DNA of 49,506 nt from contig NZ_JAIXST010000203.1 of the NCBI RefSeq assembly GCF_027484545.1, forward strand, positions 1-49,506. The letters run 5' to 3'. The stretch is from Runella sp. (lineage in GTDB: Bacteria > Bacteroidota > Bacteroidia > Cytophagales > Spirosomataceae). The notes beneath the pieces were generated by a model. That model was not told where the DNA came from. It saw nothing but the letters and a program-made list of their open reading frames with translations, and ran no database searches. Positions within the stretch are counted from its first letter, which is position 1. Each line of letters starts with the position of its first letter. Both the position numbers and the translations under genes were made by a program. Positions 1 to 49,506 of this stretch are shown here, piece after piece.

Positions 1-60
1 AATGAATGCATGAAATTTGCCAATCGTTCTGGTTCGCTTATTTCTACTTTCTTTTTCATT
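1..60 (-). CDS. Start of an unidentified protein, cut by the window edge
   Basis: An ATG at 60 opens a frame that runs off the left edge. The visible 19 complete codons read MKKKVEISEPERLANFMHS. It lies 51 nt downstream of the stop of the receiver-domain gene on the same strand, so it could be the next gene of that operon. Alternatively the region is the remains of a longer response regulator (see the neighbouring entry). Too little is visible to name a family. Confidence 0.3.
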
Positions 61-111
61 TCGCAAAATTGCAATTATTTTAGTTTTGATTCCAAGAAGT
101 TCGGTCGTTCT

Positions 112-468
112 CTATAACTTCTTCAATTTTTCTACCGTTTTTGCCAAACGTTCTATTTCGATGGGTTTAAGCAGGTAGTCAATCGAATTCTCTTCAAATG
201 CTTTCATTGCATATTGGTCATAAGCCGTCGCAAAAATCACCATGGGCATATCAGTCAAATGAGCAAGCATTTCAAAACCGGTCATTAAAGGCATTTCGAT
301 GTCTAAAAAAATAACATCCGGCCGTAATTCCGTAATTAAAGTAAGCCCTTCGACACCATTACCGGCTTCCCCAATAATATCAAAAGTAGCTTCAAACTGA
401 TTAAGCAAGCGCCGCAAACGAGCGCGGGCCAAAGGTTCATCGTCAATTAGTAGCGTTTTTAATGGCAT
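112..468 (-). CDS. Response regulator receiver-domain protein (LytR/AlgR type, receiver only)
   Basis: The 118-residue product is a complete CheY-like receiver domain. The acidic pair is in LLIDDEP near residues 9-10, the phospho-acceptor Asp is in VIFLDIEMP near residue 56, the conserved Thr/Ala is in FATAYD and the Lys is in YLLKPIE near residue 102. The wording (DDEPLARARLRRLL, AFEENSIDYLLKP) is that of LytTR-family regulators, which normally continue with a linker and a DNA-binding LytTR domain to about 240 residues. Here a TAG stop follows VEKLKKL. The same frame stays open after the stop to the window edge. It may be a genuine single-domain regulator or a truncated or disrupted LytTR regulator. 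No histidine kinase lies next to it inside the window. Confidence 0.85.
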   Translation of the reverse strand: MPLKTLLIDDEPLARARLRRLLNQFEATFDIIGEAGNGVEGLTLITELRPDVIFLDIEMPLMTGFEMLAHLTDMPMVIFATAYDQYAMKAFEENSIDYLLKPIEIERLAKTVEKLKKL

Positions 469-615
469 GATTTTCGTTTGCAGCTTACAATTTAGAGTGT
501 ATTATAAAATTTATACGGCAAAATAGTGAATTTCGTACTTGAACCAAACAGCGAGAAGAGGCGTTTTCATTTTGCTGAGAATAGAAGTAATTTTGAATTT
601 AAAAAACGCCGGACC

Positions 616-1215
616 GTGAATTACCGCCTGTTAACTTATTATTTAGTGTTTGTTTGCTTCCTTTTGGAGTCTTGTAACATGGATCGCCGCGTTGAAGGCT
701 CTAAAGAAGCCGTTGAAAAAATGAAAAGCATGCAAATCAAACGCGTTACCAACCCGCAGGTTATTGAGATTGTGGATGACTGGGGAGAGCGGATTGTAAA
801 GCAGGCCCAACTGCAGTTAGAAAGTGTTTTATCCAAGCCTAAAGCCGATTTTTCGCAACTCTGTCAACTAAAGGGAACGCGTAAAATAGATTCTTTAGCA
901 AGCCTGTATGCCGTTCAAATCAGCCTGTTGGGGGCAAAAGACATTAAAAATCCGGCACTTTCCACCAAAGAACAGGAGGTAATGGACGCTTATCTGTACA
1001 ATGCGGAAAATAAGATTTCGCAAATCTCCAATATCCAGAAGTTGGGAGATTCGTTATTTATATATACCTCCCCTATCCCACTTACGAATAGGATTTGCCA
1101 AAAATGTTTTGGTGAAGATGCCACGCATTTAGCAGTATGGCGCGTAAGGTTCAGAAAGAGCGACGTCATACGAAAAGTGAATGCGAAGTCGTTGGAAAAT
1201 AAGAGAAAAAGTTAA
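616..1215 (+). CDS. DUF3365/Tll0287-like lipoprotein with altered heme motif
   Basis: I start this gene at a GTG (616) instead of the ATG at 526. The GTG places a short hydrophobic signal (LLTYYLVFVCFLLESC) at the N-terminus, ending in a lipobox Cys near residue 20. This predicts a 199-residue lipoprotein. The rest resembles the Tll0287-like/DUF3365 domain of heme-binding sensor proteins: a helical region, then KNPALSTKEQEVMDAY (the R/K-N-P...E..V motif), then a Cys pair near the end. That family normally carries CxxCH for covalent heme. Here the motif reads CQKCFG, so the axial His is replaced by Phe. It ends 26 nt before dsbD on the same strand, which fits a link to extracytoplasmic thiol or heme chemistry. 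Family assignment is by motif pattern and is moderately sure. Confidence 0.7.
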   Translation: MNYRLLTYYLVFVCFLLESCNMDRRVEGSKEAVEKMKSMQIKRVTNPQVIEIVDDWGERIVKQAQLQLESVLSKPKADFSQLCQLKGTRKIDSLASLYAVQISLLGAKDIKNPALSTKEQEVMDAYLYNAENKISQISNIQKLGDSLFIYTSPIPLTNRICQKCFGEDATHLAVWRVRFRKSDVIRKVNAKSLENKRKS

Positions 1216-1241
1216 TTGTTCCCAGTCATCCTTAATTACCT

Positions 1242-3305
1242 ATGAAAAGTTTAATCAGTGCTGTCTTCATTTTATTGACTTTTACCGCTTTTGGCCAAAT
1301 CCAAAATCGGGCACAGTGGACGTTTGAATCTCCCAAAAACGAAGTAAAAGTAGGGGATGTAGTTGAAGTTAAATTCAATGTGGTTGTTGACGCCGGTTGG
1401 TATTTATATTCCAGTGAATTTCCTGCCGAAGGACCTACAAAAGCCGAATTTAAATTTAAGAAAAATCCTACGTTTGAAACCATAGGGAAAATTAAGCCAG
1501 TCGGTTTTCATGAAAAATATGATGAGATATGGGAAGCAAAAATCAGTATAGCCGAAGGGAAAGCTTCCTTTGTCCAAAAAATTAAGATTCTTCAGGTAAA
1601 TCCTGTGATTGAAGGAAGTTTAGATGGGCAAACCTGTACTGTAAAAGATGGATTATGTGTGCCAGTCAGCGCAGAGTTTAAATTTCCTGCCATTAAAGTT
1701 GTGGCCGCAGACACCAAAAAAGTCGAAGCCACTCCTACGCAACCCGTCACAAATGAGCAAGCAACAGCTGCCACTTCAACCACCGCAGACAGCAGCAAGT
1801 CTTCATTAGAAAGTGCACAACCTGAACCGGCAGCGCAAGCCTCAACCGATTGGTCGCCCACTGTCAATAGCGAACCACTTACCAACGAACCCGAAGAATC
1901 TCTTTGGAGTTTTCTATTGGCTTGCTTTTTAGGAGGATTGGCCTCGATTTTTATGCCGTGTATTTATCCCATCATGCCGATGACGGTGAGCTATTTCACC
2001 AAACAGGAACACGGCACAGGCAAAGCACTGCTTTATGGACTTTCGATTGTAGCAATTTTTACCTTATTGGGCTTTTTGGTATCCCGCATCGGTGGAGCAC
2101 AAGCCGCTAATTTTATCAGTACTCACTGGGTGCCAAATGCCATTTTCTTTATTGTATTTATCCTTTTTGGGTTGTCATTTTTAGGTTTATTTGAAATTGT
2201 GCTTCCCAATTCGTTTGTCAATAGTGTCGATAAACAAGCCGATAAAGGTGGCCTTATCGGTATTTTCTTCATGGCTTTGACCCTCGTCGTTGTTTCTTTT
2301 TCCTGTACGGCTCCGATTGCCGGCTCGCTGCTGATTTTGGCTTCCAAAGGCAACGAAGTGATGCGTCCTGTCTTGGGAATGATTGCTTTTTCAGTACCTT
2401 TTGCAGTTGTATTCACGGGATTGGCAATGTTCCCCAAATTCCTCAAAAGCCTTCCTAAATCAGGCGGTTGGCTCAACGAGTTTAAAGTAGTTTTCGGTTT
2501 GTTGGAATTTGCCTTAGCGCTTAAATTTTTGAGTAATATCGACTTGGCGTATCGTTGGAACACACTCGACCGCGAGATTTTTTTAGCGATTTGGATTGTG
2601 TTATTCTCCATCATTGGATTTTACATACTGGGTAAACTTCGTATGGATAAAGACACGCCTATCAAAGGAATAAGCATTCCGCGATTGTTGATTTCGTCGG
2701 CTACCTTTGCGTTTGTGGTCTATATGATTCCTGGTATGTTTGGAGCTCCGTTGCGGGCCTTATCGGGTTGGTTGCCTCCCGAACAAACGCAGGATTTCTA
2801 TTTGACCAATGCCGTGGAAAGCGGAAGTACTTCTACTTCATTCACCAAAGCAGACCGTAATAAACCACACCTTCCGCATGGCTTAGAGGGTTATTTTGAT
2901 TACGAGCAGGCACTTGCCCAAGCAAAAACCGTTGGAAAGCCCGTTTTCATTGATTTTACTGGTTTCAACTGCGCCAATTGCCGAAAAATGGAAGCCAACG
3001 TTTGGCCACAGTCCGAAGTGCTGAACCGTCTTAAAAATGATTTTGTGATCGCGTCTCTTTACGTAGATGACAAAACCGAGCTTCCCAAAGAAAAGCAATT
3101 TGTTTCGAGCTACGATAAACGTGAAAAAACAACAATTGGCGACAAAAACGCCGATTTGCAAATCACGAAGTTCAATAATAACGCTCAGCCTTTTTACTGC
3201 GTCGTAACACCTGACGGTGAGCTCCTTACCAAACCCGTAGGATACACAAGTACTGAAGAATTTGTACAATTTTTAGACGCGGGCTTAGGGAAATTTAAAC
3301 GTTAA
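1242..3305 (+). CDS. dsbD: Thiol:disulfide interchange protein DsbD
   Basis: This inner-membrane protein passes reducing power from cytoplasmic thioredoxin to periplasmic substrates such as cytochrome c maturation factors. The 687 residues show the usual three parts. First comes a signal peptide (ends ...TAFGQ) and an N-terminal beta domain with a Cys pair (C132, C139). A Thr/Ala/Ser-rich linker (about residues 155-220) follows. Next is a transmembrane core of about eight helices with the two redox cysteines in FMPCIYP (C240) and SFSCTAP (C355). Last is a thioredoxin domain with C577-A-N-C580. The linker is long and low in complexity. Length and order match the family, so the call is firm. 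The upstream DUF3365-like lipoprotein is close enough to share its transcript. Confidence 0.95.
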   Translation: MKSLISAVFILLTFTAFGQIQNRAQWTFESPKNEVKVGDVVEVKFNVVVDAGWYLYSSEFPAEGPTKAEFKFKKNPTFETIGKIKPVGFHEKYDEIWEAKISIAEGKASFVQKIKILQVNPVIEGSLDGQTCTVKDGLCVPVSAEFKFPAIKVVAADTKKVEATPTQPVTNEQATAATSTTADSSKSSLESAQPEPAAQASTDWSPTVNSEPLTNEPEESLWSFLLACFLGGLASIFMPCIYPIMPMTVSYFTKQEHGTGKALLYGLSIVAIFTLLGFLVSRIGGAQAANFISTHWVPNAIFFIVFILFGLSFLGLFEIVLPNSFVNSVDKQADKGGLIGIFFMALTLVVVSFSCTAPIAGSLLILASKGNEVMRPVLGMIAFSVPFAVVFTGLAMFPKFLKSLPKSGGWLNEFKVVFGLLEFALALKFLSNIDLAYRWNTLDREIFLAIWIVLFSIIGFYILGKLRMDKDTPIKGISIPRLLISSATFAFVVYMIPGMFGAPLRALSGWLPPEQTQDFYLTNAVESGSTSTSFTKADRNKPHLPHGLEGYFDYEQALAQAKTVGKPVFIDFTGFNCANCRKMEANVWPQSEVLNRLKNDFVIASLYVDDKTELPKEKQFVSSYDKREKTTIGDKNADLQITKFNNNAQPFYCVVTPDGELLTKPVGYTSTEEFVQFLDAGLGKFKR

Positions 3306-3352
3306 AAATCTCTAAAAGAGGCTATTTTGAAGGATGTTCAATTGTATTTTGT

Positions 3353-3360
3353 TAGTTTTG
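3353..3360 (+). promoter_or_regulatory. Predicted Bacteroidota -7 promoter box
   Basis: TAGTTTTG fits the TAnnTTTG consensus. It ends 25 nt before the ATG of the small gene at 3385. A TTTG at 3326-3329 lies slightly too far upstream (23 nt spacer against the usual 19-21). It probably starts the transcript for the small gene, the DUF6169-like gene and the LptF/G permease. Confidence 0.45.
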
Positions 3361-3384
3361 TGATACTAATAATATATTTAAGCT

Positions 3385-3549
3385 ATGGAAATTACAATAA
3401 CTATTCCGAAAGGAAGCAACTTAGAGCAGGCTGTAAGGGATATGATAAAAGATAAGAACGAAATTCATCAGGAATTGAGTAAAGGAAATACTTCTGTTAT
3501 CACACAAAAAGGCCGCAAAATTGTTCGAGTCTCCTTACCCAATCGTTGA
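3385..3549 (+). CDS. Small 54-residue protein overlapping the next gene
   Basis: The frame starts at an ATG and encodes MEITITIPKGSNLEQAVRDM and so on, ending KIVRVSLPNR. It has a beta-like start, a charged helical centre (KDKNEIHQELSKG) and a basic C-terminus, with no signal peptide or membrane segment. It sits 25 nt after a predicted -7 box, and its last 29 nt overlap the following gene in another frame. That overlap makes translational coupling likely. Small gene plus overlapping larger gene is the layout of antitoxin/toxin pairs, but nothing in either sequence proves this. I do not recognise the family. Confidence 0.6.
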   Translation: MEITITIPKGSNLEQAVRDMIKDKNEIHQELSKGNTSVITQKGRKIVRVSLPNR

Positions 3550-4000
3550 AAACCCCGACGGTACTTACTCTTTTTTATCAGATTATGGCATCAATTACAG
3601 TATTGCTCTTTTTGATGCCTCTTTCCATTTCAACAATATAGTTATTCCTGAAGGAAATATTGTAGAGTTCAGCTTCGGGGCTGATAAGGAACTTCCAATT
3701 GACAAAAAAGTAACTGACACTGTACTACAGTTTTTATCTGATTTTTTTCAAAATCCACAAAATGTGCTGCTTTATGTTTGTGAGAGCATTGACCGTAAAC
3801 AATTACCTCGCAAAAGAGTTTTTGATAAATGGTTTTTGAAATATGGTCATACAGATTTAGAAAAATATGACTTTTCATTCTCTTTAGATGATATTATCAT
3901 CACGGGAGCGGTCATTATAGATGCAAAAAATACAGAGCGAGAAGTTCTGTTAAACGCTTTTTTAGAAAGCTATCAAGTTTATTCTGACTACAAATCATGA
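3521..4000 (+). CDS. DUF6169-like protein, TTG start
   Basis: This 159-residue soluble protein starts at a TTG (3521), because no ATG precedes the conserved opening YPIVENPDGTYSFLSDYGINYSIAF-like region. It resembles the Bacteroidota family DUF6169: an N-terminal beta-rich part with YSF/Y-x-V strands, the segment EFSFG, and a C-terminal part containing KRVFDKWF. It has no signal peptide, membrane helix or recognisable catalytic motif. It overlaps the 54-residue gene by 29 nt and the LptF/G gene by 4 nt (ATGA), so all three are probably translated from one message. Function unknown; family assignment is from memory of the sequence pattern. Confidence 0.75.
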   Translation: MFESPYPIVENPDGTYSFLSDYGINYSIALFDASFHFNNIVIPEGNIVEFSFGADKELPIDKKVTDTVLQFLSDFFQNPQNVLLYVCESIDRKQLPRKRVFDKWFLKYGHTDLEKYDFSFSLDDIIITGAVIIDAKNTEREVLLNAFLESYQVYSDYKS

Positions 4001-5073
4001 AAATTTTAGATAGATACATTCTCAAAAACTTTCTCATTACTTACGTCTTTACGGTACTTGTAACGCTGTTGATTATCTGCGTGATTGACTTTACCGAAAA
4101 GATTGACAACTTCCGCAAATTCAACCCTCCCCTTCACGAAATTTTGCTGGATTATTACGGCAATCTAATTCCGTATTATGCCAATTATTTGAGTCCGTTA
4201 TTGGTATTTATTGCTACTGTATTTTTTACAGCCCGTATGGCTGCCCGCACGGAAATTATCGCCATTTTCAGCAGCGGAATCAGTTTTCTACGAATGTTAG
4301 TCCCCTATTTTATCGGTTCCATACTATTGGCAGCCTTTACATTTTACATGGTAGGTTGGGTCATCCCTCGGGCTAATAAAATCCGTTTGGCATTTGAATA
4401 TAAGTACATCGAAGATCAATATTATTTCAGTCAGCGCAATTTTCACATCAAAGTAGCTCCCAAGCATTATGCCTATTTGGAAAGCTACAACAATGCCTCC
4501 CTGACGGGTTTTAAATTTACACTCGAACACATAGAGGGGAATCAACTAATAGAAAAACTGACCTCTGACCGCATCGTGTGGGAAAAAAAAAAAAAAAAAT
4601 GGACTATTTTTGATTATAAAATCAGGAAAATCAATGGAATCCATGAGACAATTACTCAGGGAGTTCAAATAGACACTACACTCAATCTCAGCCCCAAAGA
4701 CTTTGAAAACGATAAAAATCGCTTTGAAGAATTGACGCTAACTCAGCTAAACGATTATATAGAACTGCTCAAGTTGCGCGGTGCAGACGGAGTAGAAACG
4801 TATTTGTTAGAAAAACACACCCGTTTTACTCACCCTTTTGCATTTATTATCCTTACCATTATTGGGGTTGTGGTCTCTGCCCGAAAAAGTCGGCGCGGCT
4901 CGGGGCTGCAAATTGCCTTTGGTTTTATTCTGGCTTTTGTATATCTGTTGTTCTTTATGCTGGCTAAAGGCATTGCCGAGTCTGGCAAAATCAATACCAT
5001 GTTGGCCGTTTGGCTACCCAATATTATCTTCGCAGGTATTGGCTTTGTTTTGTACAAAACCTTGCCGAGGTAA
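3997..5073 (+). CDS. LptF/LptG (YjgP/YjgQ) family lipopolysaccharide export permease
   Basis: This is a transmembrane subunit of the LptB2FG exporter, which extracts lipopolysaccharide from the inner membrane. The 358 residues have the family layout. There is an opening MKILDRYILKNFL and a first helix. The next helices lie near residues 55-75 and 95-120, followed by a periplasmic beta-jellyroll (about 125-260). Three C-terminal helices follow, including FAFIILTIIGVVVSARKSRRG. The start ATG overlaps the preceding stop (ATGA). A run of 17 adenines inside the jellyroll region encodes five lysines; gain or loss of one A would end translation soon after. Only one of the F/G pair is visible here. 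Whether this is LptF or LptG cannot be decided. Confidence 0.92.
   Translation: MKILDRYILKNFLITYVFTVLVTLLIICVIDFTEKIDNFRKFNPPLHEILLDYYGNLIPYYANYLSPLLVFIATVFFTARMAARTEIIAIFSSGISFLRMLVPYFIGSILLAAFTFYMVGWVIPRANKIRLAFEYKYIEDQYYFSQRNFHIKVAPKHYAYLESYNNASLTGFKFTLEHIEGNQLIEKLTSDRIVWEKKKKKWTIFDYKIRKINGIHETITQGVQIDTTLNLSPKDFENDKNRFEELTLTQLNDYIELLKLRGADGVETYLLEKHTRFTHPFAFIILTIIGVVVSARKSRRGSGLQIAFGFILAFVYLLFFMLAKGIAESGKINTMLAVWLPNIIFAGIGFVLYKTLPR
4583..4599 (+). repeat. 17-A homopolymer tract inside the permease gene
   Basis: Seventeen consecutive A residues lie within the LptF/G coding region and are read as the end of a Glu codon plus five Lys codons. At 18 A the frame ends after four more codons (ATG GAC TAT TTT TGA). 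At 16 A it ends at a TAG about 24 codons on. Only the length seen here (or plus/minus 3) gives full-length protein. Confidence 0.95.
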
Positions 5074-5176
5074 GCGAAAAAAAATTCACCCAAATTAGGG
5101 TACTTATCTCCCGAAGGTTTTGCACTATTTCACATCGTACAATCAACAACTAACAACAACTAAATCCACGTTTGAA

Positions 5177-7552
5177 ATGAAAAAATGGCTAATCACCTAC
5201 TGTTTAGTAGTTACGACTCACCTCCTCATGGCGCAGCAGCCTGCTCCCGCCAACTACCACGCCAACTCCCGTTTTGAGCAAATGGGAACCGCTATGCCTA
5301 CGCCCAATACGACCCGAACGGCCTCCGGTGCGCCTGGAAAAGAGTATTGGCAGAACCGCGTAGATTATGACATCAAAGTGGAACTAAATGATGAAAAACA
5401 GCATTTAACGGGCTCCGAAGCCGTTACCTATTTCAATAATTCTCCCGATGAACTGCGTTACATTTGGATGCAATTGGATCAAAATCTGTTTCAGAAAAAC
5501 TCCATGTCATCGCAAACGCGTACAAGTTCAGTCAATGAGAAAGGAATGCCAATGGCTTCTATCATGCGTACAATGATCGAAAAAGACTATGGTCATAAAA
5601 TCACGTTGGTAAAAGACATCAAAACAGGCCAACCGCTTAAATACACGATCAACGAAACCATGATGCGCATTGAGGTTCCCGCACCCCTGAAAACCGGTCA
5701 ATCGTTTAGTTTTCAGATAGACTGGAATTATAACATTACTGATTTTCGCTATGCGCAAGGACGCTCAGGAGCTGAGTTTTTCCAAAAAGACGGCAATTTT
5801 ATCTACGAAATAGCTCAGTGGTTTCCGCGTGCCTGCGTCTATGATGATGTAAACGGTTGGCAAAACAAGCAATTTTTGGGACAGGGCGAATTTACATTGG
5901 CCTTTGGAAATTATAAAGTAGCGATTACGGTTCCTAATGACCATTTGGTTGGCGCTTCCGGCGAGTTGCAAAATGCCACACAAGTTCTATCTGCGGAGCA
6001 ATTAAAACGTTTTGACCAAGCTCGCAAGACGTTTGACAAACCTGTACTTATTGTCAATCAGGAAGAAGCGACCAAAAACGAATCCAATAAACCAAGCGGC
6101 AAAAAAACGTGGATTTTCAAAGCAGATAACGTACGCGATTTTGCTTTTGCCACTTCTCGGAAATTCATCTGGGATGCTATGAACGTAGAGTTGAACGGCA
6201 AAAAAATTATGGCCATGTCGTTTTACCCTAAAGAAGCCAATCCGCTCTGGGGACAATATTCGACCATGCTGGTAGCGCATACAGTAAGAACGTATTCCAA
6301 GCTCACCTTTGATTATCCTTATCCCGTAGCTCAGTCCATTCACGGGCCCGTTGGCGGAATGGAATATCCGATGATTTCATTTAACGGCGCACGCCCGGAA
6401 GCTGACGGCACCTACTCACAAGGCACTAAAAACTTTTTGATTCAGGTCGTTATTCACGAAGTAGGACACAATTGGTTCCCGATGATTGTCAATTCAGACG
6501 AACGTCAATGGTCATGGATGGATGAAGGATTGAACTCTTTCATGGAATATTTGGCCACTAAAGAATGGGATCGCAGCATGGGTGGTGACGTAGCCGAACC
6601 ACAGAACATTGTAGACTACATGCGCACCGAACCATCGAAGCAAGTGCCTATTATGTCAAGTTCGGACAACATCATGGGTTTTGGGCCAAACGCCTATACC
6701 AAGCCGGCAACCGGCTTGAATATCCTGCGCGAGACCATTATGGGCCGCGAATTGTTTGATTATGCTTTCAAAGAATACGCTAACCGTTGGAAATTCAAGC
6801 ACCCAACTCCAGCTGACTTTTTCCGCACCATGGAAGATGCCTCAGGCGTAGACTTGGATTGGTTTTGGAAAGGTTGGTTCTACGGCGTTGAACCCGTTGA
6901 CCAAGACTTAGTCGAAGTCGAGTGGTTTGCCTTGGATACTCAAAACCCCGATATTACCAAAGCCGACGCCAAAAAAGAAGCCGATGCCAAACGCAATACC
7001 GTAGCCCGTCAGCGCGACAAAGACTATATCAAAGAATCAGTGGTAGAGAAAAATCCGGATATGAAAGACTTCTACAATACCTACGACCCTTACAAAGTGA
7101 CAGACGCTGATAAGAAAAAATACGAGACTTATTTGGCAAGTTTAAATCCTGATGAGCGCAAATTGGTCGAATCCGGGGTGAATTTCTACACATTGAAAGT
7201 AAAAAACAAAGGCGGTTTGCCGATGCCGGTCATTGTGAAGATGCAGTTTGAAGACGGCACCGATTCAGTAGCCCGATTCCCGGCGGAGATTTGGCGGTTG
7301 AATGACCAAAACGTTTCCAAAGTAATTACCAGTAAAAAGAAAGTCGTTCAATGGACTTTGGACCCCTATCGTGAGATTGCCGATATTGACGAAGAAAGCA
7401 ACAGCTTCCCGCGTCAACCGACACAACCTACTAAATTCCAGTTATTTAAAGGTGGACAGGGTTTCCAACGCGGCGGAGGCACGAATCCGATGCGGGAAGC
7501 TCAACAAAGCCAACTTCCGAAAGCAGGACAGCAAGGCGGGGCCAAAAATTAA
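5177..7552 (+). CDS. Exported M1-family metallopeptidase
   Basis: This is a zinc aminopeptidase-type hydrolase of the M1 (gluzincin) family, predicted to be exported. I start at the ATG at 5177, which gives a signal peptide (MKKWLITYCLVVTTHLLMAQ). A TTG-started frame beginning at 5120 adds an unlikely extension. Numbering from 5177, the 791 residues include a substrate-recognition motif of GAMEN type (GPVGGMEYP, about 390), zinc ligands in HEVGH (427-431) and the third ligand Glu450 in WMDEG, giving the expected HExxH-18-E spacing. The C-terminal part is long and charged, with KADAKKEADAKR near 600. The last 50 residues are rich in Gln, Gly and Arg, which is disordered-looking. It has its own terminator downstream. 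The natural peptide substrates are unknown. Confidence 0.93.
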   Translation: MKKWLITYCLVVTTHLLMAQQPAPANYHANSRFEQMGTAMPTPNTTRTASGAPGKEYWQNRVDYDIKVELNDEKQHLTGSEAVTYFNNSPDELRYIWMQLDQNLFQKNSMSSQTRTSSVNEKGMPMASIMRTMIEKDYGHKITLVKDIKTGQPLKYTINETMMRIEVPAPLKTGQSFSFQIDWNYNITDFRYAQGRSGAEFFQKDGNFIYEIAQWFPRACVYDDVNGWQNKQFLGQGEFTLAFGNYKVAITVPNDHLVGASGELQNATQVLSAEQLKRFDQARKTFDKPVLIVNQEEATKNESNKPSGKKTWIFKADNVRDFAFATSRKFIWDAMNVELNGKKIMAMSFYPKEANPLWGQYSTMLVAHTVRTYSKLTFDYPYPVAQSIHGPVGGMEYPMISFNGARPEADGTYSQGTKNFLIQVVIHEVGHNWFPMIVNSDERQWSWMDEGLNSFMEYLATKEWDRSMGGDVAEPQNIVDYMRTEPSKQVPIMSSSDNIMGFGPNAYTKPATGLNILRETIMGRELFDYAFKEYANRWKFKHPTPADFFRTMEDASGVDLDWFWKGWFYGVEPVDQDLVEVEWFALDTQNPDITKADAKKEADAKRNTVARQRDKDYIKESVVEKNPDMKDFYNTYDPYKVTDADKKKYETYLASLNPDERKLVESGVNFYTLKVKNKGGLPMPVIVKMQFEDGTDSVARFPAEIWRLNDQNVSKVITSKKKVVQWTLDPYREIADIDEESNSFPRQPTQPTKFQLFKGGQGFQRGGGTNPMREAQQSQLPKAGQQGGAKN

Positions 7553-7562
7553 TAGGTATTAC

Positions 7563-7594
7563 AAGGGCGGGAATTTATTTCCGCCCTTATTTTT
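7563..7594 (+). terminator. Rho-independent terminator after the M1 peptidase gene
   Basis: An AAGGGCGG-GAA stem pairs with TT-TCCGCCCTT and is followed by ATTTTTG. It begins 11 nt after the M1 stop. A TATTTTTG (-7-like) motif at 7588-7595 overlaps its tail and could serve the RidA gene. Confidence 0.85.
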
Positions 7595-7663
7595 GTATAA
7601 ACAATTGAGCAGAATCAGTTTGCAGTGTGTTTACAATCAGTATTCACTCAAAATTACTTACGC

Positions 7664-8053
7664 ATGAAACGAATCAACATATCTTCGGGAGCACCGTGGG
7701 AGGCGGTTGTTGGCTATTCAAGGGCAGTACGAGTGGGAAATGTAGTCGAAGTAACGGGTACAGTAGCCACCGATGAAAACGGCCCTGTTGCCTTGGGAGA
7801 TGCGTATGGCCAAACAAAGTTTATCATTAGAAAAATTGAGACCATATTAAAGCAGACAGGCGCTTCACTTTCGGATGTGGTGCGAACCCGGATGTTTGTA
7901 ACCGATATTTCACAATGGGAAGCTTACGGACGTGCGCACGGGGAGTTTTTCGGCGAGATTCTTCCGTGTACTACCATGGTTGAAGTGTCGAAACTTATAT
8001 CCCCGGAATATATGATTGAGATTGAAGCAACTGCAATTCTTCAAAATGGGTAG
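7664..8053 (+). CDS. RidA family (YjgF/YER057c/UK114) protein
   Basis: RidA proteins hydrolyse reactive enamine/imine intermediates such as 2-aminoacrylate. The 129-residue product begins MKRINISSGAPWE at the ATG at 7664; longer frames upstream are rejected because the family starts here. It shows the chorismate-mutase-like fold signatures VVEVTGTVATDE, FIIRKIETILKQTGASLSDVVRTRMFVTDI and the C-terminal PEYMIEIEATAIL. The Arg in VRTRMFVTD is at the position of the active-site Arg105 of true RidA. The C-terminal motif differs from the RidA archetype (IEIEATAI instead of VEIEAIA), so it may belong to a sister subgroup. It stands alone between terminators. Confidence 0.92.
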   Translation: MKRINISSGAPWEAVVGYSRAVRVGNVVEVTGTVATDENGPVALGDAYGQTKFIIRKIETILKQTGASLSDVVRTRMFVTDISQWEAYGRAHGEFFGEILPCTTMVEVSKLISPEYMIEIEATAILQNG

Positions 8054-8061
8054 AAAATAGC

Positions 8062-8087
8062 AAAGGGGATGCAAACTCATCCCCTTT
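8062..8087. terminator. Bidirectional terminator between ridA-like gene and manC
   Basis: AAAGGGGATG (8062-8071) pairs perfectly with CATCCCCTTT (8078-8087) across a six-base loop. It sits between two convergent genes and would end transcription from both sides. Confidence 0.8.
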
Positions 8088-8089
8088 GA

Positions 8090-9157
8090 TTAAATAAATT
8101 GATTTCCTAACAGCTTGGCATCAGCCACAAAGTCTCTTACTTTCTGTTCTTCTTCTATTTTACAAATCATCAACACGCCGTCGTTTTCGGCAATGATATA
8201 TCCTTCCAGCCCCTGTACTACAACCAGTTTATCTTTGGGAGTTTTGATAATACACTGATTAGTACCGTATAACAGTAGTTTGCCTTCGGTTACGTTTTGT
8301 TGTTCGTCTTTTTCAGATACATCATACAGCGACTTCCACGTACCCAAATCTGACCAACCCAAATCGCTCAATACCACATATACATTATGGGCTTTTTCCA
8401 TGATTCCAAAGTCAATGGAAATGTTTTTACAAAGCATGTATGCTTTTTCAATGAATTCTTTTTCCTGCTCGGTGTAATAATCATTTTCTCCAGCCTCAAA
8501 AACTTCAGCCACTTCCGGAAGGTATTCAGCAAACGCCTTTTTAATAGCCTGTACACTCCACACAAAAATACCTGCATTCCACACAAAATCACCGCTTTCT
8601 AAAAACTTAACCGCGATTTCCAACTGTGGTTTTTCGGTAAACGTTTTTACTTTTTGGGTCAACCCTTCTTCCGCCAAAAATTGAATATAACCATAACCGG
8701 TATCCGGCCGGGTAGGTTGAATTCCAAGGGTCAACAGAATATCATCGTTTTGAGCGGCAGTCAGTGCGATACTTATTTTTTCACGAAAAACATCTTCCTT
8801 TAAAATAATGTGATCGGCCGGAGCTACTACCACATTCGCTTTGGGGTCACGATTCGCAATCTTATAACAGGCATAAGCAATGCAGGGCGCCGTATTACGT
8901 CGGTTTGGTTCCAACAGGATTTGGTCATCGCTCAGAAAAGGGAGTTGTTGTTTTACTAAATCGTAATACTCCGTACTGGTAACAATATAGATATTTTCTA
9001 ATGGACAAACTCCTTCGAAGCGGCTTGCTGTTTGCTGAAGGAGCGATTGTCCCGTACCCAATACATCGTGAAATTGTTTGGGATTATTGTTGCGACTAAA
9101 GGGCCAAAACCGAGTTCCGACTCCACCCGCCATGATGACTACATAGGTGTGATTCAT
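8090..9157 (-). CDS. manC: Mannose-1-phosphate guanylyltransferase
   Basis: The enzyme makes GDP-mannose from mannose-1-phosphate and GTP for glycan and O-antigen synthesis. The 355 residues begin MNHTYVVIMAGGVGTRFWP, which contains the nucleotide-binding GG-x-GTRFWP signature, followed by PKQF. Further motifs are VVVAPADHII, FTEKP and FVWNAGIFVW. The C-terminal part has the hexapeptide-like region KLLLYGTNQC...DKLVVVQGLEGYII. It lacks the isomerase cupin of the long bifunctional type, so it is the single-domain form. The start ATG (9157) overlaps the stop of the upstream DUF3089 gene by 4 nt (ATGA), showing translational coupling. A longer frame reaching 9241 is only overlap with that gene. 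Confidence 0.95.
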   Translation of the reverse strand: MNHTYVVIMAGGVGTRFWPFSRNNNPKQFHDVLGTGQSLLQQTASRFEGVCPLENIYIVTSTEYYDLVKQQLPFLSDDQILLEPNRRNTAPCIAYACYKIANRDPKANVVVAPADHIILKEDVFREKISIALTAAQNDDILLTLGIQPTRPDTGYGYIQFLAEEGLTQKVKTFTEKPQLEIAVKFLESGDFVWNAGIFVWSVQAIKKAFAEYLPEVAEVFEAGENDYYTEQEKEFIEKAYMLCKNISIDFGIMEKAHNVYVVLSDLGWSDLGTWKSLYDVSEKDEQQNVTEGKLLLYGTNQCIIKTPKDKLVVVQGLEGYIIAENDGVLMICKIEEEQKVRDFVADAKLLGNQFI

Positions 9158-10218
9158 TGCTTTTTCAGAAAACTTTCTACGCGCAAAGCTACGTTTTCTC
9201 TGATGCTCTGCCAAAAAAGGTTGATGTCGGCCGTATGCCATACTTTGGTTTTAAGAAAAATCCGTCCTCTAACATACGGTTTATTAATCCACAAAAGTCC
9301 CTTATGTACCTGAGCATCAGCCAATTGAGGATGAAAAGTATATTTCAGTCCAACTCCTCCCTTATTTAGTTTCTTTGAAGCGTACTCTTCATTCAAAACC
9401 CATGTCAGGGGATTGGTACACACACTCGTTTGAAAATTGTTGGTTTGGTATTTTTCAGGAAAAAAGCCTTTTTGATAGGTGCGCCAAGCCGCAAACCCGC
9501 CTGTTTCGTCGGGTGTCTGAGCAGGTTTTATTTGTTGAAATTCGTTAGGCTGAGTTGGAATGTCGGTTATATCACCTACCAAATACGCAAATATCAACTG
9601 TTGTTGTAATGGTTTTCCATCAAAAAACTCTTTGAGAAGGCGCTTGGCATGATGAGTGCCCTGACTGTGCCCAGCAATGACAATAGGCCGACCCTGATTA
9701 TAGTGACTAAGGTAATGTTGAAAAGCGGCTTTTACATCCAAATAAGCCAAATCCAGCGCTTTTTGCCGGTCTTCCTGATTGCGGGTTACAAAAGAATAAT
9801 AATGTGCCTGCCGATAACGGGGCGCATACACTCGGCAGGAACCGTTGAAAACAGACGCCTGATTCAAAATGGTTGATTCATCTACTCGACGATTCAGCTC
9901 AGCATCGTTGACATCAGCATTCCATTCAAAAGTCCCTTCTGCCGGGCGATTCGTATAGATGGTAGGATGTACAAAAAAAACGTCGGCTTTAGCCGTAGCC
10001 TGTTCATCTTTCAAATCATCTGCTTTATGAGGTATATTATCAGCAGCGTCTTTTTTGGTGGGCAAGGCAGCCCAGTTATCAAGATTTTCATACTCTGGAG
10101 CAGTTGGAATTTTTCCAAAACCGTACGAATTCTGCAATATGACTTGGGCTGTACAAACAGTCACAGCTCCTAAAATCAGTCCAATAACTCCTAAGAGTCG
10201 AAATTTTAATTTATTCAT
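9154..10218 (-). CDS. DUF3089 alpha/beta-hydrolase-like exported protein
   Basis: The 354-residue protein has a signal peptide ending ...VTVCTAQ. It matches the DUF3089 family of predicted lipases/esterases: ADVFFVHPTIYT near residue 80, CRVYAPRYRQAHYYSF near 130, and the nucleophile elbow IAGHSQGT near 185. The nucleophile would be the Ser in GHSQG. A conserved C-terminal region contains VCTNPLTW. Substrate is unknown. It is translationally coupled to manC downstream (ATGA overlap), an odd partner that may point to a role in cell-surface glycan or glycolipid handling. It diverges from the large TonB-dependent receptor gene, with 141 nt between the starts. Confidence 0.88.
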   Translation of the reverse strand: MNKLKFRLLGVIGLILGAVTVCTAQVILQNSYGFGKIPTAPEYENLDNWAALPTKKDAADNIPHKADDLKDEQATAKADVFFVHPTIYTNRPAEGTFEWNADVNDAELNRRVDESTILNQASVFNGSCRVYAPRYRQAHYYSFVTRNQEDRQKALDLAYLDVKAAFQHYLSHYNQGRPIVIAGHSQGTHHAKRLLKEFFDGKPLQQQLIFAYLVGDITDIPTQPNEFQQIKPAQTPDETGGFAAWRTYQKGFFPEKYQTNNFQTSVCTNPLTWVLNEEYASKKLNKGGVGLKYTFHPQLADAQVHKGLLWINKPYVRGRIFLKTKVWHTADINLFWQSIRENVALRVESFLKKQ

Positions 10219-10255
10219 TTTGGATTTTTCAAATAATTATGCGTGCATAACACCT

Positions 10256-10263
10256 TATTTTTG
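10256..10263 (+). promoter_or_regulatory. Possible -7 promoter box of the TonB-dependent receptor gene
   Basis: TATTTTTG (TAnnTTTG) lies in the divergent intergenic region, about 97 nt before the receptor ATG. No TTTG is seen at the usual distance upstream, so the call is weak. The surrounding region is AT-rich. Confidence 0.3.
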
Positions 10264-10359
10264 TAATTATAAAAAGTATAAATTGTAAATTATCTTTAAA
10301 AGAGCGAAATTTACGCAGTAAATTTATCAACAAGTGAAATCAAAACCAACCTAAAACTT

Positions 10360-13300
10360 ATGAGTAAAGCATTACATAGAGCCGTATTTTACCTAACGGC
10401 GTGGTTAGTCAGTACAGGTGCGTTACTGGCTCAAACCAAAATTTCGGGTAATATCACCGATGCCACCACGCGCGAAGGCTTGGTGGGAATAAGTGTTCAG
10501 GTACAAGGAAAAGTAATCGGTACTATCACTGATTCAAAAGGAAACTTCTCTTTGACTACCAACACACCTACGCCATTTACGTTGGTCGTGACCTCAATAG
10601 GATACGAAACCCAAGAAATAAAAATAGAAGGCAATCGCACTGACATTAAAATTGTCATGAAAGAGCAAGCATTGATGGGGCAAGAAGTAGTCGTGTCTGC
10701 TTCGCGGGTAGAAGAAGGTGTATTACAATCGCCCGTTACGGTAGAGAAAATGGACATTCGTGCGATTCGTGAAACACCTGCTGCATCGTTTTACGATGGA
10801 TTGGCCAACTTGAAGGGAATTGACATGGCGACTCAAAGTTTGTTGTTCAAATCCATCAACATGCGCGGATTTGGCTCAACGGGAAACCCACGTACCGTAC
10901 AAATGATTGACGGAATGGACAACTCGGCCCCAGGCTTGAACTTCCCGATTGATAACATCGTGGGTATGCCCGAATTGGATGTTGAAAGCGTTGAGATTTT
11001 GCCAGGTGCTGCTTCTGCACTTTATGGTCCCAACGCCATAAACGGTTTGGTATTGATGAATAGCAAAAGCCCTTTCTTGTACCAAGGCTTGAGCGCAGCA
11101 GTAAAAACAGGGGTAATGTCGGCCAATAACCGCACCGAAGCCACTACACCTTTTGGTGATTTTTCTATTCGCTATGCCAAAGCATTCAACAACAAATTTG
11201 CTTTCAAAATCAACTTAGGCTATATCCAAGCTAAAGATTGGCAGTCGAGTAACTACACCAATTTGAACGTAGGTGGCAATGCAGACCCTTTGAGGGGGGC
11301 AGGAACTGATACTGATTTTGATGGCACAAACATCTATGGTGACGAAGTACAGGCCAACATGAGGACAGTAGCCAATGGCCTTATCGCCGCAGGACGCTTG
11401 CCTTCGGCAGCATTGGCACTTATTCCAAATACCGACGTGAGCCGCACGGGTATTGTGGAAAATGGGTTGGTAGATAATAACGTAAAAAGTTTCAAGTTTA
11501 ATGGTGCATTACACTACCGCATTAACGATAAAGTAGAAGCAGTAGCGCAAGTAAACTACGGCTATGGTACAACACTCTACACAGGTACTGGCAAATACTC
11601 ATTGCGTGGTTTCAATTTGACCCAAGCCAAATTAGAACTACGTGGCGATAATTTTACTTTGCGGGCATACACCACACAAGAGCGTTCGGGTGATTCATAC
11701 ACTGCTGGTTTGACGGCATTAGGCATGTTGAACGATGTCAAACCTCATGCTACTTGGCTTGGTGAGTATGTAGGTGGATATGCACAAGCAAGAGGCGCAG
11801 GTGTAGCCGAAGCGCAAGCGCACTTATTGGCACGTCAAAATGCCGACAAAGGAATGCCTGCCGTAGGTTCAGACGCTTATAATACTTTGTTGGATAAGTG
11901 GAGAAATACACCCATTACAAAAGGTGGCGGTACCTTCTTAGATAAGACCAATCTTTACCATGCAGAAGGTGTTTACAACTTCAAAAACCAAGTTAAATTC
12001 ATGGACCTGTTGGTTGGCGGAAACATCCGTCAGTATCAACTTCGGTCGGAGGGTACGTTGTTTGCAGATCAAAAAGATGGTAGAAATGGCACCATTCCAA
12101 TCAATGAGTATGGCGCTTTTGCACAGGCGGCCAAATCGCTGTTTAACAACCACTTGAAACTATCGGCTTCTATTCGTTATGATAAAAACCAAAATTTTGA
12201 AGGCCAATTCTCACCACGTCTTTCTGCCGTAACAACTTTTGGTCAGCAAAACATCCGCCTTTCTTATCAAACAGGCTTCCGTATTCCTACTACCCAAAAC
12301 CAGTACATTGACCTACAAACACCTGGTGGTACTTTGATTGGAGGTTTGCCAGAGTTTGACAGCCGCTATAAATTGTCAACAGGGGTGTTGCGTCAAACCT
12401 TAGTAGATTTCTCTATCAATCCAACCAAATACATTACGCCACAAGTCCTTGCCCAAGCCCAAGCGTATGCAACTGCGGCCGTTACGGCGCAATTGCCCGC
12501 CATTCAGGCAGGTGTACTTGCCGCAGTAACGGCGCAAGTAACGGCGGGAGTAACAGCACAAGTAAATGCGGCTGTGGCTGCTGGGCAAATTCCTGCGGCA
12601 CAAGCTGCTGCTGCTATTCAAGCAGGAGTAGCTCAACAGCTGGCCTTACCTGCAACTCAGTCAGCTATTGCGTCAAACGTTCAAGCCACGGTGGTTCAGC
12701 AAGTAACGGCCGTAACAACCCAAGTCGCTCCTGCTTATGGGTTGGCGGCTTTACCTAAGTACAAGGCCAAAGCACTGACACCCGAGCGCGTAAAATCCAT
12801 TGAGATTGGTTACAAAGGCCTGGTTGGCAAGAAATTACTTATAGATGCCTCTTACTACCATAGCACTTACAAAAACTTCATCGGCGGCGTGTCAGTGGTA
12901 GTTCCATTAGTTGCTGGAGGCCCTGGCTTGCCTATTGAGTCTGGCTTGGGGAGTGCCTCTACGCGCGCTGGCTATTCGCGCCCTGCCAATAGCGACCAAG
13001 ACATCGTAGTAACTGGTTTTTCTATTGCACTTAACTACTCGTTACCAAAGAACTTTTTCATAGGTGGTAACTTTGCGAACAACACCTTACAAAACTTTAC
13101 ACCAACTCCTGAATTAGAGACTTCTGGATTCAATACACCTACCAACCGTTACAATGTTAATTTTGGTAAGCGCATTAGTTCAGGAAATAAAATTGGATTC
13201 AACATTGCCCTCAAACAGCAAGATGCATTCTTGTGGGAGTCAAACTTTGTGGTACCTACTACTGCGGGGGTTTCTCTTTTCTCCAATACTCAGGTTCCAG

Positions 13301-13473
13301 CTATCACAAACTTAGATGCACAGGTGAGCTACAAAATGTCAAGCCTGAAATCTATTTTGAAAGTGGGAGGTACCAATCTATTTGGTAAACCTTACTTCCA
13401 AGCTTACGGAAGCCCATCAATCGGCTCAATGTATTATGTTTCATTGACGTTTGATGAATTGTTGAACAAATAA
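10360..13473 (+). CDS. TonB-dependent receptor with Ala/Gln/Val-rich insert
   Basis: This outer-membrane beta-barrel takes up an unknown substrate with energy from TonB. The 1037 residues contain, in order, a signal peptide (ends ...GALLAQ), a CarboxypepD_reg-like domain (TKISGNITDATTREGLVGIS, residues 25-110) and a plug domain with a short ASRVEEGVLQSPVTVEKM start, MRGFG, VQMIDGMD and VEILPGAASALYGPNAINGLV. The barrel follows and ends in a C-terminal aromatic strand (MYYVSLTFDELLNK). Between residues about 690 and 800, just before ALTPERVKSIEIGYKG, lies a low-complexity stretch of repeated QA/TA/AAV units, predicted helical and unlike a barrel strand. It probably forms an extracellular loop. 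No SusD partner follows, so it is not a standard SusCD pair. A strong terminator ends the unit. Confidence 0.93.
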   Translation: MSKALHRAVFYLTAWLVSTGALLAQTKISGNITDATTREGLVGISVQVQGKVIGTITDSKGNFSLTTNTPTPFTLVVTSIGYETQEIKIEGNRTDIKIVMKEQALMGQEVVVSASRVEEGVLQSPVTVEKMDIRAIRETPAASFYDGLANLKGIDMATQSLLFKSINMRGFGSTGNPRTVQMIDGMDNSAPGLNFPIDNIVGMPELDVESVEILPGAASALYGPNAINGLVLMNSKSPFLYQGLSAAVKTGVMSANNRTEATTPFGDFSIRYAKAFNNKFAFKINLGYIQAKDWQSSNYTNLNVGGNADPLRGAGTDTDFDGTNIYGDEVQANMRTVANGLIAAGRLPSAALALIPNTDVSRTGIVENGLVDNNVKSFKFNGALHYRINDKVEAVAQVNYGYGTTLYTGTGKYSLRGFNLTQAKLELRGDNFTLRAYTTQERSGDSYTAGLTALGMLNDVKPHATWLGEYVGGYAQARGAGVAEAQAHLLARQNADKGMPAVGSDAYNTLLDKWRNTPITKGGGTFLDKTNLYHAEGVYNFKNQVKFMDLLVGGNIRQYQLRSEGTLFADQKDGRNGTIPINEYGAFAQAAKSLFNNHLKLSASIRYDKNQNFEGQFSPRLSAVTTFGQQNIRLSYQTGFRIPTTQNQYIDLQTPGGTLIGGLPEFDSRYKLSTGVLRQTLVDFSINPTKYITPQVLAQAQAYATAAVTAQLPAIQAGVLAAVTAQVTAGVTAQVNAAVAAGQIPAAQAAAAIQAGVAQQLALPATQSAIASNVQATVVQQVTAVTTQVAPAYGLAALPKYKAKALTPERVKSIEIGYKGLVGKKLLIDASYYHSTYKNFIGGVSVVVPLVAGGPGLPIESGLGSASTRAGYSRPANSDQDIVVTGFSIALNYSLPKNFFIGGNFANNTLQNFTPTPELETSGFNTPTNRYNVNFGKRISSGNKIGFNIALKQQDAFLWESNFVVPTTAGVSLFSNTQVPAITNLDAQVSYKMSSLKSILKVGGTNLFGKPYFQAYGSPSIGSMYYVSLTFDELLNK

Positions 13474-13487
13474 ATCTTCAAGTTTAT

Positions 13488-13522
13488 ACACAAAAAGGCG
13501 CCGAGTGGGCGCCTTTTTGTGT
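13488..13522. terminator. Strong bidirectional terminator
   Basis: A perfect 15-bp stem joins ACACAAAAAGGCGCC (13488-13502) and GGCGCCTTTTTGTGT (13508-13522) with a five-base loop. It lies between the receptor gene (+) and the beta-helix gene (-), which converge. A/T tracts on both arms allow it to work in both directions. Confidence 0.92.
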
Positions 13523-13582
13523 TTGTGGGGTTTCATACTTTCCAAGTTTTAAAAACTTAGAAAGTATTCGTCTCATATAGCA

Positions 13583-15139
13583 TCAGTTACTTCCACCCGT
13601 CCCTTTGGTGCCGATGGCAGTCATTAACGGCGGAACAGTAAGTGCAGTGCCATTATTCGTTTGGTCGGCTCCAATGTCCAATTTTACTCCTCTGGCACCG
13701 CCATCGTAATCTTTTTCTACCAAACTCCCCAAGGCTTTTCCCGCTCCAATACAAGGGCTACCCGTGGCAAGGTGATATTGCGCATCCAATTTGGGATCGG
13801 CGTTGGTGCTCGCAGCGTCGAGTTTGGATTGGGTCTTCCAATTGGCAAACCCGTCAAATTCTGTATAGTCATCGTCTGTTTTGTCAATTCGGAACGTAAG
13901 CGTTCCGGATTTAAAGTAAAAATTATTACTAACATCATTCGTACCTTCGGGTATACCCCGCAAACGGGCCATCTTTCCTTTAGCAGAAGTTGTTTGGACA
14001 AAAATATTGTTGGAAATTTTCAGGTCTTTGCATTTGGGATATTTATCTCCGGTAGGCGTTCCATAAATTTCCCCTCGGGCAATCATCAAGGCTGCACTTG
14101 CCTCCTGTGCTACGTTAATGAGCGTGTTGTTATACACTTGAGCATTGAGCGCCGCATAAAGACCAATACCTTCCCATTTGGTATTGACGACAATGTTGTT
14201 GCGAATAATGATGTTGATGCTTTCAAAATAAGTTGGATTGGTAGTCGTATTGAACCATTCAGCATCGGTATCCAAATAACCAGCCACCAAGCCGCCTTCC
14301 CCGCAATTCATAATAAGATTTTGTTCAAAAATACAGTCCTTGGCCCCTCCTTTGGCGTACAAAGCGTTGGTGGCAATGTCATGAAAATAACAGTTTCGAA
14401 CAATCATCCTATCCGCATTTACATTATCAATTCCTTCCGCATTTTGGGTGCTTACATTTGCCGGACCAACGCCGGATTTATAAATCTCACAGTTCAGCAC
14501 CTGAATGTCTTTACAGCCAGGCGTAATTTTTATGCAATCGCGACCGGTATCGTGGATCTTACAATTCAGGATTTTTACATTTGAAATTCCTTTTTTCTTA
14601 TCGTAAGGTACTTTACGATCATCATCCCAATCACTTTCAAACTTGATACCGTAGTAGTAGCCTCCCACTATTTCCAAGTCTTGGAGGGTTATGTTTTCGG
14701 TACCCGGTTCGCGAAACCAAATACAGCTCGTTACATCTTCTACGTTGGTAACGGCCTTAATGATGGCCCACTCACCCGGATAGGAGCGTAAGATGATATT
14801 GGAAGTGCGAAACTTTATTTCTTTGCTTTCGTACGTACCTCCTCGCAAGATAATTTCGAGTCCTTTCACAGGGTCAGCTGCATCGGCCGCTTTTTGAATG
14901 GTTTTAAAAGGCTTACTTTCACTTCCGTCGTTAGAATCGCTACCGTTGGGAGAAACGTACGCCTTTCCACTGATAGTTTGTCCGCCATTATTTCCCGGAT
15001 CGCTGCAACCCGGCGGCTCCTGCGGACAGCCACAGGCGGTAGGGTCAGCGTCGCACTCGTCGGTTTCGACGGTTGGTTTTTTACATCCTTCTGTAACCAG
15101 AAATAGGGTAGTTAGGGCAACAAATAATTGCTTTTTCAT
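13583..15139 (-). CDS. Exported right-handed parallel beta-helix lipoprotein
   Basis: The 518-residue product starts at MKKQLFVALTTLFLVTEGC (ATG 15139). A longer frame to 15193 is rejected because it hides the signal peptide. The Cys after EGC is probably the lipidated residue. A Cys/Pro-rich linker follows (ADPTACGCPQEPPGCSDPG). Next comes the DUF1565/pectate-lyase-type opening AYVSPNGSDSNDGSESKPFKTIQKAADAA. Repeated rungs then follow (ILRGGTY, ITLQDLEIVGG, VKILNCKIHDTG, IQVLNCEIYKSG, MIVRNCYFHDIA, IIIRNNIVVNT, AQVYNNTLINVA, LKISNNIFVQT), typical of carbohydrate-active beta-helix proteins. The end carries the common closing DIGAD. The substrate is probably a polysaccharide, but no catalytic residues can be assigned. 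Confidence 0.88.
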   Translation of the reverse strand: MKKQLFVALTTLFLVTEGCKKPTVETDECDADPTACGCPQEPPGCSDPGNNGGQTISGKAYVSPNGSDSNDGSESKPFKTIQKAADAADPVKGLEIILRGGTYESKEIKFRTSNIILRSYPGEWAIIKAVTNVEDVTSCIWFREPGTENITLQDLEIVGGYYYGIKFESDWDDDRKVPYDKKKGISNVKILNCKIHDTGRDCIKITPGCKDIQVLNCEIYKSGVGPANVSTQNAEGIDNVNADRMIVRNCYFHDIATNALYAKGGAKDCIFEQNLIMNCGEGGLVAGYLDTDAEWFNTTTNPTYFESINIIIRNNIVVNTKWEGIGLYAALNAQVYNNTLINVAQEASAALMIARGEIYGTPTGDKYPKCKDLKISNNIFVQTTSAKGKMARLRGIPEGTNDVSNNFYFKSGTLTFRIDKTDDDYTEFDGFANWKTQSKLDAASTNADPKLDAQYHLATGSPCIGAGKALGSLVEKDYDGGARGVKLDIGADQTNNGTALTVPPLMTAIGTKGTGGSN

Positions 15140-15204
15140 GGTTTTGATTTTAAAAATAGTGACTAAAACAGGCTGTTTTTCTGAAAGAGGCAATAAGAAT
15201 CACT

Positions 15205-15223
15205 AATGAGGTTTTTCCTCATT
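15205..15223. terminator. Short hairpin after the 154-residue protein gene
   Basis: AATGAGG and CCTCATT form a 7-bp stem around a TTTTT loop. It lies 30 nt past the stop of the minus-strand gene at 15253. There is no clear U tract on the minus strand, so it may be a weak terminator or a processing site. Confidence 0.4.
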
Positions 15224-15252
15224 TTGACATGACTCTGAAGTAAGATTACTAT

Positions 15253-15717
15253 TTAGATTTTTGTGTAAACGATGGTCATGGATTTGCTTTTACCACCCGG
15301 ATTCAATGTCTTGGGATTGGTCGAATAATCAAAAAACCAAATCATCATATTTCCTTTGAAGTCCACCTGATAGGTAGCCGTCGGTATTTTTGAAGAGGTA
15401 ACGATGAGTTTGTTACCCGTCATGGTGCATTTACCATCGCCGTTCATGGATTCAAGTGTCTTTTTCAAGGCTCCGCACTCATCAGGCACGTTGGTCACAA
15501 TACTCCCGTCAGCTTTGAAAGTGTACGTGATGTTTTTAGCACAGGGCATGGCCTTCAGCATCGAAGCATTGTCGTCGGAGGCAGTGCCGTTGATATCCAC
15601 GGAAGTCATAGCTGTGCGTTTCCATGTACCCGTCACGCTGCTCGGAAGTTGGGCAAAAACACTATTATTGATTTGCCACCCCATTAAGAATAATAAGAAA
15701 ATACCAGCGTTTTTCAT
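15253..15717 (-). CDS. Small exported lipocalin-like protein
   Basis: The 154-residue product starts at MKNAGIFLLFLMGW (ATG 15717), with a signal peptide ending near SVFAQ. The mature part has the pattern of Bacteroidota lipocalin-like proteins: an opening VTGTWKRT, then YTFKADGSIVTN, CTMTGNKLIVT and YQVDFKGNMMIWFF, meaning a string of beta-strands. Three Cys residues (in MPCAKN, DECGAL, KCTM) could form a disulfide. It is the last gene of a four-gene run of small exported proteins on this strand. Function unknown. Confidence 0.75.
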   Translation of the reverse strand: MKNAGIFLLFLMGWQINNSVFAQLPSSVTGTWKRTAMTSVDINGTASDDNASMLKAMPCAKNITYTFKADGSIVTNVPDECGALKKTLESMNGDGKCTMTGNKLIVTSSKIPTATYQVDFKGNMMIWFFDYSTNPKTLNPGGKSKSMTIVYTKI

Positions 15718-15748
15718 TGTTTTCAATTGTTTGAAATTAGATACATTT

Positions 15749-16357
15749 TTATTCCTTTTGGCGAATAAGAGTGGCAATGACCTTTTTATCAAAGCGAGGA
15801 TCTGCACTGCTCCAAAACGAGGAGCCATCAGCCTTGTGATAACTAAAACTAAGGGTTAGCTGAAGCTCATTAGTTTGCCAAACACCATTTTTTGCTTCAC
15901 CCAACGTAAAATTTGGTAAAATTCTTTTCTTTTCGTCTTTAGGCCGAAAATTGAAATGCAGGCGGTGAAAATCCTCTTCTTCAACGGCTCCATAAATTTC
16001 GTATTCTTCCTTTCCCAACTTACCAGTTACGGCGGCAAAGCCATCAAACCCGCGCTTTTCACTTCGAGAACCCAAGCCACTCCGCCGCCGCGAACGCCTG
16101 CTTGCTTTTTCTGACCTTTCTTCGTCGGTCGTGGGCTCCACGATTTCGAGTTCAATGGTTTTTGATATTCCATCAGGGTCTTGAATAGTGCCTTGCCATT
16201 TACCCACGAGCAATGATGCGTTTTCGTCACGGCTATACGCCCAAGGTCGGTCTTTGAGGTCGGTATAGTAGCTATAATAGTATTTGCACTCATACACGCC
16301 CCAACTTAGCGCTGCCAAAACACCCAAAAAAAGCAATAATTTTATCCCCTGTGTCAT
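15749..16357 (-). CDS. Small membrane-anchored protein with lipocalin-like domain
   Basis: I start at the ATG at 16357 (MTQGIKLLLFLGVLAALSWG), 7 nt after the upstream stop. The 202-residue product has one N-terminal hydrophobic segment with no clear cleavage site, so it is probably anchored. An extracytoplasmic domain opens with LLVGKWQGTI, like the lipocalin-type start of its neighbours, and is rich in beta-strand pattern. Around residues 85-105 there is a strongly basic Arg/Ser stretch (SRRSRRRSG) next to an acidic TTDEERSE segment, unlike the rest of the protein. Family not recognised. Confidence 0.65.
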   Translation of the reverse strand: MTQGIKLLLFLGVLAALSWGVYECKYYYSYYTDLKDRPWAYSRDENASLLVGKWQGTIQDPDGISKTIELEIVEPTTDEERSEKASRRSRRRSGLGSRSEKRGFDGFAAVTGKLGKEEYEIYGAVEEEDFHRLHFNFRPKDEKKRILPNFTLGEAKNGVWQTNELQLTLSFSYHKADGSSFWSSADPRFDKKVIATLIRQKE

Positions 16358-16364
16358 TGGTTCT

Positions 16365-16871
16365 TTACAATTTATGATAGGTGTAAATAAGCGTATTTTT
16401 TTTATACGGGCTAATTTTGGTGGCATCTACCCTTAGGGACATTATTTTTGCCTCGGACGATGTCTCAATAAAATAGGTCAAGTCACCACTTTGACCCAGC
16501 GTTTGGGCCAGGTTTTTTTCTTCCGCTCCAATAATTTTCAATTCCCCCTTATCAATATTTTGACCGCTCAACCGTTCAACTTTTAATTCCCAACGCACTT
16601 CACGACTTTTTCCACCCTCCGTGGCTACCAATCTTCCATCGCTGAAAAATTCCCAGATAATAATCGTTCCTTTGGATTTCAGCTCTGTTCCAGTAGCAAT
16701 TTCCGAACCGTCCTGTTTCACTATTTCGTAAACAAAACGTATTGCCTCCCACTTGCCAATCAGCGACTGGAAATTGTCGGGTGTTGGATTTTCGGTTTTT
16801 GAGCTGCATCCTGCACCCATGTTTAGGAATAAAATACTCAACAGCACTGCGTAAGGAAATAGTTTTTTCAT
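16365..16871 (-). CDS. Small lipoprotein, lipocalin-like, paralogue of its upstream neighbour
   Basis: The 168-residue product starts MKKLFPYAVLLSILFLNMGAGC; the lipobox Cys is residue 22. The mature part begins with a Pro-rich spacer, then LIGKWEAIRFVYEI, IIIWEFFSDGRLVATEGG and REVRWELKVE, a lipocalin-like strand pattern. The signal peptide (LFLNMGAGCSSK) closely matches that of the upstream gene (FILNSGAGCSDK), and both have the L-x-G-x-W opening and FxxDG turn, so the two are probably old tandem duplicates. The start is 4 nt after the upstream stop, so they share an operon. Confidence 0.75.
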   Translation of the reverse strand: MKKLFPYAVLLSILFLNMGAGCSSKTENPTPDNFQSLIGKWEAIRFVYEIVKQDGSEIATGTELKSKGTIIIWEFFSDGRLVATEGGKSREVRWELKVERLSGQNIDKGELKIIGAEEKNLAQTLGQSGDLTYFIETSSEAKIMSLRVDATKISPYKKNTLIYTYHKL

Positions 16872-16875
16872 GGCC

Positions 16876-17352
16876 TTATTGGTTTCTTTTCATATACCAT
16901 CTCATCAAACTATAATCTGTATTTCCAATGGATGGGCTACCTGTAACTACCCAGACAATCTCATTATCACTAAGGATTTCCAAATGTCCTGCCAATTTAT
17001 CCCCATATACTTCCGCGATGTCTTTATTATCGTTATAGAGCGTTAATTCACCCGTTCCGGCCACTGCGCTTTTTACTTGGTAAGACCAACGGCCCTGTTT
17101 TTGGCAAGTTTGCTGATAACATCCATCCATTGACCCATCTGCATAAAATTTATAGCCCAAGTATCCGTCTTTAATCATCAAAGTAATTTTGTCACTTGCT
17201 GATTCGGAATAGGTTTTGTACACATCCCATCGGCCACCAACAAGAAGTTTAACATATTCTGGTTCAGGTTCTTCCTTTTTATCACTGCAACCCGCTCCCG
17301 AATTGAGGATAAAAATGGCACACAAAATACCGTAAGCGAGCAATTTTTTCAT
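16876..17352 (-). CDS. Small lipoprotein, lipocalin-like, first of the tandem set
   Basis: The 158-residue product begins MKKLLAYGILCAIFILNSGAGC, with the lipidated Cys at residue 22 followed by an acidic/Pro spacer (SDKKEEPEPEY). The mature domain shows LLVGGRWDVYKTY, YKFYADGSMDGCYQQTCQ and GRWSYQV, the alternating pattern of a small beta-barrel. Two Cys residues in GCYQQTCQ could pair. It seems to head the operon 17352-15253. Role unknown; it may be a surface or periplasmic binding protein. Confidence 0.75.
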   Translation of the reverse strand: MKKLLAYGILCAIFILNSGAGCSDKKEEPEPEYVKLLVGGRWDVYKTYSESASDKITLMIKDGYLGYKFYADGSMDGCYQQTCQKQGRWSYQVKSAVAGTGELTLYNDNKDIAEVYGDKLAGHLEILSDNEIVWVVTGSPSIGNTDYSLMRWYMKRNQ

Positions 17353-17387
17353 AGCTTCTTTGTTATAAAATATTGTCTTTCAGAACT

Positions 17388-17831
17388 TTAAAAATACAAC
17401 CCAGTATAATAGCTGTAAAGAACCGTCCACGCCAACACCTTGGCCGGATACGCTATAACGGTGGCTTTGGAGGCCGCGGCCAATTTTCGACAAAAGGAAG
17501 GACTATTGCCCAAATCGCAGCAGTATAGGTCGATGACCTTGACTTTTCCTTTCAGAATCCTGCCAATCGTTTCCACATTAGCAAGGCTGATACCCGGATA
17601 GCCTATTTGCAGATTAGCGCCCTGCGCATGACAGACAATGTACAGTTTCTCCAAGCCTCCTACACTTAGGGAGTACGTTGCAACCCACTTCATGATGCGC
17701 TCAATATCAATGTCACCTCTGGGAAAAATTCCGTAGCTGAATCCAATTTCAGTGCCGTTAAAACTCGTAGAAGGTACCGAAGGTAAAAAATCAGCGGCGT
17801 ACAAACACATAATTCGGGGATTACCGGTCAT
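17388..17831 (-). CDS. Small protein resembling a His/Cys caspase-fold (DUF4347/C80-like) domain
   Basis: The 147-residue product has no signal peptide. Its centre reads LEKLYIVCHAQGANLQIG, and about 30 residues later KVIDLYCCDLGNSPSFCRKLAAASKATVIAYP. This arrangement is that of clan CD domains such as DUF4347 and peptidase C80: a hydrophobic strand then His-x-x-G-x-L-x-(I/L)-G, and a second strand then a Cys followed by a helix with (F)xxxLA and a strand (T/G)xxVxA. The candidate dyad is the His of CHAQG and the second Cys of YCCD. The end (VLAWTVLYSYYTGLYF) is hydrophobic and may be a membrane or packing helix. The match is by pattern only. It lies between the SGNH-like lipoprotein gene and the lipocalin-like operon. 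Confidence 0.5.
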   Translation of the reverse strand: MTGNPRIMCLYAADFLPSVPSTSFNGTEIGFSYGIFPRGDIDIERIMKWVATYSLSVGGLEKLYIVCHAQGANLQIGYPGISLANVETIGRILKGKVKVIDLYCCDLGNSPSFCRKLAAASKATVIAYPAKVLAWTVLYSYYTGLYF

Positions 17832-17860
17832 TTTTGAGAAGGGTTAGTAAGCGTTGAAAG

Positions 17861-18727
17861 TTATTTGCCCGCGTTATAAATACTCATTAACAAAGCCTTA
17901 CTGATACGCTGTCCTGCTTTTTTGCCAATGTGCCCCTGGCCATCGGAAGAGTCTATTCCGTTAACATCCGACGGGTCAGAAGCGGTGTTGCGATTTTCGG
18001 TACAAATACGCCACACATTATTTTGCTGACATGCTCCGTTGTTGCTTTCCAGCTCCTGCAAATCAAAAATGACATCGGTGCTTTTGAAGGTATCTTTCAT
18101 CCATTGACCGACTTTCATTTTGGCAGCGTTGCCCTCAAAAGAAGTAGTGGAATACACCAGCGGAGGTGTTACGTGAACAAAGCGAAGATTGGGAGATTGA
18201 GCCCGAAGGGCATCCACAAAGGCTTTGTATTCGGTTTTTACCTTTTCAAAATTATCGTCCATCACATCGGCATAGCCAAATTTGAAGATGGCGATTTGGA
18301 GCAAGTCTTTGTTTCGGGTCGCATTTTCTCTAAAAACCCTGGTTTTTTCGGAGGGATTTCCGTTGGCTATGCCGCCTACATCCACAAAGATGCCGCCCCG
18401 TAATCCTCCTTCGGTCTTATCGTTGGGACCATAGTAATCAAACGGAAATCCGTTGGCTTTGGCGCCCTCTTCTAAATCCTGTCCAACAGACTGATGAAGG
18501 AATAAAGCATTCCAATTTTTGATGCGGTCTTTTTCGCTCGAAGCGAGCTTGTCCCAGGCGTCTATTCCGGCGATACCCACCACGCCGGGTTGGCCTTTGC
18601 CGAGTGTTCCGCCGCCGGTGTTGTTACCATTTGTGTTGCCGGAGCCGTTAGGATCAGGCTCACTCTCTGATTTTGAACAACTTACAATCAAAACGAGTAA
18701 GAGTAGAGTAATAAGGAGATTTTTCAT
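17861..18727 (-). CDS. SGNH/GDSL-like lipoprotein
   Basis: The 288-residue product has a lipoprotein signal (MKNLLITLLLLVLIVSC; Cys17) and a Gly/Asn-rich linker (GSGNTNGNNTGGGTLGKG). The domain resembles SGNH-type proteins of the HxSVG group: NALFLHQSVGQDLEEG near residue 75 would be the nucleophile block (Ser of HQSVG). IAIFKFGYADV near 145 corresponds to the Gly/Asn blocks, and DGQGHIGKKAGQRISKALL near 265 supplies a possible C-terminal Asp/His block. An esterase or carbohydrate deacetylase activity is possible but not shown. It heads the minus-strand block of exported proteins. Confidence 0.65.
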   Translation of the reverse strand: MKNLLITLLLLVLIVSCSKSESEPDPNGSGNTNGNNTGGGTLGKGQPGVVGIAGIDAWDKLASSEKDRIKNWNALFLHQSVGQDLEEGAKANGFPFDYYGPNDKTEGGLRGGIFVDVGGIANGNPSEKTRVFRENATRNKDLLQIAIFKFGYADVMDDNFEKVKTEYKAFVDALRAQSPNLRFVHVTPPLVYSTTSFEGNAAKMKVGQWMKDTFKSTDVIFDLQELESNNGACQQNNVWRICTENRNTASDPSDVNGIDSSDGQGHIGKKAGQRISKALLMSIYNAGK

Positions 18728-18799
18728 TGTTGCTGAAATGGGGAAATTTTATTCAAAGTTCAGTACTAAGCGCGATTGTTTAGAGGTAAAAAACGGACA

Positions 18800-18883
18800 T
18801 TATGCAAAAATCAGAACCAGCACTACGAGCAGCGCATACAGAAACCCTTGCCAGAGGTACTGTCGAGTGTTAGACATCTTCAT
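18800..18883 (-). CDS. Possible 27-residue single-helix membrane peptide
   Basis: A short frame reads MKMSNTRQYLWQGFLYALLV followed by VLVLIFA and a TAA stop. It has a short polar/basic head with a Trp, then a 15-residue hydrophobic helix: the shape of a small membrane protein. It lies in the 373-nt gap between the SGNH-like gene and the LytTR gene. No ribosome-binding site is obvious, and the frame is closed by a stop 12 codons upstream, so it is not the tail of a larger gene. Speculative. Confidence 0.3.
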   Translation of the reverse strand: MKMSNTRQYLWQGFLYALLVVLVLIFA

Positions 18884-18998
18884 AAAGCAGGAAGCAGTTT
18901 GGTTGAGGAACGAAAACTACACAAACGCCCGTAACGGGTGGGTTACCATTGCGTAAACGGCGGAGGAAAATGAGTGAAGTGCAGGAAATGGCATTTGG

Positions 18999-19022
18999 GT
19001 TTGCTGATGTGTGTCAGCAAAC
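18999..19022. promoter_or_regulatory. Perfect 9-bp inverted repeat upstream of the LytTR gene
   Basis: GTTTGCTGA (18999-19007) and TCAGCAAAC (19014-19022) are separated by TGTGTG. It ends 79 nt before the LytTR frame. It has no U tract, so an operator for this or another regulator is at least as likely as a terminator. Confidence 0.4.
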
Positions 19023-19101
19023 TCAATGAATTTCGTCATAAAATAATGGTAGCCTTAAATATACCTTCAATGTACCGCGACTAACTTACGGTATTAAAAA
19101 A

Positions 19102-19452
19102 ATGCTTATCGGTATGAACACGGTTACTCTTCCATTTCATAACAAAACTCTCTCGGTAGAAACTGCTGAAATCATACGATTGGAAGCGTCAGGCAACTAT
19201 ACCCTTTTTTATCTGTTAGACGGACGCCAAGTGCTCACGTGTAAAAGCTTACATTTTTATGATGAACTTTTACCTTTTCCCTTTGTGAGGGTTCACAAAT
19301 CCTGTTTAATCAATATCAATTACGTCACGGAGAGAAAAACGCCAACGCTGTTAAGCCTGACAGATGGGTCAGAAATACACATAGCTAGACGCCGAAAAGC
19401 TACCATAACCCAGTACATGAGCTACAAACGTAAACCCAGAAGCAGTTCATAA
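19102..19452 (+). CDS. Free-standing LytTR DNA-binding domain protein
   Basis: The 116-residue product is almost entirely one LytTR domain: EIIRLEASGNYTLFYLLDGRQVLTCKSLHFYDELLPF, then the hallmark FVRVHKSCLININYV and the closing LTDGSEIHIARRRK. The start may be the ATG at 19102 or the one at 19114 (MNTVTLPF). There is no receiver, sensor or membrane part, so its activity must be set by amount, by a partner, or by a separate receiver protein. A perfect inverted repeat lies upstream. It converges on and overlaps by 6 nt the glycosyltransferase gene on the other strand. Confidence 0.9.
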   Translation: MLIGMNTVTLPFHNKTLSVETAEIIRLEASGNYTLFYLLDGRQVLTCKSLHFYDELLPFPFVRVHKSCLININYVTERKTPTLLSLTDGSEIHIARRRKATITQYMSYKRKPRSSS

Positions 19453-20487
19453 ATTTGCCCTTATCAGCTTATCTTCAATGGCTTCCCACGTATAGCTATG
19501 ACGAAGCATTTTGTCAAATACGAAGTTTTTTTTCTGTAGAATCAATTGCTGGAGCAAACGGGAAGGGGATTTTTCATAATAACTCTCCAAGACGTACCCA
19601 AGGCGATTTTGCGCCACAAACTGCGAAACTTTTATTTCAGCATTGATGATAACGGGCGTTTGCGCCTGAATGGCATCGTAGATTTTATTGGGGCTGGCGT
19701 TGAGGTTGTTGTCGTTGATGGTCTCATACACCGACAGAATATAATCACATTCTGATGCCAATCGCATGGTTTCCTGTTGCGTTTTCACTCCCCAAAACGT
19801 CACTTGCGGATCTTGGCTTAGCTGTCGGGTCGGGTCATCATAGACCCATCCAATCATCCAAACCTGTACTTTGGGAGAAAGTTGGATTAAGTCAGCTAAG
19901 AGTTGCGTACCGCGCGTTACCCCTAACGAACCACTGTACAAAATCAATAATTCGTCATCGGCGGCAGCTTTGGGTTGAACGTCCTCAAAAGCATACGGAT
20001 AATTCTCGACAACCGTGATTTTCGATTGAAATTTTGTTGGAACAAGGGCTTTACGATTTTCGTCCGTAACGATGATTTGTTTGGGTAAACGATACACCAA
20101 TGACTGCAACGAACGGACCAATGAACTTTCGGTTCGCAAAAAAATCGAGTCAAAAATATCAGCCACGACTCGCCTTCTGCTTCCCCACAAAAACGGGAAG
20201 AAAATCAATAATAACTGTTCATTTACCACATGAATACTTGCGTAGCGACGGGAAAAATACAGCCTGATGAAGGTTAAGAAGTACTTGGCAAGCGTTGGAA
20301 TCGACTTATGGTGGCCTTTTACTAAACAAAATTGGGTACAAAACGGCTTTACAAACGACTGAGAATCATCGCGTCCAATGCCCAAATAAGTAATATCAAA
20401 CTGAGTGGCTAAGGTCTTGATTTCTTTGTTAATGCGCGTATCAGAACCATCATTAATGCAAACGTAAAGTAGACGGGGCAAAGGCAT
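19447..20487 (-). CDS. Glycosyltransferase (GT-B type)
   Basis: I start at the ATG at 20487 (MPLPRLLYVCINDGSDTRINKE); the open frame reaching 20676 runs inside the end of the methyltransferase gene. The 346 residues look like a GT4-type GT-B enzyme. The N-terminal Rossmann half starts RLLYVCIND, and a linker contains IIVTDENRKALVPTKF. The C-terminal half has LLILYSGSLGVTRGTQLLADLI (donor-binding start), VQVWMIGWVYDD, YILSVYETINDNNLNASPNKIYDAIQAQTPVI (E-x7-E-like motif region) and a C-terminal helix YTWEAIEDKLI. Sugar specificity is unknown. It is the last gene of the operon starting with the potassium channel, 58 nt after rsmF. Confidence 0.85.
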   Translation of the reverse strand: MPLPRLLYVCINDGSDTRINKEIKTLATQFDITYLGIGRDDSQSFVKPFCTQFCLVKGHHKSIPTLAKYFLTFIRLYFSRRYASIHVVNEQLLLIFFPFLWGSRRRVVADIFDSIFLRTESSLVRSLQSLVYRLPKQIIVTDENRKALVPTKFQSKITVVENYPYAFEDVQPKAAADDELLILYSGSLGVTRGTQLLADLIQLSPKVQVWMIGWVYDDPTRQLSQDPQVTFWGVKTQQETMRLASECDYILSVYETINDNNLNASPNKIYDAIQAQTPVIINAEIKVSQFVAQNRLGYVLESYYEKSPSRLLQQLILQKKNFVFDKMLRHSYTWEAIEDKLIRANL

Positions 20488-20545
20488 AGTTGAGAAAATA
20501 TCAGTATTTTGAAGCAATTTTCGTGGTTTTACGGGAGATTCGCAA

Positions 20546-21913
20546 CTACTCAGGAATCTCCATTCGGATACGCCAATCTTTGGGCAAATAATTATTAATC
20601 CGATTCCCCAAACCTTTGACCCAGCCCAAACCCAAGCCCTGATGCGTGACCAAAAGCCAGCCTCTGGGAGCTTCAATGTTTAAGTTTTCTTTTTTCAAAA
20701 ACAGTAAAGCTTCGTTTTCCGATAACTCCAATCGAGGTATAGTGGGCGAAATTGCAGTACTCAACGCCAACGCGTGGGAAGGTATAAAATCATTGCCCTT
20801 AAATTCGCCCATTTCCAAACCAATTCCTTTGGCTGACAGCGTGTTGTCTAAAATCCGAACCTCTTCCAACTGACTATCCATCAGCGCAAGTACCTCTCCG
20901 TTGGGTTTGACAAAAAAATGAAAGTTTTCGGGTTTTTCCAGCCAACGACTCACTTCGGGCGTTTGCTTGGCGTGAAGCCGCTTGCAGGACCGAAACCCTT
21001 CTTCTTTGCTTCGTCGGGGAAGCGTGTCATAGGGTTGGGCGGTTTCAAAGCCTGATTGTTTTTCAAATACCGAAAAGAAAAAGCCCTCGCCTTTCACCCG
21101 ATGCGGATAACATTGATAGCCAATGGGTTTGGCAACCACGCCCCACGATTCGGGAATATCTATTTTGATTTCCGCAAACAGTTCACTGTCCAGTATCCAC
21201 TGTCCGCTTTCTTGATTTTCAATGTCATTGTAGGTACAGGTACAATAAATCAAAATGCCCGACGGCCTTAGCAAGGGCATCGCCGCATCCAAAATGCGCT
21301 TTTGCCGCCCCGCGCAGACTTGCACACTTCCGGGCGACCATTCATTAACGGCAGCGGGGTCTTTGCGAAAAAGCCCTTCGCCCGAACAGGGAGCGTCTAT
21401 TAAAATCACATCAAAAAATGCCTCCAACCGCTCAAAATCCTCCGGGTCATGATTGCTGACGTGTACGTTAGGAAAACCCCATTTCTGAACATTTTCCTTC
21501 AAAATCATCACCCTGCTTTTAATCACTTCGTTGGCCAGAATAAGGCTATCGGGGTGCAAAATGGAAGTCAAAAGAGTAGTTTTCCCTCCCGGTGCTGCAC
21601 ACAAATCCAGTACGCGCAACGGTTTTGAAATAGTAGCCACCTGCGGCAAAACGTACCCCACAAGCATGGAAGAAGCTTCCTGCACATAATACGCACCCGA
21701 ATGAAAAAGTGGATCCAAGGTAAAGACAGGGCGTTGCTCCAGATAACGACCTTCCTCACACCACGGAATAATTTCGCCCGCAGAGGCGTGCTTTTTTCGG
21801 GGGTTATAACGAATACTGACGGGAGGAGTTTGCAGTAAAGCGGCCTCAAAATCAGCGAATTCGGTGCCGATTTGGGTTTTTAATTGATCGGTAAATGCTT
21901 GGGGAAGTATCAA
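20546..21913 (-). CDS. RsmF/NOL1-type rRNA (cytosine-5-)-methyltransferase, TTG start
   Basis: This SAM-dependent enzyme methylates a cytosine C5 in rRNA. I start at the TTG at 21913, which overlaps the stop of the upstream glycosyltransferase as TTGA. This gives 455 residues beginning ILPQAFTDQLKTQIG; the open frame continuing to 22030 has no credible start. Motifs are VRVL-type SAM site LRVLDLCAAPGGKTTLL (about residue 115), ILIDAPCSGEGLFRKDP with the first catalytic-region Cys, and ILIYCTCTYNDIENQ with the TC catalytic pair. The C-terminal third (GEVLALMDSQLEEVRIL ... NYLPKDWRIRM) is the RsmF-type extension with a PUA-like domain. The mix of a housekeeping methyltransferase and surface-glycan enzymes is an ordinary packing of the genome. 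Confidence 0.92.
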   Translation of the reverse strand: MILPQAFTDQLKTQIGTEFADFEAALLQTPPVSIRYNPRKKHASAGEIIPWCEEGRYLEQRPVFTLDPLFHSGAYYVQEASSMLVGYVLPQVATISKPLRVLDLCAAPGGKTTLLTSILHPDSLILANEVIKSRVMILKENVQKWGFPNVHVSNHDPEDFERLEAFFDVILIDAPCSGEGLFRKDPAAVNEWSPGSVQVCAGRQKRILDAAMPLLRPSGILIYCTCTYNDIENQESGQWILDSELFAEIKIDIPESWGVVAKPIGYQCYPHRVKGEGFFFSVFEKQSGFETAQPYDTLPRRSKEEGFRSCKRLHAKQTPEVSRWLEKPENFHFFVKPNGEVLALMDSQLEEVRILDNTLSAKGIGLEMGEFKGNDFIPSHALALSTAISPTIPRLELSENEALLFLKKENLNIEAPRGWLLVTHQGLGLGWVKGLGNRINNYLPKDWRIRMEIPE

Positions 21914-23061
21914 AATGGGATTGATTCGTAAATAGTCACTAATTTCTTTGCTATGTTTTCTGCCGCAAATTGCTTTACGTGCGTTTGGCCCTTGGCACTC
22001 AATCGTTGACGAAGCCCTTCGTCCTGCCAAAGTAACTGTAATTTTTGGGCTAATTCATTTGTATCGTTAGGATTGACATACAATCCACCCTCACCACCCG
22101 CCTCTTCCAGGCACGAACCTGTCGCCGCTATCACGGGAACGCCGCTGTGTAATGCTTCGACAATCGGAATCCCAAACCCTTCAAAAAACGACGGATAAGC
22201 AAACACCCGCGCCGATTGGTACAGGGCCGGTAAATCAGCAAACGGAACGTTATTTAAAATCCTAACTTTGGTTTCTAACTGATTTTTAACCACAAAAGAT
22301 TCTATTTCCTGCTGAAATTTGGTTTTTCCGCCTACCAACACCAACTGAGTATCAGCCAACTGAGCGGCCTGAAATGCCTGCACCAATCGCAACTGATTTT
22401 TCCGCGCCTCAATCGTCCCTACACATAAAACGTACGGTTGCGTAATACCGTATTTCTGGCGAATATCGCTCAAAAAGCCCTTCTCCAAAATGGACGGGGC
22501 CGCCCGAGCGGAAGGTTGGGATGAGGCAAAAAAAGCTTCATGACAATCCTGATACACCACCTGAATTTTCTCCGAAGATGTCCCGTAAAACTCCATAATA
22601 TCCCGTTTGGTTTGCTCACTGACGGCCACAATCACGTCGGCTTGCTCGCAGGCTTTCCGAAATTTTTGACGGTAAAAAAAGCGGTCTATCGCAGGATACA
22701 ATTCCGGATAACGCAAAAAAATCAAATCGTGAATGGTCACAACAGACTTAATTCCAGCCTTTTGGAGTCCGGTGGGAAGTTCGTTGCTCAATCCATGAAA
22801 AAGTTGAATGCCATCTTTGGAAAGTTGGTTGGTAATTCCATAACTCCGCCACCACGCGCCGTACAGTTTGTTTTTAGAAGACGGCAGTCGAATAGCATCC
22901 GCCGGAAATTCGTTAAAAAGCCCCGTTTTTATTTTAGGTGTATAAGCCCAATAAGTAGGCTCGGGAGCATAGTTGCGCAGCGCATTCAGTACAAATCGAC
23001 TGTAATTGCCTAAACCTGTCCTGTTATTGAAAGCCCGTTTGGCGTCGAATCCGATGCGCAT
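21910..23061 (-). CDS. Glycosyltransferase family 4 (GT-B, mannosyltransferase-like)
   Basis: The start is the ATG at 23061, which shares its first base with the channel's TGA stop (TGATG). The 383-residue GT4 enzyme has MRIGFDAKRAFNNRTGLGNYSRF (N-terminal Rossmann domain with the GxGxY loop) and the linker DVIVAVSEQTKRDIMEFYG. The donor-binding C-terminal half has YVLCVGTIEARKNQLRLVQAF, VRILNNVPFADLPALYQSA and the E-x7-E motif PSFFEGFGIPIVEALHSGVPVIAA, with the closing GGLYVNPNDTNELAQKL. It transfers a sugar, likely mannose or a related hexose, onto a glycan. The specific acceptor is unknown. It is translationally coupled on both sides. Confidence 0.92.
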   Translation of the reverse strand: MRIGFDAKRAFNNRTGLGNYSRFVLNALRNYAPEPTYWAYTPKIKTGLFNEFPADAIRLPSSKNKLYGAWWRSYGITNQLSKDGIQLFHGLSNELPTGLQKAGIKSVVTIHDLIFLRYPELYPAIDRFFYRQKFRKACEQADVIVAVSEQTKRDIMEFYGTSSEKIQVVYQDCHEAFFASSQPSARAAPSILEKGFLSDIRQKYGITQPYVLCVGTIEARKNQLRLVQAFQAAQLADTQLVLVGGKTKFQQEIESFVVKNQLETKVRILNNVPFADLPALYQSARVFAYPSFFEGFGIPIVEALHSGVPVIAATGSCLEEAGGEGGLYVNPNDTNELAQKLQLLWQDEGLRQRLSAKGQTHVKQFAAENIAKKLVTIYESIPF

Positions 23062-23906
23062 CACTCTTTTTCTGTAGGTTTATGAACGTGCTCAACTTTC
23101 TGTAAATCAATCCATTCGTTGCAATGGGGGCACTGAATGTACTTACGACCTTTGTCCCGACGAATTTGTTCCATAAAACCCGACGCAATGATACCCGTAG
23201 GAAGCGCAAACAAAGCAATTCCTAACACGAGGACAACTCCTCCGAAAAATTTACCGACGGGCGTCATGGGATACATATCGCCGTAGCCCGTAGTGGTCAT
23301 TGTAATAACGCCCCACCAAAGCGTGGCGGGAATGCTCGAAAATTTGGTAGGCTGAATGCTGTGTTCCAAATAATACATCACGCTCGACGAAATGAACAGC
23401 GTAAAAAAGATAAATGAAAAACAAAGCAGCAATTCTTCTTTATGCTCCAGGATAACGGTTCGAATGAGCTTAAGGGCGTGCGCGTAGCGGGTAGCGCGAA
23501 ACAAACGGAACAACCGGAACACGCGCAGAATCCGAATAATCCCGAAATCGGAGGTAAGCAGTGTGAAGTAAAAAGGAAAAATACCCAGAAAATCAATGAT
23601 GGCCCAAAAGGAGAAAATATACGACAATCGCCCGCGCCAACCGCTTTTAATGGCGGGGTTTTCGACACACGACCAGATACGCAGGAAATACTCAATGGTA
23701 AATATACCCACTGAAATAATCTCAAAATCCTGAAAAACCCGCTCGTAAAGGCGATTATTTCGGATTTCCGGAACGGTATGAAGAATAATAGCGACCGAAT
23801 TGAAAAAAATGATGGACACCAAAGCTACATTGATGTACAAACTCAGCCCTCGACGGCCCAAGGCCGAAAATTCCAGCGTATGATAGACTCGTTTACGAAA
23901 GGTCAC
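23061..23906 (-). CDS. Voltage-gated-type potassium channel / ion transporter
   Basis: This is a six-transmembrane Kv-type channel with the selectivity filter TMTTTGYGD between the last two helices. The S4-like helix carries regular arginines (RILRVFRLFRLFRATRY), consistent with voltage sensing. The C-terminus holds a small zinc-ribbon-like CPHCNEWIDL (only one CxxC visible) and a charged tail. I start at the GTG at 23906 (VTFRKRVYHTLEF). The longer frame from a TTG at 23927 overlaps a predicted -7 promoter box, so it would begin upstream of the likely transcript. That gives 281 residues. It is the first gene of a coupled operon with two glycosyltransferases and rsmF. Confidence 0.93.
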   Translation of the reverse strand: MTFRKRVYHTLEFSALGRRGLSLYINVALVSIIFFNSVAIILHTVPEIRNNRLYERVFQDFEIISVGIFTIEYFLRIWSCVENPAIKSGWRGRLSYIFSFWAIIDFLGIFPFYFTLLTSDFGIIRILRVFRLFRLFRATRYAHALKLIRTVILEHKEELLLCFSFIFFTLFISSSVMYYLEHSIQPTKFSSIPATLWWGVITMTTTGYGDMYPMTPVGKFFGGVVLVLGIALFALPTGIIASGFMEQIRRDKGRKYIQCPHCNEWIDLQKVEHVHKPTEKE

Positions 23907-23924
23907 GGTTGATACGATTTTGTA

Positions 23925-23932
23925 CAAAAGTA
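23925..23932 (-). promoter_or_regulatory. Predicted -7 promoter box of the channel operon
   Basis: On the minus strand this reads TACTTTTG (TAnnTTTG). It would start a transcript near 23918, just before the GTG at 23906, and argues against the TTG start at 23927. No TTTG is visible at the standard upstream distance. Confidence 0.45.
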
Positions 23933-24016
23933 AGGAGATTACCTCACTTTTTTCATTCTATCGTACTTGTAGGACAAAGCGAACGGGACTGAGCAACAGA
24001 TAATCTGAAAACTTTT

Positions 24017-25309
24017 CTAAGCAACTAAACTGGTTTTCTGACGGCTCATGTTTTTCTCTTTTTGTAAAAAATAAAGTATTGCCGCCAGACTGAGCAAAAT
24101 AATCAGCACGCCCGTTCCGTACGAAATTTGGTGTATAAAATCCAGCCAGCCCGTTTGATTGCTCCGGAAATTTCGATAAAACAGAATCCCTACACTCCCC
24201 AGATACCCGAAGGCATCGGCAATATAAAGCAGGAAACCAATATTACTTCGGTAGCGAAACAAGGCGATCCAACGTTCAAAAAGCATGGTGTGAAAAGTAA
24301 CGTAAGCAAGGTAAGTGGCAAAACCAAACAAAATCATCCACAACGGCGCGGACAGCAACCCATTGGTGAATAAATAGGTAGTAAGCATTAAGAGAAACCC
24401 GCTGAAGAGAACAATCATCAGGTTTATGTAAAAGGCCACTCTATTGTTTTTTATCAGCACCATCAGACCCGTAATAATCATGATGGCAATGGCAATGGGA
24501 ATTTCGGCCGTAGCCAACACCTGGGAGTTTCCTTCGTAGCCTAATCTTGCCCAGATTTCTACCGCAAAATTGTCGCGGATATCCCTGAATATGGTCAAAG
24601 CCATGTAAATGAACACGACGAAAACAATGCCGGGCGCAAACATTAAAAAGAACCGCTTTCTTTCCGCTTTCCTCATCGGTACCCGCTCTGTTCTTAAATG
24701 AATGTCGTCCGGTGCTTGAGGAGGAATTTTACTCAACATCCATACGCCAACCAATAATAAAGGCACAAATAAAAACCCAGTATAAAAAGGCATCCAAAAA
24801 TCGCTGACGCCTGCATTTTCTATCAAATACTTTCCCACCGCTTTTACCAAACCCGAAGAAATAATAAAACTGACACTCATGGCCGCCCCCGATAACTCGG
24901 TATTTTTCCTGCCTTCCAAAAAAGAAAAGACCAGTCCCCAAATCATCCCAAGAGGAAGGCCATTGAGAAACAACCAAACAAAACCAAAGGATGGGGGAGT
25001 AAGGGCAAAAAGTAATAAGGCCAACCAAGAGACACCAATCAGACCCAAAATAGCTTTTATCCGTCCTCGCGGCTGCATCTCGGATACAATCTTGATTCCT
25101 GCAAACTTTGAGAGGGCGTATCCTATTACCTGTGCCGTAATCAGCACAATTTTGTAGTCAATTCCCCACAATTGTAACCCGTCGAAAGTAGCGGCCGTAA
25201 AAGGTTTCCGAAAAGCATACATGCTGCAATAGGTAATAAAACCGGCCATCATGCAATAGAGGGAGAAACCCAATTTATGGGTTGGGGTAAGCCACGTTAT
25301 TTTTGTCAT
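24017..25309 (-). CDS. DUF5690 family multi-spanning membrane protein (MFS-like)
   Basis: The 430-residue product has about twelve hydrophobic segments and the DUF5690 signature opening GFITYCSMYAFRKPFTAATFDG. It also shows GLPLGMIWGLVFSFLEGRKNTELSGAAMSVSF and, near the end, YVTFHTMLFERWIALFRYRSNIGFLLYIADAFGYLGS. It looks like a diverged major-facilitator transporter. As I recall, genomes of this phylum often place such genes beside 2-aminoethylphosphonate catabolism genes. Here the next gene upstream is a dehydrogenase of the phosphonate-associated type, 49 nt away, so a role in phosphonate or related-compound uptake is an inference from context. Substrate not known. Confidence 0.88.
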   Translation of the reverse strand: MTKITWLTPTHKLGFSLYCMMAGFITYCSMYAFRKPFTAATFDGLQLWGIDYKIVLITAQVIGYALSKFAGIKIVSEMQPRGRIKAILGLIGVSWLALLLFALTPPSFGFVWLFLNGLPLGMIWGLVFSFLEGRKNTELSGAAMSVSFIISSGLVKAVGKYLIENAGVSDFWMPFYTGFLFVPLLLVGVWMLSKIPPQAPDDIHLRTERVPMRKAERKRFFLMFAPGIVFVVFIYMALTIFRDIRDNFAVEIWARLGYEGNSQVLATAEIPIAIAIMIITGLMVLIKNNRVAFYINLMIVLFSGFLLMLTTYLFTNGLLSAPLWMILFGFATYLAYVTFHTMLFERWIALFRYRSNIGFLLYIADAFGYLGSVGILFYRNFRSNQTGWLDFIHQISYGTGVLIILLSLAAILYFLQKEKNMSRQKTSLVA

Positions 25310-25358
25310 TGGTAAAAGGGTATAGGGTAATTACGAAAATCTAATGGAGTAAAAGCAA

Positions 25359-26456
25359 CTAAAAACGAATTCCAACGCGATAGGGATTTTGTTTTAGGGC
25401 ATATTCAAAGGCTTCGTTTACGTGGGCAAGGTCGAAACCATCATAGACAAGTTCCGTAAAGGGAAACTGAGCGTAATACTGCTCCATAAATACGACAGCG
25501 GCTACAAAATCCTCCGTATTATAATTGTGCAACCCTTTGATAACATGCAGGTTGCGGATAATTTTTTCGGCGTCCAATTGCAGGGCAGGCTGGGGGAAAA
25601 CGGCCCCCACCCACACCGCTGTCCCACCGATACCGAGCAGATTGAGCGTATATTCCATCACTGCCCCTACGCCGCTCAATTCAATAAGTCCATCTATCGG
25701 ATTTGATTTTCCCATAAGTGCGTTCAATTCGGTAGCATACGAAGTATCTCCTCTCAGGCATATATCCGCTCCAAATCGCTTGGCTGTTTTCAGTCGCTCA
25801 TCCTCTACATCTACTGCTACGATAGTTTTTGCGCCTGCGGCCTTCGCCATCGCGCAGGCGATAATACCGAGCATTCCTACTCCTGAAATCAAAATATTTC
25901 TGTTTTGAACATCTCCTAGCAAGCGATAAGCCCCCGCAACGGTAGCCACGGCACAATTGATAATGGCGGCTATTTTTACGGGCACGTCTTCTTTCAGTTT
26001 GGCAAGCGGCGTATGGATATGCAGGATGGTGTACTCACTCAATCCTCCGTGCAGAGTGTTGGTTTCGGTAAGTTGCTCGTGTCCGTATTTGAATAGCCCT
26101 TCGGCCTTCTGCGGTATTCCTCTTTCCGCAAGTTCCGTTTGGGGGTTACTGGCAAAAATGGCCCAAGTCACCAAATCACCTTCTTTAAGTTCCTGTCCGC
26201 GTTGGTCTTGGCGGGGAGTATTCGGGCCAAAAGATTCGATTCTCCCTACAATCTCATGACCAAGAATGGTAGGAGTTTTTTCCTTTCTTTTCCCGATATA
26301 GGTACTAATATCGCTGCGACACAACGTAGTACAGGCATTACGAATGAGCAATTCCCCTGATTTTAACGCTGGAATTGGCAGTTTCACTATTTCCAAAGCC
26401 TCACCGTTGGTATAAAAAACAGCGGTATGGGCATATCTTAATTCTTCGTCCATCAT
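25359..26456 (-). CDS. Zinc-binding alcohol dehydrogenase, phosphonate-catabolism-associated type
   Basis: The 365-residue medium-chain dehydrogenase has ACTTLCRSDISTYIGKRKEKTPTILGHEIVGRI, in which Cys, Asp and GHE supply the catalytic zinc site. The Rossmann motif is ILISGVGMLGIIACAMAKAAGAK, with VDVEDERLKTAKRFGAD as the cofactor-binding turn. The pattern with GHEQL, NCAVATVAGAYRLLGDV and IDGLIELSGVGAVMEYTLNLLGIGGTAVWVGAVFP matches the TIGR03366 group found near phosphonate genes. The usual four-Cys structural zinc lobe is absent. The gene starts with two in-frame ATGs; either is possible. It probably shares a transcript with the DUF5690 gene downstream. No phnW or phnX lies in the window. 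Confidence 0.85.
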   Translation of the reverse strand: MMDEELRYAHTAVFYTNGEALEIVKLPIPALKSGELLIRNACTTLCRSDISTYIGKRKEKTPTILGHEIVGRIESFGPNTPRQDQRGQELKEGDLVTWAIFASNPQTELAERGIPQKAEGLFKYGHEQLTETNTLHGGLSEYTILHIHTPLAKLKEDVPVKIAAIINCAVATVAGAYRLLGDVQNRNILISGVGMLGIIACAMAKAAGAKTIVAVDVEDERLKTAKRFGADICLRGDTSYATELNALMGKSNPIDGLIELSGVGAVMEYTLNLLGIGGTAVWVGAVFPQPALQLDAEKIIRNLHVIKGLHNYNTEDFVAAVVFMEQYYAQFPFTELVYDGFDLAHVNEAFEYALKQNPYRVGIRF

Positions 26457-26600
26457 TCATTGAATTTAGCATCATTTTTGGAGACAGGCCGCATTTTAAG
26501 ATTTTTCCATAGCTTTCCCTTGTTCAGAAGATTAAATAATTGTGTACATTGAGGCAAGAAGTAAGGTAAGATTGCCGAAGTGATGCTTTTTTGAAGATAT

Positions 26601-26658
26601 AAAAAGAAGTTTGGAATACGTTGGCATCATAGCCTGAACGTTCTCCAAACTTCTTTTT
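26601..26658. terminator. Long hairpin, likely terminator of the amidohydrolase gene
   Basis: AAAAAGAAGTTTGGA (26601-26615) pairs perfectly with TCCAAACTTCTTTTT (26644-26658). The loop can fold further (ACGTT with AACGT, GGC with GCC). It lies 95 nt past the amidohydrolase stop in the 297-nt gap before the dehydrogenase gene. A/T tracts on both arms make it usable both ways. The rest of that gap shows nothing else. Confidence 0.7.
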
Positions 26659-26753
26659 TCTACTACAACCTTCTATTTTTTTTTGAGGAAAAGCTTACAT
26701 CCATTCAATCGGGCTGAGTTCGTCTATTCAAAACCGACTGGTGGGTATGATTT

Positions 26754-28400
26754 TCACTTCCTCTCAAACACCTTCTCTCCCGCTAAGTACGTCTTCAACA
26801 CTTTCACATCACGCAATTCATTGGCGGGAGCGGTCATCAAATCTTTTTCTAAGATGATAAAATCGGCGGCTTTGCCCAGTTCGATGCTGCCCAAACGGCC
26901 TTCTTCAAAATTGCCGTAGGCGGCCCAAATCGTCATGCCGCGCAGGGTTTGCTCACGGCTGAGTGCGCCCTCCATTTGATAGCCACCTGCCGGAAATCCT
27001 TTGGCATCTTGCCGAAACACGGCAGAGTGAAACGTATAAAAAGGCGAAACGGCTTCTACTGGAAAATCCGTCCCAAAGGTGATTTTGCCGTTTTGCTTGA
27101 ATAATTCCTGAAAAGCGTAAGCGTTTTTCTCGCGCGCTTTGCCCAAACGTTCACCCGCCCAATACATGTCGGACGTAGCGTGCGTAGGCTGCACAGAAGG
27201 CATAATATTGAATTTACCAAACGTGGGCACGTCGGCGGCATCCACAATTTGCGCGTGTTCAATGCGCCAACGGCGGTCATTTTTCCCTTTTAGGTACTTG
27301 GCGTACAGATTGAGCATCAAACGGTTGGCTGAGTCGCCGATGCAATGCGTATTGGCCTGAAACTCGCTGTTGGCCAACTGAGCAATTGATTTTTCAAGTT
27401 CGGCGGGGCTAAAGAGCAAAAAACCCGTAGTTTCGGGCGCATCGCTATAAGGTTTGAGCAAACAGGCACCGCGCGAGCCTAAGGCACCATCGGCATAAAT
27501 TTTGAACGAACGAACATTGAGGCGGTCGGTAACATAAATGCCTTTCTTCAACATTTTATCAATAGTCTCCTGACTCACGCTCACCATCGGGTACAACCGA
27601 ATTTTGAGCGTTCCTGCCTTTTGGAGGCTATCCATGTGGTCGATAATCTCAGGTGATACACCCGCATCCCCCACGTTGGTAAGGCCATATTGAAAACAAA
27701 GTTGCTGCGCTTTGAGGAGTTTTGAGGTAATCTCAGTCTTCGTAGGGGTTGGATTGAGGGCCCGAACGAGCTGTTGGGCACGATCGACCAGTACGCCCGT
27801 GGGCTGCCCATTTTTCAAAACCACCAATCCGCCTTCCGCTTTGGTATCGGCAGTGATTTTGGCGAGTTGCAGGGCTTTGGTATTTACCCAACCCGCGTGA
27901 CCGTCAATACGAGTCAAATAAACAGGATTGTTGGGAAAAGCTTTATCCAGAATGTCTTTGGTGGGAAACTCTTTGACCAGCCAGTCATTTTGGTCCCAAC
28001 CACGACCGATGATCCACACGGCATCCGGATGCCCCGTTTGGTATTTTTTCAGGCGCTCCACAATCTCTTCCGCCGACTTCGTATCTACCAAGTCGGCTTG
28101 GTCAAGCATTTGGCCCAAACCATAAAAATGGGCGTGCGCATCGTACAAACCGGGATAAACCGCCTGTCCGTTGGCATTGACAACCGAGTCAGACTGGTAC
28201 TTCCCAAAAACAGTGGCAGAATCGCCGATAGCCACGAATTTGCCTTCTTTTATGGCAAAAGAAGTGGCTTTACTAAAGGTAGAATCAACGGTATAAATAG
28301 TACCGTTGTAAACAATCAGGTCGGCTTTGTCGCGACTTGAGCAAGAGGCTAAAATGAACGCTAAAAAGGTGGCAAACAGCGCGTAAAAGTAGTTTTTCAT
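26754..28400 (-). CDS. Exported amidohydrolase (YtcJ-like), lipoprotein
   Basis: The 548-residue metal-dependent hydrolase has a lipoprotein signal (MKNYFYALFATFLAFILASC; Cys20) followed by ADLIVYNGTIYTVD, the usual amidohydrolase N-terminal strand. Metal-binding motifs are YDAHAHFYGLG (HxH), then QANTHCIGDSANR and RRWRIEHAQIV (further His ligands), and GTDFPVEAVSPFY (the Asp). The C-terminal REQTLRGMTIWAAYGNFEEGRLGSIELGKAADFIIL is the family closing region. This is the Amidohydro_3 / YtcJ type, whose members act on N-substituted amino acids, formamides and similar compounds; the real substrate is unknown. It is transcribed divergently from the TolC gene. Confidence 0.93.
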   Translation of the reverse strand: MKNYFYALFATFLAFILASCSSRDKADLIVYNGTIYTVDSTFSKATSFAIKEGKFVAIGDSATVFGKYQSDSVVNANGQAVYPGLYDAHAHFYGLGQMLDQADLVDTKSAEEIVERLKKYQTGHPDAVWIIGRGWDQNDWLVKEFPTKDILDKAFPNNPVYLTRIDGHAGWVNTKALQLAKITADTKAEGGLVVLKNGQPTGVLVDRAQQLVRALNPTPTKTEITSKLLKAQQLCFQYGLTNVGDAGVSPEIIDHMDSLQKAGTLKIRLYPMVSVSQETIDKMLKKGIYVTDRLNVRSFKIYADGALGSRGACLLKPYSDAPETTGFLLFSPAELEKSIAQLANSEFQANTHCIGDSANRLMLNLYAKYLKGKNDRRWRIEHAQIVDAADVPTFGKFNIMPSVQPTHATSDMYWAGERLGKAREKNAYAFQELFKQNGKITFGTDFPVEAVSPFYTFHSAVFRQDAKGFPAGGYQMEGALSREQTLRGMTIWAAYGNFEEGRLGSIELGKAADFIILEKDLMTAPANELRDVKVLKTYLAGEKVFERK

Positions 28401-28564
28401 CGTGTCAGGGTTAAATCTTGCCTAAAACTACGTTTTAATACGCTATTTTTGAAACGTAAAGCGGGTTTTGTCCTATTATTTGGCCAATACTTCCGCTGTT
28501 TAGTACTTAACCCAGTTCAGTCTGCATTATATACTTTTATAATGTTCTTATAATCAGAAAATTA

Positions 28565-28597
28565 TTCACCAATTCGCCATTCACTAATTCACAATTA
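28565..28597. repeat. Short AT-rich TTCACnAATT repeat
   Basis: In the 232-nt gap between the amidohydrolase and tolC genes, three units of the TTCACYAATTC type follow one another. The same units make up the extra arm of the B12 riboswitch at 31824-31900. I see no convincing promoter box elsewhere in this gap, although both divergent genes must have their promoters here. Confidence 0.5.
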
Positions 28598-28632
28598 GTA
28601 TTTAAAGGCTAACTCACTCCGTTTTTGCTTGT

Positions 28633-29964
28633 ATGAAACGTTTTTTGCTACTTTTTTTTACGATTTTACTACAACCCTTCCTTTCATTTTCTCAAGAGTT
28701 GCTCACCCTTGAAAATGCAATTTCAACGGCCCTCGAAAAGAATTATGCCATTAAGATAGCCCGCAGCCGCGAATCAATTGCGCATAACGATAATACCCGT
28801 GGCAATGCAGGAATGTTGCCTGTGGTAGCAGGTTCGACCCAAGCCAACTTTAACAACAACAGCGTTAACCAAACCTTTTTTCCATTAGGAAGCACCACGC
28901 GTGACCCGTTGGTACAAAGCGGAGTTCATAACCGCAACTCTACTTCAGGCGTCAGCTTGGTATGGACGGTATTTGATGGAATGGGGATGTTTGCCACAGC
29001 CGAGCGTTTGCGTGAAATTGAAAAATTGGGAAAAACAAACGTAGAAATCAACATCGAAAATACCGTAGCCCAAGTAGCTGCGGCTTATTACGACATCATC
29101 CGCCAAAAGCAACGCCAAGAATCACTGAAAGATGCGTTGGATATTTCAGGAACTCGTCGCGAATTGGCCAAAGCAAACTATGAGGTAGGAACAACTTCCA
29201 AATCTGAATATTTGGCTGCTCAAGTAGATTACAATCAAGACCAAGCCGCCTTGGTGGCTCAAGAGCAATTTTTAAGAAACAGCAAAGTCAACCTTAATTC
29301 ACTGTTGTTAAGAGACTTCAACGTTGACTTTAACGTACCCGATACGATTATCTTCCGTAAAGATTTAGATATAGCTCAATTGCAACAAAATCTTAAAAGT
29401 CAAAATCCCAATCTGCTGGCGGCCAATCAAAACCGAAAAATTGCGTCCATAAGTGAAAAAGAAATTCATGCGTTACGCTTGCCGCAGGTCGATTTATTGG
29501 GGAGTTATACATACAGTACCCTTAACAACGAAGTGGGATTTGGGGTAAAAAGCAGCAAAAACGGCTCGCTCAACTACGGTGCTCGGTTGGTCATTCCCAT
29601 TTACGATGGCTATAATCAACGCCGCCGCGAACAAAATGCAAAAATCAACACCATCATTACGGAATACCAAGAAAATGACTTGAAAAATCAGCTTTTGTCA
29701 GCATTGGAACGTACCTATATTGCTTATCAAAACAGCGTACAACTTTTTGATTTTGAGGAGAAAAACTTAAAGATTGCCCGTCAAAACGTGGACTTGGCTT
29801 TTGAACGATACAAATTCGGAAACTCAACGGCTATTGAATTTCGCGAAGCCCAACGCAATGCCGTTGCTTCGGAATCGCGCCTGATTGAGGCCGCTTATAA
29901 TGTAAAAGTGACAGAAATTGAGTTATTGCGTTTGAGCAGCTCCATTGTTTCGGACGTTAAATAA
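28633..29964 (+). CDS. TolC-family outer-membrane efflux protein
   Basis: The 443-residue product has a signal peptide (ending SFSQ) and the two-fold repeated outer-membrane efflux protein structure. Each half opens with an alpha-hairpin: LTLENAISTALEKNYAIKIARSR and, in the second half, LQQNLKSQNPNLLAANQNRKIA. The usual conserved parts VAAAYYDIIRQKQRQESLKDALDIS, YEVGTTSKSEYLAAQVDYNQD, GSLNYGARLVIPIYDGYNQRRR and YKFGNSTAIEFREAQRN are present. Such proteins form the channel across the outer membrane for type I secretion or multidrug pumps. No membrane-fusion protein or pump gene lies next to it, so its partner must be elsewhere. Confidence 0.92.
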   Translation: MKRFLLLFFTILLQPFLSFSQELLTLENAISTALEKNYAIKIARSRESIAHNDNTRGNAGMLPVVAGSTQANFNNNSVNQTFFPLGSTTRDPLVQSGVHNRNSTSGVSLVWTVFDGMGMFATAERLREIEKLGKTNVEINIENTVAQVAAAYYDIIRQKQRQESLKDALDISGTRRELAKANYEVGTTSKSEYLAAQVDYNQDQAALVAQEQFLRNSKVNLNSLLLRDFNVDFNVPDTIIFRKDLDIAQLQQNLKSQNPNLLAANQNRKIASISEKEIHALRLPQVDLLGSYTYSTLNNEVGFGVKSSKNGSLNYGARLVIPIYDGYNQRRREQNAKINTIITEYQENDLKNQLLSALERTYIAYQNSVQLFDFEEKNLKIARQNVDLAFERYKFGNSTAIEFREAQRNAVASESRLIEAAYNVKVTEIELLRLSSSIVSDVK

Positions 29965-29994
29965 GAAAATCAAAGCACGTTTACGGGTTTAAAG

Positions 29995-30002
29995 TACCTT
30001 TG
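29995..30002 (+). promoter_or_regulatory. Predicted -7 box of the small membrane protein gene
   Basis: TACCTTTG (TAnnTTTG) ends 33 nt before the ATG at 30036, leaving a leader of about 25 nt. No clear TTTG upstream at the standard distance. Confidence 0.45.
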
Positions 30003-30035
30003 CAGCATGAATTAACTTCTTACACAACCGGTTTT

Positions 30036-30374
30036 ATGCTCACTTTCTGGAATAAAAACTTTACTCGCGACGTTCTTATCACCCTCGTTACCAGTGCCGT
30101 TGTAGTTGTTTCCTGCTTTTATGGGCCTACTGTACACATGCCCTTTTTGGTCGGGATGCTTACCGCAGTTGGGCTGGGGTGGCTGCAACCTCGCAAAGGG
30201 TGGATACTTGCCATCGAACAAATCGTTTTGATAGCCATTTTCTATTTTGTCATTGATGCCTTAAAACTACTTCCTGCTTTCGATGTCGATGCCACTCAAT
30301 TTTCGGCCCTTTTGCAATTTTTCCCTGCGTTTACGGGCAGTTTTTTGGGCGGATTTATCAAGCGCTCTTTTTAA
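30036..30374 (+). CDS. Small integral membrane protein
   Basis: I start at the ATG at 30036 (MLTFWNKNFTRDVLITLVTS), because a predicted -7 box overlaps the longer frame. The 112-residue product has about four hydrophobic segments (VLITLVTSAVVVVSCFY, FLVGMLTAVGLGW, ILAIEQIVLIAIFYFVID, and a Gly-rich one near FTGSFLGGF) and an Arg/Lys at the ends. No family recognised. It stands between the TolC gene and the phosphotransferase gene; it could be a partner of TolC only if read as one transcript, which the predicted promoter argues against. Confidence 0.7.
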   Translation: MLTFWNKNFTRDVLITLVTSAVVVVSCFYGPTVHMPFLVGMLTAVGLGWLQPRKGWILAIEQIVLIAIFYFVIDALKLLPAFDVDATQFSALLQFFPAFTGSFLGGFIKRSF

Positions 30375-30439
30375 GGGCTAAAACGTACGTTATCTGTGTA
30401 TCGGTTAACCGTTATTAGTTTGATTATCTACACTTGATA

Positions 30440-30460
30440 GCGCGTGGCTCTGCCGCGTGT
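30440..30460. repeat. GC-rich hairpin, possible dispersed repeat
   Basis: GCGCGTGGC/TCT/GCCGCGTGT forms a CGCG-GGC stem with a one-base bulge in a region otherwise AT-rich. It is 65 nt downstream of the small membrane protein gene and 24 nt before the stop of the phosphotransferase gene on the other strand. It may be a terminator or a repeated palindrome. Confidence 0.35.
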
Positions 30461-30483
30461 TCCTTATTTTAAGACCTACGGCT

Positions 30484-31557
30484 TTAAATCCTTCCTCTTT
30501 CAATTCCCTTTGCCGCTGTATTGCTCAAGGCATGGACACCCATAATCAAGCCTGCAAAACGTTCATCCTTACTGAAACCCTGTTTCCAACGCGCATAAAT
30601 TTGCTGAATGACTACCGTATTTTTAAACAGCCCGAAAACGTAGTAATAAAGAATATTCGACAAGTCACGACCGCTTTGCTGAGCATACCGGTCGGCAAAT
30701 TCCTGACGCGTAAAATTGCCGGGAAGCCACGTCAGATTAAAGCTTTTTTCAAAAGGTCTATCTGTTGCCTCTGACCAATACGACAACGACGTTCCAACAT
30801 CCATCAGCGGGTCGCCTACGGTGGTCATTTCCCAATCCAACACCGCCACAATGTCCGTCAAATCATGGGCATTGAGCACCATGTTATCGTATTTGTAATC
30901 GTTGTGAATCAACGTAGGCGCATTTTCAACGGGTCTGTTTTGTACGAGCCAATCGTGTACCTGCTCAAAGACAGGCACTTCATCCGTTTGAGCGGCTTGA
31001 TAGCGTTTGTACCAACCATCTACCTGCCTTTGTACATAGCCCTCGGGTTTACCCAGATTAATGAGGCCCGTTGCCTGTATGTCAATCGCGTGTAGAGCTA
31101 CCATATTATCGACCAACGCTTCCGACAAACCTCGCAATAGAGTTGGTTCCAACCCCATTTTGGGGGCAGAATGGGCACGTAAAATTACTCCTTGAACCCG
31201 TTCCATCACGTAAAAAGGACAATCCAATACGCTTTCGTCTTCGCAATACACAATAGGTGCGGGGATTTTGGAGTAGCCTGCCGCCTTTAGCAGCGACAAT
31301 ACCCGAAATTCGCGTCCCATATCGTGGCCGCCTTTAATGTGTTTTGACCCAAACGGCGGCCGACGCAACACGTATTCTTTCTGATTGTCTGTTTTGAGAA
31401 AATAAGTCAGGTTGGAATACCCTCCGGGAAATTGACTCACTTCCGTAATCACTCCAAAATCAGGCACTTGTTGACTAAAATACGTGTTTAATTTATCGAC
31501 GTCGAGTTGTTCGCCATCACGTACGGCAGCAGGAGAATCGGTTTTAATGGAAGACAT
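30484..31557 (-). CDS. APH-family phosphotransferase (ACAD10/11-like)
   Basis: The 357-residue protein has an aminoglycoside-phosphotransferase/choline-kinase-like fold. Motifs in order: FPGGYSNLTYFL (glycine-rich loop), EYVLRRPPFG (ATP-binding Lys/Arg region), FYVMERVQGV (hinge), LIHNDYKYDNMVL (catalytic HxD loop, HNDYKYDN) and VLDWEMTTVGDPLMDVGTSLSYW (the D-W-E magnesium-binding region). In other bacteria and in mitochondria these proteins pair with acyl-CoA dehydrogenases for hydroxy-acid breakdown, but no such gene is near here. The start is the ATG at 31557, 20 nt after a well-formed promoter on the same strand. The longer frame reaching 31605 overlaps that promoter. Confidence 0.9.
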   Translation of the reverse strand: MSSIKTDSPAAVRDGEQLDVDKLNTYFSQQVPDFGVITEVSQFPGGYSNLTYFLKTDNQKEYVLRRPPFGSKHIKGGHDMGREFRVLSLLKAAGYSKIPAPIVYCEDESVLDCPFYVMERVQGVILRAHSAPKMGLEPTLLRGLSEALVDNMVALHAIDIQATGLINLGKPEGYVQRQVDGWYKRYQAAQTDEVPVFEQVHDWLVQNRPVENAPTLIHNDYKYDNMVLNAHDLTDIVAVLDWEMTTVGDPLMDVGTSLSYWSEATDRPFEKSFNLTWLPGNFTRQEFADRYAQQSGRDLSNILYYYVFGLFKNTVVIQQIYARWKQGFSKDERFAGLIMGVHALSNTAAKGIERGRI

Positions 31558-31576
31558 GGGGTTTGGTTTATTTTCA

Positions 31577-31606
31577 CAAAAATACGACTCTATCCGAATC
31601 TTCAAA
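31577..31606 (-). promoter_or_regulatory. Predicted promoter of the phosphotransferase gene
   Basis: On the minus strand TTTG (31606-31603) is followed by 18 nt and TATTTTTG (31584-31577), close to the TTTG-N19/20-TAnnTTTG consensus. Its distance to the ATG at 31557 is 20 nt. Confidence 0.6.
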
Positions 31607-31651
31607 CCATCTGTTCAACGCGGTGCTCTTTCGGTTTATTTAATCTCTACA

Positions 31652-31683
31652 TTTGTCTCCCTCCTCCCTTCTCACTACTTTTG
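31652..31683 (+). promoter_or_regulatory. Promoter of the cobalamin riboswitch transcript
   Basis: TTTG (31652-31655) is followed by exactly 20 nt and TACTTTTG (31676-31683). This places the transcription start near 31689, the first base pairs of the riboswitch. It is the cleanest Bacteroidota-type promoter in the window. Confidence 0.8.
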
Positions 31684-31687
31684 TAAC

Positions 31688-31955
31688 AGTTTTGGGTGCC
31701 TCACGCTTGTTTCATGACAAGCTTCGACGGCTTAATAGGGAATTCCGTTCAAAGCGGAAACTGTCCCCGCAACTGTAAGTTTCACCCAAAGTCGCTCTTA
31801 AACTGCAAAGACCACTGGCAAAATAATGAGTGAATGCGTGAATTAATGAATGAGTGATTTTAACTATTCACTAATTTACTCATTCACAATTCACTCATTA
31901 GAAAAAACTGGGAAGGTGCAAGGGCGATGAAACGAGTCAGGAGACCTACCCGAAG
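31688..31955 (+). promoter_or_regulatory. Cobalamin (adenosylcobalamin) riboswitch
   Basis: The conserved core is plain. TTTTGGGTG closes with CACCCAAA (31783-31790). The block AGGGAA...GCGGAAACTGTCCCCGCAACTGTAA has the family consensus. It is followed by CCACTGG (31812-31818), GGGAAGG (31910-31916) and the B12 box GTCAGGAGACCTACC (31936-31950). It binds adenosylcobalamin and shuts off the downstream gene, a BtuB-like receptor, whose ATG is at 32062. Between CCACTGG and GGGAAGG lies an unusually long AT-rich arm. The expression platform between 31956 and 32061 is unclear; hairpins TGAGC-GGTA-GCTCA (31994-32007) and GTCCC...GGGAC (32018-32043) lie in it, without a terminator U tract. Control of translation initiation is therefore more likely than termination. 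Confidence 0.93.
31824..31900 (+). repeat. Long AT-rich hairpin arm inside the riboswitch
   Basis: TAATGAGTGAAT at 31824 pairs perfectly with the end of the arm (ATTCACTCATTA, ending at 31900), and a further imperfect stem continues inwards for about 25 bp. Both halves are built of GTGAATTAATGAA / TTCACTAATTY units. The same units occur in the tolC upstream region at 28565-28597. Confidence 0.8.
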
Positions 31956-32061
31956 TCATTCTTAGTCGCTGCGTACGGAGGATGCGCCCCGATTGAGCGG
32001 TAGCTCATTTGTATCAAGTCCCAATTCAACTAAAAAAAGGGACACAACTCATTTCATTTCT

Positions 32062-34023
32062 ATGAACCGAATTTTTAAATCGGTCGGTTTCACCGCGCTT
32101 GGCTTCCTAGCGCACGCCTCGTTTGCTCAACAGGAAGTAACTTTAGAAGAAGTCACCATTACCGCCAACAAGTTTGCCCAAAAACAATCCCAAACGGGTA
32201 AGGTTGTTAGCATTTTATCGGATTCAATCCTGCAAAAGTATCAATCCCAAACCCTCGGCGAGTTGCTGACGCGCCAGGTCGGACTAATGATTGTGGGCGC
32301 CCAAGGCCCCAACGGGACGAATCAGGACCTGTATTTACGTGGATCAAGCACAGGAAACACGCTCATTCTCATCGACGGAATGCCCGTTTATGACCCCTCG
32401 TTCATCAGTCCCACTTTCGACCTCAACATGATAACTGTCGGCGAATGTGAACGCATTGAAATCTTAAAAGGAGCGCAATCCACGCTCTACGGCTCCGACG
32501 CGGTGGCAGGTGTTATCAATATCTTTACAAAAAAAGGAAAATCAGCAAAATCGGTGGCGGGAATGGTTGCGGTAAACGGAGGTTCTTACGGCACATTTCG
32601 GGGTTCGGCAGGTATTAACGGTTCTTTTTCAAAAGGGTATTACAACGTTCAATACACCCGTTTGACTTCCCAAGGTTTTTCTTCGGCTTATGATAAAGAA
32701 AACAGAGGCTTTGATACTGATGGCATTAGCCAAAACAATTTACTGGCCAACGTGGGACTTAATCTTTCTGAAAACTTAACGCTCAAACTACGAACGTTAC
32801 TCAACGGGTATCAATCCGATATTGACGCTGGCGCATTTGCCGACGAAAAAGACTTTACGATTGACCAAAAATTCAGGATGATTGCCACGGGTTTGGAGCA
32901 TCAGTATGAGAAAGGAAAGCTAACTTTTAACTACGGTTTCAGCCAAAGCAAACGCACGTATATAGATGACTCGACTTCGGTAGAGAAAGGTGCTTTTAAC
33001 AACTATGCAAAACAATACTACGGAGGCACCACTCAATTTGTTGAACTCTATAATTCACTTAAAATCAATGACCACCTTGAATTGATTACGGGAACGGATT
33101 TTCGTTTCAACAACACGGATCAAACCTACGAATCGTACAGCAGTTTTGGAAAATATACATCTCCGCCCTTGGGTGCTGACACTGCCAAAACCAATATTCT
33201 AAGCGTATATGCTTCGGGTTTTCTGAAAACCAAAGTCGGTTTCTTTTTAGAACTGGGCGGGCGTTATAATCATCATTCGTTGTATGGGAGCAATTTTACG
33301 TATTCGTTCAATCCTTCGTACCTGATTCACGATCAACTAAAAGTGTTCTTCAATCTTTCGTCGGGCTTCAAAGCTCCTTCTTTGTACCATTTGTATTCGC
33401 CTTACGGCAACAAAACGTTGAATCCTGAGAAATCGGTTTCAATGGAGTTTGGAGTTCAGATATTTTCTAAAAATAAAGTTTCCAACGTACGTTTACTGTA
33501 TTTTGACCGTCGCATCAAGGACGTCATTTTCTTTCAATCGCTTTCCCAAGCCCCTTACGGCCGCTACATTAATTTTGACAAACAGCACGATCACGGCTGG
33601 GAATTGGAAGGAAAATCACAAATTGACAAGCTGAGTATTTGGGGAAATATGACGCTCTTGGAAGGAGCTATTACGACCAAAGTTTCAGGAAAAGATACAA
33701 CTTACAATAACCTATACCGTCGCCCGAAGGGTTTGGCAAACGTAGGCGCAGGTTACCAAATTTCGCAGAAATTATTCGTAAGTGCTTCGCTGAGAAGTGT
33801 TGGAAAACGATTGGATTGTTTCTACAACAGCGCCACTTTTAACACTGAAACTATAACATTGAACCCCTATACGACGTTGGATGTATACGGCGAATATCAA
33901 TCTTCGAAATCCATCAAAGCCTACGTAGACTTAAAAAACCTAACAAATAAACAGTACTTTGATACGTATGGCTACAACACGCGCCGATTTAATTTTATGG
34001 CGGGTTTGCAGTTGAATTTTTAG
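32062..34023 (+). CDS. BtuB-like TonB-dependent receptor for cobalamin/corrinoids
   Basis: The start is the ATG at 32062 (MNRIFKSVGFTALGFLAHASFA, signal peptide). The longer frame from 31993 lies in the riboswitch platform. The 653 residues have a TonB-box region (QEVTLEEVTITANKFAQK), a plug domain (LGELLTRQVGLMIVGAQGPNGTNQDLYLRGSSTGNTLILIDGMPVYDP, then ERIEILKGAQSTLYGSDAVAGVINIFTKKGK) and a barrel ending in the aromatic strand NFMAGLQLNF. The size and lack of a carboxypeptidase-like N-domain fit BtuB rather than SusC. The B12 riboswitch and the transport-related genes behind it make corrinoid uptake very likely. Two other B12 transport parts (BtuF, BtuCD) are not in the window. Confidence 0.92.
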   Translation: MNRIFKSVGFTALGFLAHASFAQQEVTLEEVTITANKFAQKQSQTGKVVSILSDSILQKYQSQTLGELLTRQVGLMIVGAQGPNGTNQDLYLRGSSTGNTLILIDGMPVYDPSFISPTFDLNMITVGECERIEILKGAQSTLYGSDAVAGVINIFTKKGKSAKSVAGMVAVNGGSYGTFRGSAGINGSFSKGYYNVQYTRLTSQGFSSAYDKENRGFDTDGISQNNLLANVGLNLSENLTLKLRTLLNGYQSDIDAGAFADEKDFTIDQKFRMIATGLEHQYEKGKLTFNYGFSQSKRTYIDDSTSVEKGAFNNYAKQYYGGTTQFVELYNSLKINDHLELITGTDFRFNNTDQTYESYSSFGKYTSPPLGADTAKTNILSVYASGFLKTKVGFFLELGGRYNHHSLYGSNFTYSFNPSYLIHDQLKVFFNLSSGFKAPSLYHLYSPYGNKTLNPEKSVSMEFGVQIFSKNKVSNVRLLYFDRRIKDVIFFQSLSQAPYGRYINFDKQHDHGWELEGKSQIDKLSIWGNMTLLEGAITTKVSGKDTTYNNLYRRPKGLANVGAGYQISQKLFVSASLRSVGKRLDCFYNSATFNTETITLNPYTTLDVYGEYQSSKSIKAYVDLKNLTNKQYFDTYGYNTRRFNFMAGLQLNF

Positions 34024-34033
34024 CATACATTTC

Positions 34034-34061
34034 AGCAGGAGCGTTTTACCTCGCTCCTGCT
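34034..34061 (+). terminator. Intercistronic hairpin after the BtuB-like gene
   Basis: AGCAGGAGCG and CGCTCCTGCT form a perfect 10-bp stem with loop TTTTACCT. There is no U tract after it, so partial termination, mRNA processing or 3'-end protection of the receptor message is more likely than a full stop. The next gene starts 30 nt later. Confidence 0.55.
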
Positions 34062-34090
34062 CTATCCATTCATAACTAAGATTAAACACA

Positions 34091-34681
34091 ATGAAACAAA
34101 CACTCAATCCCCGTTTTTTGACTTTGCTCTGCTTTATTTTAGGCTTAGCCATCATCCGAATTCTGAACGTAGCTCAACTGTCGCCCGTTTCCAATTTCAC
34201 TCCAATCGGTGCGATGGGACTCTTTGGAGGCGCTTATTTTACAACGCGTTGGAAAGCGTTTGTTTTCCCAATGCTTACTTTACTTATCAGCGATTTGATT
34301 ATCAATGCCGTGATTTATGGCGGTCATTATGGGTTTATTTACGACGGCTGGTACTTGGTTTACGGCATTTTTGCCTTGATTGTGTTTTACGGAAAAGTGC
34401 TGCTGCAAAAAATCAACGTAAAAAACATTGTTCTGGCGAGCGTTATCGCCGCGTTATCCCACTGGATTTTAGCGGATGTAAGTGTATGGCTAAGCGGCGG
34501 TACCGACCTCAGAACACAGCTTCCATTAACGCGCGATTGGGCAGGTTTACAGCAATGTTTGACCCAAGGATTTCCATTTATGCGTAATTTCTTAGCCGGA
34601 ACTTTAGCCTACAGCGCACTGCTATTTGGCGGATTTGAGTTATTAAAAGCGCGCTTTCCACAATTATCCATCGCAAAATGA
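34091..34681 (+). CDS. DUF6580 family membrane protein, probable transport component
   Basis: The 196-residue product has about five or six hydrophobic segments and the DUF6580-type opening: LCFILGLAIIRIL, then SPVSNFTPIGAMGLFGGAYFTTRWKAFVFPMLTLLISDLIIN. A conserved ALSHWILADVSVWL and a last helix FLAGTLAYSALLFGGFELL follow. The size and helix number resemble the S components of energy-coupling-factor vitamin transporters. Lying behind the B12 riboswitch, it may carry a corrinoid or a piece of one through the inner membrane. The substrate is inferred from context only. Its stop overlaps the start of the next gene (ATGA). Confidence 0.83.
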   Translation: MKQTLNPRFLTLLCFILGLAIIRILNVAQLSPVSNFTPIGAMGLFGGAYFTTRWKAFVFPMLTLLISDLIINAVIYGGHYGFIYDGWYLVYGIFALIVFYGKVLLQKINVKNIVLASVIAALSHWILADVSVWLSGGTDLRTQLPLTRDWAGLQQCLTQGFPFMRNFLAGTLAYSALLFGGFELLKARFPQLSIAK

Positions 34682-35382
34682 CACCCAAAGCGCTTATGAA
34701 TTGGTCGGGAGGCAAGGATTCTGCCTTGTCTCTTTATCATGTGTTGCAACAAAAAGAGTACGATATGCGATATCTTCTGACGTCGGTAAATGATTCTTTC
34801 CGACGGATTTCAATGCACGGCGTGAGGGAAGACCTCTTGGACCAACAAGCCAAAAACCTTGGAATTGAATTGGTTAAACTGCGCTTACCGGAAACGGTTT
34901 CGATGGAAGAATACCAAACGAGAATGGCTGAAACAATGCAACCGCTCATTGGGGAAGGAGTTACCCATTCGATATTCGGCGATATTTTTTTGGAAGATTT
35001 ACGGCAACATCGCGAAGAGCGTTTGGCGCAAGTGGGAATTCAGGGTATTTTTCCGATTTGGAAGCGACCTTCCCTGGAGCTTTTGGCGGAGTTCTGGGAC
35101 TTAGGTTTTAAAACCGTAGTAGTCAGTATCAATGGAAATCAGTTGGATACTTCTTTCTGCGGCCGTATCCTTGATCGTGATTTTGTGAAAGAATTACCCA
35201 AGAACGTTGACCCCTGCCGCGAAAACGGTGAATTTCACACCTTCGTTTTTGAAGCCCCTTATTTCCCCGAACCCATTCAGTTTCAACCGGGCGAAACAGT
35301 GGAAAAAACCTATCAATTTAAAAATTCGGCAGGAGAAGATTTAACTTCGACTTATTTTTTCACAGACCTGATTCCGATTTAG
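34678..35382 (+). CDS. Dph6-like ATP pyrophosphatase (diphthine-ammonia ligase family)
   Basis: The 234-residue product has the N-type ATP-pyrophosphatase loop MNWSGGKDSALSLYHVL (SGGKDS near residues 10-15) and family motifs SMHGVREDLLDQQAKNLGI, SIFGDIFLEDLRQHREERLAQVGIQGIFPIW and DPCRENGEFHTFVFEAP. In eukaryotes and archaea this family amidates diphthine on elongation factor 2, a target bacteria lack, so the bacterial protein must act on something else. It is translationally coupled to the DUF6580 gene inside the B12-riboswitch unit. An ATP-dependent amidation in corrinoid salvage is a reasonable guess, unproven. Confidence 0.9.
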   Translation: MTPKALMNWSGGKDSALSLYHVLQQKEYDMRYLLTSVNDSFRRISMHGVREDLLDQQAKNLGIELVKLRLPETVSMEEYQTRMAETMQPLIGEGVTHSIFGDIFLEDLRQHREERLAQVGIQGIFPIWKRPSLELLAEFWDLGFKTVVVSINGNQLDTSFCGRILDRDFVKELPKNVDPCRENGEFHTFVFEAPYFPEPIQFQPGETVEKTYQFKNSAGEDLTSTYFFTDLIPI

Positions 35383-35508
35383 TTATTTGAGATGATGAAC
35401 CTGCTCTATTCCATCCATCCAAAATAATCGTTTGTCTCTTGCGTTTTATTAGAGACACCTACCGCTCGAAGCACTGAATTTTAAAATCGTAAATTGCCCA
35501 AAAACAGT

Positions 35509-35516
35509 TACTTTTG
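35509..35516 (+). promoter_or_regulatory. Predicted -7 box of the yqgE gene
   Basis: TACTTTTG (TAnnTTTG) places the transcript start near 35523. That favours the ATG at 35570 over a GTG at 35525 as the translation start. The -33 element is weak. Confidence 0.5.
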
Positions 35517-35569
35517 CGACGAAAGTGTCGGATAAGAGTAAAGTAAAAACAAGCCAACATTTTTTAAAA

Positions 35570-36124
35570 ATGCCTCCACAGAAACCCGCTAAAGGAAAAC
35601 TATTGATTGCTGAACCGTTTCTAAGTGATCGTAACTTTGAACGAAGTGTGGTTTTTGTGTGCGAGCACAATGAACGAGGCACGTTTGGATTGGTCTTTAA
35701 TCAAAGTACCAATTTGTTCCTGAACGATGTATTGCAGGAACCCGTTGCCACTAGTTTGCCTTTGTATTTGGGAGGGCCGGTAGAACAAAACACGTTGCAT
35801 TTTCTGCACCGTTTGCCTTTTATTGAAGACTCCATTCCCGTAGGCGACAATTTGTTTTGGAGTGGTGACTTTGAACAAATTGTGAGTATGCTCAACGTTG
35901 GCAAAATAACCGAACAGGATATCCGTTTCTTTATTGGGTATTCAGGATGGTCAGCGGGGCAATTGGATGAAGAAATTCAAAAAAATGCCTGGATCATCTC
36001 CGAAGCCGACGCCCCTTTTATTTTCGATACGCCCACTAATCAATTTTGGCGGGCAGTTTTAAGGCGTATGGGAGGCGAATATCGTATTATGTCCCATTAC
36101 CCAACCGACCCAAGTTTAAATTAA
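35570..36124 (+). CDS. YqgE/AlgH family protein
   Basis: The 184-residue product opens MPPQKPAKGKLLIAEPFLSD, then RNFERSVVFVCEHNERGTFGLVFNQ (the family signature), LYLGGPVEQNTLHFLH, ARFFIGYSGWSAGQLDEEI-like region (here RFFIGYSGWSAGQLDEEI) and W at the C-terminal FWRAVLRRMGGEY. All motifs are in the expected order, so it is full length. The family is widespread and its biochemical role is not settled; AlgH in Pseudomonas affects alginate regulation. The alternative GTG start at 35525 adds 15 residues and sits on the predicted transcript start. Confidence 0.93.
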   Translation: MPPQKPAKGKLLIAEPFLSDRNFERSVVFVCEHNERGTFGLVFNQSTNLFLNDVLQEPVATSLPLYLGGPVEQNTLHFLHRLPFIEDSIPVGDNLFWSGDFEQIVSMLNVGKITEQDIRFFIGYSGWSAGQLDEEIQKNAWIISEADAPFIFDTPTNQFWRAVLRRMGGEYRIMSHYPTDPSLN

Positions 36125-36136
36125 AACCTAAATTAC

Positions 36137-36190
36137 CGGGAACAAGGAATATATTCCTTCCTTATACCCTACACCGCACGGGCGTTCCCG
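36137..36190 (+). promoter_or_regulatory. Compound palindrome between yqgE and the beta-barrel gene
   Basis: An outer pair CGGGAAC (36137-36143) and GTTCCCG (36184-36190) encloses a perfect 16-bp palindrome, AAGGAATATATTCCTT (36144-36159). It starts 12 nt after the yqgE stop. It could be a terminator-like fold or a regulator site upstream of the beta-barrel gene at 36214. No U tract follows. Confidence 0.4.
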
Positions 36191-36213
36191 ATTAAACTTT
36201 ACACTCAATTAAA

Positions 36214-36795
36214 ATGTATTTGAAAAGCAAACTACTATTTCTTCTGACGTTTATTTCCCTGAGTGCAACCGCCCAAACGGTGTATATGAAACCACATCTT
36301 GGACTGCGGGCAGGTTTGAACGTCGCTACCAGCACGTATTCTCCCAATTTTATCTATAATCTAAAGCGTCAGTCACACCCTAATTTGGGCGTTTTTTACC
36401 GCTTTCGTACCCAAAAATGGGCTTTCCAACCAGAAGTTCAACTTTCTGTACGCGGAGGCACGTTTAAAGGTGAATTAGAAGTAGTACGCAACAATTTTAA
36501 CTTCGCCAGTTTTGTACCAGTGGTGGGTTACATCATTACCGAAGGTCTTACTTTTGAAGTAGCTCCGGAGTTTAGCTATGCTCTGATTGCGCCCAAAAGC
36601 ATCGTGCCGCTTCGTCGCAACGAATTCAGCCTGGGTTCGGGATTTCGATTCGATTTTATGGACATGGCCGAAGACTTTAGCCTAAACATTAGATACGTAC
36701 ACGGTTTCACTAATTTGTCCACTTCAAAGACCGAGTCTCTGTATAATCGCACGTTACAGGTGTCTGTGATTTATAATCTTTACAAAAAGAAGTAA
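36214..36795 (+). CDS. PorT-like outer-membrane beta-barrel protein
   Basis: The 193-residue product has a signal peptide (ending SATAQ) and the small eight-strand barrel pattern of the outer-membrane beta-barrel (OMP_b-brl_2/PorT-like) group: HLGLRAGLNVATSTYS, LGVFYRFRTQKWAFQPEVQLSVRGGTFKG, ITEGLTFEVAPEFSYAL, FSLGSGFRFDFMDMAEDFSLNIRYVHGFTN, and a final LQVSVIYNLYKKK strand. Such proteins are abundant and their function is rarely known. It is followed by the promoter of the trp leader. Confidence 0.88.
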   Translation: MYLKSKLLFLLTFISLSATAQTVYMKPHLGLRAGLNVATSTYSPNFIYNLKRQSHPNLGVFYRFRTQKWAFQPEVQLSVRGGTFKGELEVVRNNFNFASFVPVVGYIITEGLTFEVAPEFSYALIAPKSIVPLRRNEFSLGSGFRFDFMDMAEDFSLNIRYVHGFTNLSTSKTESLYNRTLQVSVIYNLYKKK

Positions 36796-36812
36796 GTCTG
36801 TCTCCCAGAATA

Positions 36813-36843
36813 TTTGGTTTTTTCAATACTGATTGTACTTTTG
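36813..36843 (+). promoter_or_regulatory. Promoter of the trp leader transcript
   Basis: TTTG (36813-36816) is followed by 19 nt and TACTTTTG (36836-36843), the full Bacteroidota consensus. The transcript should start near 36848-36851, at or just before the leader peptide. Confidence 0.8.
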
Positions 36844-36847
36844 CAAC

Positions 36848-36913
36848 ATGATTTCTAACACAAAAAATATGAATTGGTGGTGGCGTTCTTCTTTTCAAGA
36901 GATGAACACGTAA
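36848..36913 (+). CDS. trpL: Trp leader peptide with three tandem Trp codons
   Basis: A short frame reads MISNTKNMNWWWRSSFQEMN then T and TAA. Codons 10-12 (36875-36883) are TGG TGG TGG; Trp is the rarest residue, and three in a row directly ahead of trpE is the classical sign of a ribosome-sensed attenuator. A second ATG at 36869 gives MNWWWRSSFQEMNT; as the predicted transcript start is near 36848-36851, this shorter version may be the real one. A segment including the last Trp codon (36881-36887) can pair with 36912-36918. Behind the stop lies a strong terminator. Confidence 0.85.
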   Translation: MISNTKNMNWWWRSSFQEMNT

Positions 36914-36934
36914 CGCTATGCTTATTTTTTAATC

Positions 36935-36971
36935 AAAAAAGCCCGCTGTTCATCCTACAGCGGGCTTTTTT
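36935..36971 (+). terminator. Attenuator terminator in the trpE leader
   Basis: AAAAAAGCCCGCTGT (36935-36949) and ACAGCGGGCTTTTTT (36957-36971) form a perfect 15-bp stem with a U tract, 36 nt before trpE. The loop and last stem bases TGTTCATC (36947-36954) can pair with GATGAACA (36901-36908) in the leader. A ribosome stalled at the Trp codons would leave that segment free; one that reaches the stop at 36911 would cover it. Confidence 0.9.
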
Positions 36972-37006
36972 ATTTTAATTCTTTCGACTGTTAAACCTAA
37001 AACAAT

Positions 37007-38452
37007 ATGACAACTACAGAAACGACTTTCAGAGTAACTACCCAAAGTCGTAAACTATTGGGCGACATGCTTACTCCCGTAGGTATTTACCTTAAACTCC
37101 GCGACAAGTTTCCATATACCGTTATGCTCGAAAGTGCCGAATATCACGGTATGGAGCACGGCTTTAGCGTCATTGCCTGCGACCCCGTCGCCTCTTTTAT
37201 TCTGGACGAAGAAGTAGTAACCCAAACTTTTCCCGACGGTTCCGAAGAGTCGTTTCGTTTACCGTATCGCAAGCACGCCATGCAAACGTTGCGGGATTTT
37301 ATTCAACGTTTCGATGCCCCCAAAAACGAACATCCTTTCATCAACGGAGGCTTATTTGGGCACATTACGTACGATTCCGTAGAATATTTTGAAGATATTG
37401 AGATTCAGGAAAAAACTCCTGACAACGCCATTCCTCAAATGGTGTATCGTGTGTATCGGTTTGTGATTGCTTTTAACCATTTCAAAGACGAAGTATACCT
37501 TTTTGAACACGATTATGGCGTGACCCGCGAAGATTCAAATCACAGCAAGTCAATGGGTATGGATTTGGATTCGTTGGAAATGATTGTAAAAGCGCCGAAA
37601 ATGGCCACGTTCCGTTTTAAAGCCAACGAAACAGAGCAAAGCAACGTTACCGATGACCAAATGGCTGAGACTATCCAAACCTGCATCAATCACTGCTTAC
37701 GCGGCGATGTTTTTCAGATTGTCCCTTCCCGTCGATTCAGCAAAAAATTTGAAGGCGATGAGTTTAATGTATATCGTACCCTTCGTTCGGTCAATCCTTC
37801 TCCATACTTGTTTTATTTTGATTTTGGCAGTTACAAAATTTTTGGTTCTTCTCCCGAAAAACAGATTTTCATCAAAGACGGACAGGCGGAGATACACCCA
37901 ATTGCGGGCACTTTCCGCCGAACTGGCGACGACCAAAAAGACGCTGAGCTGGCTCGTCAATTAGCGGCCGACCCTAAAGAAACCGCTGAGCACGTTATGT
38001 TGGTGGATTTAGCGCGTAATGACTTGAGTCGCAGTTGCGATGTAGTCAAAGTAGTCACGTACAAAGAAGCTCAGTTCTTTTCGCACGTCATTCACTTGGT
38101 TTCAAAAGTGACGGGTGAAATGAGCGCAGGCGTGAATCCCCTCCAGTTGGTAGCCGATACTTTTCCAGCAGGTACGCTTTCGGGTGCACCGAAGCACAAT
38201 GCGATGACCATCATCAATCGTCTTGAAACTACCAACCGAAGTATTTATGGCGGCGCCTTAGGCCACATTAGCTTCAATGGGGATTTTAACCATTGCATTA
38301 CGATTCGGACATTTTTGAGTAAAAATAACACGCTCTTTTATCAAGCCGGCATGGGTGTTGTGGCCAAATCAAACATTCATTCCGAAATGCAGGAAGTACA
38401 TAACAAATTGGCTGCCTTACGGAAAGCAATTGAACTAGCCAATGAATTGTAA
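37007..38452 (+). CDS. trpE: Anthranilate synthase component I
   Basis: TrpE turns chorismate into anthranilate using ammonia from TrpG, the first step of Trp synthesis. The 481 residues show the N-terminal Trp-binding motif VMLESAEYHG (the LLES allosteric site), and the chorismate-binding core with FQIVPSRRFSK, PSPYLFYFDFG, IHPIAGTFRRTG, ELARQLAADPKETAEHVMLVDLARNDL, FSHVIHLVSKVTGEM, DTFPAGTLSGAPKHNAM and GAMGVVAxS-type end (here GMGVVAKSNIHSEMQEVHNKL). The motif set separates it from PabB and isochorismate synthases. It has its own leader, attenuator and terminator, so it seems to be transcribed alone; trpG, trpD and the rest are not within the window. Confidence 0.96.
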   Translation: MTTTETTFRVTTQSRKLLGDMLTPVGIYLKLRDKFPYTVMLESAEYHGMEHGFSVIACDPVASFILDEEVVTQTFPDGSEESFRLPYRKHAMQTLRDFIQRFDAPKNEHPFINGGLFGHITYDSVEYFEDIEIQEKTPDNAIPQMVYRVYRFVIAFNHFKDEVYLFEHDYGVTREDSNHSKSMGMDLDSLEMIVKAPKMATFRFKANETEQSNVTDDQMAETIQTCINHCLRGDVFQIVPSRRFSKKFEGDEFNVYRTLRSVNPSPYLFYFDFGSYKIFGSSPEKQIFIKDGQAEIHPIAGTFRRTGDDQKDAELARQLAADPKETAEHVMLVDLARNDLSRSCDVVKVVTYKEAQFFSHVIHLVSKVTGEMSAGVNPLQLVADTFPAGTLSGAPKHNAMTIINRLETTNRSIYGGALGHISFNGDFNHCITIRTFLSKNNTLFYQAGMGVVAKSNIHSEMQEVHNKLAALRKAIELANEL

Positions 38453-38473
38453 AAAGCTTAATGTGCTTTTTTT
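38451..38473 (+). terminator. Terminator after trpE
   Basis: AAAAAGC pairs with GCTTTTT across TTAATGT and is followed by more T. The stem is short but the U tract is strong. It begins in the trpE stop codon. Confidence 0.65.
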
Positions 38474-38485
38474 ACAAAGTTTCTT

Positions 38486-38493
38486 TATCTTTG
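38486..38493 (+). promoter_or_regulatory. Predicted -7 box of the T9SS protein gene
   Basis: TATCTTTG (TAnnTTTG) lies 43 nt before the ATG at 38537, downstream of the trpE terminator. No clear TTTG element upstream. Confidence 0.5.
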
Positions 38494-38536
38494 TTTCGCT
38501 TGTTGCGTATAGTATTATCATCTAAAAAGAAGTCTT

Positions 38537-39745
38537 ATGCGTAATTTTATCGGGTGTATGAGGGGCTTGATTATCATAGTAAGTATATTGTTTTCCACAC
38601 TTTTGTTTGGACAGGGGTTTATTGACCTTTCCTCAGGCAATGAAACCTCGCCTTGGTCACCTGATGGTACCTTAACAAAAACGTTCAGTAACGTAGGCAT
38701 CCCTCCCATCACAGTGACTGCAACCGTTGGAGGTTTTACGGGTCGTTTTAATAATAGTACTCCCCGAACTGACCCCCGCGGGCTCTGGTTCAGCATGAAC
38801 TTAACCAGTCGTTTACAGGCAGTTACGATTAATTTTACATTTAGCGAGCCTGTCAGCAATTTATCATTCAGTGTACTGGGGATAGACAGAGACTTGAGTT
38901 TCAGTAATTATCAGGACCGCATTGCCATCGAAGGCTATGACGATAAGGGCATTGGAGTCGCGCCAACTGTCTCTTATAATCCTGTTTATGCTTTTTTAAC
39001 CGACGGGACAGCTCCTCATATCAAGGTAGTTTCGGGATTCAATGCCGATCCTTTTGACAGTACTCCTACTACCGTCACTTTCCGTAATTCGGGTATCAAA
39101 ACACTGACAATAACTTACGGAACAGGCCCAGATATACGATTCGGTGGTCTTACTACACAAAGTATTTTCCTAACTGGTTTATCCTGGTCCAGTATCGTTC
39201 CGGTGCAACTGATTTATTTTCGAGGAAAATCAGAAGCGGACCGTGTCAGACTGAACTGGGCTACCGCGACCGAAATCAATAGTTCTCATTTCAACGTGGA
39301 GCGAAGTACTGATTTAAAAGATTTTACAACAATTGGTAAAATTACGTCGGCGGGTGATTCCCGACAGCGAATTGAATACAATTTTCTGGATGAAGCCCCT
39401 TTGCCGGGAGTGAATTATTACCGGCTCAAACAGGTAGATAAAGACGGAACTTCCGAATTGTCAAAAATTATTGCCGTCAATCCCGATACAGACGCTTCTA
39501 AATTTGTGATATATCCCAATCCATCGGATGGGCAAGCCATAAAATTACAGTTCAACAACTTGGAGCTGGACGGCCTTCGATTGGTGACGATGCTGGGGCA
39601 GGAGATTCCGTTTGACATACAGGCGGGTACTTCCAATAGTCTGTCGATTCACCCTCAGCGTACTTTGGAAAATGGTCTTTACTTCGTTACTTACCTCACT
39701 CCCGACCGAGGCCGAGTTACCCAAAAATTATGGGTAAACCGATGA
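38537..39745 (+). CDS. Secreted protein with type IX secretion sorting domain
   Basis: The 402-residue product has a signal peptide (ends LLFGQ) and an N-terminal beta-sandwich-like region (about residues 28-220) whose LQAVTINFTFSEPVSNLSFSVLGID and GSAP-like strands resemble carbohydrate-binding or adhesion folds. A fibronectin-like linker follows: VPVQLIYFRGKSEADRVRLNWATATEINSSHFNVERSTD ... NYYRLKQVDKDGTSELSKI. The end is a type A T9SS C-terminal domain (KFVIYPNPSDG, then LVTMLGQEI and NGLYFVTYLTPDRGRVTQKLWVNR). The protein is therefore exported and probably fixed to the surface. The start is at an ATG behind the predicted promoter. Function unknown. Confidence 0.9.
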   Translation: MRNFIGCMRGLIIIVSILFSTLLFGQGFIDLSSGNETSPWSPDGTLTKTFSNVGIPPITVTATVGGFTGRFNNSTPRTDPRGLWFSMNLTSRLQAVTINFTFSEPVSNLSFSVLGIDRDLSFSNYQDRIAIEGYDDKGIGVAPTVSYNPVYAFLTDGTAPHIKVVSGFNADPFDSTPTTVTFRNSGIKTLTITYGTGPDIRFGGLTTQSIFLTGLSWSSIVPVQLIYFRGKSEADRVRLNWATATEINSSHFNVERSTDLKDFTTIGKITSAGDSRQRIEYNFLDEAPLPGVNYYRLKQVDKDGTSELSKIIAVNPDTDASKFVIYPNPSDGQAIKLQFNNLELDGLRLVTMLGQEIPFDIQAGTSNSLSIHPQRTLENGLYFVTYLTPDRGRVTQKLWVNR

Positions 39746-41313
39746 ATCCACTTAAAACGATTTATGATGTAGTTATTGTTGGAGGAGGTCACAATGGGTT
39801 AGTATCAGCCGCTTACTTGGCAAAGGCCGGAAAAAGCGTTCTGGTACTTGAACGGAATGATTACATGGGCGGTGCTACTACTTCTCAGCGAATTTTCCCT
39901 GATTTTGACGCTAACTTATCTCGTTATGCGTATTTAGTAAGCCTTTTCCCAACTAAAATTATTGAAGATTTAGGTCTATCTCTTCAGCTTCGGAGAAGAG
40001 AAACGGCATCATTTACTCCTTTTGACAGAAACAATCACTCCACAGGATTATTGTTAAGCAACACCAACGAAGTTGCTAATCAACGGCAAATCGAACAACT
40101 TCATGCGGGCGATTATGCAGGATATCAACGAATGATTGCCATTCAACAGCTTTTTTCTGAAAAAATTTGGGATTCTTTTTTAGAGCCATTACGGGGAAAA
40201 ACCGCTTGGGAAAAGCAGTTTAGTACACCCGAAGAAAAAATTGCCTGGCAAGCTATCGTAGAACAACCCATCGGCAACTTTATCGAAAGTCATGTACAGG
40301 ATGATATTCTGCGCGGTGTATTACTGACCGATGCAAAAATCGGAGCCTTTACACATGCTCATGACCCTAGTCTGCTCCAAAATCGGACTTTCCTGTACCA
40401 CATTGTGGGCAACAAAACGGGTGAGTGGCGTGTGCCGGTTGGCGGCATGGGCGCTGTAGTAGAAGCCCTTAAAAATGCCGCCCTAAAGGTAGGTGCTCAA
40501 CTCTTAAGCGAAGCCCCCGTTACCCATCTTCAATTAGGACGTGACTACCATACAGTGGGTTATCAAAAAGACCAAAAAACCTACGAAATAAAAGCGAAAT
40601 ATGTACTCGTCAATGCTTCACCGGAAGCCTTGGGTAAATTGCTCGCTGCTCCTTATGCACCCACAGCACAGGATGAAGGAACTGCTTTTAAAGTAAATAT
40701 GCTACTGCGGAAACTGCCCAAGTTGAAAGCTATGCAGATACGTTCTGAGGAAGCCTTTGCAGGCACTTTTCATGTTAATCAATCTTACTCTCAAATGCAC
40801 ACAGCCTATCAAGAAGCTCTCGCCAATGAGATTCCTGCGTTAGCGCCTTGTGAAATTTACTGCCATACACTGACAGATACGTCTATTCTTTCGCCGCAAC
40901 TTGCTCAAGAAGGCTATCAAACCCTGACTTTATTTGGCTTGGATATGCCCTATCAGCTATTCGAAAAAAATCCCGAAGCAACTAAAAAACAAGTACTCCG
41001 GGAATATCTAAAGGGGATAAATTCTTATTTGGAAGAGCCGATTGAAGATTGTATTGCCCAAGCCGCCGACGGTTCACTGTGCATTGAAACCAAAAGTGCC
41101 TGGGATTTAGAAAAAGAAATAGGGTTGCCTCGCGGGAATATTTTTCACAAGGCACTTAGTTGGTTTTTTGCCGAAAATGAAAACGAAATCGGCAGTTTAG
41201 GCGTAGAAACCTCGCATGAGCGTCTTTATATTTGTGGCTCAAGTGCCAAACGGGGAGGAGCGGTTAGTGGAATTCCCGGCTATAATGCTGCCATGAAAGT
41301 ACTCAATGGCTGA
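39742..41313 (+). CDS. FAD-dependent oxidoreductase (phytoene desaturase/PYROXD2-like)
   Basis: I start at the ATG at 39742, which overlaps the upstream stop as ATGA; an ATG at 39730 lies 12 nt deeper in that gene. The 523-residue flavoprotein begins with a dinucleotide-binding fold DVVIVGGGHNGLVSAAYLAKAGKSVLVLERNDYMGGAT, then FPDFDANLSRYAYLVSLFP, and GEWRVPVGGMGAVVEALKNAA. The C-terminal FAD motif is YICGSSAKRGGAVSGIPGYNAAMKVL. This pattern is that of the carotenoid-desaturase-like/PYROXD2 branch, whose substrates are mostly undefined. It is translationally coupled to a T9SS-exported protein gene, which is unusual for a cytoplasmic enzyme. The gene ends one base before a convergent gene. Confidence 0.9.
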   Translation: MNPLKTIYDVVIVGGGHNGLVSAAYLAKAGKSVLVLERNDYMGGATTSQRIFPDFDANLSRYAYLVSLFPTKIIEDLGLSLQLRRRETASFTPFDRNNHSTGLLLSNTNEVANQRQIEQLHAGDYAGYQRMIAIQQLFSEKIWDSFLEPLRGKTAWEKQFSTPEEKIAWQAIVEQPIGNFIESHVQDDILRGVLLTDAKIGAFTHAHDPSLLQNRTFLYHIVGNKTGEWRVPVGGMGAVVEALKNAALKVGAQLLSEAPVTHLQLGRDYHTVGYQKDQKTYEIKAKYVLVNASPEALGKLLAAPYAPTAQDEGTAFKVNMLLRKLPKLKAMQIRSEEAFAGTFHVNQSYSQMHTAYQEALANEIPALAPCEIYCHTLTDTSILSPQLAQEGYQTLTLFGLDMPYQLFEKNPEATKKQVLREYLKGINSYLEEPIEDCIAQAADGSLCIETKSAWDLEKEIGLPRGNIFHKALSWFFAENENEIGSLGVETSHERLYICGSSAKRGGAVSGIPGYNAAMKVLNG

Positions 41314-41838
41314 TTACATAAACTCTCGCTGAATTTCTTCTTTCAACAATTTTAGGGCGTTGGCAGTAGGATTACGGTTTTCCTGAATAATCTTTTCAAA
41401 AATCTTCTTTGATAATTCCAAAGGAATGGCATCTGGAGCAACCTGCACCGCTGCCTGATTGATAAGGGTAATCACTTCCTGTTGGGCACCCCGTATCTGT
41501 TCCCATGTCTCGTGACTCATATAGACCTGTTGCGATAAGTTATGATTAAATTCTTCCCGAACCTCCTGCATCAAAATCTGCTGAAACTCAATGGCCCTCG
41601 TTGCCGAGCCGTTCATCCTTACAATAAGGTTGTTAGGACTGATTCGTTCCAAAAAAAGACACATCCGTTCGTAGGCCTGCAATCGAATGGGCAAAGCTAC
41701 TTCTACCTGCTTGCGACGTTGTTCAAGTTGTTTTTCTTCAAATTGTTTTTTCAAAAAAGCCGTTACAGTCAAGTACATAGCATACAATACTAAAGCAGAA
41801 GGGAGAAGAATTTTCAACAGGTCGGTGACAATTTCCAT
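41314..41838 (-). CDS. Conserved membrane-anchored helical protein
   Basis: The 174-residue product has one N-terminal hydrophobic helix (LLKILLPSALVLYAMYLTVTAFL) and then a long mostly helical cytoplasmic part: KKQFEEKQLEQRRKQVEVALPIRLQAYERMCLFLERI, MNGSATRAIEFQQILMQEVREEFNHNLSQQVYMSHETWEQIRGAQQEVITLIN. Its sequence is of a type common in Bacteroidota as a conserved hypothetical. Tight convergence with the oxidoreductase gene leaves no room for a separate terminator between them. No function can be assigned. Confidence 0.8.
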   Translation of the reverse strand: MEIVTDLLKILLPSALVLYAMYLTVTAFLKKQFEEKQLEQRRKQVEVALPIRLQAYERMCLFLERISPNNLIVRMNGSATRAIEFQQILMQEVREEFNHNLSQQVYMSHETWEQIRGAQQEVITLINQAAVQVAPDAIPLELSKKIFEKIIQENRNPTANALKLLKEEIQREFM

Positions 41839-41933
41839 GTATTTAATGTTTGTTTATCTAAAATAAGTTACCGCAAAGAACGCAAACCGGTGGCAAAATA
41901 GTGCGTATTTTGTAGATAAACGTAAAAAACACG

Positions 41934-42224
41934 ATGATAAGTACTAATCCAATTCGGATTTCAGAAGTGGCAAAACAGGAAATACTGGAAACGCTGAGCA
42001 CCAACAAAATTCCGGACGTATATGGTTTGCGGGTGGGGGTGAAAGGAGGGGGATGCGGGGCACAATTTTTGCTTGGGTTTGACTTACCTACTGAAAACGA
42101 TCAAATTTACGTTATAGATAAAATCAAAGTTATTATTGATAAACGCCATTTGATGTATGTTATCGGAACTGAGGTAGATTTTGAAGAAACCGAGCATGGG
42201 GCAGGATTTACGATTGTAAAGTAA
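41934..42224 (+). CDS. HesB/IscA-like protein lacking the C-terminal cysteines
   Basis: The 96-residue product has the A-type carrier fold opening IRISEVAKQEILETL and YGLRVGVKGGGCGAQFLLGFD, with the conserved Cys at residue 41 (GGGCGA). In IscA, ErpA and SufA a second motif, CGC(G), follows near the C-terminus and binds the cluster together with the first Cys. Here the equivalent end is VDFEETEHGAGFTIVK and holds no Cys. It may no longer carry a cluster in the usual way, or it may use a different partner. It lies alone, 74 nt before the histidine kinase gene on the same strand. Confidence 0.85.
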   Translation: MISTNPIRISEVAKQEILETLSTNKIPDVYGLRVGVKGGGCGAQFLLGFDLPTENDQIYVIDKIKVIIDKRHLMYVIGTEVDFEETEHGAGFTIVK

Positions 42225-42298
42225 CTAATTTTCACTTTATTGGACTTTAAAGAATACTTCAAGGCAAACACCAACTTTTGGCACGATTTTAGGAAGAT

Positions 42299-45200
42299 AT
42301 GTCTGTAACACTCACAAGACTCAATTTTTGGAAGTTCGTGCAGAAAATCAGTAGACATATTTTTGCTATTTTGGCCGTCATTTCGTTATTATTAGCGTTA
42401 ATGTCCTTTTTTTTCTTTGAAAGAGGGGCACTGGGGGCTTCCGAGGAAAAATATTTTTCTGCCGTTAAAGAACGGGTTAAATACGAACTCGGCATTTCAC
42501 AAAATGAGTTGGGAGAGGTGATGAATTTGCTTTCTCAAAATGCCAACACCCAATTCTCTGATTTACGACTTCCCACCAAATATCCTTATTACGTCTATCA
42601 GAACGGCCAGTTGATTTTTTGGTCTGATTATCGCTTTATCCTGGACTATGAAGCTATCCGGCGTATTTCACAAACTCAGTTAGTGTCTTTTGAGCAGGGA
42701 AGTTTTTTAGTGAGCCGTCGACAATATATTCGATTGCGGGATAAGATAGATGTCGTGTCGGTGGTAAACCTGTATCATCAATATAAAAACGAAAACAACT
42801 ATTTACAATCCGGCTATAATCCCGATTTATTTACGGTTGATCCACAGAGCATTTCTACGCATCTTGGACCCATTTACAGCAATGTATTGGACCATGATAC
42901 TCGTTTTCTATTTTCCATTGTTCCTCCAAAATTTGAAACCTATCACAATCAAACTACGCCCGTCAATACAGTCATTTGGGGTGTATTAGCAGCTATATTT
43001 TTAGGGATTTACACGTTTCAGTGGGCTTTTCGCTGGACACAACAGCGAAAATATGAATTTGCATTTTTACTTATCGCAGTCTATTTATTGATTCTGAGAG
43101 TAGGTATGCTCTATTTCGGAGTTCCTTTTCTGTTTTCCGAAACCGATGTGTTCAACCCCAAATTTTATGCTTCTTCAACGATAGCTCCTTCGCTGGGCGA
43201 TTTGCTGTTGAATTGCCTCGTGGTTTTTATTCTGGTGTTGTACGTAGCGGATTTTTATTTTCGCTCCAAACTTTATACCGATTTACTGCATACATCCGAA
43301 AATTTCAAAACAGCGTTATCCTCCCTGTTTGTCATTATTAGTTTTTGGGTTTTCTACGGCAGTTTTTCTGAACTCAAAAATATTTATGAAAAATCGCAAT
43401 TTACGCTTGATATCACGCTGAGTATCTCGTTTTCGATGCTGAAAATCATTTGCACCGTTATTTTTATTTTCATTTCAAGCATTTATTTCCTCGGTACTCA
43501 TTTACTCGTTAGCTTATTTATCCGCTTTAATCCCAAAAACCGAGCACGAGGTACTCTGGTCTTTACAGTCAATACGTTGGTTTGTTTGCTGATAATGTGG
43601 TTGATAGGAATTGAAATTGAGTGGGTTTTCATTGTTCATGGTGTCTATTTTTTAGTTCTTTATTTTTCACGTTTTCCACGCATCCTGTATTCGTTCAGGT
43701 ATCGTACAACGATTTATTATTTTACAGGCGCTTTCTTCTGGGCACTTATTACTACGTACGTGGTCTATACCGAAGAAGACCAAAAAGACATCTCCAACAA
43801 AAAAGAGTTTGGGCAGCAAATCATTGCGGAAAATGACGGTTTTGGGGAGTTTTTATTAGACCGCGCCAAAGAATCTATCAGCCGAGACCCGGATATTCAA
43901 AATACTTTTGCGAGTGATACGGTGCTGTCGCGAGAGCGAATTCAGCAAAAAGTCAAAAGTATCCACTTGGATAAGTATTTTGATAAATACGATATAGAAG
44001 TTCTTTCTTTCCAAGCTGACGGGCAACCGCTCGACAACACAACCGCTGCGCTTACTTTTGACGAATACACTCAATATTATCGTCAGCCCAAATACCAAAC
44101 TCGCTATCCTTCGCTCTTTTTTATTAATGACATCGTCAATAATTTCAAAAAGCAGTATTTGAGTTTGATTGATATTCATAAAGATTCGATATTAACAGGA
44201 AGGGTTGTTTTAAATCTAAATCCGCGCGAAGACCAGCCCAAAAACGTTTATCCGGAATTGTTGATGGATAAGAAGTTTGTGCAGGCACCGGAAACCCGTC
44301 AGTATAGCTACGCCATTTACGACGCCAACAAACAGCTAATTTATAGCTTGGGAAGCTATAATTATGATAGAAAGATGCCGTTGGCAGAACTGGAAAATAC
44401 CGAGTTATTTAATAGCGGCGTATTACTCTATGATTACAAACACGTAGCGAGCAGAGACAAAAACAAGCGATATGTGGTTGTTTCTTCCAAGTCGTATCCA
44501 TTCAAAAGTATCACTTCCAACTTTTCTTTTTTATACCTGATATTGGTCCTGTATGTCATCTGTATCATTGCAATATATGCACTGAAATACGGATTGCGCC
44601 GCCTGAAAATCAATTACACTACCAAGATCCAGATTTTACTTAATGTTGCCTTTTTCCTGCCGTTGATTTTGATAGTATTGATCACCTTGAGTGTTATCAA
44701 TTCCAATTATTATAACAATCAGGAAAGCACGTATTTGGCGAACACCAAAAATGTAGCGGTTAATTTTGTTCCTTATCTCGAAGAACACCTGCGGGGAGCC
44801 CGCAGCAAAGAATCTATGGAGGAAGAACTGGGAAAAATTGCCCGGGATGCCAACGTAGACATCAATTTTTTTACCAACGAAGGAGCGCTCTACACAACCA
44901 CCAAACCGCTTATTTATGAAAGTAAGCTGTTATCGAAATGGTTAAATCCTGATGCCTATATTCACCTCCTTCAAGACCGTGAAAATGAAGTGCTTCTCAG
45001 CGAATCATTAGGAAATAAGCAATACCGTACGGCGTATGTCACTGTGCGGGCGAGCAGCAGCAGCAAACCGTTGGGGATTTTGAGCATTCCTCACTTTGAT
45101 TCTAAACCCGAACTCGACCGCCAAATCATTGAAGTCATTGCGACGATTTTAAGCGTGTTTGCCTTCATGTTTCTGATATTTTTAGCGTTGTCTTACTGGG

Positions 45201-46093
45201 CCTCTAACCTCTTGACTATTCCGCTGCGAATTATGACAACCAAGTTCCGGCGCATCAATCTGCATCAACTTAATGAACCCGTTGATTGGAAATCAGATGA
45301 TGAAATCGGAACCTTGGTGAAGTCTTACAATGAGATGCTTAAAAAGCTTGGCGACAGTAAAGAAGAATTGGCAAAAAATGAAAAGCAATCGGCTTGGCGC
45401 GAAATGGCAAAACAGGTAGCGCACGAAATCAAAAATCCGCTGACACCGATGAAATTGACCATTCAACAGCTACAGCGAACTATGTTGCGTGACTTACCGC
45501 CCAATATGCCTCAAAGCGAGCGCATTCGGCGTACTTTTGAATCGCTCATTGACCAAATTGACAACATCAGCGACATTGCCACCTCATTTTCGGATTTTGC
45601 CAAAATGCCGCTTCCTAAAAATGAGTTATTTGAAATTTCGTCGGTACTGAATAAAGCTGCCGATTTGTACTCTGATGACCTAAAAATTACGCTTCGCCGC
45701 GATATTCAAGTGCGACGGGTCAACGTAGTAGGCGATCGGCAACTCATTGGACGAATCATTACTAACCTTATTATCAACGGAATTCAGTCGGTGCCCGACG
45801 GCCGACGGCCCGAAGTATTACTCCGCCTTCGTACCGACGATGCCAATGTCTATATCGAAGTTCAGGACAATGGAAATGGTATTCCCGAGCCCATTCGCCC
45901 TAAAGTTTTTTTACCCAACTTTAGTACAAAACAAGGAGGCTCGGGTTTAGGTCTGGCCATTGCCAAACGCGGAGTCGAACACGCGGGAGGAAACATTTGG
46001 TTTGAATCAGAAGAGGGTCTCGGCACTACTTTTTTTCTCTCTCTTCCGCTTACATTTTCTACTCAGCCTTCTGAATTAGTATTGGCAAAGTAG
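42299..46093 (+). CDS. Large NtrY-like membrane sensor histidine kinase
   Basis: The 1264-residue kinase has an N-terminal helix near residues 20-40, a first extracytoplasmic domain (about 45-220), a bundle of about seven helices (220-490), a second extracytoplasmic or linker domain (490-745), further helices near 745 and 780, another sensor region, and a last helix near 950. HAMP follows (about 970-1020), then HisKA with SAWREMAKQVAHEIKNPLTPMKL; the phospho-acceptor is His1042. The ATPase domain has NLIINGIQSVPDG (N box), VQDNGNGIP (G1) and GGSGLGLAIAKRGVEHAGG (G2). The HAMP plus AWxExAxxxAHEIKNPL pattern is that of NtrY-type kinases. No response regulator lies beside it. An AGGAAG ribosome site precedes the ATG. 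Confidence 0.93.
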   Translation: MSVTLTRLNFWKFVQKISRHIFAILAVISLLLALMSFFFFERGALGASEEKYFSAVKERVKYELGISQNELGEVMNLLSQNANTQFSDLRLPTKYPYYVYQNGQLIFWSDYRFILDYEAIRRISQTQLVSFEQGSFLVSRRQYIRLRDKIDVVSVVNLYHQYKNENNYLQSGYNPDLFTVDPQSISTHLGPIYSNVLDHDTRFLFSIVPPKFETYHNQTTPVNTVIWGVLAAIFLGIYTFQWAFRWTQQRKYEFAFLLIAVYLLILRVGMLYFGVPFLFSETDVFNPKFYASSTIAPSLGDLLLNCLVVFILVLYVADFYFRSKLYTDLLHTSENFKTALSSLFVIISFWVFYGSFSELKNIYEKSQFTLDITLSISFSMLKIICTVIFIFISSIYFLGTHLLVSLFIRFNPKNRARGTLVFTVNTLVCLLIMWLIGIEIEWVFIVHGVYFLVLYFSRFPRILYSFRYRTTIYYFTGAFFWALITTYVVYTEEDQKDISNKKEFGQQIIAENDGFGEFLLDRAKESISRDPDIQNTFASDTVLSRERIQQKVKSIHLDKYFDKYDIEVLSFQADGQPLDNTTAALTFDEYTQYYRQPKYQTRYPSLFFINDIVNNFKKQYLSLIDIHKDSILTGRVVLNLNPREDQPKNVYPELLMDKKFVQAPETRQYSYAIYDANKQLIYSLGSYNYDRKMPLAELENTELFNSGVLLYDYKHVASRDKNKRYVVVSSKSYPFKSITSNFSFLYLILVLYVICIIAIYALKYGLRRLKINYTTKIQILLNVAFFLPLILIVLITLSVINSNYYNNQESTYLANTKNVAVNFVPYLEEHLRGARSKESMEEELGKIARDANVDINFFTNEGALYTTTKPLIYESKLLSKWLNPDAYIHLLQDRENEVLLSESLGNKQYRTAYVTVRASSSSKPLGILSIPHFDSKPELDRQIIEVIATILSVFAFMFLIFLALSYWASNLLTIPLRIMTTKFRRINLHQLNEPVDWKSDDEIGTLVKSYNEMLKKLGDSKEELAKNEKQSAWREMAKQVAHEIKNPLTPMKLTIQQLQRTMLRDLPPNMPQSERIRRTFESLIDQIDNISDIATSFSDFAKMPLPKNELFEISSVLNKAADLYSDDLKITLRRDIQVRRVNVVGDRQLIGRIITNLIINGIQSVPDGRRPEVLLRLRTDDANVYIEVQDNGNGIPEPIRPKVFLPNFSTKQGGSGLGLAIAKRGVEHAGGNIWFESEEGLGTTFFLSLPLTFSTQPSELVLAK

Positions 46094-46102
46094 CGCTATT
46101 CC

Positions 46103-46945
46103 TTATTTAATGGATAAACTCAGCACCGGAATATCCGAGTGATTGACAGTGTCTTCAGTAATACTTCCCAACAGCATGTGAGCTAAGCCCCGACGTTGGT
46201 GCGTTGCCATCACAATCAAATCGGCATCCTGTTCGTGAGCAAAATCCAAAATCGCTTCTTCTTCATTAAATACATCTACCGATGAAATATATAATGTCGC
46301 ATTTTTGAGTCCTGAAACTTTCAACAACTCCTCTTTCCGAGCTTCAATCGCTTCGTCATCTGCCAATTGGCTTGGATTATTAAGATACAAAAGCACAATT
46401 TCTCCGTCAAAAATATCCTGTAAACCGGCCAACGCAGTAAATGCCGCAATTTGATCGTTCTTCAACGTGGTTGGAAACACAATTCGCTCGAAAGATTCTA
46501 CAGGTGCCGGAATGGCTAACACCGGGCAATTTGCCCTACGAATTACCTTCTCAGTATTTGATCCAATAAAAAACTCTTCCATTCCCGATACTCCTCTGGT
46601 TCCCATTACAATCAGGTCAATCGCATGGTCTTTGACCACTTCTTCTATCACTCCAATCATTCCCCCTGCGATAACTGCTGTTTCGATTTTTACCCTTGCA
46701 AATTTGCCGTTATCAGCTATTTCAGCCAGTGTTTTTTTCAGGCTTTCGTTGACCATATCCAAATATTCATCTTCAATGGCTTTGTCATACAGATAATACT
46801 CAGCCATCGGTGTAGCCATTACAACCTTTTCATTGGCATTCAGCAACATGATTGAAGCATTGGTTTTTAGGGCTATATCAGCGGCAGCTTCAAGCGCATT
46901 TTGTGCAAAAGCAGAAAAATCTGTCGGAACTAAAATCTTTTTCAT
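46103..46945 (-). CDS. Tandem-domain universal stress protein
   Basis: The 280-residue protein holds two UspA domains. The first (residues 1-145) starts MKKILVPTDFSAFAQNALEAA and has the ATP-binding-type motif VMGTRGVSGMEEFFIGSNTEKVIRRANCPVLAIP (G-x2-G-x9-G-S/T). The second (about 150-280) starts FERIVFPTTLKNDQIAAF and ends VMATHQRRGLAHMLLGSITEDTVNHSDIPVLSL, with the same spacing, so both may bind nucleotide. Such proteins help survival of stress and starvation. It converges on the histidine kinase gene with only 9 nt between stops and has 198 nt upstream for control elements. Confidence 0.94.
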   Translation of the reverse strand: MKKILVPTDFSAFAQNALEAAADIALKTNASIMLLNANEKVVMATPMAEYYLYDKAIEDEYLDMVNESLKKTLAEIADNGKFARVKIETAVIAGGMIGVIEEVVKDHAIDLIVMGTRGVSGMEEFFIGSNTEKVIRRANCPVLAIPAPVESFERIVFPTTLKNDQIAAFTALAGLQDIFDGEIVLLYLNNPSQLADDEAIEARKEELLKVSGLKNATLYISSVDVFNEEEAILDFAHEQDADLIVMATHQRRGLAHMLLGSITEDTVNHSDIPVLSLSIK

Positions 46946-47143
46946 TGTGATATATCGATTAGTTTATGAATTATGCCTCAAGATAGAAGCAGCGCATTAA
47001 ATCAATACTGATTAAAATCAAGCCAACTAACTGATTTACATCAACTAATAACCCGAGCTAAGAAAATTTGTAGCCTACATGCCTTCTATCAACTCATCTC
47101 TGCTTAACTTTGGTTACAAATAGCAATTACGCGATATACACCG

Positions 47144-48379
47144 ATGAATCTTTTCAAAATCAGTTGGGCTAATCTGAAAGATAAAAAGCTGAATAGTTTT
47201 CTGAGCGCACTTTTAATGACACTCGGAATCGGAATCATTTCTCTGCTTCTGCTGCTCAATAAGCAGTTGGACGAACAATTTCGCCGAAATATCAAAGGCA
47301 TTGACATGGTAATAGGGGCAAAAGGTAGTCCATTGCAATTGATTTTATCGAGCATTTACCAAATAGATTCTCCTACGGGCAATGTATCACTGGCCGAAGC
47401 TCAACGAATTATTAAAAATCCTTTGGTCAAAATGGCCATTCCGCTGGCGATGGGTGACAATTATATGTCTTACCGGATTGTGGGGACGAATGCCAAATAT
47501 CCCAATCATTTTGAGGCGAAAGTCAAAGACGGACGACTGTTTGAAACAACGATGGAAGCTACCATCGGTGCCAAAGTAGCCCGAGTTACGGGACTTAAAG
47601 TCGGGGATGTATTTTCGGGAGCCCACGGTTTCGATAACATGGACGACGTTCATGGAGACAAAAAATACAAAGTGGTAGGAGTTTTTGAAACCAATAATTC
47701 AGTGGTTGACCAATTGATTTTGACCGACATTTCAAGTGTTTGGTCAATCCACGAGCACACTGACGAGCCCGGAAAAGGCGCAAATGTCACCTCTATGCTG
47801 ACAGGTGGTGATTCTACTGAGAAAGACGATCCAAGTCAGGAAATCACGAGTTTATTGGTAAAGTTTCGCAATCCAATGGGAATGGTTGCCCTACCGCGCT
47901 TTATCAATGAAAACACCAAAATGCAGGCGGCTTCGGTAGCCTTTGAAATCAACCGACTGTTTTCAATGTTGGGTGTGGGGATTGACACATTACGAGCTAT
48001 CGCTTTGATTATCATTTTAATAGCGGGCGTAAGCGTGTTTGTATCGCTTTACAATTCACTCAAAGAACGCAAATACGAAATGGCGTTGATGCTTTCAATG
48101 GGAGCAACCCGTACCAAATTATTCATTATGTTGTTATTGGAAGGTATTATGTTGGCTGTGGTAGGCTACGGGGCGGGCGTCTTGCTGAGTCGTGTAGGAT
48201 TGTGGCTTTTTAGCCGGGCTGCCGAGTCGGATTACCATTATTCATTTGCAGATTTCAGCTTACTCCCCGAAGAAATTTGGCTGTTTGGCGGAGCTATTTT
48301 ATTGGGTATTCTGGCTGCCGCTATTCCTTCCTTAGGAATTTACCGTATCAATCTGTCACGGACATTGGCGGAGGAGTAG
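47144..48379 (+). CDS. ABC transporter permease of the MacB/FtsX type
   Basis: The 411-residue product has the MacB pattern: a first helix (SFLSALLMTLGIGIISLLLLL) after the amphipathic NLFKISWANLKDKK, a large extracytoplasmic domain (about residues 45-270) and three C-terminal helices in FtsX order (TLRAIALIIILIAGVSVFVSLYNSLKERKYEMALMLSMGATRTKL, then LLLEGIMLAVVGYGAGVLL and IWLFGGAILLGILAAAIPS). Such permeases take mechanical force from an ATPase to drive lipoprotein, peptide or antibiotic release, or have no transport role. Neither an ATPase nor a fusion protein is beside it here. The 198-nt upstream gap has only weak promoter-like motifs (TAACTTTG at 47105-47112). Confidence 0.9.
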   Translation: MNLFKISWANLKDKKLNSFLSALLMTLGIGIISLLLLLNKQLDEQFRRNIKGIDMVIGAKGSPLQLILSSIYQIDSPTGNVSLAEAQRIIKNPLVKMAIPLAMGDNYMSYRIVGTNAKYPNHFEAKVKDGRLFETTMEATIGAKVARVTGLKVGDVFSGAHGFDNMDDVHGDKKYKVVGVFETNNSVVDQLILTDISSVWSIHEHTDEPGKGANVTSMLTGGDSTEKDDPSQEITSLLVKFRNPMGMVALPRFINENTKMQAASVAFEINRLFSMLGVGIDTLRAIALIIILIAGVSVFVSLYNSLKERKYEMALMLSMGATRTKLFIMLLLEGIMLAVVGYGAGVLLSRVGLWLFSRAAESDYHYSFADFSLLPEEIWLFGGAILLGILAAAIPSLGIYRINLSRTLAEE

Positions 48380-48395
48380 GATATTCAATAAAAAG

Positions 48396-48454
48396 GAACG
48401 CTGATTAGTATGATTGATTATGTTTTTTATGAAAAATCATACTAATCAGCGTTC
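48396..48454. repeat. Perfect 20-bp inverted repeat (REP-like palindrome)
   Basis: GAACGCTGATTAGTATGATT (48396-48415) and AATCATACTAATCAGCGTTC (48435-48454) are perfectly complementary, with a 19-nt AT-rich loop. It lies between the convergent permease and VWA-like genes and could act as a terminator for both. The lack of a U tract and the sequence style (AACGCTGATT...AATCAGCGTT) are those of dispersed intergenic palindromes in Bacteroidota. Confidence 0.8.
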
Positions 48455-48520
48455 TCTTCATCCCCCCAAATCTTGATGCAAGCTCTTCACCTCTTCCCCA
48501 AAAAATATCTTAGATGGTAA

Positions 48521-49381
48521 TTATTGGATTAGCTCCCTGATTCTCCCTTTTGTTTTTGATAGATTACTTCGAAGTTCAAGACCTATTTTTTTAAATCCCA
48601 TTTCCGATAGCCATTTGTTCCATACAGTAGTGAGTATCTCAGATTCATCTAAATTATTATTCTTAGGGGAAATTTCCGTGACAATTATTGAAGTAGCCCA
48701 ATAGCGTTTTTTTATAGGAATAAGCCCATAATCATTTTCATCTAATTCCTTCCTCCAATCAGCGCTGCGGCGAAGTGAAGCTATGAAATTAGTAGCTGTT
48801 GAGCGATTGTTACTGTGTTTAATGTTAGGGTTAGACTCAAAATCAAAATACCCATCTGTCAATATAACAAGTTGATTATCATGGATTTTCATTAGGTCAG
48901 TTTCTAACTGTTCGTTAAAGTACTTCCACAAATCACATCCTTGAAAATCAGCAGTTTGTGTTTTATTTTGAGTTGCTTTTTGGTAGAGTTCGCCCAGGGT
49001 ATTATCAAGGTGGGCTGTAAACACCTCCAATGCCTTCCTTTTTTTCGCTATTGGTATTTGTTCCATGTCTATGAAAAGTTCATTCATAAAAGGAGTTGGG
49101 TCGTAAGTTATGCCTTTCTGAGGAGCAATCACGATTCTGAATTTGTCTTTAGAATTAACAATCATGTTTTTGGTACGAACTGTACGCTCAAATGCTTCAA
49201 AAACAGTCTTAACGATGGCTTTATCATTGACCACTTGATTAGGTTGTAACAGCCGATCTGATAAATCAAGCAGAATTACATAGTTTTTGGGAGTTGGCAA
49301 GTTGGCTTGGAGAGTATCCGAACAGCCGCTGCATGAAGCCAGAATAACCGCTGCAAAGATGATGTATAGTGCATTTTTCAT
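48521..49381 (-). CDS. Lipoprotein with von Willebrand A-like domain
   Basis: The 286-residue product has a lipoprotein signal (MKNALYIIFAAVILASC, Cys17) and a mature domain with VWA-like elements: NYVILLDLSDRLLQPNQ, where D-L-S-D stands at the place of the metal-binding DxSxS, and NQLVILTDGYFDFESN, the second strand with the T/D of the fold. The first motif lacks the last Ser, so metal binding is uncertain. Between and after these are helical, charged regions (VFEAFERTVRTKN, NKWLSEMGFKKIGLEL). The family is not identified. The DNA here is AT-richer than most of the window, and a long palindrome and an unknown gene flank it, so it may be accessory. Confidence 0.7.
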   Translation of the reverse strand: MKNALYIIFAAVILASCSGCSDTLQANLPTPKNYVILLDLSDRLLQPNQVVNDKAIVKTVFEAFERTVRTKNMIVNSKDKFRIVIAPQKGITYDPTPFMNELFIDMEQIPIAKKRKALEVFTAHLDNTLGELYQKATQNKTQTADFQGCDLWKYFNEQLETDLMKIHDNQLVILTDGYFDFESNPNIKHSNNRSTATNFIASLRRSADWRKELDENDYGLIPIKKRYWATSIIVTEISPKNNNLDESEILTTVWNKWLSEMGFKKIGLELRSNLSKTKGRIRELIQ

Positions 49382-49415
49382 TGTCTTATAATACTAAATA
49401 AGAATTAAGGTGTCG

Positions 49416-49430
49416 TATATTTGCAAATAT
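49416..49430 (+). promoter_or_regulatory. -7 promoter box overlapping a 14-bp palindrome and a start codon
   Basis: TATATTTG (49416-49423) fits TAnnTTTG. ATATTTGCAAATAT (49417-49430) is a perfect palindrome that covers this box and the A and T of the ATG at 49429. A repressor bound here would block polymerase and ribosome at once. The transcript would start at or next to the ATG. Confidence 0.45.
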
Positions 49431-49506
49431 GGACTATGCATCAGAGATAAAGGAAGATATTGAAATTCTTTTGGAGTTTGAAAAAAAGTGCAGCCTGGCA
49501 CTGTTG
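49429..49506 (+). CDS. Start of an unidentified protein, cut by the window edge
   Basis: Twenty-six codons are visible: MDYASEIKEDIEILLEFEKK then CSLALL. The sequence is helical and acidic. Its ATG lies 5 nt after a -7 box, so the message would be nearly leaderless unless a later start is used; no later ATG is visible. Transcribed away from the VWA-like lipoprotein. Family not recognised. Confidence 0.4.
   Translation, partial: MDYASEIKEDIEILLEFEKKCSLALL

Follow-up and report, generated by a model that had tools for sequence, protein, structure and literature searches.

Does the short interval upstream of trpE in a Runella genome (Bacteroidota; Cytophagales; Spirosomataceae) encode a ribosome-mediated tryptophan attenuator, and is such a design new to the phylum? 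The locus lies in a 49,506-nt stretch of contig NZ_JAIXST010000203.1 (assembly GCF_027484545.1), hereafter the window, in which a sequence-only reading had proposed a promoter, a leader peptide with consecutive Trp codons, an antiterminator and a terminator. Our analysis assigns a probability of about 0.92 to the reading that a classical ribosome-mediated trp transcription attenuator, related to the Bacteroid-trp family of Rfam, controls trpE. The basis of this assignment is the conservation of the leader, its geometry, genus-specific complementarity and predicted changes of state, from which we infer the start site, ribosome stalling, termination and the response to tryptophan. The device very probably switches on trpE, the first gene of tryptophan synthesis, when tryptophan is short.

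Architecture and conservation of the trpE leader

All the parts that had been claimed were located in the window, on the plus strand:

36813-36816, plus strand: -33 promoter element TTTG, from sequence, 19 nt upstream of the -7 box
36836-36843, plus strand: -7 promoter element TACTTTTG, 4 nt from the leader ATG
36848-36913, plus strand: leader peptide ORF trpL, MISNTKNMNWWWRSSFQEMNT, 21 codons, with TAA at 36911-36913; predicted leaderless
36875-36883, plus strand: three Trp codons, the proposed sensor; WW/WWW run in 86 of 91 family regions
36901-36908, plus strand: antiterminator 5' strand GAUGAACA, from permutation, alignment and folding
36935-36949, plus strand: terminator 5' arm (computed coordinates), consensus terminator pairs with compensatory change
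36947-36954, plus strand: antiterminator 3' strand UGUUCAUC, formed by the last 3 nt of the terminator arm and 5 nt of the loop
36950-36956, plus strand: terminator loop (computed coordinates)
36957-36971, plus strand: terminator 3' arm, ending in a U tract, from parsing, compensatory pairs and computed coordinates
37007-38452, plus strand: trpE, anthranilate synthase component I, 481 aa, best model NCBIfam TIGR00564

The promoter consensus TTTG/TAnnTTTG is quoted in a passage of PMC7366714. The terminator, described beforehand as 15-bp and GC-rich, does comprise 15 bp, and since six of these pairs are A-U it is GC-rich just in its upper part; it stands with its U tract upstream of trpE, at a spacing to the ATG at 37007 of 35 nt instead of 36. 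Folding of the leader transcript is much more stable than that of its shuffled versions (z -4.57; 0/200 as good). Minor pairs flank the antiterminator at 36898-36899, and a GCU extension of the antiterminator (36915-36917 with 36940-36942) is tentatively possible. The best NCBIfam model for the trpE product, TIGR00564 trpE_most, scores 424 bits, below its cut-off of 517.7, and the gene is 90-94% identical to seven Runella records.

We found trpE in 13/13 genomes of the genus and 119/120 of the family, and analyzed 91 upstream regions, from 90 of the 119 trpE-bearing family genomes plus G010 of the genus set; L016, a trpE fragment at a contig end, was left out before leaders were counted. A short ORF with a Trp run precedes trpE in 86 of the 91, bearing out the conservation on which the proposal depended. 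Of the five regions with no near leader, three, which are Emticicia, have a Trp-run leader 533-561 nt upstream of trpE; a scan that covered 39 of 80 loci located these distant leaders, and their coordinates correspond to L026, L027 and L031. Leader and terminator, the latter between leader and trp gene, were both parsed in 84 regions from 27 of the 30 genera with trpE in the family set. The seven regions dropped were L020 and L021, which have a leader and no terminator found by the T-run rule, and L026, L027, L029, L031 and L081, in which a Trp-run leader is absent within 500 nt.

In these three Emticicia genomes (loci L211, L213 and L215 of the scan) the 533-561 nt that separate attenuator from trpE leave space for a gene to have been inserted there.

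The sequence-only reading had proposed aligning the region across relatives and looking for the Trp run and for covariation in three stems. The Trp run is conserved, the antiterminator covaries by some measures (see below), and in the terminator 8 of the 11 consensus pairs show compensatory change; the remaining stem, the 1:2 pairing (36881-36887 with 36912-36918), shows no covariation across relatives by column counts. Its 7 bp can form in the window sequence, as had been noted, and permutation and shuffling give it no gain over permuted partners (2396/10,000 as good). The default-termination arm of the switch therefore rests on folding energies. As judged from these comparisons, conservation of the leader, the antiterminator and the terminator across the family goes beyond chance.

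The controlled unit had been taken to be trpE alone, and this seems to be so in the window genome. The gene after trpE encodes a protein with a T9SS sorting domain, and trpG/pabA-like, trpD, trpC, trpF and PALP (trpB-like) genes lie on another contig (L167), where three short WW ORFs occur and none could be placed as a leader. The 1500 nt downstream of trpE read in 11 relatives contain what we take, by eye and from familiar motifs, to be a trpG-like ORF in six, four of which (L019, L020, L022, L026) also have a trpD-like ORF, so that in those relatives the attenuator may govern an operon. In L073, a tRNA-Trp(CCA) gene (273-346, minus strand) lies between the attenuator terminator and trpE, co-oriented with trpE, and the attenuator may thus control tRNA-Trp there too. 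Upstream of the leader, the window carries a gene at 36214-36795 on the same strand and, further away, a cobalamin riboswitch (RF00174, 84.4 bits, 31677-31967) directly 5' of a large ORF at 31993-34023 whose product, on inspection by eye, resembles a TonB-dependent receptor.

Antiterminator pairing and predicted switch states

The proposed 8-bp antiterminator (36901-36908 with 36947-36954) was assessed by pairing in silico the strand that follows the Trp run with the terminator arm and loop of its own leader and of leaders from other genera. Over 27 genus representatives, the summed duplex energy of own pairings was -427.1 kcal/mol, against a permuted mean of -367.1 (sd 13.7), and the contiguous helix score was 509.6 against 443.6 (sd 13.2); in both cases 0/10,000 cross-genus permutations were as good, and we regard the pairing as real. 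The signal is weaker at the level of single rows, where 12/84 leaders alone beat 95% of cross-genus pairings; in g12, g15, g20 and g27 the own-terminator pairing does not exceed the cross mean, and UGAACAG/CUGUUCA is common to many genera.

An alignment of 50 of the 84 parsed leaders (A1) gives a concordant picture. For the antiterminator and its extension, 84.1% of cells hold standard pairs, compared with 80.5% after shuffling (0/500), and sliding the antiterminator out of register leaves 33-48% of cells paired. One antiterminator column pair swaps between AU (19 sequences) and UA (14 sequences); 21 cells are changed on both sides, against 10.1 in shuffles and above all 500 of them, and the covariation score likewise exceeds all 500. 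The count of pairs with changes on both sides, 5, does not exceed that in shuffles (87/500 reach it), and a version slid by -3 has 34 cells changed on both sides versus 21 in register. Cells of the three-pair extension toward the base of the terminator arm are paired in 72.7% of cases, and the contiguous antiterminator, 8 bp here, spans 5-12 bp in relatives. Taken on these sequence comparisons, the antiterminator pairing is genus-specific.

The position of this strand relative to the ribosome was computed on the assumption that the ribosome extends 13 nt downstream (3') and 14 nt upstream (5') from the first base of the A-site codon. The strand starts 16-36 nt, usually 18-21 nt, past the last Trp codon in 84/84 leaders, and would be free when a ribosome stalls on Trp, given the 13-nt reach. 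A ribosome at the stop codon, which had been suggested to sit over the antiterminator strand, indeed covers at least half of it in 74/84 leaders and all of it in 73/84. Free at the Trp stall and masked at the stop, the strand behaves as a mutually exclusive antiterminator, with 10/84 leaders (in g4, g11, g12, g15, g19, g23 and g27) deviating at the stop.

Predicted states were obtained by folding only the RNA left exposed by the ribosome and reading the antiterminator probability. Its median is 0.99 when a ribosome occupies the last Trp codon (at least 0.5 in 83/84), 0.00 when one occupies the stop codon (at least 0.5 in 4/84), and without a ribosome 0.04 (at least 0.5 in 16/84, below 0.5 in 68/84). 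Once the full terminator has been made, the median with a stalled ribosome falls to 0.00 and the antiterminator is favoured in 5/84, so the decision must be kinetic. The antiterminator had been called short enough either to work kinetically or to have been missed in part: the kinetic alternative stands.

Under the resulting model, transcription would start at the leader AUG or beside it, and a ribosome would begin on a leaderless or nearly leaderless end. At low charged tRNA-Trp it would stall on the UGG run with its footprint ending before 36901, leaving 36901-36908 free to pair with 36947-36954, which would keep the terminator hairpin open and allow read-through into trpE. With enough tryptophan the ribosome would reach the stop codon at 36911-36913 and mask 36901-36908, and the terminator would close before trpE. 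If the leader were not translated, its self-folding would mostly hide the antiterminator strand, making termination the probable default.

Two readings dispense with the leader peptide as a sensor. The terminator could simply be an intrinsic terminator of the upstream gene, which is co-oriented and ends before the hairpin that precedes trpE, with a Trp-rich ORF arising by chance and no regulation; this is hardly credible, for leader peptide, antiterminator complementarity and spacing are kept across 27 genera, in some of which the upstream genes differ widely (rRNA, tRNA), and the permutation test contradicts it. Another tryptophan sensor, such as a T-box, a TRAP-like protein or a riboswitch, could instead act on the same terminator and leave the leader ORF secondary. 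We consider this very improbable: the whole window yields, at Rfam gathering scores, the cobalamin riboswitch alone, far upstream of the leader; a T-box is matched neither in the window at gathering score nor among the 57 leader matches at E up to 10; and the Trp-codon run is near-universal among the family regions. A ribosome that senses Trp codons during leader translation thus remains the preferred reading.

Transcript start and stable-RNA-linked relatives

Where the leader transcript begins bears on how it is translated. In 26/84 leaders (7/27 genera) the start codon follows an exact TAnnTTTG box at a gap of 4 nt, or in 29/84 (8/27 genera) if TAnnTTTG-N4-ATG is allowed one mismatch, and the gap between -7 box and ATG is 4 in 12/12 same-genus leaders parsed. 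Exact boxes are absent at gaps 0-3 and 5-16 among the 84, the rest lying at 17 or more. In 39 further loci (30 RF01692 loci, from the Bacteroid-trp family discussed below, and nine from the order), an exact box stands at gap 5 in five, from four genera (L104, L106, L107, L119, L124), and at gap 14-30 in 29, measured from the nearest in-frame ATG, which for some loci may not be the start used; five have none. Since the box is centred on -7, transcription would start about 4-5 nt past its G and these leaders would begin at their AUG. The fixed TAnnTTTG-N4-ATG spacing accordingly predicts a leaderless leader mRNA, and the leader transcript in the window probably starts at 36848 or no more than one or two bases away.

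The spacing recurs elsewhere in the window genome. The pattern TTTG-N18-20-TAnnTTTG-N1-12-ATG has 60 matches versus 38 for a reversed control, and gap 4 accounts for 15 of the 60 (one sequence twice), with 2-8 at each other gap (binomial P 9e-5 for 15/60, or 2e-4 for 14/58). Of 30 loci drawn from the 60 matches, 24 could be read, and in these, ORFs of at least 92 aa are opened by 4/7 at gap 4 (L174, L179, L189, L197) and by 3/17 at other gaps. This excess points to other leaderless genes. Mapped leaderless mRNAs are scarce in the phylum: passages of published work put them at 5.5% in Flavobacterium psychrophilum (PMC9723704) and 5' UTRs shorter than 10 nt at about 3.7% in Bacteroides thetaiotaomicron (PMC7366714).

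The sequence-only reading had offered a leaderless start or use of the second ATG (36869), and the promoter spacing predicts the former. Attenuation would be the same if translation began at 36869 after a 21-nt 5' UTR, and this in-frame ATG follows an A-rich stretch and stands 6 nt 5' of the Trp codons, while in many genera the exact -7 box lies at least 17 nt from the start. We nevertheless think it unlikely: an ATG at this position occurs in the window only (1/12 same-genus leaders, the first ATG being kept in 12/12, window included), and 84/84 parsed leaders have an ATG (82) or GTG (2) 21-33 nt before the run. From these comparisons, translation most likely starts at the first ATG, and the unusual feature of the window attenuator is probably its leaderless start.

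Some relatives have a different upstream context. In 9/60 fetched regions (L082, L083, L086-L091 and L093) trpL-trpE closely follows a tRNA-Pro(CGG) gene, with 13-59 nt between that gene and the start of the leader. A 5S rRNA gene, whole or cut at a contig end, precedes the trp attenuator in 14/60 (L052, L056, L061, L062, L064, L065, L068, L070, L071, L082, L084, L089, L091 and L093); L070 is a Dyadobacter, a genus whose trpE contigs often end there. Longer flanks of 10 relatives revealed 23S and 5S rRNA upstream in four (L159, L160, L162, L163), 5S only in L161 and no rRNA in five, with no 16S seen in the portions read. In several relatives a TAnnTTTG box lies between 5S and leader, which leaves read-through from the rRNA genes uncertain; trpE attenuation in the tRNA/rRNA-linked relatives may be fed by a stable-RNA promoter.

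These contexts allow a joint reading, to which we give slightly less than even odds, in which Bacteroidota trp attenuators do without an ordinary 5' UTR by two routes, one promoter-locked and one tRNA-linked. If so, in the group of the window a promoter 4-5 nt before the leader AUG would yield a leaderless leader peptide, onto which the first ribosome could load once the RNA appears. Several other genera of the family have trpL behind tRNA-Pro, some also behind 23S and 5S rRNA; in these the 5' end of the leader would come from tRNA processing, and a stable-RNA promoter would feed trpE while the attenuator gates the operon. It is these two features, the leaderless spacing and the linkage to tRNA/rRNA genes in relatives, that deserve follow-up.

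Relation to known attenuators

The leader has no Rfam match at gathering score. Against RF01692 (Bacteroid-trp) the window scores 37.0 bits in a full-length, collinear match; the cut-off being 49, it is not a member by Rfam's rule. Sub-threshold matches to Thr_leader, STnc180 and L20_leader were judged by position to stem mainly from the GC terminator. RF01692 matches 45 of 392 phylum genomes; under stricter filters it detected 0/4 genomes of the Spirosomataceae in the phylum sample, and a covariance model of the family (R1) was therefore built. At E 0.5, RF01692 gives two sub-threshold matches (L036, L080) over 16 family loci. Conversely R1, built from the family alone, finds 30/30 RF01692 loci at full length with E 7.4e-7 or better; a trpE-like gene accompanies all 30, directly behind in 27 and about 1.2 kb on in three. 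R1 contains the terminator helix only (11 pairs), and its detection of RF01692 comes largely from sequence and that hairpin. In the order, R1 has matches at E 0.01 or better in 133/192 genomes sampled, a list in which weaker matches were not vetted singly and which includes antisense and partial hairpin matches.

On this sequence evidence, we regard the window family and RF01692 as one family, homologous over the full element. RF01692 is listed for Bacteroidetes in a motif table of Weinberg et al. 2010 (PMC2864571). The attenuator design, whose precedent in the phylum had been left as a question, is hence not new to it, already being in Rfam as Bacteroid-trp; the window attenuator is a new branch of a known family, and its novelty is modest. 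It suggests that the true extent of Bacteroid-trp exceeds what the Rfam cut-off captures, adds an antiterminator with comparative support, and offers a clean system in which leaderless initiation and the coupling of transcription to translation could be tested, in a phylum that a passage of PMC9723704 describes as being without Shine-Dalgarno sequences.

Like RF01692, the window element has a Trp-run leader peptide, a collinear register and a trpE-like gene downstream, in the same phylum; unlike it, in that the Rfam pairs enclose the Trp codons and include neither the antiterminator nor the whole terminator. The enterobacterial leader (E. coli trpL) combines Trp codons, an antiterminator and a terminator. 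The window shares these three parts and matches the Trp operon leader model RF00513 below threshold (35.9 vs 41 bits), partly through its GC terminator; it differs in its leader peptide, in its Bacteroidota promoter, in an antiterminator 3' strand lying mainly in the terminator loop and in a 1:2 stem that is unproven. Within the phylum, the consulted part of PMC9723704 describes leader-peptide attenuation predicted before amino-acid biosynthesis operons of F. psychrophilum, with trp not named there. A precedent for the predicted start comes from Sinorhizobium meliloti, an Alphaproteobacterium and thus unlike the window in lineage, whose trpE attenuator has a leader RNA beginning at the trpL ATG according to a passage of PMC7298713: both leader peptides would be leaderless, the 5' end being reported there and predicted here.
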